Assembly (NCBI GenBank): GCA_902764015.1
Contig: CACWUH010000007.1
Location: 1 to 43,598 of the forward strand
Direction: 5' to 3'
Length of the DNA: 43,598 nucleotides
DNA from: an uncultured Methanobrevibacter sp.
GTDB taxonomy: Archaea; Methanobacteriota; Methanobacteria; Methanobacteriales; Methanobacteriaceae
In this document: in pieces, positions 1 to 43,598 of the stretch
How the letters are laid out: every line of letters starts with the position of its first letter
How positions within the stretch are numbered: position 1 is the first letter of the stretch
The notes under the pieces: model-generated
The model's input: only the letters and a program-made list of their open reading frames with translations
Database searches by the model: none
Told to the model about the DNA's origin: nothing
Program-made: the position numbers and the translations under genes

Positions 1-1924
1 GATATCCTCCATAATTTGGTTCATAAATCCAGCCGAATGGTGATGTGTTACTTGCAATGTTTTTCATGTTGTTTTCTGAAAGGTCCAGTAATAAATTATG
101 TGCTTTTAAAACATTTGACTCCAATCCTCCAATTGCTGCAAAAGCCCAGCAGTTACCCTCATCCATCTGGTCCTTAACGGGAGTGGTCTGATTTAAGTCA
201 ACTAAATTGTAATACTGGGGGATGTAATCAGTATCAGTATAATTGCCTATGAAAAATGTGTAATTTCTGCTGATAATTATTAGATTATCCTTATCATATG
301 AAATGTAATTGACATATATGGTTTTATTTTCTTTCGCTGAATTATTCTCATAATTATTTTTTGAAAAATCTTGAGTTGAATTGCAAACGATATAAATTGT
401 GCTGCCATAACCGTTGGCAGTATTGTTCTTGAAGGTATTGTTTTCAATTAGTACGTTTTGCATATCTGTTAGATATATGGCAGATCCAAAATTACCAGTA
501 TTTGAGGAAAAAAGTGAGTTTATTAACTTTAAATCACCCTTTTGGTGGAAATAAGCTCCAATGAGGCTTGATGAATTTGTTATAGTCAGATTATTGAATG
601 TTGAATTACAATTGTTGATTAATATTCCTGCTCCATATTTTGATTTAGCATTAACTATTGATAAATTAAATCCATTGAATGAATCTGAATCGCTACAATA
701 TATTGCTCCGCCTTTTAATGTTGAAGAGCAATTTATAAACTCAGTTGAGGTGATTTTTATTTGAGAAGGATCTTTAAATAAATTTTCAAATAATATTGCA
801 CCTCCCCTATCGGCTTGGGAATTATAAAACTTACAATCGTTGATATTGATGTTTCCGCAAGAGATATAAATGGACCCTCCAGTTTGCTTTGCTTTTGAAT
901 CATAAAAGGTACAATTGTCAACAGTGAAATTTAAAAGGGCGTAAGTTGTATAATATATTGATCCTCCCCTTCTCCCGGCAGAATTGTTTATAAATTCACA
1001 ATTGGATATGTTAAGATTTCCTCTATTCATATAGACGGATCCATAACTGGATGTGCCGGTATTGTTAATGAATTCACAACCATCAATTAAAGCATCAGCC
1101 TGATTTACGCGAATACATGGTGTGCTTTTTGCGGTATTGTTCACAAATTTGGAATCGGTTATATTGATTGCTGATTTTTCGCAGGTCAATACTCCTGAAG
1201 GAGATCCAATTTTGTTGTTAATAAATTCGCAGTTGTAAATGGTGAGGTTTGATTTGGATGCATAAATTATTCCATAAGTTATATAGGAATCTGATACGAC
1301 ATTTTCGTTGTCAATAATTTTTGAGTCTTTAATATTCACTGTGCTGTAATATGCTTCTAAGATGCCTGCATCTAAATTGGTGTTATTGTAAAATGTGCAA
1401 TTCATAAAATTGATATTGCTGCTGCCAGTGTAGCCGTTGTAAATCATTCCTGTTGGGAAGTCTTCAGAATATTTGTATTTGAAATCTCTGAAAATGACAT
1501 TTGTTGCGGTCAGGTTTTCGGGAGCGTAGATTTTGATGTTTTTCAGGGTCAGGTTGCTAAATGATAAAAATTCAGTTATATGGATTGTGCTTCCGTTACC
1601 GTTAATGATGGTTTTTGATGTGTCCTCACCGATAAATGTAATGTTTCTGTGTTTGTATTCCTGTTTATAGTCATATTCTCCATTTGTCAAGTAAATTTTC
1701 GAATCGTTCTTAAGGTCATCGTCTGTCAATTCTTTATGTGGGGATGCATCTGATAAAATGTTTTCAGTATTGCCGACATTTTCATTTAGAAGATTGTCGT
1801 CAGAAATTGAATCCCCCTTGTCAATTTCAATTATGTCGGTAGTATTATCGTTTGCGCTTGTCGTTGGGATAATAAACAATAAAAATATCATAAGTATTAT
1901 AAGAAAATATTTATTTTTTGTCAT
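1..1924 (-). CDS. Adhesin-like protein with papain-type (C1) peptidase domain, partial
   Basis: Secreted surface protein whose 3' end lies beyond the left edge of the window; 641 residues are visible. I read it from the minus strand, starting at ATG 1924. Residues 1-21 form a signal peptide (MTKNKYF, then a hydrophobic stretch ending TTSA). An acidic spacer follows, then a long Asn/Ser-rich stretch of short beta-helix coils of the pectate-lyase-like type seen in Methanobrevibacter adhesin-like proteins. The last ~60 visible residues change character. They read VKDQMDEGNCWAFAAIGG and then LDLSENNM, the hallmark of the active-site region of papain-family peptidases. Gln586 would be the oxyanion-hole residue and Cys592 the nucleophile, six residues apart as in papain. 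The catalytic His and Asn would lie outside the window. It is probably a cell-surface or exported protease-adhesin. The target (own pseudomurein cross-links, host or neighbour proteins) cannot be told from here. Confidence 0.85.
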   Translation of the reverse strand, partial: MTKNKYFLIILMIFLLFIIPTTSANDNTTDIIEIDKGDSISDDNLLNENVGNTENILSDASPHKELTDDDLKNDSKIYLTNGEYDYKQEYKHRNITFIGEDTSKTIINGNGSTIHITEFLSFSNLTLKNIKIYAPENLTATNVIFRDFKYKYSEDFPTGMIYNGYTGSSNINFMNCTFYNNTNLDAGILEAYYSTVNIKDSKIIDNENVVSDSYITYGIIYASKSNLTIYNCEFINNKIGSPSGVLTCEKSAINITDSKFVNNTAKSTPCIRVNQADALIDGCEFINNTGTSSYGSVYMNRGNLNISNCEFINNSAGRRGGSIYYTTYALLNFTVDNCTFYDSKAKQTGGSIYISCGNININDCKFYNSQADRGGAILFENLFKDPSQIKITSTEFINCSSTLKGGAIYCSDSDSFNGFNLSIVNAKSKYGAGILINNCNSTFNNLTITNSSSLIGAYFHQKGDLKLINSLFSSNTGNFGSAIYLTDMQNVLIENNTFKNNTANGYGSTIYIVCNSTQDFSKNNYENNSAKENKTIYVNYISYDKDNLIIISRNYTFFIGNYTDTDYIPQYYNLVDLNQTTPVKDQMDEGNCWAFAAIGGLESNVLKAHNLLLDLSENNMKNIASNTSPFGWIYEPNYGGY

Positions 1925-2049
1925 ATTATCATTCCTTTAATATTATCTATTTATTCATTATATTTAATTATATAATAAATAATGTCTCAGATGGGATGAA
2001 ATAAAAAGCAGATAATCATGAAGCCCAATTATCTCAAAAGTTAACAGAT

Positions 2050-2086
2050 TTAAAAAAAGAAGAAAGGTAGATGCTGTTGCATCTAC
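2050..2086 (-). terminator. Hairpin plus T-tract terminator overlapping the stop codon of the adhesin-like gene
   Basis: Positions 2067-2086 form a perfect 8-bp stem (GTAGATGC / GCATCTAC) with a 4-nt loop. Read on the minus strand the stem is followed at once by a pyrimidine tract ending in seven T (2052-2066). The stem includes the TAG stop codon of the upstream gene, so translation and termination signals share bases. Confidence 0.75.
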
Positions 2087-5000
2087 ATGATTTTAATTTT
2101 AATGTTTTTGGTTACTTTACTGTAGTAAATGTTTCCGTTATATTTGATAACTGCTTTGTAAGTTCCTTTTTTAGTTAATTTGGTAATTTTAAATGTTGCT
2201 TTACCTTTGCTGTTGGTTTTAGCAGCATATGTTTTACCTTTAACTTTTAAGGTAACCTTTGCTTTTTTTATTGCTTTGTTTTTGTTGGTTTTTAATGTTA
2301 CGCTGTATTTTTTGGTTTTAACTGATTTTTTGAATGATTTTGCTTTTGCAGTCAATTTTGGAGTAGCTTTTTTAACAGTTACTTTGATAGATTTGCTTGA
2401 AGCGCTGTAGTTGGCATCTCCTGCAAACTTGATTGATGCAGTATATGCTTTTGGAGCTAAACTGGAGATATCAACTGAAACCTGTCCTTTGGAATTGGTT
2501 TTCAATGTTTTTGAAATCTTGCCCACTTTAACTGTCACTTTTTTGTTCGCTAAAACTCCATTGGAATCTTTAAGTGTAACGATAAGTTTTTTAGCCACAT
2601 TATATGTGGCAGTTACACTTGATGCAGTTAATTGTGTTTTTGATTTGGTAACACTAATATCTTGAACAATAGCAGACATTATATGGTTTTTATCAGGAAT
2701 TGCTGAAACAACCAATTTATAATCCCCAATGCTCAAACCAGAAATGGTGATGACATTATTTTCAGAAATATTAACAACTGCCTCATCATGATATGGAACA
2801 AAAGCCAAATCAATTTTGAGAATACCATTAAGAATAGGATCAATAACAATGTCCTTACCATACTCAAATGCAGTTACGGGGATGATTAGTGTTGCATTTG
2901 CCTTATTTACAGTTATTTTAACAATACTACTTACAGACTCATGGTTGCTGTCTGGAAGGGTTGTGATATTTAAGCTATAATTTCCAGCATCTAAATTTGA
3001 AACAAAAATTTGATTATCTCTGATAGCTACAAAAGCATCTGAACAATTTACAACATTCGCATTAAATCCAGTAGCTCCATTTACTGTAACTGTTGTAGTG
3101 CCAAATAAGCCGTAATCAAAAACAATATCTGATGCATTGATTGTTGATTTTGCTTTAATAACAGTGCTGTTAATGCCCTGATTATCGGTTATGTTGATGC
3201 TTGGACATACAGTGAATATCTCGACCGGACCTAAATTATTGAACACATATTCAGCCACATATCCACTTATTTCTAAATTGAATTCGGCCTCAACCAAAGT
3301 GCCGTTTACATTGAAGTATACGTAATATCCTTCTTCAATTAGATTTCCATTGTCATCAGTAATAAAAGCAAATAACCTGGTTTTAACCCCATAAACGAAA
3401 GGTGTGCGTGACACAACTATTGCAGTGCATGGAGAGGTAATGTTTCCAACATAATTGTGGATTTCACTGGATTGAACATTTATAGTGTTGTTATGCAGGT
3501 ATAAAATTCCGTAATTGTTGTCAACTGTTTTTCCTTTAAGACAATCGCTTTCAAATATTGAATTGGACAATGTTAAAGTAGAATAAATTACATTGCGTAT
3601 TGTGCATCCTGAATCTGCAGAACTGTCAATGAACTGGCAATTGTCAACAGTCAGATTACCTGCATTCAGTATTGCTGAAATGAAATCTGTTGCGACATTA
3701 CTGATGAAATCTGATTCATTAATCAAAGCATTGCCACAGGATACATATACCGCTCCAACTTCGGGTGCATTATTTCTTTCAAATTTTGATTTAATAATGG
3801 TTGCTTTGTTAGAGTAAGTAAATATTGCACCACAATCATCTAAAGCAGTATTGTTGATAAATTCAGATTCAAATATGGACAATTCTTCTCCTTCAAAAGA
3901 TAGGGCACCTCCAGTAACATATGCAGTGTTATTGATGAATTTTGAATTTAACACTGTTAGTTTGCCCTCTTCAGAGTATATGGCACCACCATATTGGGAA
4001 GCGACATTATTAGTAAAATTACAATTTTCTACTGTACTTGTACCATTAAAGAAAATTGCTCCACCAAATTCCGCACTATTGTTCTTAAAGAGTATGTTTT
4101 CAATAGCTCCGGATTTAGCAGCAATTGCCCCACCATAAATAGCATTATTATCAATGAATTCTCCGTTAAATACTGCATTTTCCATACTTTCGAAGAAATT
4201 GATTCCAGCACCATATGATGCTTTGTTGTTGATGAAATTGCTGTTAAATGTAATGTTTTGTGGGGTCTGTCTGTAGTTTATTGCTCCACCATGTTTAGCA
4301 GCGGTGTTGTTGATGAAATCACATGTAAATATGCAATTGCTTGATATGTCGGTGAAGGTTATTGCTCCACCGTTACCTGCATTATCCTCGGAACTTATTC
4401 CCCAAGCGGAGTTGTTGATGAAGGATCCTGTGAAGTTATTGCCGTCTGTGGCTCCATAGAAAACAATTGCGCCTCCAGATGTATTGGCCATATTGGATTT
4501 GAAATCACTGTTGAATCTGTTATTGTTTGCTTTATTGTAAAAGAAGATTGCTCCGCCCTGATTTGCATAGTTAGCTGTGAAAATACCTTCAAATTGATTG
4601 TTTTCAGCAAGATTACGGTAAAATAGGGCTCCGCCACTGGCATTGTTTGCCTTATTATTATTAAATTCGGCAGAAATTATATTGTTGGATGCTTTAGCTT
4701 GGAAAACTATTGCTCCACCAATTCTTTCAGCTTCATTACCTTCAAAATAACCATCAATTATAACATTATCAGTTTCATTGTTAAAGAATATTGCACCACC
4801 CTGATATGCACCATTATTGATGAATGTGGAATTGATTTTACAATTAGAAACGGAAGCATTAATATAAATTGCACCGCCTTGGAAAGCATAATTGCCATGG
4901 AATGCACCATTTAATACTGCATTTCCCATGCTTTCGAAGAAATTGATTCCAGCACCATATGATGCTTTGTTGTTGATGAAATTGCTGTTAAATGTAATGT

Positions 5001-6924
5001 TTTGTGGAGTCTGTCTGTAGTTTATTGCTCCACCATGTTTAGCAGCAGTGTTGTTAATGAAGTCACATGTAAATATGCAATTGCTTGACACACCGGTGAA
5101 GGTTATTGCTCCACCGTTACCACTACCATCTTCGGAGCTTATTCCCCAAGCGGAGTTGTTGATGAAGGATCCTGTGAAGTTATTGCCGTCTGTGGCTCCA
5201 TAGAAAACAATTGCACCTCCAGATGAATTAACTATATTGGATTTGAATTCACTGTTGAATTTGTTATTGTTTGCTTTATTGTAAAAGAAGATTGCTCCAC
5301 CCTGATTTGCATAGTTAGCTGTGAAAATACCTTCAAATTGATTGTTTTCAGCAAGATTGCGGAAAAATATGGCTCCACCGCTGGCTTTGTTTGCTATATT
5401 ATTATAAAATTCAGCGGAAATTATGTTATTGGATGCTTTAGCTTGGAAAACTATGGCTCCTCCAATTCTTTCAGCCTCATTACCTTCAAAATAACCATTA
5501 ATTGTAACATTATCAGTTTCATTGTTAAAGAATATTGCTCCACCCTGATATGCATTATTATTGATGAATGTGGAATTGATTTTACAATTAGAAACGGAAG
5601 CATTAATATAAATTGCACCAGCTTGGAAAGCAGTGTTGCCATTGAATGCTCCGTTAAATTCTGAATTTTCGATGCTTTCGAAGAAATTGATTCCGGCCCC
5701 ATATGATGCTTTGTTGTTGTTGAAATTGCTGTTGAATGTAATGTTTTGTGGGGTTTGTCTGTAGTTTATTGCTCCACCATGTTTAACGGCGGTGTTGTTG
5801 ATGAAGTCACATGTAAATATGCAGTTGCTTGATATGCCTGTGAAGGTTATTGCTCCACCGTTACCGCTGCCATCTTCGGAGCTTATTCCCCAGGCAGTGT
5901 TGTTGATGAAGGATCCTGTGAAGTTATTGCCATTTGTATCACCATAGAAAACTATTGCACCTCCAGATGCATTGGCCATATTTGATTTGAATTCACTGTT
6001 GAATTTGTTATTGTTTGCTTTATTGTAGAAGAAGATTGCTCCACCTTGATTTGCATAGTTGGCTGTGAAGATGCCTTCGAATTGATTGTTTTCAGCGAGA
6101 TTGCGGAAAAATATGGCTCCACCGCTGGCTTTGTTTGCTATGTTATTATTAAATTCAGCGGAAATTATGTTATTGGATGCTTTAGCTTGGAAAACTATTG
6201 CTCCACCAATTCTTTCAGCCTCATTACCTTCAAAATAACCATCAATTATAACATTATCAGTTTCATTGTTAAAGAATATTGCACCGCCTCGATATGCATT
6301 ATTATTGATGAATGTGGAATTGATTTTACAATTAGAAACGGAAGCATTAATATAAATCGCACCACCATTTACAGTTGCAATATTCCTTATAAATTTACAG
6401 TTGTCAATGACTATATTTGAAATGTCATTATTGAATATGATGGCTCCACCCAAATCAGATTTCCCGTTTACAAATGTGATATTGTTTAGAAAAATATTGC
6501 TGGAAGCCTTTATATTGAATATTCTGGAGTTTTCCAAACTGTTAATTGTAAAACCATTACCATTGATAGTAATGGATTTATTTATGTTTATTTCCTCATC
6601 TGTTCCATTATATGTATAATCATTTGTTAAATTAATCGTACCTCCTTCTCCAGTAGCATCGATTTTAATCTGCAAATCCTTGAAAGTCCCGTTATCTTTC
6701 GCATTTAAAATTTCCACGTCTGAAGAGGAAATTACATCATTTTCTCCATTTGTTAAAATCTCTTCGGTATTTATATCTTTGTCTTGTGCTACTGTTCCAT
6801 CAGCATTAATGCCATTGTCTTGTGCTATTATTTCGGCAGTTGCATTGTTGTCTGCGGCACTTATGCAAGATAAGCTGATTAAAGCAAATAGAATCATCGT
6901 AGCTATTATAACTTTATGTTTAAT
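2083..6924 (-). CDS. Giant adhesin-like protein: beta-helix repeats plus C-terminal Ig-like domains
   Basis: Secreted surface protein of about 1613 residues. The first ATG (6897) would start inside the hydrophobic core of the signal peptide and lies ~34 nt from the nearest Shine-Dalgarno. Nine codons upstream an ATT (6922-6924) sits 7 nt after a perfect GGAGG. Starting there gives (M)KHKVIIATMILFALISLSC, with a basic N-region and a normal signal peptide, so I place the start at ATT. Residues ~100-1080 are right-handed beta-helix coils with recurrent GGAI turns and Asn ladders, including three copies of a 248-residue block. Residues ~1150-1610 are Ig-like domains. The last two are very Lys-rich (ending KNIKIKIM), as in related archaeal adhesin-like proteins that have no LPxTG or membrane anchor. 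Cell-wall retention by these basic domains is an inference. Confidence 0.88.
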   Translation of the reverse strand: MKHKVIIATMILFALISLSCISAADNNATAEIIAQDNGINADGTVAQDKDINTEEILTNGENDVISSSDVEILNAKDNGTFKDLQIKIDATGEGGTINLTNDYTYNGTDEEININKSITINGNGFTINSLENSRIFNIKASSNIFLNNITFVNGKSDLGGAIIFNNDISNIVIDNCKFIRNIATVNGGAIYINASVSNCKINSTFINNNAYRGGAIFFNNETDNVIIDGYFEGNEAERIGGAIVFQAKASNNIISAEFNNNIANKASGGAIFFRNLAENNQFEGIFTANYANQGGAIFFYNKANNNKFNSEFKSNMANASGGAIVFYGDTNGNNFTGSFINNTAWGISSEDGSGNGGAITFTGISSNCIFTCDFINNTAVKHGGAINYRQTPQNITFNSNFNNNKASYGAGINFFESIENSEFNGAFNGNTAFQAGAIYINASVSNCKINSTFINNNAYQGGAIFFNNETDNVTINGYFEGNEAERIGGAIVFQAKASNNIISAEFYNNIANKASGGAIFFRNLAENNQFEGIFTANYANQGGAIFFYNKANNNKFNSEFKSNIVNSSGGAIVFYGATDGNNFTGSFINNSAWGISSEDGSGNGGAITFTGVSSNCIFTCDFINNTAAKHGGAINYRQTPQNITFNSNFINNKASYGAGINFFESMGNAVLNGAFHGNYAFQGGAIYINASVSNCKINSTFINNGAYQGGAIFFNNETDNVIIDGYFEGNEAERIGGAIVFQAKASNNIISAEFNNNKANNASGGALFYRNLAENNQFEGIFTANYANQGGAIFFYNKANNNRFNSDFKSNMANTSGGAIVFYGATDGNNFTGSFINNSAWGISSEDNAGNGGAITFTDISSNCIFTCDFINNTAAKHGGAINYRQTPQNITFNSNFINNKASYGAGINFFESMENAVFNGEFIDNNAIYGGAIAAKSGAIENILFKNNSAEFGGAIFFNGTSTVENCNFTNNVASQYGGAIYSEEGKLTVLNSKFINNTAYVTGGALSFEGEELSIFESEFINNTALDDCGAIFTYSNKATIIKSKFERNNAPEVGAVYVSCGNALINESDFISNVATDFISAILNAGNLTVDNCQFIDSSADSGCTIRNVIYSTLTLSNSIFESDCLKGKTVDNNYGILYLHNNTINVQSSEIHNYVGNITSPCTAIVVSRTPFVYGVKTRLFAFITDDNGNLIEEGYYVYFNVNGTLVEAEFNLEISGYVAEYVFNNLGPVEIFTVCPSINITDNQGINSTVIKAKSTINASDIVFDYGLFGTTTVTVNGATGFNANVVNCSDAFVAIRDNQIFVSNLDAGNYSLNITTLPDSNHESVSSIVKITVNKANATLIIPVTAFEYGKDIVIDPILNGILKIDLAFVPYHDEAVVNISENNVITISGLSIGDYKLVVSAIPDKNHIMSAIVQDISVTKSKTQLTASSVTATYNVAKKLIVTLKDSNGVLANKKVTVKVGKISKTLKTNSKGQVSVDISSLAPKAYTASIKFAGDANYSASSKSIKVTVKKATPKLTAKAKSFKKSVKTKKYSVTLKTNKNKAIKKAKVTLKVKGKTYAAKTNSKGKATFKITKLTKKGTYKAVIKYNGNIYYSKVTKNIKIKIM
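4175..4878 (-). repeat. 744-bp coding tandem repeat, copy 3 (incomplete)
   Basis: Third copy of the block. Similarity continues to about NAVFNGEF and then changes to unrelated coils (IDNNAIYGGAIAAKSG), so the last ~14 residues of the unit are missing. Confidence 0.85.
4879..5622 (-). repeat. 744-bp coding tandem repeat, copy 2
   Basis: Second copy of the 248-residue beta-helix block, in register with copy 1. It begins AGAIYINASV instead of GGAIYINASV. The low divergence suggests recent duplication or gene conversion. Confidence 0.9.
5623..6366 (-). repeat. 744-bp coding tandem repeat, copy 1
   Basis: First (N-terminal) copy of a 248-residue block that begins GGAIYINASVSNCKINSTF. The same landmark recurs exactly 744 bp apart (at 6345, 5601 and 4857). 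It contains about ten beta-helix coils, and long stretches are nearly identical at DNA level among the copies. Confidence 0.9.
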
Positions 6925-6973
6925 AAAAATTCCTCCTATTTGTATAAAAACTTATATATATTCTTATATATTG

Positions 6974-6988
6974 TTTAGATAATATATA
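6974..6988 (-). promoter_or_regulatory. Likely TATA box of the giant adhesin-like gene
   Basis: The minus-strand sequence TTAATATATATTATC lies ~25 nt upstream of a predicted start near 6958. This would leave a short leader containing the GGAGG at 6931-6936. A very similar TTAATATATATAATA motif precedes the other giant adhesin gene (near 18712-18730). The whole 6925-7183 gap is AT-rich with several TATA-like runs, so the exact box is uncertain. Confidence 0.4.
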
Positions 6989-7157
6989 TTAATAGGCCTT
7001 GTTTTTAATATGACTATAAAAAAAGTATATATGGTGGGATTGTAAACTATTGGAGTAGTTGCAAAGTTGGATATATTTTGGTAAGTATCTAAGTAATACT
7101 TTTTTGCGATTTTTGTAGTAATTTTTTATAATTCCTAGAGCTATTTTTTAGTTGATT

Positions 7158-7185
7158 ATCACTCAAAAATTAAGTGATTTTTTTT
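7158..7185 (+). terminator. Hairpin followed by T-run, plus-strand orientation
   Basis: The stem ATCACT (7158-7163) / AGTGAT (7173-7178) has a 9-nt loop and is followed directly by T on the plus strand through 7185. No plus-strand gene ends here. It sits at the stop codon of flpA, which is on the other strand. It may serve flpA through its A/T-rich loop or end an unannotated plus-strand RNA starting near 7056, where a TATA-like AGTATATATGG lies upstream (7024-7034). Confidence 0.4.
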
Positions 7186-7825
7186 AAAAATTTTTTTCCA
7201 CAACCAATGCAATATGGTCTTTTTCGTAAGGTTCCAGTTTCACCTTATCGATAATCTTGAATCCTTTCTCAATCAATTTCTTCTCTTCCTGCTTGAAAAT
7301 CTTTTTGGGCTTCTGCACCACGTCAATGCTTCTGGCCTTTATTGTTATCATGCCCATTCCGTCATCCTTTAAAATGAGGTTCATGTTTTTCATGAACAAT
7401 TCCGTCTGTGTAGGCTGGGCAACATCGCAGTATACCAAATCAACCTTTTCAACAATGTTCATATATTCTTTAGGTTTGGTGGCATCGCCTAAAATCGGAG
7501 CAATGTTCGGTCTCTGTCTTGAAAGCTGAACCAATTTCTTTGCTGTTGTCGGTGAAAATTCAACAGCATAAATCCTTCCATTAATCACAATGTCTGAAAT
7601 GTGTGAAACTGTAGTTCCGGTTGAAGCACCGAGGTAGAGGACTTTTGAGGCATCATCAAGCTCCAGATTTTTTAATCCGTTTAAAAGTGCTGCCGCCAAT
7701 TTTGAGCGTCGGGGATTCCATATCCTATACTCCACATCTTCCTGAATCAGTTCCTCTCCATAGACTGACGTTCCGGGATTCAAATTTTTGGTGGCGATAT
7801 TCCCGTCCTTTAAATAAACTTTCAT
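7184..7825 (-). CDS. flpA: Fibrillarin-like rRNA/tRNA 2'-O-methyltransferase
   Basis: Catalytic subunit of the archaeal box C/D sRNP, which places 2'-O-methyl groups on rRNA and tRNA using guide RNAs and S-adenosylmethionine. The 213-residue length is normal for archaeal fibrillarin. The SAM-binding site is visible as VLYLGASTGTTVSHISDI, followed by the YAVEFSP acidic loop and the DLVYCDVAQP segment. The start ATG at 7825 has a GGAGG 6 nt upstream, and the ATG overlaps the stop of the Nop5 gene (ATGA, 4 bp), so the two proteins that bind each other are translationally coupled. Confidence 0.95.
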   Translation of the reverse strand: MKVYLKDGNIATKNLNPGTSVYGEELIQEDVEYRIWNPRRSKLAAALLNGLKNLELDDASKVLYLGASTGTTVSHISDIVINGRIYAVEFSPTTAKKLVQLSRQRPNIAPILGDATKPKEYMNIVEKVDLVYCDVAQPTQTELFMKNMNLILKDDGMGMITIKARSIDVVQKPKKIFKQEEKKLIEKGFKIIDKVKLEPYEKDHIALVVEKNF

Positions 7826-8979
7826 CGTCTGCCTCCTTTCCTTTTCTTTTTACCTTTTCTCTTCTTGGTTTTGCCTTTGGACCTTTCTTCCTGTCTTCTT
7901 TTACTTGTTTTTGTTGGAAAAGGATTATTTTTTTCAATCTCTTCTGCCTTCAGTTTGAATTCCTCAAAGGCATTTTCATCGAATGTCTTGGTGAAGACGT
8001 CCCTTCTGACTGCATGGGATATCATTCCCGCAAGCATCCTTGCGATTTTACCTCTATTCCACCATTTTGCTCCCCGAACCTGCGGGTGCTGGTAAATCAG
8101 CCCGTATTTCGGCGGGCGGTCTCCGCTTTTGAGGTGTCTGAACAGTGCCTTTTCGGCACCCATTATCTGAACCGTGCTTGACGGATACATCGCAAGCCTT
8201 TTGAGGCCTCCTGCATGTGAAATCAGTTTGGCGCCCAGGCTTGACCCGACCAGCAGCCTCAGATTGGGTGCGATTTCACCCATCTTGAAGTCGACATACT
8301 CTTCAAGATCCTTTCTTGTCTTCTGCATCTCATGGATGGATTTTGCATAGCTGTTCATCATTTCGATGTCTTTCGGGTTGATGTCGTCTTCCAGATCCAT
8401 CATGTCGGCAGGGAATGCTTCGGGCTTTGCCTTTATGATTTCATCCTTGGTCTTGTGCTGTGAGATTAGCTTAATGTAGGTTTCGTTGTTTTTTATGACA
8501 TCCATTTCTGGGAAATACAGTGCATACCATTCTCGGATTCGCTCAATCAGCTTGGCAATTGTCTCGTCAATCTCATCGATTGAATTGATGGCTTGAATCA
8601 GGTGCTTGTCTTCTGAAGCCGATTCCTTTTTGATTTTATAGATTGCTAGATTCCTGTAGATTTCGGTTATCTCTTGTGATGATAATCCGAACTCCTCATA
8701 GCTGCTTCTCAAGTGCTCTCCGGCGGGATTCGGGTTCTGAATTGTAATCTTGTCATTGTCATAATCGGATTTTCTCTTGTTTGACTCGATGATTATCTCA
8801 TCGAAGTCCCTTGAGACCTCTTCAATTATCTCCAGTTCCTCGGGAACGACTTTTTTATCATCAATGTCTGCCAGTCTGCTGAGGATTTCAGGTTCTGGAA
8901 ATAACTTTTCTGAAATCAATTCATTTTCACGGCTAAAGGCTAGAAATCCTTTAACGCAATAAGTAATATAGCATTCCAT
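7822..8979 (-). CDS. Nop5 (Nop56/58-like) scaffold protein of box C/D sRNP
   Basis: Bridges L7Ae-bound guide RNA and fibrillarin in the archaeal methylation complex. The 385 residues show the family order. An N-terminal fibrillarin-binding region comes first, then a central coiled-coil (residues ~120-230). The Nop domain carries IAPNLRLLVGSSLGAKLISHAGGL and the GAEKALFRHL segment with PKYGLIYQHP. The tail is short and very Lys/Arg-rich (KTKKRKGKKKRKGGRR), as is usual. It lies directly upstream of flpA with a 4-bp overlap. The start at 8979 has no good Shine-Dalgarno and a TATA-like stretch ~30 nt upstream, so a leaderless mRNA is possible. Confidence 0.94.
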   Translation of the reverse strand: MECYITYCVKGFLAFSRENELISEKLFPEPEILSRLADIDDKKVVPEELEIIEEVSRDFDEIIIESNKRKSDYDNDKITIQNPNPAGEHLRSSYEEFGLSSQEITEIYRNLAIYKIKKESASEDKHLIQAINSIDEIDETIAKLIERIREWYALYFPEMDVIKNNETYIKLISQHKTKDEIIKAKPEAFPADMMDLEDDINPKDIEMMNSYAKSIHEMQKTRKDLEEYVDFKMGEIAPNLRLLVGSSLGAKLISHAGGLKRLAMYPSSTVQIMGAEKALFRHLKSGDRPPKYGLIYQHPQVRGAKWWNRGKIARMLAGMISHAVRRDVFTKTFDENAFEEFKLKAEEIEKNNPFPTKTSKRRQEERSKGKTKKRKGKKKRKGGRR

Positions 8980-9196
8980 AAGATAAATTATTCATTTCAT
9001 TTCTAATAAGCATTTTCAATGGAATCAATTTTACATATTCGATGCAGTTTTAGTGTTTTAACACAATTTAACATGTTTAAATCAATATTGAGATGTTGTT
9101 GAGTGCCTAATTTATATATTGAGGGATACAATATTGGTATTGTGGGTTTTGACCACTTAGGCTTAAAATACATCCATTTAATTTATAGGTTGTTAT

Positions 9197-9271
9197 ATGA
9201 AAAAAGATTGGCAGATAATTTTACAGATAGTTTTGGAAATTATCGAAATCATAATTATGATGTTTAAATAA
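9197..9271 (+). CDS. Possible 24-residue hydrophobic peptide
   Basis: Small ORF reading MKKDWQIILQIVLEIIEIIIMM plus FK: a charged N-terminus followed by one hydrophobic helix. A TATA-like TTTATATATT lies at 9111-9120, which would give a ~54-nt leader. The ribosome-binding site is weak (AGGTTG ~5 nt before ATG). The shape resembles single-helix small membrane proteins or toxin-like peptides, but nothing beyond shape supports this, and in AT-rich DNA it could be chance. Confidence 0.25.
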   Translation: MKKDWQIILQIVLEIIEIIIMMFK

Positions 9272-9280
9272 GTAATTTCT

Positions 9281-9353
9281 GAGGCGGTACTCGGTGGTTG
9301 AATGCAAAGGGAAGAGTTTTTGTATTTTCTCTCTAGTGGGGCCCTACCTACAC
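9281..9353 (+). other. GC-richer patch in an AT-rich intergenic region
   Basis: Inside the 549-bp stretch without a clear gene (8980-9528), this part is markedly richer in G and C (GAGGCGGTACTCGGTGG near the start). It ends in a near-perfect palindrome GTGGGGCCCTAC at 9336-9347. Such islands often mark structured RNAs in AT-rich archaea. I recognise no RNA family and cannot assign a strand with confidence. The rest of 8980-9196 shows only AT-rich sequence with TATA-like motifs. Confidence 0.25.
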
Positions 9354-9406
9354 TTATATTCAGAGAATATAAAAAAATTTAAATATGTCTTAGGTTATAT
9401 ATTAAG

Positions 9407-9492
9407 ATTGAGAATGATCTCATAAATTAAATGGAATTAATGGGGTTGGAATCATTCGATTCCTGCTCTATTCTCTTTAAAAGCTTTTTTTG
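9407..9492 (+). ncRNA. Candidate structured RNA or leader upstream of the coiled-coil gene
   Basis: A TATA box TTTAAATA at 9378-9385 predicts a start near 9407. The transcript would hold a local hairpin TGAGA-ATGA-TCTCA (9409-9422) and a perfect 6-bp tetraloop hairpin GGAATC-ATTC-GATTCC (9448-9463). A long-range stem GAGAAT (9410-9415) / ATTCTC (9470-9475) competes with the first hairpin. It ends at a T7 run (9485-9491). The layout is like an independent short RNA or a switching leader. No known family is recognised. Confidence 0.35.
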
Positions 9493-9528
9493 CCAATATT
9501 TTCAAAATATCTTTAAACTATTTTTACG

Positions 9529-10092
9529 ATGAAATCCAAAACTATTAACTGTATGACACAAGAGAGTTTGGATGATTTAAGATATGAGCTGGAACTTAAG
9601 AATGCGGAAATCGATGAGCTCAGCATGGAGCTTCAGGAAAGAGTCGAGGAAATCAACAAGCTGAAGCTGTACTCCACTAAATTAAAATATGAAAAGAAGA
9701 ATCTGGAGGACAGGCTCGACACCAAAATCGACTATGACAAGGCAAGAATCAGGGAGCTCGATGACTTGGAGGAAAAGATTAAAGAAAAGGAATCCATCAT
9801 CGAGGACAAGCATGATCAGGTCAAATATCTTCGCTCACTGATTGATGACTATAAGGAGCAGTTGGGCAGGAATACCGAAAACCTTGAGCTTCAGCTTAAG
9901 AAACTCACCAAATCATATGAGAATCTGCTTGCCCAAAAGGACGAAATTATTAAAAAACAGGATGAGCAGATTGCAAATCTGACAAAGGCAAATGAGGAAA
10001 TCGTCAAATCAAACAAGACAAATATAATTAGCCTGAAGTTGCAGAATGAGAAATATCAGGAAATCATAGATAAGTTTACAAAAACTAATTAA
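9529..10092 (+). CDS. Coiled-coil protein of unknown function
   Basis: 187 residues, almost entirely predicted alpha-helical coiled coil: long runs of Glu, Lys and Leu in heptads (LELKNAEIDELSMELQERVE and onwards), no Cys-rich or catalytic motif, no signal peptide and no membrane segment. I do not recognise a family. It could be a structural or nucleoid/septum-associated protein, but that is only a guess from shape. No Shine-Dalgarno is seen before ATG 9529. TATA-like CAAAATATC ~25 nt upstream fits a leaderless transcript, and a second in-frame ATG at 9553 is an alternative start. pyrD begins 24 nt after the stop, so the two may be co-transcribed. Confidence 0.75.
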   Translation: MKSKTINCMTQESLDDLRYELELKNAEIDELSMELQERVEEINKLKLYSTKLKYEKKNLEDRLDTKIDYDKARIRELDDLEEKIKEKESIIEDKHDQVKYLRSLIDDYKEQLGRNTENLELQLKKLTKSYENLLAQKDEIIKKQDEQIANLTKANEEIVKSNKTNIISLKLQNEKYQEIIDKFTKTN

Positions 10093-10116
10093 GCGATTAA
10101 TTACAGAGTTGATACT

Positions 10117-11022
10117 ATGTTAAGAACAAATGTTTGTGGAGTGGAATTCAGAAATCCCCTGATGCTGGCGGCAGGCATCATGGGAAGCAACGCCTCTTCA
10201 ATGAACTGGATTTTAAGGTCAGGTGCCGGTGGAGTCGTGTCCAAATCGTTTTCACTTAATCCTCATCCGGGTTATCCGAACCCAACAACCGTTGCGGTTG
10301 ATGGAGGGATACTTAATGCAATAGGACTTTCAAATCCCGGCGTTGGGAACTTCAAAGAGGAATTGAAAAAGATTGAAAGACAAGACAATGTTGTAATAGC
10401 TTCAATCTACGGTGCCAATCCGGATGAATTCTCCACGCTTGTGGAGGAGGTTCAGGAGCATGTCGACATGATTGAGCTTAATATCTCATGCCCTCATGCA
10501 ATGGAAGGCTACGGCGCGTCAATCGGTCAGGACTGCAATTTGAGCCATACCATCGTGGCGGCCGCAAAGGACGCTTCCGATGTGCCGATAATTGCCAAGC
10601 TGACGCCGAATGTAACAGACATAACTGAAATCGCAAAAACCTGTGAGGATGCTGGGGCGGACTGTCTGTCCCTGATTAACACTTTAGGGCCTGGAATGAA
10701 AATCAACATCGATGTTGCAAAGCCTGTGCTGTTCCACAAGTCTGGTGGAATGAGCGGAAAGGCCATAAAGCCGATTGCCGTAAGCAATGTCTATTCGGTC
10801 TATGAGGCAGTCGACATTCCATTGATAGGGGTCGGTGGAATCTATACTTTTGAGGATGTCGTTGAATTCATCTTTGCAGGTGCAAGGGCGGTTCAGATAG
10901 GCACTGCCATAATGGATGAAGGTGTAGAGGTATTCTCCAAGATCAATCAGGGTCTTGAGGAGTTCATGAAGGATAAGGGATATTCTTCAATCGATGAAAT
11001 GGTGGGGATTGCACATGATTAA
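10117..11022 (+). CDS. pyrD: Dihydroorotate dehydrogenase, catalytic subunit (class 1B)
   Basis: Oxidises dihydroorotate to orotate in UMP synthesis using FMN; electrons pass to PyrK. The 301 residues form a TIM barrel with the expected landmarks: NPLMLAAGIMG at the N-terminus, the FMN lysine in GGVVSKSFS, the substrate loop IELNISCPH with the catalytic Cys, LTPNVTDI, and the phosphate-binding IGVGGI and GARAVQIGTA. The Cys base and the pyrK partner next door make it class 1B, not the membrane-bound class 2. Its stop overlaps the start of pyrK by 8 nt (ATGATTAA), indicating coupling. Confidence 0.95.
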   Translation: MLRTNVCGVEFRNPLMLAAGIMGSNASSMNWILRSGAGGVVSKSFSLNPHPGYPNPTTVAVDGGILNAIGLSNPGVGNFKEELKKIERQDNVVIASIYGANPDEFSTLVEEVQEHVDMIELNISCPHAMEGYGASIGQDCNLSHTIVAAAKDASDVPIIAKLTPNVTDITEIAKTCEDAGADCLSLINTLGPGMKINIDVAKPVLFHKSGGMSGKAIKPIAVSNVYSVYEAVDIPLIGVGGIYTFEDVVEFIFAGARAVQIGTAIMDEGVEVFSKINQGLEEFMKDKGYSSIDEMVGIAHD

Positions 11023-11812
11023 CGAGCCGAAAATAGTTGAAATCAAAGATATCATCATGGAAACGCCTACTATTAAAACATTTAAATTTGATTGGGATTT
11101 TGAAACACTTGGAAAGCCTAATCCCGGCGAATTTCTGATGATTTGGAACTTCAGCAACGAAAAGCCGATGTCAATATCACAGATTAACGATAACGAACTT
11201 GCAATAACGGTCAAAAACATAGGCAAATTCACTTCCCAGTTGCATGACTTGGAAGTGGGATCACAAATCGGTGTCAGGGGCAGCTATGGCCATGGATTTG
11301 ACAACACTTTCGAAGGCAAAAGAATCATAGCCATCGGAGGAGGAGTCGGCATGGCTCCGGTTAATGCCATAGCTAGTGATTTGGCCGAAAACAATGAAGT
11401 AAGCGTTATTTCGGCGGCACAAACTAAAGATGAGCTATTGTTCTTGGATTCTTTGGAAGATTTAGGTGTTAATGTCTATCCGTGCACGGATGACGGAAGC
11501 TATGGATTTGAAGGTTTTGCAACAAATTGTCTTAGCGATTTGCTTGAAGATTTGACTTACGATTATGCATTTGTCTGCGGTCCTGAGATAATGATGAAGG
11601 GAATCTTTGATATCCTTGAAGCATCCGAAATACCTGGCCAGTATTCCCTTGAAAGGTATATGAAATGCGCCCTGGGAGTGTGCGGACAGTGTTGTGTCGA
11701 CAGAGAGGGCTGGAGAATCTGTGTGGAAGGACCTGTTTTTGAAAACGACAAGATCTCAAAAATCACCGAATTTGCAAAGTACAGAAGGGACGCTTCAGGC
11801 GTTAAATACTAG
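11015..11812 (+). CDS. pyrK: Dihydroorotate dehydrogenase, electron-transfer subunit
   Basis: FAD- and [2Fe-2S]-containing partner of PyrD that passes electrons to NAD+. About 265 residues. The N-terminal FAD-binding barrel has the PMSIS segment. The nucleotide-binding domain has AIGGGVGMAP. The C-terminal cluster motif uses Cys218, Cys223, Cys226 and Cys236 (KCALGVCGQCC then WRIC). An earlier in-frame ATG exists at 10994, but ATG 11015 has GGTGGGG 7 nt upstream and gives the normal N-terminus MINEPKI, so I use 11015. It is followed 15 nt later by the permease gene. Confidence 0.95.
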   Translation: MINEPKIVEIKDIIMETPTIKTFKFDWDFETLGKPNPGEFLMIWNFSNEKPMSISQINDNELAITVKNIGKFTSQLHDLEVGSQIGVRGSYGHGFDNTFEGKRIIAIGGGVGMAPVNAIASDLAENNEVSVISAAQTKDELLFLDSLEDLGVNVYPCTDDGSYGFEGFATNCLSDLLEDLTYDYAFVCGPEIMMKGIFDILEASEIPGQYSLERYMKCALGVCGQCCVDREGWRICVEGPVFENDKISKITEFAKYRRDASGVKY

Positions 11813-11827
11813 CGAGGGCATGATAGG

Positions 11828-12850
11828 ATGGGAATAGACATTAAGCAACACTTGACTCCGCCAGTGCTTTTGGTGATATTTCTGGTTATAGTCTCATTGA
11901 TGATTGTATTTCCCGTTTTGAACATGATTATCCTGGGTGCTATTCTTGCCTACGGGGTAAGGCCGGTGGCCCGCAGAATCCAGTCAAAGCTTAAGTTCAG
12001 CTCATTGTCGATACTGCTTGCGATTATAGTCATTTTGATACCGCTGGTACTGCTGGTTGCATATATTGTCATAGAGCTCATGGCTATATTTTCCGGCGCT
12101 TCATCCTCCTCCACTTATGTGGACATCAACGCGGCGTTGTCATCAATATCTACATATCTGCCGTGGAGATTTGATGTGAATTCAATCTCAACATCAATCA
12201 ACTCATCCCTTCAGGAGATTGGAAGGTATGTCCTCAACTACCTTGCCAAGTTCGTAAGCAGCCTGATGAACGTTACTCTTGACCTGTTCATTCTGGTCTG
12301 TTCAGTATTCTACTTTGTCCGTGACGGGGATAAGTTTCTGGAATTTGTAAGGTCATTTGTTCCCGACGATTCAAAGGATTTTTTCGATAAAACAGTCGAA
12401 TCGGTCAAGGACGTATTGAGAAGCATCTTCTACGGACACTTTCTGACTTCCGTGGTGATTGGAATATTCGGAGCCATTGGTTATTCTCTTTTAGGATATC
12501 CTTTCGGAATCTTTTTGGGTGTTATAACAGGTATCCTGCAGCTCATTCCGGTATTCGGCCCGTGGCCTATCTATTGGGGATTGTTCTTTATGGATATCCT
12601 TTCCGGAAACTATCCGAGGGCAGTTATCGTTCTTCTTTTCGGATTTTTCCTAAGCACAATAGACATGTACATAAGGCCTGCGCTTTCAAGCCATTATGCA
12701 GACATCCATCCTCTGATACTGCTTGTAGGGTTTTTGTCCGGACCTCTTGTCTATGGAGTGGTAGGTTTCATTGTCGGGCCGCTGATTTTAGGAATTACCT
12801 ATGCCGTTCTTGACAACTATAGAAGGGAATATATTCTGGGGGATGAATAG
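11828..12850 (+). CDS. AI-2E family (UPF0118) membrane permease
   Basis: 340-residue integral membrane protein with about seven or eight hydrophobic segments. The order fits the family: two N-terminal helix pairs, an extracellular Ser/Thr-rich loop (~residues 90-120), then the conserved C-terminal core with LLGYPFGIFLGVITGILQLI and PVFGPWPIYWG. Members transport autoinducer-2, ions or unknown solutes; the substrate here cannot be assigned. It has GAGGG 8 nt before the ATG. Its stop codon directly abuts the ATG of polB1, so it shares a transcript with pyrD-pyrK and polB1. Confidence 0.88.
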   Translation: MGIDIKQHLTPPVLLVIFLVIVSLMIVFPVLNMIILGAILAYGVRPVARRIQSKLKFSSLSILLAIIVILIPLVLLVAYIVIELMAIFSGASSSSTYVDINAALSSISTYLPWRFDVNSISTSINSSLQEIGRYVLNYLAKFVSSLMNVTLDLFILVCSVFYFVRDGDKFLEFVRSFVPDDSKDFFDKTVESVKDVLRSIFYGHFLTSVVIGIFGAIGYSLLGYPFGIFLGVITGILQLIPVFGPWPIYWGLFFMDILSGNYPRAVIVLLFGFFLSTIDMYIRPALSSHYADIHPLILLVGFLSGPLVYGVVGFIVGPLILGITYAVLDNYRREYILGDE

Positions 12851-14635
12851 ATGAAGGAAAATGTGGTTATTTTGGATATAGACTATGTCACATATGAGGA
12901 CAAGCCGGTAATCAGGCTGTTTTCAAAAAAGGGTGATGAAAACATTATCTTAATCGATGACACCTTCGAGCCTTACCTGTATGTAATGTCCGATGATATT
13001 GAGGAGTGCATGGCGGAAATCGAGGATAACATTGATGTTGTCCGCATCGAAAGGGTAGTGAAAAAGGATTTCCAGATTGAATCAGAATTTATAAAAGTAA
13101 CATTTACGCATCCTCAGGAGCTTGCAAAGAACCGTGATGCCCTGAGGGATTTGGAAAGCGTAATCCAAATCAGGGAATTCGACATTCCATTCTACAGAAG
13201 ATACCTGATGGACCGTGATGTGATACCTATGACTGAAGTCACTGCAATAGGAGAGGAGCTTGAAACGTTCATGGATTTGGATTCGACAAAGCAGGACATA
13301 CGAATAATCAGGCTGACCGATGGCCTTGAGAGGGTTCCGGATTATCCCCAGAAGTTCAGGATACTTAGCTTTGACTTGGAAGTTCGAAACCCCCACGGAA
13401 TGCCTGATTCTGCCGAGGATGAAATCATCATGATAGGCGTTGCCAGCAATTTCGGCGTAAATCAGGTCATATCGACCAAAACCAATTCTGAAAGTAAGGA
13501 TGATTTTGTAAATCAGGTTTCATCCGAAAGGGAAATGATTGAGGAGTTTGTAAAAATCATAAAGGACAATAATGTCGACATCATCGTCGGCTACAATTCT
13601 GACAATTTCGATTTCCCTTATCTGAAGGACAGGGCAAAGATATTGGATGTCGATTTGGATATCGGAATGGATGAGTCCGACGTCAAGTTCATCAGAAGGG
13701 GTTATGCCAATGCCGCATCATTCAAGGGCCTGATTCATGTGGATTTATACCTTGTAATGAGACGGTACATGACTCTGGATAGATATACGTTGGAAAGGGT
13801 ATATTATGAACTCTTCGGTGAGGAAAAGATAGACGTTCCGGGCGACCGCATTTGGGAGTTCTGGGACAATGAAGGCGATGAGCTTGATACGCTGTTTGAC
13901 TATTCCCTTGACGATGTGGTGTCTACCTTGAAGATTGCCGAACAGACCCTGCCTCTTAATTTAGAACTTACCCGTATAATCGGCCAGCCATTGTTTGACG
14001 TGTCGCGTATGGCAACGGGCCAGCAGGCGGAATGGTTTTTGGTAAAGCAGGCATATTTCGACGGCGAGGTAGTGCCGAATAAGGCAGGAGCCAACTTTGC
14101 AGACCGTGCCGCTGCTGAAGACAATGAGGGTGGTTATGTGCGGGAGCCTGAAAAGGGCCTTCATGAGAATCTGGTCCAGTTCGACTTCAGGAGCCTATAT
14201 CCGAGCATCATCATTTCAAAAAACATCTCTCCCGATGTGATGACATTGGGCGAGGTCGAAAACGAGGACGACTACAATATTTCTCCCGAACACGGCATCA
14301 AGTTTAAGAAGTCTCCGCAGGGTTTCATTCCATCCGTCATCGACAAGATCTTGCAGGAAAGGTTCAGAATCAAGCGTCAGATGAAGGCGTCCGATGATCC
14401 TCAGGAAAGAATAGCATTGGATGTGCAGCAGCAGGCCATTAAAAGATTGGCGAATACAATGTATGGAATATACGGCTTTCCGCGCTTCAGATGGTATTCA
14501 TTCGAATGCGCAAAGGCAATAACCTCATGGGGAAGGCAATATATCAAATCCTCAATAAAAAAAGCAGAAGAATTCGGATTCTATGCAATATATGCCGACA
14601 CTGACGGCTTTTATGCGAAATACAAAAAGGAATGA
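12851..14635 (+). CDS. polB1: DNA polymerase B large fragment (split family-B polymerase, PolB1)
   Basis: Replicative or repair family-B polymerase carrying the proofreading exonuclease and most of the polymerase domain. Exo I is SFDLEVRNP (Asp175, Glu177), Exo II is [12 protein letters not shown] (Asp254) and Exo III is YSLDDVVST (Asp354). Polymerase region II is [10 protein letters not shown] (Asp445), region III is [13 protein letters not shown] and region I is YADTDG (Asp583, Asp585). At 594 residues it stops just after region I, so the thumb and C-terminal part are missing. This matches the known split PolB of Methanothermobacter (MTH1208 plus a small PolB2 encoded elsewhere), so it is not a truncated pseudogene. 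PolB2 is not in this window. It starts directly after the permease stop. Confidence 0.94.
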
Positions 14636-14652
14636 TTTTTTTTAAAAAAAGA

Positions 14653-14682
14653 AAAGGGTTAAGAGAAAATTGATTTCTCTTA
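14653..14682. terminator. Shared convergent terminator between polB1 and the adhesin-like gene
   Basis: AAGAGAAA / TTTCTCTT form an 8-bp stem around 14661-14681. The plus strand continues into ATTTTTTG; the minus strand continues into CCCTTTTCTTTTTTT. The hairpin overlaps the stop codon of the minus-strand gene (14680-14682), so one element can serve both converging genes. Confidence 0.65.
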
Positions 14683-17600
14683 TTTTTTGATTTTAATAGT
14701 TGATTTTGCTTTTTTGGCAACAACATATTTGTTTGCTGATGTTACAACAACTTTATGCTTTCCAACTTTAAGTTTAGCGCTACTGATTTTTGCAATACCT
14801 TTTGCATTGGTTTTTGCAGTGTAGGTCTTTGCCTTTTTACCAGTGTACACTTTGATTTTAACTTTAACTCCTTTGATTACTTTTTTGGTCTTTTTGTTTT
14901 TGACAGTGACCTTAAAGTATTTTTTGGCGCCTTTTTTGGCGGTCAGTTTCTTAGGAGCTAATTTAGCCGGAGCCTTTTTGATTACAATCTTTGAGGTAAT
15001 CTCTTTGGCGGCATAGTTTTTGCTGTCAGCACATGCGATGACAATTTTATATTTGCCAGGTTTTAGATTGTCGAGCAGTAATTTCAGCTGACCGTTCATG
15101 CCTGTATTGCCGTTGTAGTTGTAGTATCTGTTTTTGGAAATGAACAGTTTGATGTTTACTTTCGCATCATAGATAGGCTTTTTGTTTTTAGTGTTGGTCA
15201 ATTTTACAGTGAAGTACTTGCCTCCCTTGTAGTAGGCAGTTACCTTTTTGGCTGTGAATTTTCCACTGGCCTTTTTGACTTTAATTGTTTTGGTAGCCTG
15301 ATTGAACTCATATCTATTGTCTGCAGAAGTAATTATAATCTTATGTTTTCCAACAGCTAGTGAAGCACTGAATGAGATTTGGCCTTTGTCATTGGTTTGG
15401 AATAGGTAATCGCTGTATTTCTTGGATGTAGTGTACAGTCTAACGAAAACATACATTCCGCTTACGGCCTTACCATCTTTAGTGACTTTTATGGTTTCAG
15501 TAACTCCAGAGTTGTAGTATACTGTAACGTCTTTGGCATTGGTTTTAACAGGAATCTTGAGAATTGTGAAGCTTCCTTTGACACTTTTGTTGTTGATGTT
15601 TTTGGTGTCGTTGTTGCTTACGGTCAAATCATAGGTTCCGCCAACAAATCCTTTCACGTTGATTTCGCTTGTACCGTTTTCACTGGTTTGGAAATAGTAG
15701 TCTTTTTGGGTAGTGACAGGTAAGTAAAGATGCAATATAGTATTTTTGACCGGATCTCCGGTTTTTGCATTGGTAACTGTGATTTTAATCTTTTTGTCAC
15801 TGCCGTAGTATTCCTTGTACTCATCGATTTTTATGTTGATGTTTGCCTTTGAAATCACAACAGTCTGAGTGCCGTTTGTGAATTTCAGATTGCTTCCGGA
15901 TAATGTGACGGTATTGTTTCCAATAGGTAATGCTAGATTGAAATAGGTCACATAGACTTTCGCGTTGTCAAACTCGACTTCTCCAGCTGCATTGGTGTTT
16001 GCACTGAGTGAGTATTGGAATGTAATTCCTCCAGTTGAGATGGAATATGCCATGCTTATGGTTTTGTTTGCAATGGCTTCATCCGGAGCATCAATATCAA
16101 CTATTCTGTAAATGAATTTTCCGCTTTGGTATTCAGCTTGGTTGTTGATTACTTCAACATTAACGTTGTAAACCCTGTTCAGGGTAACATTAACTTCGGT
16201 ATTGTTGTATTTGATGTTCAATATTGCGGAAGTGAAGTTGCCGTTTTCGAGTTTGAAAATCAAAGACCCGTTATTGAGCTCTTTGGTTGAAATAGGGATT
16301 ACTACAGTATCATTTCCGTTTTTGTAGGTAACATTGAGTATCAAATCATCCACATTGAAGTCGACTGTTTCATTGCCGCTTATAATGTTTATTTTGACTG
16401 TTCCCTCTTTAGTTGAGTTCACGTCAATATTTGAAGTGGCATTGATTCCATAAACTGTCAATACGAGTGCTTTGGTGGATTCAATGTATGTTGCTGTTCC
16501 AAGATATTTTATTGTTAAATTGTAAACGCCAAATGACAATGCATCCTTGATGGTAACGACTGAGCCGTTCACTGAAATGGTAAGGGCCTTGCCGTTGTTT
16601 AATACTTGTATGTTTTCATTGGTAATGTTTATTGCATGGCCATTTGTTCCTTTAACGTCAATAGTGATATTTTTCTCTTCGCTTTGACCATAGATTAAGG
16701 TATCAGGAGCGGTGATTACAGTATTGACCTTAAGGGTAGTGTTTCCGGTTAAATTGTTGTCATATACGATGTGTACGTATGCTGAGTCGAAGTCATCGTT
16801 TACTCCAAATGTAATATTCTGACCATTTAAAACAATATCGTCAAGATTAATTGTTTTATTTAAAGTCTGGTTTCCTACAGTGTAGAAAAGGGTAACATTT
16901 AATTTATTTTTAACAATATCTATAGTGTCTGCACCATCATTAAGATTCACGAAAATTGTTGTTATGTTATTTTCACCTAAAATAACGATTTCGTCAGGAT
17001 TGATTCTTGCATCACCATAGACTTTCACTTCAATAGTAGTGCTGGATGAATTGTAGGTTTCATTACCTTGATAGGTAACTGTTAAGTTGTGTACTCCTTG
17101 TTCCAGGTTAACAGTAATGTTTGTGTTGTTGAATGTGAACTGGATTTCCTTGCCGTTATCAAACACTTTCAAATCATTTTTGGAAATAGTTAATGGAATG
17201 CCGTCGTAACCTTTCACTGTAACAGTAATGTTTTTGGTTTCATTATACCTGTATCTGGCAGGTTCTGCCTCAACTGTAGTGAGCAAGTTAATTTTAACTG
17301 TCTTAGCACCGGTGGAATTAACATAATCGATGCTTAAACTAGCTTGGGTTAACGGATATCCAATATTTTGGATTATTAATTCTTCAGCTGCAATCTCAAA
17401 TTTGTCAGTTCCGATAATTGCGGAAGTAACGTTTCCAGTCTGATTTGTGTAAGTCAGATTCAAGGTCAAATTATTTGGTTCAATTGTGATATTTTCAAGA
17501 CCGTTAAATATGATAATGTGGATTTCAACGGTTTCGCCATTATTGCTCACGACATATGCAGGAACAATAATCTGGTTTTTTCCATATACCTTCAGTACAG

Positions 17601-18627
17601 CAGTGGTATTGCTTTCATTGTATGTTTCATTGCCTTTGTAGACAATGGTTAAATTATGTGATCCTTCACTAATGCTTGTAATTGTAATGTTGTTATTGTT
17701 ATATGTAAATTCTACTGGAACTCCATTTTCAAAGACTTCTAAATCGCTTCCACTAACATTTATAAGATTTCCTTGACCATCTTTTATTTCGATACTGATG
17801 TTTTTAATTTCTTCGGATTCGTATTGGCCTTTGACAACTGTTGCGATGATTTCAGTACTGACTTTGATTGCAACAGTTCTTGGTTCGGTAGCATTTGTAT
17901 AATCAATAATTAAGCTTGCATTAATTAGTTTATCAACAGGGCTTGTGAATTTTATCTTTCCATCTATAATCTCAAAGTCGAAATTTGGCAGATTAGAGAC
18001 GTTTCCAGTTTCATTGACATATACCAATGTCAAATTAAAGTTTTCTTTGACCATTGTAATATTGCCTGCCTGATCGTTTATGGTAACTGGAATTTCAACA
18101 TTTTTACCATCGCAAACAACACTGGTTTCGGTTATTATGGTGTTGTTTCCGAATATTTTCACTGGAACTATTTTGGATGAGTTATTATAACTCGCATTGC
18201 CCAGGTAATTGATTGTCAAATTATGATATCCATAATCTAATTGTCCGGTTATTGTGATAACTGAACTATTATATTCGAAGGATATTACATTGTTCTTTTC
18301 ATCTATTATAGATAAATCACTTTTATTCACATCAATTTTCATTGATTTGTTGTCTTTCACGTCAACTGAGATGGTTTTATTCGTATCATCTTGCTTGTAT
18401 TCATAGCTCTCCTTCTCAGTTTCGACAGTTGTATTTGTTTTTTCTTCACTTGTATCATCGAGTACGCTTCCATCAGTATCGTCGCTGAGGACAACGTCTG
18501 TTCCATCGTCGGCTAACATGTCACTACTGTCGTCAGTGACGTTCTCACTAGCACAGACGGATCCGATGCCTATTAATAGCACTATTGCTATTGCCATCAA
18601 TAGAAAGTGAGTCTTTTTGAATTTCAT
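14680..18627 (-). CDS. Giant adhesin-like protein built of Ig-like repeats
   Basis: Secreted surface protein of about 1315 residues. An in-frame ATG at 18669 exists, but ATG 18627 has a strong GGAGG (18639-18643) and opens a clear signal peptide: MKFKKTHFLLMAIAIVLLIG, with cleavage after SVCAS. An acidic low-complexity linker (residues ~27-75) follows. Then come roughly six to seven Ig-like units of ~125-130 residues that recur with motifs such as GVHNLTVTYQGNETYN and a terminal KVYG. The last ~400 residues are Lys-rich Ig-like domains (TGKKAKTYTAKTNAKG and the end STIKIKK). No beta-helix block, peptidase domain, sortase signal or membrane anchor is seen. It is likely an extended stalk-like adhesin held by its basic end. 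It sits between polB1 and a housekeeping cluster and looks like an insertion there. Confidence 0.88.
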   Translation of the reverse strand: MKFKKTHFLLMAIAIVLLIGIGSVCASENVTDDSSDMLADDGTDVVLSDDTDGSVLDDTSEEKTNTTVETEKESYEYKQDDTNKTISVDVKDNKSMKIDVNKSDLSIIDEKNNVISFEYNSSVITITGQLDYGYHNLTINYLGNASYNNSSKIVPVKIFGNNTIITETSVVCDGKNVEIPVTINDQAGNITMVKENFNLTLVYVNETGNVSNLPNFDFEIIDGKIKFTSPVDKLINASLIIDYTNATEPRTVAIKVSTEIIATVVKGQYESEEIKNISIEIKDGQGNLINVSGSDLEVFENGVPVEFTYNNNNITITSISEGSHNLTIVYKGNETYNESNTTAVLKVYGKNQIIVPAYVVSNNGETVEIHIIIFNGLENITIEPNNLTLNLTYTNQTGNVTSAIIGTDKFEIAAEELIIQNIGYPLTQASLSIDYVNSTGAKTVKINLLTTVEAEPARYRYNETKNITVTVKGYDGIPLTISKNDLKVFDNGKEIQFTFNNTNITVNLEQGVHNLTVTYQGNETYNSSSTTIEVKVYGDARINPDEIVILGENNITTIFVNLNDGADTIDIVKNKLNVTLFYTVGNQTLNKTINLDDIVLNGQNITFGVNDDFDSAYVHIVYDNNLTGNTTLKVNTVITAPDTLIYGQSEEKNITIDVKGTNGHAINITNENIQVLNNGKALTISVNGSVVTIKDALSFGVYNLTIKYLGTATYIESTKALVLTVYGINATSNIDVNSTKEGTVKINIISGNETVDFNVDDLILNVTYKNGNDTVVIPISTKELNNGSLIFKLENGNFTSAILNIKYNNTEVNVTLNRVYNVNVEVINNQAEYQSGKFIYRIVDIDAPDEAIANKTISMAYSISTGGITFQYSLSANTNAAGEVEFDNAKVYVTYFNLALPIGNNTVTLSGSNLKFTNGTQTVVISKANINIKIDEYKEYYGSDKKIKITVTNAKTGDPVKNTILHLYLPVTTQKDYYFQTSENGTSEINVKGFVGGTYDLTVSNNDTKNINNKSVKGSFTILKIPVKTNAKDVTVYYNSGVTETIKVTKDGKAVSGMYVFVRLYTTSKKYSDYLFQTNDKGQISFSASLAVGKHKIIITSADNRYEFNQATKTIKVKKASGKFTAKKVTAYYKGGKYFTVKLTNTKNKKPIYDAKVNIKLFISKNRYYNYNGNTGMNGQLKLLLDNLKPGKYKIVIACADSKNYAAKEITSKIVIKKAPAKLAPKKLTAKKGAKKYFKVTVKNKKTKKVIKGVKVKIKVYTGKKAKTYTAKTNAKGIAKISSAKLKVGKHKVVVTSANKYVVAKKAKSTIKIKK

Positions 18628-18925
18628 AATTCTATTGTCCTCCTTTTTAAGAAAATCTTTTTTGTACAAATATTTTTTTCAAATATTTATAACATTTATA
18701 GTTATCATTTTAATATTATATATATTAATCTATTTTTTCAGACTTTTCGCAGTATTATTTTTAATTTTAATAGGGTTGTATGGTGTTGAAAATCTAAAAA
18801 AAGAGTAGATTGGTGCCATATACTCCAAATTCGATTTGTAGGGATTTTTAAAAATTAAAAATTTTGCATGGTTTTGGCGAAAATGAAAAGTAAAAATAAG
18901 TATTAATGAGTTATAAAATAACCCA

Positions 18926-19954
18926 TTATTCTTCAACGTAGGAATCGATGTCAATGTCTAAATCATCACAGATTCCTTTCAGCTGTTCGTATAATTTTTC
19001 ATCGATTGCAACGCCGTTTGCTTCAGCTTCAGCAATCCTTTTGACTTCCAAATCTCCCGGAATGGCCACGCTTTCTCCGGTTGCCCTTACCTGTGAGATG
19101 AAGTCTTCGGTGTTTGCCTTGAATTCATCGAAGTCTCCGAATTTGGAAGGATCGATTACAACATACAGATCTCCTTTTGTACAGTCCTTGTCCGGTGAAG
19201 CGGTGCCCGTTACTCCAAGGCCGTAGCCTGCCTGTACCAATGGACCTGTCAGGATTTCAATCAGCAGTGCCAATGCGTATCCCTTGAATCCGCCGAACGG
19301 AAGGATGGATCCTTCAAGTGCTGCTTCAGGGTCGTTAGTTGGGTTGCCGTCTTTGTCCAGTGCCCAGCCGTCAGGCAAATCGAGCCCTTTTCTTTTGGAT
19401 TCTATGATTTTTCCACGGGCTGTGACTGAAGTTGCCATATCGACGGTGATGTATGAATCTGATGGGATTCCCAATGCGACAGGGTTTGTTCCAATCAATT
19501 TGTCCTTACCGCCTAATGGTGCGATGGCAGGATCGGTATTTGCTAAAACCAAACCGATACAGTTTTCTCTTAATGCCAAATCTGAGTAGAATCCGGTAAC
19601 CCCAAAGTGATTGGTGTTGTGAACTCCGACACATGCGATGCCCACTTCCTTGGCCTTTTTGATTGCAATCTGCATTGCCTTGTAGGATACTGCCTGTCCG
19701 AATCCGCTGTTACCGTTGATTAATGCGATGGCAGGGGTCTCCTTTTCGATAGTGATATTGTCTTTAAGATTGATTGTGCCTGCTTTGATACTAATTAAAT
19801 ATTGTGGGAATCTTCCAAGTCCGTGTGATGTGAATCCTTTTAGGTCAGCATCCAATGTAGCTTCTGCAACCAATTCCTGATCTTCTTCGCTAGCTCCAAG
19901 CTTAGCCAGTATCTCCTTTACAAGAGCCATTTCATTATCTTTCATTATCTTCAT
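18926..19954 (-). CDS. Ldh2/MDH2-family NAD(P)-dependent dehydrogenase (malate / L-sulfolactate type)
   Basis: 342-residue member of the family that includes Methanothermus malate dehydrogenase and the L-sulfolactate dehydrogenase ComC of coenzyme M synthesis. Typical landmarks are FTSHGLGRFPQYL near the N-terminus, the GNSGFGQAV segment, VHNTNHFGVTGFY, LANTDPAIAPLGG, and the C-terminal GGFKGYALALLIEI. The family cannot be split into malate and sulfolactate activity by reading alone. A GGGGAG lies upstream of ATG 19954. It follows purM by 29 nt on the same strand, so it is probably the last gene of a psmB-aCPSF1-purM group. Confidence 0.85.
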   Translation of the reverse strand: MKIMKDNEMALVKEILAKLGASEEDQELVAEATLDADLKGFTSHGLGRFPQYLISIKAGTINLKDNITIEKETPAIALINGNSGFGQAVSYKAMQIAIKKAKEVGIACVGVHNTNHFGVTGFYSDLALRENCIGLVLANTDPAIAPLGGKDKLIGTNPVALGIPSDSYITVDMATSVTARGKIIESKRKGLDLPDGWALDKDGNPTNDPEAALEGSILPFGGFKGYALALLIEILTGPLVQAGYGLGVTGTASPDKDCTKGDLYVVIDPSKFGDFDEFKANTEDFISQVRATGESVAIPGDLEVKRIAEAEANGVAIDEKLYEQLKGICDDLDIDIDSYVEE

Positions 19955-19983
19955 TCTTTCACTCCCCTCTTAATTTAATTAAA

Positions 19984-21003
19984 TCAGTATTCAATTTCGG
20001 TTCCTTCAAAGGTCTTGACTGTGATTTTTTCATCATCCGTTACTTTACCGATTATCTGGCAATCACAGTATTCATTTAAAGTTTCCATAATCTTATCTGC
20101 TTCCGTCTCATCGCAGATAACGACAAAGCCGACACCCATGTTGAAGACTTTATACATCTCCTTGATGTCGACGTTTTGTTCATAAATAAGTTTAAATATT
20201 TCTGGAACTTCCGGAAGGTCGTTGATGTCATATCCGACACCCTTTTTCAGGCGTCTGAGATTGGTGAATCCTCCTCCGGTAATGTGGGCAAGTCCATTGA
20301 TTTTATATTCTTTTTCAAATAGGCTTACGATAGGTTTTACGTACAGTTCGGTTGGCCTTATCAATTCCTCGCCAACGGTGGTCTCGCCGTTAGGCATCTT
20401 ATCGTCAACAGTCAATCCGGCATCATCGAACAGTGCCTTTCTTGCAAGGCTGTATCCGTTGGAGTGTATTCCATTACTGTTGATTCCAATCAGAACGTTT
20501 CCAGGCTGGATGTCCTCGCCGGAAATGATCTTATCGACATCGACAAATCCGATGCCTGTTCCTGCAAGGTCAAAGTCCTTGATGATTCCTGGAAGTGATG
20601 CGGTTTCCCCTCCGATGATTGCGATTCTTGACTCGTTGGCGCCTGTCACCAAACCTTCAGCGATTTCGGCTGCTCTTTTAGGGTCAGGCTTTTCAACGGC
20701 AAGGTAATCGACCAGTGCAATAGGTTCGGCTCCGACACATAAGATGTCGTTTACAACCATTGCAATACAGTCAATACCCACTGTATCGTATTTGTTCATC
20801 ATTTCAGCAATTAAAATTTTGCTTCCAACACCGTCAGTACTCATTGCGATTGCCTTGTCTCCTAATCTCACTAAAGCCGCATAATGGCCACTGTCGGTGA
20901 TAATGTCTCTACATTCCAATGTTGACTTGAGTTTGTCCGCTAGTGCAGAAACAGTGACTGCCTCCAAATCAATGTCAACGCCAGATTCTGAATAAGTAAC
21001 CAT
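19984..21003 (-). CDS. purM: Phosphoribosylformylglycinamidine cyclo-ligase
   Basis: Fifth step of IMP synthesis: ATP-dependent ring closure of formylglycinamidine ribonucleotide to aminoimidazole ribonucleotide. The 339 residues carry family signatures: [11 protein letters not shown] at the N-terminus, the ATP-binding [28 protein letters not shown], the GGETASLPG loop, [16 protein letters not shown] and [14 protein letters not shown] at 21009 is in frame, but ATG 21003 has AGGTG at the right distance (5 nt) and gives MVTYSESG, so I choose it. Confidence 0.95.
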
Positions 21004-21099
21004 AATCACACCTATTTAAAAATAAAATTAATGTTGTAATAGATTTACAACATTTTCATAATATAATATATTTTGTTTTATATACTATTTAATTTTTTT

Positions 21100-23013
21100 C
21101 TAATGAATTCTTACACAGTCCAAATTAATTGGAGTTTTGGTCTCAATCTTATAACTTCTATGGACTGATGAGGCAAGGTCAACTGCCTTGTATGGGTCTC
21201 CATGACATGTGATGACCTTTTCAGGTCTAGGATTGAGCCTTTTGACATATTCCATCAATTGTCTCCTGTTGGAGTGACCACTGAATCCGTTAATAGTTTT
21301 GATTTGCATTTTGACATGGAATTGTCTGGTTCTGCCGTCATCGTCTTCAAGCGGAATTTCCTTCCATCCCTTCTGGACCCTTCTACCCATGGATCCTTCG
21401 GACTGGTATCCTACAAAGATGATGGTGTTCCTTTCATCTTCACATAGCCATTTGAAGTATTCGACTGAGTTTCCTCCGGTCAGCATACCTGAAGTTGACA
21501 GGATGATTGCAGGCTGTTTTGCCTCGACGATATCCTTTCTTTGGTCACGGTTCTGGACCTTTTCAAACATTTCTGAAACGAACGGGTTTCTTCCCATGTG
21601 GAAGATTTGGTCTCTCAGGTCCTTGCTCAGGTATTCAGGCCTTGCGGTATGGATTGCTGTAGCTTCCCAAATCATTCCGTCAATGTAGATTGGAACCTCT
21701 TCAATCATTCCATGCCTCATGTACTCTTCAAGCACAACCATAAGTTCCTGTGCCCTTCCAACGGCAAATACCGGAACCAACACTTTTCCTCCGCGCTTGA
21801 GGGTTTTGTAGATGGTCTTCATCATTTCCTTTTCGGCATTGTTTCTGGAAGGCTGCACGTCTTCCTTTCCTCCGTATGTGCTTTCCATAATTACGGTTTC
21901 GGCACGAGGGAATCTGATTGTGGCAGGTTCGAGCAGTCTTGACGGTTCATATTTGAAGTCCCCGGTATATACCAGGTTGTGGGCGCCGTCTCCGATGTGC
22001 ATGTGGGAGATTGCTGAACCCAGGATGTGTCCCGCATTGTGCAGGGTCAGCCTTATGTCCGGTGAAATGTCTGTCACTTCACCATAATCTAGTGTAATCG
22101 TATTTTTAATTTGATGTTTCACGTTTTTTGATGTGAATGGAAGTGGGTTGCCTTCCCTGTGTGCAATGTCGAGGTGGTCGAATTGCAGAAGGGTGGTCAA
22201 ATCCCTTGTCGGAGTTGTACAGTAGACCGGTCCGTCATATCCGTAATGGAAAAGGTAAGGTACAAATCCGCAGTGATCCAAGTGAGCGTGAGATATGATG
22301 ACTGCATCCAGTTCCTCGATTGAAAATTCAGGTGCATTCAGGTAAGGGAATGCATTCTTGTTGTCTGATGCAGCAACATTGACTCCGCAATCGAGCAATA
22401 CGCGACTGTTTGGAGTCTGCAGTAACATTGATGAACGTCCTACTTCCTTAAATCCTCCCATGGAAGTGACTCTTGCCCAATCATTAGGGTATTTGCTTCC
22501 CTGGTGGATTTGACGTCCAAGCTTTTGCAGCAGTTTTTTCCTGTCCTTGCTGCTGTTCTTTTGGATAGTCCTGATTTTTCCGATAATGTCTGAGCTGATT
22601 GGTGGGGTTCTTAATATCTTAGGTGCCCATCCGGTATTTTTGACGATATTTCTTGAGGTGACTCCGTATTTTCCAATGACGAGCCCTGGCTTTTTGGCGG
22701 TGATTACCACCTCGCAGGTTACGGTGTCGAAGTAAATATCGGTAATTTCAGCTCCGTCTGGAACTATCTCATGAATCTTGTTTATGGTTGCTTCTGGTTC
22801 AAGCAAAGCGCTTTTGTCAGATCTGATAATAATTCTTTTTCTAAGTTCTTTTGCCAGTGACCTGATGAGGTCTCCGTTTTCAGTAATAATTTCTGGATTT
22901 TTGGTGTAGACCACAACTTCCGGACCTTCAAATTCCACTTTTGAAACCTGAATTTCATCTGGCAGTTTGGCCAAAATCTCTTTTTTGATATCTTCTAAAA
23001 TGTCTGAAGTCAT
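21100..23013 (-). CDS. aCPSF1 (KH - metallo-beta-lactamase - beta-CASP ribonuclease; FttA)
   Basis: Archaeal cleavage and termination factor: an exo/endonuclease that cuts U-rich 3' ends and ends RNA polymerase transcription (aCPSF1/FttA). The 637 residues match the family. Two N-terminal KH domains (residues ~1-145) include [16 protein letters not shown]. The metallo-beta-lactamase core has the zinc motif SHAHLDHCG (His242, His244, Asp246, His247). The beta-CASP domain follows with LVYTGDF and ESTYGG, then [20 protein letters not shown] and the C-terminal [15 protein letters not shown] lies before ATG 23013. A long dyad lies in the 132-bp gap to psmB (see separate entry). The homologue MTH1203 neighbours the proteasome beta gene too. 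Confidence 0.95.
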
Positions 23014-23035
23014 ATAATCCCTTCAAAAAAAGTTT

Positions 23036-23101
23036 GTGTAGGATAATAGTTTATGAAAGCATTTAAGCTATAATTAGTAAAATTCCATAAACTATCTACA
23101 C
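23036..23101. promoter_or_regulatory. Long inverted repeat in front of aCPSF1
   Basis: GTGTAG + GATA + ATAGTTTATG (23036-23055) pairs with CATAAACTAT + CTACAC (23086-23101): 16 paired bases with one 4-nt bulge and a 30-nt loop. A TATA-like GCTTAAATGC on the minus strand lies in the loop. If that box is used, the arms flank the promoter core as a protein-binding dyad. If transcription reads through from psmB, the RNA would fold into a stable hairpin in the aCPSF1 leader. T-runs just upstream (near 23104-23130, minus strand) look like psmB termination signals. Confidence 0.5.
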
Positions 23102-23145
23102 TTGTTATATAAAAAATAGTTAGTTATGAAAAATTAGCTTATTAC

Positions 23146-23760
23146 TTATAGTTTTCCAAGAATCTCATTAATTTTTTCATTATCTAACATTTTAAAGCCG
23201 TTTTTGTCCACTTTGGCGACAAGATATCCGTTGCCGGAATATGTGTCACGTTCAGCTGCGGCTCTTATAGCTCTTATGGCTATTTCAATTCCTTCGTCAG
23301 TTGTCAAGTCATCTCTGAATCTGTCTTCAAGAACACCGTATGCAACGATGGAACCTGATCCGGTTGAGATGTAGGTATCTTCAATCATACCGCCTGCTGG
23401 GTCAAGTGAGTAGAGAGATGGCTTGTCTCCGTCCATTCCTCCGAGCAATGTCTGAACATACATCGGTCCGGAACGCAGGATGTTTGCAGTCAATGATGCT
23501 GCAGCCTTGACGCTGATGGCATCGTTGTTTCTCATCTGATAGAGTGAAACTTCCGCTTCAATGACCTTCATCAGACTTTGAGCATCTCCAACGGAACCAG
23601 CTATGGTGGTTACAATGTGATCGTCAATTTTAAATATTTTTTCTGCTACTTTGTGGGCTACAAGGTTTCCCATGCTTGCCCTTCTTTCGCTTGCAAATAC
23701 AACTCCGTCCTTGCAAGTTATTCCGACGGTTGTTGTACCTTCTAGTATTTTATCATCCAT
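23146..23760 (-). CDS. psmB: Proteasome beta subunit
   Basis: Proteolytic subunit of the archaeal 20S proteasome. 204 residues with a short propeptide MDDKILEG that is removed to expose the catalytic Thr9 (TTTVGITCKDGVVFASERRA). Further family landmarks are IAGSVGDAQ, LLGGMDGDKPSLYSLDPAGG and the STGSGS loop. GAGGTG lies 8 nt before the ATG at 23760. It is divergent from taw2 across a 180-bp gap and upstream of aCPSF1 on the same strand. Confidence 0.96.
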   Translation of the reverse strand: MDDKILEGTTTVGITCKDGVVFASERRASMGNLVAHKVAEKIFKIDDHIVTTIAGSVGDAQSLMKVIEAEVSLYQMRNNDAISVKAAASLTANILRSGPMYVQTLLGGMDGDKPSLYSLDPAGGMIEDTYISTGSGSIVAYGVLEDRFRDDLTTDEGIEIAIRAIRAAAERDTYSGNGYLVAKVDKNGFKMLDNEKINEILGKL

Positions 23761-23827
23761 TTAAATACACCTCATATAAGTATTTAAAATATCTAATTTC
23801 AACTACTCATAGGTTATTTTAACAAAA

Positions 23828-23887
23828 TATAAACTAATCTAGGATTAATTTTATTTAAAATCAGAATCAATAATTAGTATAAACTAA
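23828..23887. repeat. Two 10-bp direct repeats between psmB and taw2
   Basis: TATAAACTAA occurs at 23828-23837 and again at 23878-23887, 50 bp (about five helical turns) apart, in the divergent promoter gap. They could be regulator half-sites or chance in AT-rich DNA. The arms of the aCPSF1 dyad contain the related CATAAACTAT. Confidence 0.3.
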
Positions 23888-23940
23888 CAATATTAATATT
23901 ATCTATTTGAATATATAAAGTTTTCTTTTAGGCGAGTGTG

Positions 23941-24669
23941 ATGAAATATAAAAAGATTGGGGATATCCTCATATTGGACAATAATTATCAAAATGATGAT
24001 TTTGAGGAGCTGTCAGAAAGGCATAACGTCAAGACAATCATGAAAATTGACCACATTCAGGGAACCAAGCGGGAGCCTGTTTATAAAATTCTTTATGGCA
24101 GCGAAACCGAAACGATTAATAAGGAAAACGGATGCCTGTTCAAATTGGATCTGGCAAAGGTGATGTGGTCAAAAGGGAATAACAATGAGAGATTGAGAAT
24201 CGCCAAGCTTGTCGGGGATGGCGAGAGAGTGATTGACATGTTTGCAGGGATAGGCTATTTTTCAATCCCTATTGGCGTTCATGCAAATGCCTGTGAGGTC
24301 ATTTCGATAGAAATCAATCCAAACTCATATCATTTCCTGTGTGAAAACATCAATCTGAATAAATTGGATAATGTTACTCCAATTTTAGGGGACTGCAAGG
24401 ATGTGACTCCAAGATTCAGGGCCGACAGAATCATAATGGGATATGTCAAGACGACTCATCACTACCTGAAGGTTGCAATTGATAGTTTAAATGAGGGTGG
24501 AATCCTTCACTATCATGAAACGGTTCCCGAAAAGCTGATGGATTCAAGGCCGATTGAAAGAATTGTTTCTGCGGCTGATGGCCGTGATGTTGAATTGTTA
24601 AAATTAAATAAGATAAAGAAGTATTCTCCGGGCGTCTGGCATGTCGTTATCGACGCTAGGATAGATTAG
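23941..24669 (+). CDS. taw2: tRNA wybutosine-synthesizing protein Taw2 (Trm5/TYW2 family)
   Basis: Transfers the 3-amino-3-carboxypropyl group of S-adenosylmethionine to the modified G37 of tRNA-Phe in wyosine synthesis. The 242 residues contain the class I SAM fold: VIDMFAGIGYFSIPIG, EVISIEINPNS and PILGDCKDVTP. Where the m1G37 enzyme Trm5 has NLP, this protein reads RIIMGYVKTTHHYL followed by GGILHYHE, the pattern I associate with Taw2/TYW2. Trm5 remains the alternative. GTG 23938 directly precedes ATG 23941; I use the ATG. Its 3' end overlaps the convergent cofG end by 14 bp. Confidence 0.82.
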   Translation: MKYKKIGDILILDNNYQNDDFEELSERHNVKTIMKIDHIQGTKREPVYKILYGSETETINKENGCLFKLDLAKVMWSKGNNNERLRIAKLVGDGERVIDMFAGIGYFSIPIGVHANACEVISIEINPNSYHFLCENINLNKLDNVTPILGDCKDVTPRFRADRIIMGYVKTTHHYLKVAIDSLNEGGILHYHETVPEKLMDSRPIERIVSAADGRDVELLKLNKIKKYSPGVWHVVIDARID

Positions 24670-25747
24670 CTATTCTTTCCAATAGCAAGTCATTCAGCCA
24701 TTCGGTGTTGATGTATTTCTCATAGACGCATAGCCTTTCGGTCAACTCAAAGCCGGCGTCTTCGGTCAATTTTTGAAGCTCATCAATGCCTGGCCATGGA
24801 GAAGTGATATTCACATAATCGGGACTCACCGGCGAAACGCCTCCCCAATCATCAGCACCGCACAATAAGAATATTTGCGCAGTGTCATTGTTTAGATTAG
24901 GAGGTACCTGTATGCTGATATCTGTGTCGCCGAATAGCAGCGTGCCTGCAATCACCGTTCTAATCATGTCCAAAAAGCTAGGTTCCGGCCAGTCTTCCAT
25001 TTCGATTCCAGGTATTGGAGTGAAATTTTGAATGATGACCTCCTGGATATGGCCGTATTTGTCATATAGGGCTCTGATGGCAAGCAGGGATTCGGCTATC
25101 TCTTCTTTGGTTTCGCCAATTCCAATTAAAATCCCTGTAGTATAGGGTATTTTAAGCTTTCCTGCATTTTCAATGGTTTGAAGTCTGATTTTAGGATTTT
25201 TGCCTGGACTCTTGTTGTGGGCAGGCAATTCCATCAATCTTTGCGATGAATTTTCAAGCATCAGACCCATTGAAGCGTTGACTTCTTTCAGCCTTTCCAA
25301 ATCTTCATAGGAATAGTTTCCGCCATTTGTATGTGGTAAAAGGGAAGTTTCATTCAATGTCATTTGGCAGATGTCAACGACATAGTCAATCATCTTTTCA
25401 TAACCGTACTCTTTCAATTTTAAGCGAACGGCTTCCTCCTCATCGGCATCCTCGCCAAATGTGAATAATGCTTCCTTGCATCCATATTTTTCAGCTTCCT
25501 TTAAATCTGCCAAAATTTCCTCTTTGGTTTTTAAAAGAATAACGTCTGGATCGTCAGGAGTCTTTTTAAAATTACAGTATCCGCAGTCATTTCTGCAGAT
25601 TTCAGTCAATGGTATGAAAATGTTTTTAGAATAAGTAATAAGATTATTCTCCCTGTATTTCACGGTTTCTGACATGTATTCAATGATTTCACTGTCAGTC
25701 GCATTCAATACGTGGAGAATATCCTCTTTGGTTAGGTTTGATGTCAT
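24656..25747 (-). CDS. cofG: FO synthase subunit 1 (7,8-didemethyl-8-hydroxy-5-deazariboflavin synthase)
   Basis: Radical-SAM enzyme that, with CofH, builds the deazaflavin chromophore FO of coenzyme F420, the hydride carrier of methanogenesis. 363 residues from ATG 25747. The cluster motif is CRNDCGYC (Cys51, Cys55, Cys58). Further landmarks are ALFTFGEDAD, HTNGGNYS, SMGLMLENSSQRL, GILIGIGETKEEI and the C-terminal DWGGVSPVSPDYVN. A longer ORF opens at 25870, but its first 41 codons overlap the preceding gene in another frame and have no family similarity. ATG 25747 lies 1 nt after the stop of that gene. CofH is not in this window. Confidence 0.94.
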   Translation of the reverse strand: MTSNLTKEDILHVLNATDSEIIEYMSETVKYRENNLITYSKNIFIPLTEICRNDCGYCNFKKTPDDPDVILLKTKEEILADLKEAEKYGCKEALFTFGEDADEEEAVRLKLKEYGYEKMIDYVVDICQMTLNETSLLPHTNGGNYSYEDLERLKEVNASMGLMLENSSQRLMELPAHNKSPGKNPKIRLQTIENAGKLKIPYTTGILIGIGETKEEIAESLLAIRALYDKYGHIQEVIIQNFTPIPGIEMEDWPEPSFLDMIRTVIAGTLLFGDTDISIQVPPNLNNDTAQIFLLCGADDWGGVSPVSPDYVNITSPWPGIDELQKLTEDAGFELTERLCVYEKYINTEWLNDLLLERIANLS

Positions 25748-25748
25748 T

Positions 25749-26189
25749 TTAATCTTCACGTTCGGAGACGGTAACTTCCACATAAAGCGGAGGGAGCTCA
25801 TTTCTGTCTTCCCAAATTGCGATGATGACATCGAAGCTTGGAAGCTCAAACACTTTGTACTCGACAACAAGGCCCATTGATTCCAGTTCCTCTTTCATCC
25901 TCATGAATCCTTTGCTGTCAATGTCGCTTGTAACGTTTTCGCTTCTTTTGATGTTTTTGTCTCCAACTTCAAGAATCTGTGAAATCTTTTCGGAAGTGGC
26001 GTCCAGTTCGGTTCCGCCCAGGATCTCTCCGATTTCTGCAAGCTTTGATTCGAATTCATTTAGTGGAAGGACTTTTCTTGACCTTCCCCTAACGATAAGT
26101 ATCCTTTCATTATCTATCGCAGGCCTGGACCCTTTGAATGCATCAAAAAATCCCATAACTTGTCCTGCAAGCTCATAAGTCTTTTTCAT
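25749..26189 (-). CDS. Conserved archaeal protein of unknown function, between mptA and cofG
   Basis: 146-residue soluble protein starting at ATG 26189 (AAGGAT upstream), with no signal peptide or membrane helix. It has an N-terminal RILIVRGRSRKVLPLNEFE segment, a helical middle and a beta-rich C-terminus (DVIIAIWEDRNELPPLYVEV). It resembles what I remember as the DUF2120 family, but I am not sure of that number. It begins 12 nt after mptA ends and stops 1 nt before cofG starts, so it is in one transcript with methanopterin and F420 synthesis genes. A role in cofactor metabolism is a guess from position only. Confidence 0.75.
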   Translation of the reverse strand: MKKTYELAGQVMGFFDAFKGSRPAIDNERILIVRGRSRKVLPLNEFESKLAEIGEILGGTELDATSEKISQILEVGDKNIKRSENVTSDIDSKGFMRMKEELESMGLVVEYKVFELPSFDVIIAIWEDRNELPPLYVEVTVSERED

Positions 26190-26201
26190 CAAATCATATC
26201 C

Positions 26202-27140
26202 TTAGATGTTCAGTTCTTCTTTCAGCTCTCCAAGGGTAGTTACCTTTTCGGCATAAGCGTTGTGCCTGTGGATACTTTCCTGGTTTTCCTGACGTGCTGT
26301 AATCAATGTGTCATCAGGGAAATCCGCATATTTGTTGGCTATCTTTTCCATCATGTTCCTGACGCAGTCCTCAACGAAAACTGGGTTTCTGTGAGCGTTC
26401 ATCACTGTTGCGTTTTCGTCAGGCCTCTTGAGCAATTCACACACTGGAGAGCTCATTGAGGTTTCGATTATGTCTATGAGGTCTTCCGCTTTCACTGTTT
26501 TATGTTCCGGAACTTCAATTAGAAGGGTTCCGACTCCCCTTTGGTTGTGGGAGGCAAAAGTAACTGTATCTAAAACCTTTTGGGTAGTTTCTTCATCTAA
26601 AAATTCCAATAATTTAAGCTTGTCGGATTCTCTGACGGATTCCTGTGCACATGGACACACGGTCATTCCGATAAGTTCTGCACCTATGCTCTTTCTAATG
26701 TCCACGTTACCATTTTCATCTCTTAACCCAACGGCTTTAGCTTTTAGCTGGGCCATTTCCTGGGTCTTGTTTTTGGTAACAGGAGATTCCTTCATGAACA
26801 TGAAATCGGTTGTCATTGATATTTCAACACGTTCTGCATATTCGTGCTTTGTCATCATCTTGTCAACAATCTTTGCACATAATGATTCGACGTCTACGGT
26901 GGAGTCTTTAGCTACGTCCTCAAGGACTTCACTAATGGCTTCCGGGTTCCTGGACATGTGTACTCCTTTTTGATCACTTGGCAAATCTACAAATGCATCA
27001 AAAGTAGGTACCAATATTATAGGTCTTTTGTTTGTTCTTTTTAGTTGTAATAATTTCTTGACTCCGGTTACACCCACTCTGGTTAGTTTTATAGGTATAT
27101 TTGGAGTATCGTCCTGAGTATCGGGTAAGCAAACTGCCAA
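26202..27140 (-). CDS. mptA: GTP cyclohydrolase IV, first step of tetrahydromethanopterin synthesis
   Basis: Fe(II)-dependent enzyme opening GTP to 7,8-dihydroneopterin 2',3'-cyclic phosphate. The 312 residues match the MptA/FolE2 family: CLPDTQDDTP at the N-terminus, LTRVGVTGVKKLL, SEVLEDV, the metal/catalytic segment EMTVCPCAQ-like (GMTVCPCAQE), SHNQRGVGTLLIEV, and a C-terminal AHRNPVFVEDCVRNM. The start appears to be TTG at 27140, with GAGGTT 7-8 nt before it; no in-frame ATG is nearby. First gene of the mptA-unknown-cofG operon. Confidence 0.92.
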   Translation of the reverse strand: MAVCLPDTQDDTPNIPIKLTRVGVTGVKKLLQLKRTNKRPIILVPTFDAFVDLPSDQKGVHMSRNPEAISEVLEDVAKDSTVDVESLCAKIVDKMMTKHEYAERVEISMTTDFMFMKESPVTKNKTQEMAQLKAKAVGLRDENGNVDIRKSIGAELIGMTVCPCAQESVRESDKLKLLEFLDEETTQKVLDTVTFASHNQRGVGTLLIEVPEHKTVKAEDLIDIIETSMSSPVCELLKRPDENATVMNAHRNPVFVEDCVRNMMEKIANKYADFPDDTLITARQENQESIHRHNAYAEKVTTLGELKEELNI

Positions 27141-27266
27141 TTTTATAACCTCTATTTAAATTAGTATTATAATTATTTGTATCTTTTGATTTAAATACTT
27201 ATTAAAAATGACATAAATTTCGTAATATTGTTATTACTTTGAAAAAATATTTTACAAAAAAAGTTA

Positions 27267-27310
27267 ATGAAAAATAAGAAAAAATTAAAAGTAGTTTAGT
27301 TTAAACCACT
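27267..27310 (-). terminator. Terminator of the Lrp-family gene
   Basis: AGTGGTTTA / TAAACTACT (27290-27310) form a 9-bp stem with one G-U pair and a 3-nt loop. On the minus strand it is followed by a T-rich tract (27267-27289). Confidence 0.6.
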
Positions 27311-27323
27311 TTTTTTTAACAAT

Positions 27324-27800
27324 TTATAAAATGTTGGATGATCCCATATCTTCCTTGATAACATCAAGAACGGTCTGGGTATATGTCCTTTCTATAATTG
27401 GGTCTTTTAACAATTCTTTAATGAATGCGTTCAGTTCATTTGTGTTTCTGAATTTTGCAATCAGGAATGCATCGTATTCACCAGTAACATCATAGATTCC
27501 AACTACATTCTTGTTAAAGAAAGTTTTTTCTTCCCAATTCTTGAGCTTTCCGCCTTTGACCCTCACGCCTATGATTGTGGTTAAGACGAATCCTAGCTTT
27601 TCATGGTCGATAACCGGGGAAAATTTCTTAATTACTCCGGATTTCACCATTTTATCAATACGGTTGTGGACAGTTCCAACAGAAACATCTAAACTGCGAG
27701 ATATTTGTCTGTAAGAAGTTCTTACATCCTCATTGATAATTTTAAGGATGTTAATATCAGTATCATCGAGTTTTACTACATTATCTTTAGTTTTCACCAT
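27324..27800 (-). CDS. Lrp/AsnC-family transcriptional regulator
   Basis: 158-residue DNA-binding regulator. The N-terminal winged helix-turn-helix (residues ~12-62) reads LDDTDINILKIINEDVR, then SYRQISRSLDVSVGTVHNRI, the usual Lrp recognition pattern. The C-terminal RAM-type ligand/oligomer domain has IGVRVKGGK and VVGIYDVTGEYDAFLIAKF. Its effector (often an amino acid) cannot be read off. GGGAG lies ~7 nt before ATG 27800. A perfect inverted repeat lies 36-55 nt upstream over the likely TATA box, which suggests autoregulation. Confidence 0.92.
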   Translation of the reverse strand: MVKTKDNVVKLDDTDINILKIINEDVRTSYRQISRSLDVSVGTVHNRIDKMVKSGVIKKFSPVIDHEKLGFVLTTIIGVRVKGGKLKNWEEKTFFNKNVVGIYDVTGEYDAFLIAKFRNTNELNAFIKELLKDPIIERTYTQTVLDVIKEDMGSSNIL

Positions 27801-27835
27801 ATAATATCTCCCTTATATAATTTCTAAAAATAATT

Positions 27836-27855
27836 GGTTAATCTATAAATTAACC
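27836..27855. promoter_or_regulatory. Palindromic operator in the Lrp-gene promoter
   Basis: GGTTAAT-CTATAA-ATTAACC: perfect 7-bp arms around a 6-bp AT spacer. On the minus strand the spacer and right part supply a TATA-like TTTATAGA ~25 nt before the expected transcription start (~27820). A dimeric regulator here would block TBP binding. Confidence 0.65.
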
Positions 27856-28041
27856 TTATGCTTTATAATAATGTTTTTATTATATATAAAACTTTGTCTA
27901 TTTTTTTAATTTTTTATTTATTTTTTCTAAACAGTTTCTATTAAGTAATTTTTACATTACATGTTTTTTTTAAAATTTGATTGAATATATAACACCGTTA
28001 GTATTTTTTTATATCGGCATCTATTATTTTTGAAAATTAAT

Positions 28042-29205
28042 CTAAATATCGTTTAATTTTATCAAAATGTTTTTAATATTTTCAATTCCAGCATCAGTTT
28101 TTATGCCTATTGGATTGTAATGGGTCTTTATGGCTTTAAATCCGTCCTTTTCAAGCTCATTCAAAATCAGCTCGAATTTTGGTGCGCTCAGCTTTAAGGT
28201 TTTGCAGATGCTGTGGACATCATAAAATGTTGCGGGGGCGTCAGCCTCCACAAGGCATTTGTTCAACAGTTTCAAGGCTTCCTTTTCGCTGTTTATCTTT
28301 TTGTTGTCAGCCTCTTCAATCATCTTTTGGATGAATTCGCCATCCTGAATCTTTCCAAGCCATAATGGTCCTGCATGAACCATTTTTTCACCACAGACTG
28401 GACAGACATCGTCAATCGGGCTGGCCAGGCCGTTGCTTGTCTGGCGATGCAGGCAACTTTTGCAGTGGCTGATGTAGCCGATGTTTTTTAGGGATTCATC
28501 GGTCCTTTTTGAACCCTTTTTAATTTCTAGGTATAGTCTCATGTAGTGTTCGGTGCTGTGTGACATTTTCACTTCAATGAGCTTGGCGTATTTTGAAAGA
28601 GTGAGTGCAACAAAGCCTGCTAGAATCCTGATTCCAGTTTCATGACAATATTCGCTTTTGCATGGTTTTGAATTGTATTTGCGAATGCAAGGCTCCTCGT
28701 AGGTTCCGCACAGTGCTGATGTGTCGGTTGCGGTAACGCACATCAGGGAGTTTCTTCTGGCGCAATACCCTGCAGAGTCGAGAAATGGTGAGGGTGTGCC
28801 GAATGGATCGATGTCAATAACGTCGAATTCTCCGCGTTTCATTCTCAGGAACATGCTTGCGTCATGCTGATGGACACTGACATCGCTTAGGTTGTTCAAT
28901 TCGATGTTGTGCCTTTCGTAATGGTTGGCGGTTTCGCTTATGTCGTTGATTGAAACCTCGCCGACGCCATCGATTTCGTTTTTGTATCTCACGCCCCTAA
29001 TTCCACTTCCTCCAAACAAATCGCAAATGTTTATTTCACGGTCCTGCTCCTTTTGGAATACCTGGATTGCAAGAATGGAGAGGTCTCTGTTCAGTTCCAT
29101 GTGCGGATTGTAAAAGACCGGTGCGGCTGATGAGACCTTTTCATATTCGGGAAATTCGATTTTTGTCAATCCTTCTTCAATGCTCACTATTTTATATTCG
29201 TCCAT
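28042..29205 (-). CDS. trm1: tRNA (guanine26-N2)-dimethyltransferase
   Basis: SAM-dependent enzyme making N2,N2-dimethylguanosine at tRNA position 26. The 387 residues show the Trm1 order: VFYNPHMELNRDLSI near the N-terminus, the SAM loop DLFGGSGIRGVRYK, the catalytic DVIDIDPFGTPSPFLDSA, TATDTSALCGTY, and a C-terminal domain with zinc-type CKSC and CPVCGEK pairs. GTG 29208 precedes ATG 29205; the ATG fits MDEYKIV and is used. It stands alone between the Lrp-type gene and the transporter. Confidence 0.94.
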   Translation of the reverse strand: MDEYKIVSIEEGLTKIEFPEYEKVSSAAPVFYNPHMELNRDLSILAIQVFQKEQDREINICDLFGGSGIRGVRYKNEIDGVGEVSINDISETANHYERHNIELNNLSDVSVHQHDASMFLRMKRGEFDVIDIDPFGTPSPFLDSAGYCARRNSLMCVTATDTSALCGTYEEPCIRKYNSKPCKSEYCHETGIRILAGFVALTLSKYAKLIEVKMSHSTEHYMRLYLEIKKGSKRTDESLKNIGYISHCKSCLHRQTSNGLASPIDDVCPVCGEKMVHAGPLWLGKIQDGEFIQKMIEEADNKKINSEKEALKLLNKCLVEADAPATFYDVHSICKTLKLSAPKFELILNELEKDGFKAIKTHYNPIGIKTDAGIENIKNILIKLNDI

Positions 29206-29583
29206 CACTTCTCACTCTTGTTTTTTTAATAAGTAACATTTTAGATTTAGATAATCTTATCTTATGCTTTTTTCTCAAGAAATTATATCTGTGGCTTGTA
29301 GTATTAATAACTTTTTTCAAAGTGGCTTCAAATAGTTAGAATTTAAGCCATTTCACAAAATCCTAAAAAACAATTCAAACAGACACCTATTCCGGAAAAG
29401 CAATGTGAAATCAATATAAGTGTTATAAAAGAATGGAACAAACCAAAACAGAAGTTTATAATTATTAAATTATGAAACAAAACTCAAAAACGCAATTTTC
29501 AATTAACTCAAATTTCAATAAGAATAAGGATTTCTGCAAGTTTTTAAAAATTTAAATAATGCTCATTGGCATAAATATATAAT
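29206..29583. other. Intergenic region between trm1 and the transporter
   Basis: 378 bp without a supportable gene, AT-rich and A-rich on the plus strand. A loose inverted repeat (TGGCTT ... AAGCCA) lies near 29323-29354. The only other structure is the promoter near the right end. Confidence 0.5.
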
Positions 29584-29589
29584 ATGAGC
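29551..29589 (+). promoter_or_regulatory. TATA box and inverted repeat at the transporter start
   Basis: TTTAAATA at 29551-29558 lies ~30 nt before ATG 29584 with no Shine-Dalgarno between, so the mRNA is probably leaderless or nearly so. GCTCAT (29561-29566) and ATGAGC (29584-29589) are 6-bp inverted arms spanning the initiation region; they may be an operator or chance. Confidence 0.45.
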
Positions 29590-31071
29590 AAAGACCGTGA
29601 AAGCATGAAGGGAACATACTTCATCTCTTCAATTTCAACATCTTCATACCTTGTTGAATATGGAATTTTATCAATTTTTACTTTATTCCTACTTTTTGTT
29701 TTGGATTTCTCGATTCCATTGACATCAAGGGTTTATGCATATTATTACGGCTTTGCATATCTGCTTCCTATCCTAATAGGATACATTTCAGACAAATACC
29801 TGAGCAAATCCGCTGCGTTGACAGTTGGCTTCGTTTCAATGATAATAAGCCAAGTGTTCCTATGGTTTTCTGCCACATTATATGATCCCAACCTTCCTGT
29901 AAGGGACACAATAGTCTTTAATTTGCAAAACATTATGTGCTTTATAGGGTCGATGTTCCTCGCTTGTGGTATGAGTTTCGCATCCCTTTCAATTACTCAT
30001 ATAATCAATTCAATCAATAATGAAGAATCAAGACTTAAGGGATTCTCCATTTATTATCCAATTTTGAATTTTGGAGTATTGATTGGGGTAATCATAACAA
30101 GTGTGGTGGTGGGAAATGAAAATTATGAATTATATGAATGGATTTTCGTTATATTCGCAATTATTCTAACTATCGGGCTGTTCAGCTTTAGATTAGGCAA
30201 AGACAAGTATCTGGTAGACAATGATGGAAACCCTATGAAGGATGACCATTCTAAGGATTCCATAATTGAGGAGTCAAATAAACTTCTCAGGAACATGTCA
30301 CATGAAAGCATATCCAAAATCAAAGATCTAAACTTCAGGCAACGGATAAAGTTTTTTCGTGATTCCCTGACGCCCAATGACAAGGATAAGCTAACTGTCT
30401 TTTTCATATTTTTGATGATTATAATATTTTATAGAATTGCTTTTTCCCAATCCAACATATCCCTTGTCTTTTTTATAAATGATTATGTTCAAAGGGATTT
30501 GGGCTTTTTTACAGTGCCCGTACAAATGTTTGCCCTGCTTAATCCTCTCTTCATTTTAATTTTAGGTCCTATTCTCATTAAAGTCAATGATAAACTGGAC
30601 GAAAAGAAAATCAATCTGGGATTCATAAGAAGGACCATATTGGCCCTGTTGGTCATGGTGTTATGCTTTACTCTGCTAACCGTAATCGGCTATTATATAG
30701 ATATTGGTTCTGTGGATAAGATCGGCCCGATTTGGATTGTTGTTTTTGAATTCTTCATAGCAGTATCGGAACTTCTTTTTTCAATAGCAGGTTATGCCAT
30801 GGTTGGTGATTTGGCACCTGAAAAATATTATTCCTTGTTTTTCGGATTTTTCCTGGCTACAAAGTCTGTTGCAATGTTCCTGTCAGGTTTCATATCATCA
30901 TGTTTCCCAACGGAAGAAAGCTCATCTTTTATTTTTAGCATGCCCATTAACGGACTGATGACCTTTTTCATAACATTTGTAGTTATGAACCTATTCACCG
31001 CTTTAGTTCTAATCATTTATAGAAAAAAATTGCTTGAAAAAATGCATCTTGATGATGTGAATACTGCATAG
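29584..31071 (+). CDS. MFS transporter, POT/peptide-transporter-like
   Basis: 495-residue polytopic membrane protein with about 12-14 hydrophobic segments and a hydrophilic central loop (residues ~205-270). The N-terminus MKGTYFISSISTSSYLVEYG and the first cytoplasmic loop (PILIGYISDKYL then SAALTVGF) match the pattern of proton-dependent oligopeptide (POT/PTR2) transporters. The C-terminal GDLAPEKYYSLFFGFFLATK also fits. It could import di/tripeptides or export a peptide. It is convergent with the NRPS gene and ends 90 bp from it, with no other gene between. Export of, or self-protection from, the NRPS product is therefore a reasonable hypothesis, not a demonstrated function. Confidence 0.8.
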   Translation: MSKDRESMKGTYFISSISTSSYLVEYGILSIFTLFLLFVLDFSIPLTSRVYAYYYGFAYLLPILIGYISDKYLSKSAALTVGFVSMIISQVFLWFSATLYDPNLPVRDTIVFNLQNIMCFIGSMFLACGMSFASLSITHIINSINNEESRLKGFSIYYPILNFGVLIGVIITSVVVGNENYELYEWIFVIFAIILTIGLFSFRLGKDKYLVDNDGNPMKDDHSKDSIIEESNKLLRNMSHESISKIKDLNFRQRIKFFRDSLTPNDKDKLTVFFIFLMIIIFYRIAFSQSNISLVFFINDYVQRDLGFFTVPVQMFALLNPLFILILGPILIKVNDKLDEKKINLGFIRRTILALLVMVLCFTLLTVIGYYIDIGSVDKIGPIWIVVFEFFIAVSELLFSIAGYAMVGDLAPEKYYSLFFGFFLATKSVAMFLSGFISSCFPTEESSSFIFSMPINGLMTFFITFVVMNLFTALVLIIYRKKLLEKMHLDDVNTA

Positions 31072-31160
31072 CCCCACATTATTAAATACAAATAATTTGC
31101 GGCATCGTTTTATTTTTTAAACAAAAATCTTGTAGATAAGAGTTAATCACGGAAAATAAT

Positions 31161-34100
31161 CTATGTGATATCGTCCAAATTCTCATTATCCAGCATTTGT
31201 GTTAGAATTCGAGCATAGAGCCTGACAAATCCCACGGCTATATCGCTTGAAAACATGTCTGCATGATTTATGTGAATGACATACCCGTCATCCAAGTCAT
31301 TGATTACGCAGAAGAATTCGGAAAATGAATCCTTAAAGGTATACTCAAATAGTACAGTATTATTCAAATTGAATTCCTTTTCAAGCAATCTGAAAGGATA
31401 GACATTGCTTATCATGGAATTCAGGACAAGTTCGGAAAAGTTCTCCAGGTATGTTTTAATGTCATCGTTTTTGCAGTCAACCAGTATTGGGGTTGTGCGG
31501 GCAAACATTCCCAGGGAATCCTGAATATAATTTTCATGACGGCCATGCTCCACAAAGTTATAGTAGACCTTAGGGCTTCCAATAAAACGTGAGTAAGCAT
31601 ATGCAAATACTGCATTCAGGAAAGTGCCGATTGTGATGTTATTGCTTCTGGTGAACTCTTCAACATCACTTCGAATTCCTCGGATTGGAAGGGAAACGAT
31701 TCCCCGAGAGCCGTTCGAATCCTCTTGGATTGAATTGACCCCGCCAATGTCTGCCAGTAGTTTGGCATAAAACTCATGTGAAGAGTCATAAGTCTCCTCG
31801 AATTTCGATTCAAAGGAATCACGGCTGGCATAAAGGAAGCCCAAATCAACATCCTTGTTCAAACTGCCCTCAAAGGCATCAATGAAATCATTGTCAATTA
31901 TAATGCATCCTATAGCATCATTAATCACATGATGAATGTCATAGACAATTCGCTTTGATTTTTCATTGTCGATAATGAAGAAACGGGCCAAATGCCTTTC
32001 CAAATCAAAAGGTTTTATGAGGCCAGTGAAATCATCGGTATTGCAGACTTCAACTAGGGGATAGCCATCACAGATTAAAAGGGGCATGTCCCTATCATCT
32101 AGAATACGTCCTTTTAATATAGGGTGCTTTTCAATCAAGCAATGAATTGCATCCTTAATGTCATCAACGGATTTGTCCAAAGGACATTCGACAATCTCCC
32201 AAGTGGAATAGGCGTTGCCCATATCCTGGTCTTTTTCGTTGAAATAGATTTCAAGCTGGGGTTCCGACAGGGCGCAGACAACCTCATTATCGTTAAAAGT
32301 GAAATTTCCAATGAATTCCAATTCAAATCTGATGTTTTCAATGAATTCTGTGAGATTATCTGCTATATATGTGCCTTTCGGATAATTGCCGCTAATGTAA
32401 TAGGAATCATCCTCGCGATTTATGTTGAAAACAATCCCGTATGTGTCCGCATCCTGTAAATCATCCTGAATCAAATCATGATTGACTGATTTGAACAGTT
32501 CATCTTCAAAAGCAAATTCCGTGCTTAGGAAATTGAATGTGACGGGGCAGTGCCTGTACTCCAATTCATTGGTGATGTAGATTAATGAGGCATAATTCAA
32601 ACCCAAATTTTTAACATCGCCGAATGCGGTTTTAATTTTATAAACGTCCCTTACAATGGAAACATCATCATTATCATTGCATATATCGACAGGTACAGGA
32701 TACTGGCTGGTAAACCACCCTACGGTTCTGAAAAGATTTGCAAGACTGTCATCACGTCCATATGATTCCCGATTGAAAATTATATCTTTCCCATAAGTCT
32801 TTTTATATGCACGTGCGATAGCTAATGCCCAATATTCCTCTTCTGAAAGCATCAATAAATTATCGGCGTCATATCCTACCTTAACATTGAAACGGAATCC
32901 CTTTGATTTTCCCCTAATCTGTGAATCATCCAATAGTCCGTTGACTTCAGTCCAATGCAATTTCTCTTCTTCAGATATGTTGTCAACCAATCCCCTTACA
33001 TCTTCAACCCAGTCCCTATAGGAATATGGTCTTGTGAGTTCAATATGCTCATCATTCGAGTCATGATAAGTTTCCTTTATTGATAATTCATTGCCTTCGA
33101 TAATCTCTGGGGAAATGTCCTGTGTATTTTCGATATTCTGAGCAATCCTATACGGTGTTCTATAATTCAATATGTCTCTTGCAGGACATGTTATGCCGTT
33201 TTTGTTGAGCAATGAAATTACGCGAATCGCCGTGATGGAATCTCCGCCGAGGTCAATGAAGTCATCGTTTAATCCAATGGTGCCCTGATTAAACACGGCC
33301 TTGAATGCATCCGCAACCATCTTTTCCACTGGATTTGTGGGAGCAACATAATCAACAAAATTATCGCCATGATCTTCATTGCCATAAACACCTTTGGAAT
33401 TATCGCCCGGACTTATGGTGGAGAATGCTTTCAGGTCCTCGTCGCTGCAATAGTCAATATCGGCGAGCATCTCCCTATCCAACATCTGATTTAAAATTTC
33501 GGCATACGCTTTAGCAAAACTGATTATGGTTTTCCTTGAGAACTTATCTGAATGTTGTATCCCAACAGCATAACCATCATCCAAATCATTAACGACACAT
33601 AGCAAATCGGAAATGGAATCTGTGATGTTTTCGCTTGCAATAATGCCTTCATTTAAACTGGAGACATCATTGTAATCTAAATTATACTCAAACATCACAT
33701 CATTGTTCAAATTGAATTCGGAAGCAAGCTCCATGAATGGATAAACATCATTCAACATGGAAGATAATGCCAAATCTGAAAAATAGCTCAAGTATCCCTT
33801 GATGAAATCATTTTTGCAATCCACTAAAATAGGAACCGTTCGAGCGAACATCCCCACTGCATTTCGGGCATAATCCTCGTGTCGCCCATGTTCAGTGAAA
33901 TTGAAGTAAACTTTCTTGCTGCCTAAAAAACGCGAATATGTATAGGCAAAAGCGGCATTTAAGAAAATCCCAGCAGTTATGCCATTGGCGCTGGCGAACT
34001 CTTCAACACGGCTCTTGATGCCTTGGATAGGTAGGAAAACAATGCCTTCACAGCCTTCAGAATCATTCGGCAATTGCTTTGCTTCATCGATATCGCTCAA

Positions 34101-37100
34101 GTGTCCTGCATAGAATTCGTGGGCTTGCTCATAGCCGGATTCAAATTTGGATTTGAAGGAGTCATAACTGGCATGAACAAAACCCAAATCAATACTGTCA
34201 TCAAGATCATCTTTTAAAGCCTTAATCAAATCATTTTCAACAATTGCGCATCCTCCAGCGTCATTGATGATATGATGCGCCTCAAAAAACACCTTTTTTT
34301 CTTCATTTTTATCAATAATAATAAAACGTGAAAGGGATTTTTCAAAATCGAATGCCTTTACAAGATTGGAAATGTCATCATCGGAATTTATGTCAATGTC
34401 GGGATTGCTGTCACAGATTAAAAGAGGTGAAATGTCATTATCTAAAAGTCTTGCTTTTAAGATAGGGTGTTTGTCAATTACAGATAAGATTGCCCTTTCA
34501 ATCTCTTCAATCGAACTGTCCGAACCGCAATCAATAAGGGCATATGTGGAATATGCAGTATTCTTATTGTTGACTTTCTCATCCAAATAAATTCCCAATT
34601 GGACTTCAGACAACGGACAGATTATTGTGGAATCCTCAACAAAAGAATCTCTCTCCTTTAAAATATCTTTTGCAGAATTTCTAACATCTTCAAGCCAGGA
34701 TTCATATGAATTAGGCTTATTCGGTTTCGTTTTTGTATCTAAAGCCAAATGAGTGTAGATATATGTCAAATCATCCAATAAAATGCTCCAGCTTACCCCG
34801 TCCACAATCAGATGATGAATGACAAAGACAAGATAACACTTATCTTCAAAGCGAACCAAACTGACATCCGCCAGATTATTGAAAACATCAAGCGAGTCTT
34901 TGGCTTTCCGGATGATTTTTGCAATGCCCTCATCAAAATCACCGTTTATCTCATATTCGTTGATTTCGCAAATCTTGGTATTCAGCGGCAATATTTCCTG
35001 CACATATCTGCCGTCTTTAACTTTGAATCTCGCCCTCAGCATGTCATGCAGATTCGTTAATTCATCCAAAGCAGCCTGCAGGATGGCGATATCCAAATCG
35101 GCTGCAGATTCCAAAACAAATTCTTGTGTGAAATCATTCCGGTTTATCTGATCAAAGAAATAATCTTGAATCGGAAGCAAATCAAAAACGCCTTCGACAT
35201 GGTCGTATGACTCTTCAAATCCATCTCCCGCATTCTGGGCAATGAGATATGGAGTCTTGTAATTTAAAATATCACTTGGATTACATAGGATTCCTTCATT
35301 TTGAAGCAGGAAGACTATGCGTATGGCCTTAATGGAATCTCCGCCCAAACGATAAAAGTTATCATTGATTCCAACCCGTTTTACATCCAGAACATTTTCC
35401 CATACTTTAACAATCGCCTCTTCAACGGCATTGGTTGGTGGGGCATATTTGTATTTGGCAACTTTAGGATGAGGCAGTCTTTTAATATCAATCTTTCCGT
35501 TGTTGTTTAGCGGAATGGAGTCAATCTGCATTATTGAAGAGGGCACCATAAACGGAAGCAAAACATTTCCCAAATCATTCAATATCTCATCGGTGTCAAT
35601 GACATCATCACTGACTATGTATGAATACAATTGCGTATTTCCCGAATTCGATACTGTAACGGCCTGGATTATATTCCCATTTCTCTCGATTTGCCTGTTG
35701 ATTTCATCCACTTCAATCCTTTGGCCATTGATTTTGATTTGAGTGTCTTTTCTTCCGATGAAATTTATTTCCCCATCACTGTCAAGATATGCCAGATCTC
35801 CAGTGCAGTACAATGTGCCTTCATCAAATGGATTTTCGATGAAATGCCTGTTTGTTTCATCAGTATTCTTTAAATAACCATCAGCCACCTGTTTTCCGCC
35901 AATGCACAATTCTCCGGGAATGCCTATTGGACACAACTGTCTTTCATCATTTAAAATATAAATTTGAGTATTCACATTGGCTTTTCCAATTGTGATTTTA
36001 TCATATAGGACTCTTTTAATGCTTGCGAATATTGTTGCTTCGCAAGGCCCATATGCATTGTAAATGATAGGATTGTAATTTTTTCGAATTTCGGCTACAA
36101 GGCCGTCATTTAGTGCTTCCCCTGCAAGTATCAGCATCCCCACATTTTCCATAATCCTTTCAAAATTTGGAAGCGTTAAAAACATTTTCAATTTGGCCGG
36201 AACCGTATTGATAATTGAATTCTGATTCAATACGTCTTCAGGAATTCCTGAAAAGTCATAATTCTCATCGATTACATGCAGCCGTATGCCATTCAGCATT
36301 GAAAAGATAATCTCAAAAACCGATGTGTCGAATCCGATATTTGTCGTGTGGTAAAAAATCCTGCTGTTCTTATCATAAAATTGCTTTTTAGCGCTGATCA
36401 GGAAGTTTTCAACATTTTCATGAGTGATTTGCACACCTTTTGGGACTCCTGTAGTTCCCGAAGTATGAAGTATGCACAGCTTGCCTTGAGAGGACGATTC
36501 TAATTCGCCGTAATCATAATCATATAATGATTCTTGGCTCAAATCAACAATGTTGACATCATCCATGTCCAAATCAAGATTTGTCAACACGACTTTGGCG
36601 CCAACCTCATCAATGATGTGTCTTATCCTTCCCTCTGGAGCCGATGGGTTGACTGGGACATAAACGGCATTCAGTTTCAAAATGCTGTAGAATCCCAAAA
36701 CAGATTCCACGCTGCGGTTAGCTATCAATACGATATTGTCCTGCTTCTCGACGGCGAAATTGTCCTTCAGATAATTTGCCAGGCTGTTGGTTTTCAAATC
36801 AAAATCATTATAGCTTAAAGAAGATTCGCAATCAGACAAAATAGTCATTGTAGGGTTTTTAGCAATTTGCTCTTTCAATGCTGTCAGTATTGAATCATAT
36901 TTCAAATCCTCCTTAACGCCGGCCATTTCCATTATCCTTTCCCGCTCGCCAGATGATAGGATATCAATGTCATCAATTTTCCTGCCCATATTTTCACCGA
37001 TGCCATCAATCAAATTGACATAATGGTCCAGTAATCCTTTGATCTTTTCAAATGAATACAAATCACTATTATAATCGAATTCGACAGTCAAATCGGATGA

Positions 37101-40100
37101 GCTATTCTTTATTGTGCATGTCAAATCAAATTTGGTTTCGTCCCACTTCAAATCATCGTCAAATTCATCTGCAGTGTTCTGTATAAAGGCTATGCTGAAG
37201 AGAGGATTGAATGAATTGTTGGTTGGCATATTATGGTCTTCAATTATCTGCTCGATTGAATAGTCCTGATTGGCAAATAAGTTGGCCAGTTCCTCTTCGG
37301 TTTTCATTAATGTCTCTTTTAGGGTATCTCTGCCACATATCGTCTGTGCAAATGGCAGCGTATTGACAAACATTCCCAAAGTCTTTTTCAAAACGGGGTG
37401 CGTTCTTCCACTTGTTACGGTTCCGATTTGAATGTTCGATTCGTCTGTGTATTTGTGAAGCAAAACACAGAATTGCAGAAGCAGTAATTTGTAAACTGTG
37501 GTATTGTTGTTCCTTGCCTGCTTTTCTATAATTTCATTATCCAGATTGTATGCAATTTTGCTTCCGTTGAAAGTCATGTTCAGTGGCCTTTCAAAATCGC
37601 TCATCAGCACTGTTCCATATTCTGAAAGTTTTCTGTTTTTCCAGTAATCCGCTTCCTTGGCCTGCTGACTCTTAACCCAGAATGCATAATCCTTATACTG
37701 GATTTCGTTTGTCGTGAATGGTTCATCATTGTAGGCCTTTTTAATTTTGTCGTATAGTAAATCGTTGCTTATCTGATCGCCTATCGCATGGTGCATGTCC
37801 CTGAAGATATAGGTTTCGCCGTTGAATTCAATGGCCTTTATCCTAAGCAGAGGGTCCGTTTCAAGTCTGAACGGCTGAATGTTTTGCACCATGACTTCAT
37901 AAATGTCTTCATTTTCTTCAAGCTTTATTGAATCCACCTTGATTGGGCGCTCTTTGTGAATCTTTTGTATGTATTTGCCATCTTCAACATGAAGCGAAGT
38001 TCTAAGTATCTCTTCAGCCTCAATTACCTTATTGATTGCATCTTCCAGCCTGCCGATGTCAATGGATTTCTTAAGCCGGACTACATTTGGCAGATTGTAA
38101 TTGGTTAAATCAGGATTTTTACGATAAAGGACATACAGCCTCTCCTGTTGGGATGACATTGGATATTTGCCTGTGACTGATGGCGTGGCCTTTTCTATCT
38201 CATCGGTTGAGGCATTACCCTCGATTAGCTTTGACAGTTTTCTGACGGTAGGATTGTTCATCAGGTCAATGTGTTTCAAGTTTATGTTGAACTCATGGTA
38301 TATGTCTGAATTCAGCTTCATCAATGTGAGGGAAGTAAAACCAAGCTTAAATAGATTATCGGTGACTCCGAAACTGTCATGGTTTAGGATATCCCTGCAG
38401 AAATCGTAAATGCCTTTCTCCAAATCATTTGCCGCTTTCACATTTTCCGTATCCGTCGCCGGTTTTGGCAGCATCTTTCTGTCTATCTTTCCGCTTGGGG
38501 TTTCCGGAAAGCCATCCAGCTGGATGATGAATGTCGGAACCATATATTCGGACAGGAATCTTTCCAGATGTTTCCTTAAATCATCAATGTCAACAGGGCT
38601 TTCGCAGGTGAAATATGCACATAGATGATTTTCATTATTTATTTCATGAATCATGACAACGGCATTATTGATTTCACCATATCTTACCATCACCTGTTCG
38701 ATTTCTTCAGGATCAACCCTTTGACCCCTCAGTTTGATTTGATTGTCGATTCTTCCCTTGATTATCATCTCTCCTGAAGGAAGTTCAATCGCATAATCAC
38801 CGGACTTGTAATAGGGAAGCCCGTTTAAGGAAATGAACACCTCTTTAGTTTTTTCCTCCATATTATAATATCCCTTGCTTACACCAATTCCGCCAATATA
38901 CAGTTGCCCTATCACTCCATAAGGCAGAAGCTTGTCATCGATGTCCCTTACATCAGTGACATAATTGAAAAGCGCTTTTCCGTTGGTGATGAAATCGGGA
39001 TTCAGAATCTTTTTGCTGTTTGAGGTCAGGCTGGTTTCCAGAGGGCCGTAACCGTTATAGATTTCAATGTCTGCACATTCCTTAATCGAATCATAGATGT
39101 TTCTTGTAAACTGCTCTCCTCCACAGCCAATTCCTTTAAAGTGTCTTATTGCCGATTTGAACTCTGGAACCTGCAGATATGAAAGCAGCCTTGAAGGAGT
39201 CAGATTTACAAATTCCGGTCTTGTCTCTTCAAGCAGATGGGCCAAAAGAACAATATCTCTGATTTCATCATCGTTTGCAAAGACCAGCTCAATGTCATTT
39301 GTCATGGAAAGCAGAATGTCCTCTTCGGAAATGTCAAATGATATCGAAGCGATTGACAGCAATCTCCTGTAGTTGTTCTTGATATGGGTGGCAGTCAGAT
39401 TGGATATTCCGCAATGGGTTGAGATAACGCCCTTCGGATTTCCCGTTGAACCGGAGGTATAAAGAAGAAAAATAGGGTCATCTGCCTTCAGGTCAACTTC
39501 GGGAAATCCTGCATCCCCCTCATCAATCAGGTCCTGGGGGTCGATTGCCCCATCAAGGGATTGTCTTGTAATGATGTATTCTGAATCGCTGTTTTTTCGA
39601 ATATAATTTATCCTTTCTGGAGGGAAGTTCATATCCAATGGAATGGCTACACATCCCGCTTTGATGATTCCCAAAAATGTGGTGATGAGGGTCTTGTCCC
39701 TGGCAAGCATGAGTGAAATCGTGCTGCCCTTTTCGATTCCCCTATTTATCAGTGCATTGGCTATTCTGTTTGCCTCATCATTGACCTGCTTGAAGGTATA
39801 CTCTTTACCGCAGGTGATTAAGGCAACTTTTTCGGGGGTCTTGTTGGCCTGATTTTCCAATAGTTCATTAACCAGGGGGCTTCTTTTGAGTTCGTATTTT
39901 ATGGGTGGCTTTTCATCCCTGAGTGCGATATCCTCAACCTTAAGATTGCCGATTTCGCAAGTGACAAATTGGTTTAAAACCCTTTTGATGCTCCTTAAAA
40001 ATGAGTATGCATATGATGAAGTGTATTTGTTGGCATCGAACCTTAGTTTCAAGAGATATTGCCTGGATGATTCGTCGATAATCAGTGAAGTGCTGGAATC

Positions 40101-40490
40101 ATCGTCTTTCAAATCATTATAAACATAATTGAAATGGTCTTGATTGGCCAATTCCCTTAACGATTCATCATTACTCTTCGGATTGGAAAAATAATCGCAG
40201 AGATTGGCGATATAATCAATAACACTTCTTTTTCTGTTTTCATCATTGAATTTCAACGGAACTTCAACGGATTTTCCATTGATTCTGGACTTTGTTTTGA
40301 TGAAGATTTGGGTGCTGTTGGCATATTTTGTCAATGTGATGCATGTGGCTGCCAAAAACAAAAGATTCTGGTCTAAATCATGTTTTGAAGTCAAATCGTC
40401 AATTTTTGATTTGATTATTGAAATGTATACATATTCCATTTTGGAGATGTTATCATCATTTTTATTAAACATGAGAACTGAAGGCTGCAT
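31161..40490 (-). CDS. Nonribosomal peptide synthetase with rearranged modules
   Basis: 3109-residue multidomain synthetase. Approximate order: residues 1-205, C-terminal half of a C domain lacking HHxxxDG; A1 205-690 (core LLYTSGSTGNPKG, Lys ~667); PCP1, Ser720 (LGFTSL); C1, HHAIGDQ at 900-906; A2 1225-1680 (ILHTSGTTGVPKG); PCP2, Ser1719 (LGGDSI); N-half of an E domain (PIQDYFFDQ, HHLIVDGVSW at 1892-1901); C2, HHIINDA at 2072; PCP3, Ser2418 (LGGDSI); C-half of an E domain (Glu2575 in RESYGRDD, TVGWFTSQYPVPV at 2589-2601); C3, HHVINDA at 2853. There is no thioesterase or reductase, and PCP3 has no A domain. Carriers need a phosphopantetheinyl transferase encoded elsewhere. Met7 (ATG 40472) is an alternative start, given the TATA box at 40499-40510. 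NRPS genes are known in Methanobrevibacter and are probably of bacterial origin. The product is unknown. Confidence 0.93.
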   Translation of the reverse strand: MQPSVLMFNKNDDNISKMEYVYISIIKSKIDDLTSKHDLDQNLLFLAATCITLTKYANSTQIFIKTKSRINGKSVEVPLKFNDENRKRSVIDYIANLCDYFSNPKSNDESLRELANQDHFNYVYNDLKDDDSSTSLIIDESSRQYLLKLRFDANKYTSSYAYSFLRSIKRVLNQFVTCEIGNLKVEDIALRDEKPPIKYELKRSPLVNELLENQANKTPEKVALITCGKEYTFKQVNDEANRIANALINRGIEKGSTISLMLARDKTLITTFLGIIKAGCVAIPLDMNFPPERINYIRKNSDSEYIITRQSLDGAIDPQDLIDEGDAGFPEVDLKADDPIFLLYTSGSTGNPKGVISTHCGISNLTATHIKNNYRRLLSIASISFDISEEDILLSMTNDIELVFANDDEIRDIVLLAHLLEETRPEFVNLTPSRLLSYLQVPEFKSAIRHFKGIGCGGEQFTRNIYDSIKECADIEIYNGYGPLETSLTSNSKKILNPDFITNGKALFNYVTDVRDIDDKLLPYGVIGQLYIGGIGVSKGYYNMEEKTKEVFISLNGLPYYKSGDYAIELPSGEMIIKGRIDNQIKLRGQRVDPEEIEQVMVRYGEINNAVVMIHEINNENHLCAYFTCESPVDIDDLRKHLERFLSEYMVPTFIIQLDGFPETPSGKIDRKMLPKPATDTENVKAANDLEKGIYDFCRDILNHDSFGVTDNLFKLGFTSLTLMKLNSDIYHEFNINLKHIDLMNNPTVRKLSKLIEGNASTDEIEKATPSVTGKYPMSSQQERLYVLYRKNPDLTNYNLPNVVRLKKSIDIGRLEDAINKVIEAEEILRTSLHVEDGKYIQKIHKERPIKVDSIKLEENEDIYEVMVQNIQPFRLETDPLLRIKAIEFNGETYIFRDMHHAIGDQISNDLLYDKIKKAYNDEPFTTNEIQYKDYAFWVKSQQAKEADYWKNRKLSEYGTVLMSDFERPLNMTFNGSKIAYNLDNEIIEKQARNNNTTVYKLLLLQFCVLLHKYTDESNIQIGTVTSGRTHPVLKKTLGMFVNTLPFAQTICGRDTLKETLMKTEEELANLFANQDYSIEQIIEDHNMPTNNSFNPLFSIAFIQNTADEFDDDLKWDETKFDLTCTIKNSSSDLTVEFDYNSDLYSFEKIKGLLDHYVNLIDGIGENMGRKIDDIDILSSGERERIMEMAGVKEDLKYDSILTALKEQIAKNPTMTILSDCESSLSYNDFDLKTNSLANYLKDNFAVEKQDNIVLIANRSVESVLGFYSILKLNAVYVPVNPSAPEGRIRHIIDEVGAKVVLTNLDLDMDDVNIVDLSQESLYDYDYGELESSSQGKLCILHTSGTTGVPKGVQITHENVENFLISAKKQFYDKNSRIFYHTTNIGFDTSVFEIIFSMLNGIRLHVIDENYDFSGIPEDVLNQNSIINTVPAKLKMFLTLPNFERIMENVGMLILAGEALNDGLVAEIRKNYNPIIYNAYGPCEATIFASIKRVLYDKITIGKANVNTQIYILNDERQLCPIGIPGELCIGGKQVADGYLKNTDETNRHFIENPFDEGTLYCTGDLAYLDSDGEINFIGRKDTQIKINGQRIEVDEINRQIERNGNIIQAVTVSNSGNTQLYSYIVSDDVIDTDEILNDLGNVLLPFMVPSSIMQIDSIPLNNNGKIDIKRLPHPKVAKYKYAPPTNAVEEAIVKVWENVLDVKRVGINDNFYRLGGDSIKAIRIVFLLQNEGILCNPSDILNYKTPYLIAQNAGDGFEESYDHVEGVFDLLPIQDYFFDQINRNDFTQEFVLESAADLDIAILQAALDELTNLHDMLRARFKVKDGRYVQEILPLNTKICEINEYEINGDFDEGIAKIIRKAKDSLDVFNNLADVSLVRFEDKCYLVFVIHHLIVDGVSWSILLDDLTYIYTHLALDTKTKPNKPNSYESWLEDVRNSAKDILKERDSFVEDSTIICPLSEVQLGIYLDEKVNNKNTAYSTYALIDCGSDSSIEEIERAILSVIDKHPILKARLLDNDISPLLICDSNPDIDINSDDDISNLVKAFDFEKSLSRFIIIDKNEEKKVFFEAHHIINDAGGCAIVENDLIKALKDDLDDSIDLGFVHASYDSFKSKFESGYEQAHEFYAGHLSDIDEAKQLPNDSEGCEGIVFLPIQGIKSRVEEFASANGITAGIFLNAAFAYTYSRFLGSKKVYFNFTEHGRHEDYARNAVGMFARTVPILVDCKNDFIKGYLSYFSDLALSSMLNDVYPFMELASEFNLNNDVMFEYNLDYNDVSSLNEGIIASENITDSISDLLCVVNDLDDGYAVGIQHSDKFSRKTIISFAKAYAEILNQMLDREMLADIDYCSDEDLKAFSTISPGDNSKGVYGNEDHGDNFVDYVAPTNPVEKMVADAFKAVFNQGTIGLNDDFIDLGGDSITAIRVISLLNKNGITCPARDILNYRTPYRIAQNIENTQDISPEIIEGNELSIKETYHDSNDEHIELTRPYSYRDWVEDVRGLVDNISEEEKLHWTEVNGLLDDSQIRGKSKGFRFNVKVGYDADNLLMLSEEEYWALAIARAYKKTYGKDIIFNRESYGRDDSLANLFRTVGWFTSQYPVPVDICNDNDDVSIVRDVYKIKTAFGDVKNLGLNYASLIYITNELEYRHCPVTFNFLSTEFAFEDELFKSVNHDLIQDDLQDADTYGIVFNINREDDSYYISGNYPKGTYIADNLTEFIENIRFELEFIGNFTFNDNEVVCALSEPQLEIYFNEKDQDMGNAYSTWEIVECPLDKSVDDIKDAIHCLIEKHPILKGRILDDRDMPLLICDGYPLVEVCNTDDFTGLIKPFDLERHLARFFIIDNEKSKRIVYDIHHVINDAIGCIIIDNDFIDAFEGSLNKDVDLGFLYASRDSFESKFEETYDSSHEFYAKLLADIGGVNSIQEDSNGSRGIVSLPIRGIRSDVEEFTRSNNITIGTFLNAVFAYAYSRFIGSPKVYYNFVEHGRHENYIQDSLGMFARTTPILVDCKNDDIKTYLENFSELVLNSMISNVYPFRLLEKEFNLNNTVLFEYTFKDSFSEFFCVINDLDDGYVIHINHADMFSSDIAVGFVRLYARILTQMLDNENLDDIT
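32316..33029 (-). other. C-terminal half of an epimerization domain (inside the NRPS)
   Basis: Residues ~2488-2725, after PCP3. It opens with SYRDWVEDVR (Trp2494), the same motif at which the N-half stops. It continues with the E-type motifs EEYWALAIARAY (E3), RESYGRDD (E4, Glu2575), TVGWFTSQYPVPV (E5), NLGLNYASLIYI (E6-like) and FNFLS (E7-like). It contains no HHxxxDG of its own. Confidence 0.8.
34650..35195 (-). other. N-terminal half of an epimerization domain (inside the NRPS)
   Basis: Residues ~1766-1945, directly after PCP2. Motifs PIQDYFFDQ (E1) and HHLIVDGVSWSILLDDL (E2) are typical of epimerization rather than condensation domains. The half ends at SYESWLEDVR (Trp1932), after which a new C domain begins at once (ICPLSEVQLGIYLDE). 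Confidence 0.8.
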
Positions 40491-40498
40491 AAAAACAC

Positions 40499-40510
40499 AC
40501 TATAATATAG
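40499..40510 (-). promoter_or_regulatory. TATA box of the NRPS gene
   Basis: ACTATAATATAG read on the minus strand as CTATATTATAGT. Its centre is ~15 nt from ATG 40490 and ~33 nt from ATG 40472. An archaeal start site ~25 nt downstream would fall after the first ATG, favouring the second as the true, nearly leaderless start. Confidence 0.45.
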
Positions 40511-40634
40511 TTTTACTGAATGTCATTAAAAAATTTTTTCATATTGTCCCTTAAATTTCAATTCCAAAAGAAAATTGCTTGCTTTGTAGAAATATATTTG
40601 ATTTTTGCAAAAAATTTTTCAAATCAACACGGCC

Positions 40635-40656
40635 TATGATAAATTAATATATCATA
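40635..40656. promoter_or_regulatory. Dyad operator candidate between the NRPS and the DegT-type gene
   Basis: TATGATA-AATTAATA-TATCATA: perfect 7-bp inverted arms with an 8-bp spacer, roughly central in the 278-bp divergent promoter region (40491-40768). It could control either or both genes. Confidence 0.5.
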
Positions 40657-40768
40657 ACCGGATATATATTAAATAGAAGAAGCATTTGAAAAGTAATAAA
40701 TTATAATTACTTCAAAGCTAGTGATATTTTAAATATTAGTATGTTAATTTAATCAATTTGGTGATATT

Positions 40769-41875
40769 GTGTCAGACATTAAAGTTCCTATTGCAAAGCC
40801 GATAATTGGCGATGAAGAAATTGAAAACGTAGTTGAAGTATTGAAATCTGGAATGATTGCTCAAGGACCGAAAGTGGAAGAGTTTGAGCAGAAATTTGCC
40901 GAATGGGTTGGAGCAGAATACGGCATTGCCGTCAACTCAGGAACTGCTGCCCTACACACTGCACTGCTTGCATGCGACATTGGTCCGGGAGATGAAGTAA
41001 TCACATCCCCATTCACTTTCATCGCAAGCGGAAACTCAATTGTCTATACTGGCGCAAAACCTGTTTTTGCAGACATCGATTTAAAGACCTACACTTTAAA
41101 TCCTGATGAAATCGAAGGATTGATAACCGAGAACACCAAGGCAATCATGCCTGTTCAGCTATACGGCCAATCTGCAGATATGGACAGAATCAATGAGATT
41201 GCAGAAAGGCATGGTTTGATTGTCATCGAAGATGCAGCACAGGCACACGGTGCAACCTGCAATGGTCAAAAGGTTGGAAGTATCGGAGACATGTCATGCT
41301 TTAGCTTTTACCCTACAAAGAACATGACCACATCCGAAGGCGGAATTATTACTACCGACGATGAGGATTTGGCCGATAACGCAAGAATGTTCAGGGCACA
41401 CGGAGCGACAGTCAGATATCACCACGATGCAATAGGATACAACTTCAGGATGACTGACATCTCCGCAGCAATAGGTCTTGCACAGCTTGAAAAAATCGAT
41501 GCCTTCAATGACCAGAGAATCGCCAATGCCGATTACCTAAATGAGGGCCTTGCCGATGCCGATGGTGTCATCACACCTTACTGTGCCGATGGATCAAGGC
41601 ATGTATATCACCAATACACAATAAGGGTCGAAAAGGGAGACCGTGATGATTGGGTTGATATAATCAATGACTGTGGCGTTGGAACAGGAATCCACTATCC
41701 GATTCCATTGTACAATCAGCCAATCTATAAGACATTGGGCTTTGATGGCGATTGTCCGAATGCAGAGCTGGCTGCCGATAATGTAATTTCCCTGCCGGTC
41801 CATCCGTCACTCACAAAAGAAGATTTGGACCTTGTTATTGAAGCGGTAAAGACTGCTTCCGATGAGTTAGATTAA
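40769..41875 (+). CDS. DegT/DnrJ/EryC1-family PLP-dependent aminotransferase
   Basis: 368-residue sugar aminotransferase family protein. It is typically used to make 4-amino-sugar nucleotides for surface glycans and glycoproteins. Landmarks are IAQGPKVEEFEQ, the cofactor segment VNSGTAALHTALLA, EVITSPFTFIASGNSI, VIEDAAQAHGA, and the PLP lysine Lys184 in FSFYPTKNMTTSEGG. The C-terminus has the usual GTGIHYPIPLYNQP substrate loop. The start is GTG 40769, with GGTGAT just upstream. TATA-like TTTTAAATATT at 40727-40737 fits its promoter. The exact sugar cannot be assigned, and its position opposite the NRPS does not by itself imply a joint pathway. Confidence 0.9.
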   Translation: MSDIKVPIAKPIIGDEEIENVVEVLKSGMIAQGPKVEEFEQKFAEWVGAEYGIAVNSGTAALHTALLACDIGPGDEVITSPFTFIASGNSIVYTGAKPVFADIDLKTYTLNPDEIEGLITENTKAIMPVQLYGQSADMDRINEIAERHGLIVIEDAAQAHGATCNGQKVGSIGDMSCFSFYPTKNMTTSEGGIITTDDEDLADNARMFRAHGATVRYHHDAIGYNFRMTDISAAIGLAQLEKIDAFNDQRIANADYLNEGLADADGVITPYCADGSRHVYHQYTIRVEKGDRDDWVDIINDCGVGTGIHYPIPLYNQPIYKTLGFDGDCPNAELAADNVISLPVHPSLTKEDLDLVIEAVKTASDELD

Positions 41876-41892
41876 ATTCTAACTTTCATCAC

Positions 41893-41901
41893 TTTTTTTT
41901 T
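41893..41901 (+). terminator. T-run terminator after the DegT-type gene
   Basis: Nine consecutive T 18 nt after the stop codon, the plain U-tract type used by archaeal RNA polymerase and aCPSF1. No stable stem is obvious. Confidence 0.5.
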
Positions 41902-41979
41902 AAATTAATTCCAACCATTACAGTTTCATTTTCATTGAAGTTGATGGGGGTTTGGGGGGAGTGATGAATTCTCCCGACA

Positions 41980-42285
41980 TTATTTCAACATCTCGTTTAC
42001 GGTGTTTACTTTGGCATCCAGGGTCCTGTTTTCCAGGTCCCTTCTGTCGTCTACTTTTATAACAGTATATACTCTGCCGATTCCAAGCTCAAAGATTGCT
42101 TCCTGGGCAGCAGCTATTGCGGAATATAGCTCTTCAAGAGTGTCAGCTTCTATCTGGGTTCCCATTCCGGTCAGCTGGTAGTTCAAACCTGAATCCTTTA
42201 TTGACTGCACTGCTGCGGTCACATAATCCTTGCATTCTGTAGTTTCGGTTCCGACAGGCAATATTGCAAAATCACAAGTAATCAT
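41980..42285 (-). CDS. MTH1187-family (UPF0045) thiamine-binding protein
   Basis: 101-residue ferredoxin-like-fold protein. The N-terminus CDFAILPVGTETTECKDYV, the LTGMGTQIEADTLEELYSAI middle and the VYTVIKVDDRRD segment match the family of Methanothermobacter MTH1187, members of which bind thiamine or related molecules. Its physiological role is not settled. TAGGTG precedes ATG 42285. It is divergent from the thiolation gene across ~50 bp. Confidence 0.88.
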   Translation of the reverse strand: MITCDFAILPVGTETTECKDYVTAAVQSIKDSGLNYQLTGMGTQIEADTLEELYSAIAAAQEAIFELGIGRVYTVIKVDDRRDLENRTLDAKVNTVNEMLK

Positions 42286-42335
42286 TTTTTCACCTACTAA
42301 AATTATTTATTTATTGTTTAATAAAATAATTGGTG

Positions 42336-43184
42336 ATGGTTAAGTTAGATAAAGATGAATTCAATGAAATGATTTTTACAAGAATCAATAATTTGATTCG
42401 TGATTATGAACTGATTAAAGAGGGTGAACTGATAGCCGTAGCACTGTCAGGGGGCAAGGATAGCATATTGACTTTGCATGCCCTGAAGAATTATCAGCAG
42501 TTTCTTGATTTTGATCTGGTGGCAATCAGCGTTGATGAGGGCATCGAAGGGTATCGTCCGCATGGTATCGCTTCTGCCATTGATAATGCCAAGCAGCTGG
42601 ATGTAAAACTGGTTCAGAAGTCATTCAAAGAGGAGGAAGGATTCGCTTTGGACGACATATATTCTAATTTTAAAAGCGCATGCATTCCCTGCGGTGTTTT
42701 CAGAAGAAACATCCTGAATAAGACTGCTTATGAGATTGGAGCGGCCAAAATCGCAACGGGACATAACCTTGACGATGAAATCCAATCGTTCCTTATGAGC
42801 TTTGCAAGAGGGGATACAATAAAATTTTCCAAATTCGGCCCAGAGCTTGACGTGATTCATCCCAAGCTAGTCCCGAGAATAAAGCCTCTGTGGAACACTC
42901 CTGAAAAGGAGGTCGGCATGTGGGCCGTAATAAATGATATTGATGTTCATTTGGCTGAATGTCCATATGCATATCTGTCCCTTAGGGCCAAAATCAAGGA
43001 ATTCCTGAATGTCAGCGAAGACAGATATCCTGGTGTGAAGAAAAATGTGATGGAATCGTTCAAACAGATCTTGACCTTTGAAAATGACATTCCCGCAAGA
43101 TTGAATGAATGTGAACTCTGCGGTGAGCCGACTTCATCCAATGTCTGCAAGGCCTGCGAGCTTAAGGAATCACTTGAATTATAA
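42336..43184 (+). CDS. ncsA: tRNA 2-thiolation enzyme, NcsA/TtuA-type PP-loop protein
   Basis: ATP-dependent adenylation and thiolation of a tRNA uridine. The PP-loop SGGKDS is at residues 38-43. The cluster/catalytic cysteines are Cys116 and Cys119 (ACIPCG) and Cys209 (LAECPYA), and GHNLDDEIQS is present. A C-terminal zinc ribbon (NECELCGEP then NVCKACEL) is present. The N-terminal zinc finger usual in this family is absent, and no cysteine-coding sequence lies in frame upstream, so it begins close to the PP-loop domain. TTG 42330, GTG 42333 and ATG 42336 are adjacent. I choose ATG because a TATA-like stretch ~25-30 nt upstream fits a leaderless mRNA. At 282 residues it is slightly short for the family. 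Confidence 0.85.
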   Translation: MVKLDKDEFNEMIFTRINNLIRDYELIKEGELIAVALSGGKDSILTLHALKNYQQFLDFDLVAISVDEGIEGYRPHGIASAIDNAKQLDVKLVQKSFKEEEGFALDDIYSNFKSACIPCGVFRRNILNKTAYEIGAAKIATGHNLDDEIQSFLMSFARGDTIKFSKFGPELDVIHPKLVPRIKPLWNTPEKEVGMWAVINDIDVHLAECPYAYLSLRAKIKEFLNVSEDRYPGVKKNVMESFKQILTFENDIPARLNECELCGEPTSSNVCKACELKESLEL

Positions 43185-43356
43185 TCCTTTTTTGTCTTTT
43201 GCTCAATGAAGATGGTCGCCCAATGTTCTTAATGATTTGACTATTTTTGTTTAAATTGCTGCATCATTCAATCATCAAATCGAAAATCCCTATACAAAAT
43301 TATTATAATGAATGTAGTTTATAGTTAATATTATAATTAGTATGGGGGAAACATTT

Positions 43357-43598
43357 TTGCAAAACAGAAAAATATTGGTGCTTGCGGTATTCGTCAGCTT
43401 GCTTGCGATTTCGGCGGTCAGCGCATCGGATAACGTCACTGATGATATTGTAAGTGCAGGCAATGAAACCTTTGATACTGTAATCTCAGAGGCCAATCAG
43501 GCTGAAGGGTCATTTGACGATTTGTCTCAGCTGATTCAGGACACGCCTGAAAGGGATACCTTAAAATTGGATAGGGATTACAGGAACACTGAAAATTC
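43357..43598 (+). CDS. Secreted adhesin-like protein, N-terminus only
   Basis: The ORF runs off the right edge; about 80 residues are visible. The signal peptide reads (M)QNRKILVLAVFVSLLAISA with cleavage after VSA. An acidic region (SDNVTDDIVSAGNE) follows, then GSFDDLSQLIQDTPERDTLK and LDRDYRNTEN, the pattern that opens the beta-helix region of Methanobrevibacter adhesin-like proteins. The start is likely TTG 43357, which has GGGGG 8 nt upstream and a normal basic N-region. The in-frame ATG 43342 has no Shine-Dalgarno and overlaps this element. Confidence 0.7.
   Translation, partial: MQNRKILVLAVFVSLLAISAVSASDNVTDDIVSAGNETFDTVISEANQAEGSFDDLSQLIQDTPERDTLKLDRDYRNTEN

Follow-up and report, generated by a model that had tools for sequence, protein, structure and literature searches.

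Two epimerization-domain lobes on either side of a condensation-carrier block in a Methanobrevibacter nonribosomal peptide synthetase: a candidate discontinuous, chimeric E domain

To our knowledge, the epimerization (E) domains of nonribosomal peptide synthetases (NRPSs) are continuous. The window analyzed here, 43,598 nucleotides of an uncultured Methanobrevibacter sp. (contig CACWUH010000007.1), holds a single open frame of 3109 aa at 31161-40490 on the minus strand that encodes an archaeal NRPS in which the N-terminal lobe (EN) and the C-terminal lobe (EC) of an E domain stand apart, which raises the questions of how the two lobes were separated and whether they still act as one domain. 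We favor, with a probability of about 0.57, an NRPS with a discontinuous, chimeric E domain, the lobes of which stem from two tandem E domains and would assemble around the intervening condensation (C) domain C2 and carrier (T) domain T3. The features of the locus are as follows, with residue numbers according to the 3109-aa protein.

31161..40490, minus strand: NRPS gene, 3109 aa (open frame, Pfam, lobe profiles)
39906..40490, minus strand: NtC, a lone condensation-domain C-terminal lobe, probably a relic, residues 1-195 (hhalign, dN/dS)
38457..39842, minus strand: A1, adenylation (A) domain, residues 217-678 (Pfam, lobe profiles)
38214..38411, minus strand: T1/PCP1, residues 694-759, LGFTSL (profiles, motif)
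36924..38165, minus strand: C1, condensation domain, residues 776-1189 (Pfam, lobe profiles)
35481..36869, minus strand: A2, adenylation domain, residues 1208-1670 (Pfam, lobe profiles)
35232..35447, minus strand: T2/PCP2, residues 1682-1753, LGGDSI, with native spacing to EN (profiles, motif)
34662..35186, minus strand: EN, N-terminal lobe of E domain 1, residues 1769-1943 (Pfam, profiles, solved structures, trees)
34788-34817, minus strand: HHLIVDGVSW within EN, residues 1892-1901 (motif)
34656..34718, minus strand: EN-side copy of the interlobe helix, SYESWLEDVR..., residues 1925-1945, decaying (conservation, helix scores, dN/dS)
33426..34625, minus strand: C2, complete condensation domain between the lobes, residues 1956-2355, HHIINDAGG (Pfam, profiles, Foldseek)
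33135..33350, minus strand: T3/PCP3, residues 2381-2452, LGGDSI, without an A domain of its own (profiles, motif)
33042..33134, minus strand: T3-EC linker, residues 2453-2483, a fast-evolving putative scar of the lost E2 N-lobe (helix scores, dN/dS)
32310..33029, minus strand: EC, C-terminal lobe of E domain 2, residues 2488-2727, with SYRDWVEDVR kept, Glu2575 in NRESYGRD, and GWFTSQYP (Pfam, profiles, solved structures, trees)
31167..32282, minus strand: C3, terminal condensation domain, residues 2737-3108, HHVINDAIG, probable release step (Pfam, profiles, motif)
29584..31071, plus strand: POT/MFS-type transporter, convergent neighbor and candidate exporter (conserved adjacency in relatives)

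In the protein, Pfam recognized five Condensation stretches alongside two A domains and three carriers, and lobe-level profiles built for this analysis gave the order NtC-A1-T1-C1-A2-T2-EN-C2-T3-EC-C3. The core motifs of the C, A, and T domains are intact on one polypeptide, as in a modular (type I) NRPS, and T3 has no A domain in cis. The NtC lobe matched the C-lobe of C1 (hhalign probability 94, E-value 1.4e-7), and a lone C-lobe under relaxed constraint opens this NRPS in all of the relatives in which the N-terminus is represented.

For the region around C2, the Pfam Condensation profile matched in three pieces: profile positions 2-184 only at 34677-35195 (EN), a near-full match (5-435) at 33477-34619 (C2), and positions 265-424 only at 32337-32804 (EC). 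The best solved-structure matches of EN were E domains (bacitracin synthetase 3, PvdL, GrsA, and TycA; E-values to 3e-23), those of EC were E domains exclusively, and Glu2575 aligned with the Glu of the 'EGHGRE' motif of GrsA and TycA. These results indicate that the two halves are of the E type, and a C-type identity is ruled out. The sequence-only reading, which had placed an E1/E2-type half before C2 and an E3-E7-type half after PCP3 and had taken both to be of epimerization rather than condensation type, was thus borne out by the profile ranges and the structures. Its motif positions also proved exact, namely HHLIVDGVSW at 1892-1901, Glu2575 (NRESYGRD at 2573), GWFTSQYP at 2591, and SYxxWxEDVR at both junctions, as SYESWLEDVR at 1928-1937 (Trp1932) and SYRDWVEDVR at 2490-2499 (Trp2494).

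The canonical E domains that gave the best matches (TycA, 2xhg; GrsA, 5isw; PvdL-E2; BacC) share with the window's lobes both HHxxxDG, found in the E-type sequence of EN, and the catalytic Glu motif, found in EC as Glu2575 in an EGHGRE-like context together with GWFTSQYP. Whereas the canonical domain is continuous, EN ends at residue 1943 and EC starts at residue 2488, and the 544 residues between them, previously put at about 545, comprise the full C domain C2 and the carrier T3. The outer junctions, T2-EN and EC-C3, are spaced as in an intact T-E-C. AlphaFold2 folded the lobes with either unpaired lobe rows (pLDDT 51, pTM 0.37) or paired rows of intact E domains (pLDDT 72.5, pTM 0.47), values that in both models leave the relative placement of the lobes without confidence. 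A Foldseek search with the second model found C2 to be a complete C domain (TMt about 0.7), the 544-residue gap being outside the expected reach of the search.

Among 139 genomes of the family Methanobacteriaceae, 21 gave any match to an E C-lobe, and comparison of the NRPS homologues extended the layout from the window to seven distinct lineages in nine genomes, the window included. The other six lineages are L009 (3127 aa), L010 (a contig fragment), L011/L012/L052 (2400 aa; nearly identical to each other and counted as one), L055 (3126 aa), L056 (the gene lying in two frames through one frameshift), and L110 (genus g6, outside Methanobrevibacter; 3629 aa), the last having the order T2-EN-C2-A3-T3-EC-C3, with a complete C-A-T module separating the lobes. 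The identity of the relatives to the window's NRPS ranges from 83-89% to 65-67%, the lowest figures being those of the EC half. Since the split recurs in independent assemblies, in a genome assembled as one contig of 2.54 Mb (L052, G004), and in a second genus, an assembly artefact is ruled out. No precedent for a split, interrupted, or truncated E domain was found in the literature searched, which covered few subscription journals.

Two variations among the relatives were also seen. The 2400-aa variants (L011, 2401-9603; L012, 4418-11620; L052) have lost A1-T1 and the N-lobe of C1, so that two C-lobes (NtC-C1c) stand in a row before A2. In L110, C2 (residues ~1970-2371) reads HYIIIDA in place of HHxxxD, with a Tyr replacing the second His, and may be inactive, whereas A3 and T3 look intact.

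Both catalytic residues, His1893 in EN and Glu2575 in EC, are kept in the window, and the split forms of the genus show no variation in HHLIVDGVSW or NRESYGRD, the corresponding pair in L110 being HHLIIDGISW/NRESYGRD. Rows of about 53% identity (e.g., C3 in L010) were left out of the pairwise dN/dS comparison as cross-paralogue matches. EN gave 0.11-0.15 in the close comparisons that involve the window and 0.28 in L009-L010, and EC gave 0.10-0.22, both lobes changing at a pace as slow as that of the intact A2 domain (0.14-0.20), whereas NtC stood at 0.32-0.47. With this relaxed constraint, NtC is probably a relic and provides an internal control for a half domain that has little to do. For the columns conserved among 21 intact E domains, the split EC keeps 95-97%, compared to a leave-one-out median of 96% for the intact domains, and the split EN keeps 79-90%, with nearly all of the lost positions belonging to its own junction helix on the EN side. 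When the helices were scored against those of intact E domains, the EC-side helix proved to be retained in all seven lineages (33-63 bits, against an intact median of 60) and the EN-side helix, at -17 to 23, to be decayed in all of them. In the window clade, the lobe bodies had dN/dS values of 0.17 (EN) and 0.14 (EC), the EC helix 0.18, the EN helix with its scar 0.36, and the T3-EC linker 0.63.

A single E domain composed of EN and EC would call for one linker helix, conserved bodies of both lobes, and linkers free to vary, and the pattern seen favors such a domain, although lobes that fold but stay separate would likewise be expected to retain the EC-side helix and lose the EN-side one. The argument of the sequence-only reading that the retention of both catalytic parts speaks against simple decay is backed by the dN/dS values and the column conservation, and because of this backing, the present-day function is probably that of one E domain around the block.

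The same data bear on the alternative that survives best, an unlikely one in our estimate, in which the lobes are non-catalytic scaffolds, with EN packing on T2 and EC on C3, and epimerization has been lost. It would be in keeping with the lone lobes retained elsewhere in the family, NtC before A1 and the C1 C-lobe before A2 in the 2400-aa variants, and with the effect that the C-lobe of a C domain can have on an adjoining A domain (McyB, PMC11546977). However, scaffolds would hardly account for the two motifs being invariant within the genus and kept in L110, or for EC equaling intact E domains in its retention of the E-conserved columns, and NtC, the sole lone lobe with an inferred scaffold role, evolves under relaxed constraint.

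The origin of the split is indicated by L057 (3950 aa), in which both E domains are complete and the order is NtC-A1-T1-C1-A2-T2-E1-C2-A3-T3-E2-C3. The N-lobe tree places the split EN within the E1 type, away from E2 of L057, and the C-lobe tree joins the split EC to E2 of L057, away from E1. The swapped pairings were rejected by the AU test (EN with E2, p=0.026; EC with E1, p=0.004), and the trees do not all give strong support to a sister relationship between the split lobes and the E domains of L057 (EN unresolved, EC 88/83). Among the other domains, C3 and T2 of the split forms cluster with those of L057, and C2 is closest to C2 of L057; two alignments, in which MAFFT misplaced C-only rows or C-A-T segments, were left out. 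Since EN tracks the E1-type lobes and EC the E2-type lobes, the simplest history is one in which E1 lost its C-lobe and E2 its N-lobe, followed later by the loss of A3. The states would then run from a tandem-E ancestor through the L110 state (lobe losses) to the window state (A3 loss). Placing L057 at the ancestral end would rest on the logic of lobe loss, the root of the gene tree not being resolved, and L057 may itself be of recombinant origin.

The junction sequences agree with this history. Intact E domains have one junction helix, PYPYKxWVEDVKxL, and the split forms have two copies, the SYxxWxEDVR motif at both ends, as would result from a tandem-E ancestor that lost one lobe per E domain. 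Just ahead of EC, L055 has a stretch (DLINIY...NLNGSYSYKKW) that is similar to the end of a second N-lobe (p=0.001 against shuffled sequences), a similarity that is weaker in the window.

The two options left by the sequence-only reading, an insertion into one E domain and the loss of one half from each of two tandem E domains, can thereby be told apart as to origin: the second stands and the first does not. Insertion of a C(-A)-T block into a single E domain, whatever the present function, is improbable. It is what the contiguous E domain of L114 (genus g9) might suggest, in which the same two lobe types adjoin without C2-T3, but the split lobes have their tree partners in different E domains of L057, the junction helix occurs in two copies, the L055 stretch resembles a second N-lobe, and L114 itself nests within the split forms. 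Its EN and EC, 72% and 71% identical to split lobes, branch among those lobes, and the tree of its first 1750 residues places it as sister to the window clade, nested in the split group (97/99 and 100/100). L114 therefore looks like a split form with its lobes rejoined rather than an ancestral one. An in-frame TAA and frameshifts disrupt the gene, so that its contiguous E domain shows the kinship of the lobes, not activity.

In the assembly of L114, L111, and L115 (G097), several NRPS genes are broken by stops or frameshifts, for which pseudogenes and sequencing errors are indistinguishable. The EN and EC lobes of contiguous E domains in other NRPSs (L111, residues 318-721 and 1757-2157) also group with different partners, suggesting that lobe-level recombination may be common in this NRPS family.

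For the working enzyme, the discontinuous E domain that we favor would form by pairing of EN and EC within the same chain into one V-shaped domain, to which EN would contribute His1893 and EC Glu2575. C2-T3 would be looped out at the hinge of the E domain through flexible linkers of about 12 aa before C2, about 25 aa from C2 to T3, and about 35 aa after T3. The rebuilt domain would lie between T2, at the native T-E spacing, and C3, at the native E-C spacing, and would epimerize the residue on T2. Because the outer junctions are spaced as in an ordinary T-E-C, the likeliest enzyme would be A2-T2-E-C3 with C2-T3 looped out. More speculatively, C2 could hand the chain to T3, which would serve as a relay or be charged by a different A domain, and product release could fall to C3. 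Parts of the assembly line may be idle, since T3 lacks an A domain and C2 of L110 has lost its second His. That half-losses were rescued by lobe complementation, with lobes of two ancestral E domains together restoring one active site that encloses an elongation module (C-A-T in one genus and C-T in another), is rated nearly as probable as the main reading, slightly above even.

Pairing in trans, between EN and EC of two chains in a dimer, or pairing that is only transient, is improbable; one E domain might then serve both T2 and T3. EN follows T2 and EC follows T3, so that the lobes are tethered to different carriers, and the linker before EC is long and fast-evolving; nothing specific stands against this arrangement; pairing in cis requires no oligomer. 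A degenerating assembly line with a dead split E domain is very improbable and already disfavored by the dN/dS values, because, despite the loss of A3 in the window clade and of A1-T1 and the C1 N-lobe in L011/L012/L052, the frameshift in L056, and the broken gene of L114, the frames are open in 6/7 lineages (L010, a contig fragment, among them; L056 being the frameshifted one), both lobes are under strong purifying selection down to 66% identity, and the POT transporter neighbor is conserved.

Several known systems resemble parts of this arrangement. Interrupted A domains (TioS/TioN, with an internal methyltransferase; PMC8949500) are likewise single NRPS domains that host catalytic domains, but there an auxiliary domain was inserted into a loop of the A domain between a8 and a9, whereas in the split forms C-T (or C-A-T) stands between E lobes and the split arose through lobe loss. 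An interrupted NRPS domain has a single ancestral host; the lobes here derive from two E domains. The PchE-type inserted epimerase, as summarized in PMC8807600, shares an epimerase and an unusual nesting within one NRPS, with the epimerase as the guest rather than, as in the window, the host. Lobes of C domains tolerate exchange, as shown by the XUC exchange units (PMC11546977), in which, as in the window, lobes of different C-family domains are joined at the interlobe linker; those units are engineered and contiguous, whereas the window's lobes are natural and kept apart. Module 9 of SyrE, a C-T without an A domain, is like C2-T3 but is loaded by the dedicated SyrB1 (PMC8949500), and no dedicated A-T partner was identified for T3. 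Reviews cover interrupted A domains (PMC8949500) and lobe exchange in engineering (PMC11546977), and Methanobrevibacter NRPSs have been known since 2010 (PMC2812497), in an account whose consulted passages make no mention of a split E domain.

If the lobes do assemble, two different domains would each have supplied one half of a natural NRPS catalytic domain that hosts a module, and related methanogens would still carry its intact, intermediate, and apparently rejoined forms. The lobes of the C/E fold would then be evolutionary units, which bears on the reasons for the success of lobe-level exchange in engineered NRPSs, and the locus would offer a ready system for testing cis complementation. 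The annotation and product prediction of rumen methanogen NRPSs would also be corrected, to one E domain rather than two or none.

The window's genome (G000) has at least two more NRPS genes, a 4282-aa ORF on C17 and a 1703-aa ORF on C98, in which no E domains were detected. It also encodes a phosphopantetheinyl transferase (C17:20205). In every relative in which the flank is represented, the NRPS has a POT-family transporter as its neighbor, with POT/MFS transporters adjoining it in L009, L011, L012, L052, L055, L056, L057, and L110 (55-85%) and in L114 (44%). The transporter neighbor and the phosphopantetheinyl transferase are consistent with a working pathway. In L009, the transporter is present in two tandem POT/MFS copies.
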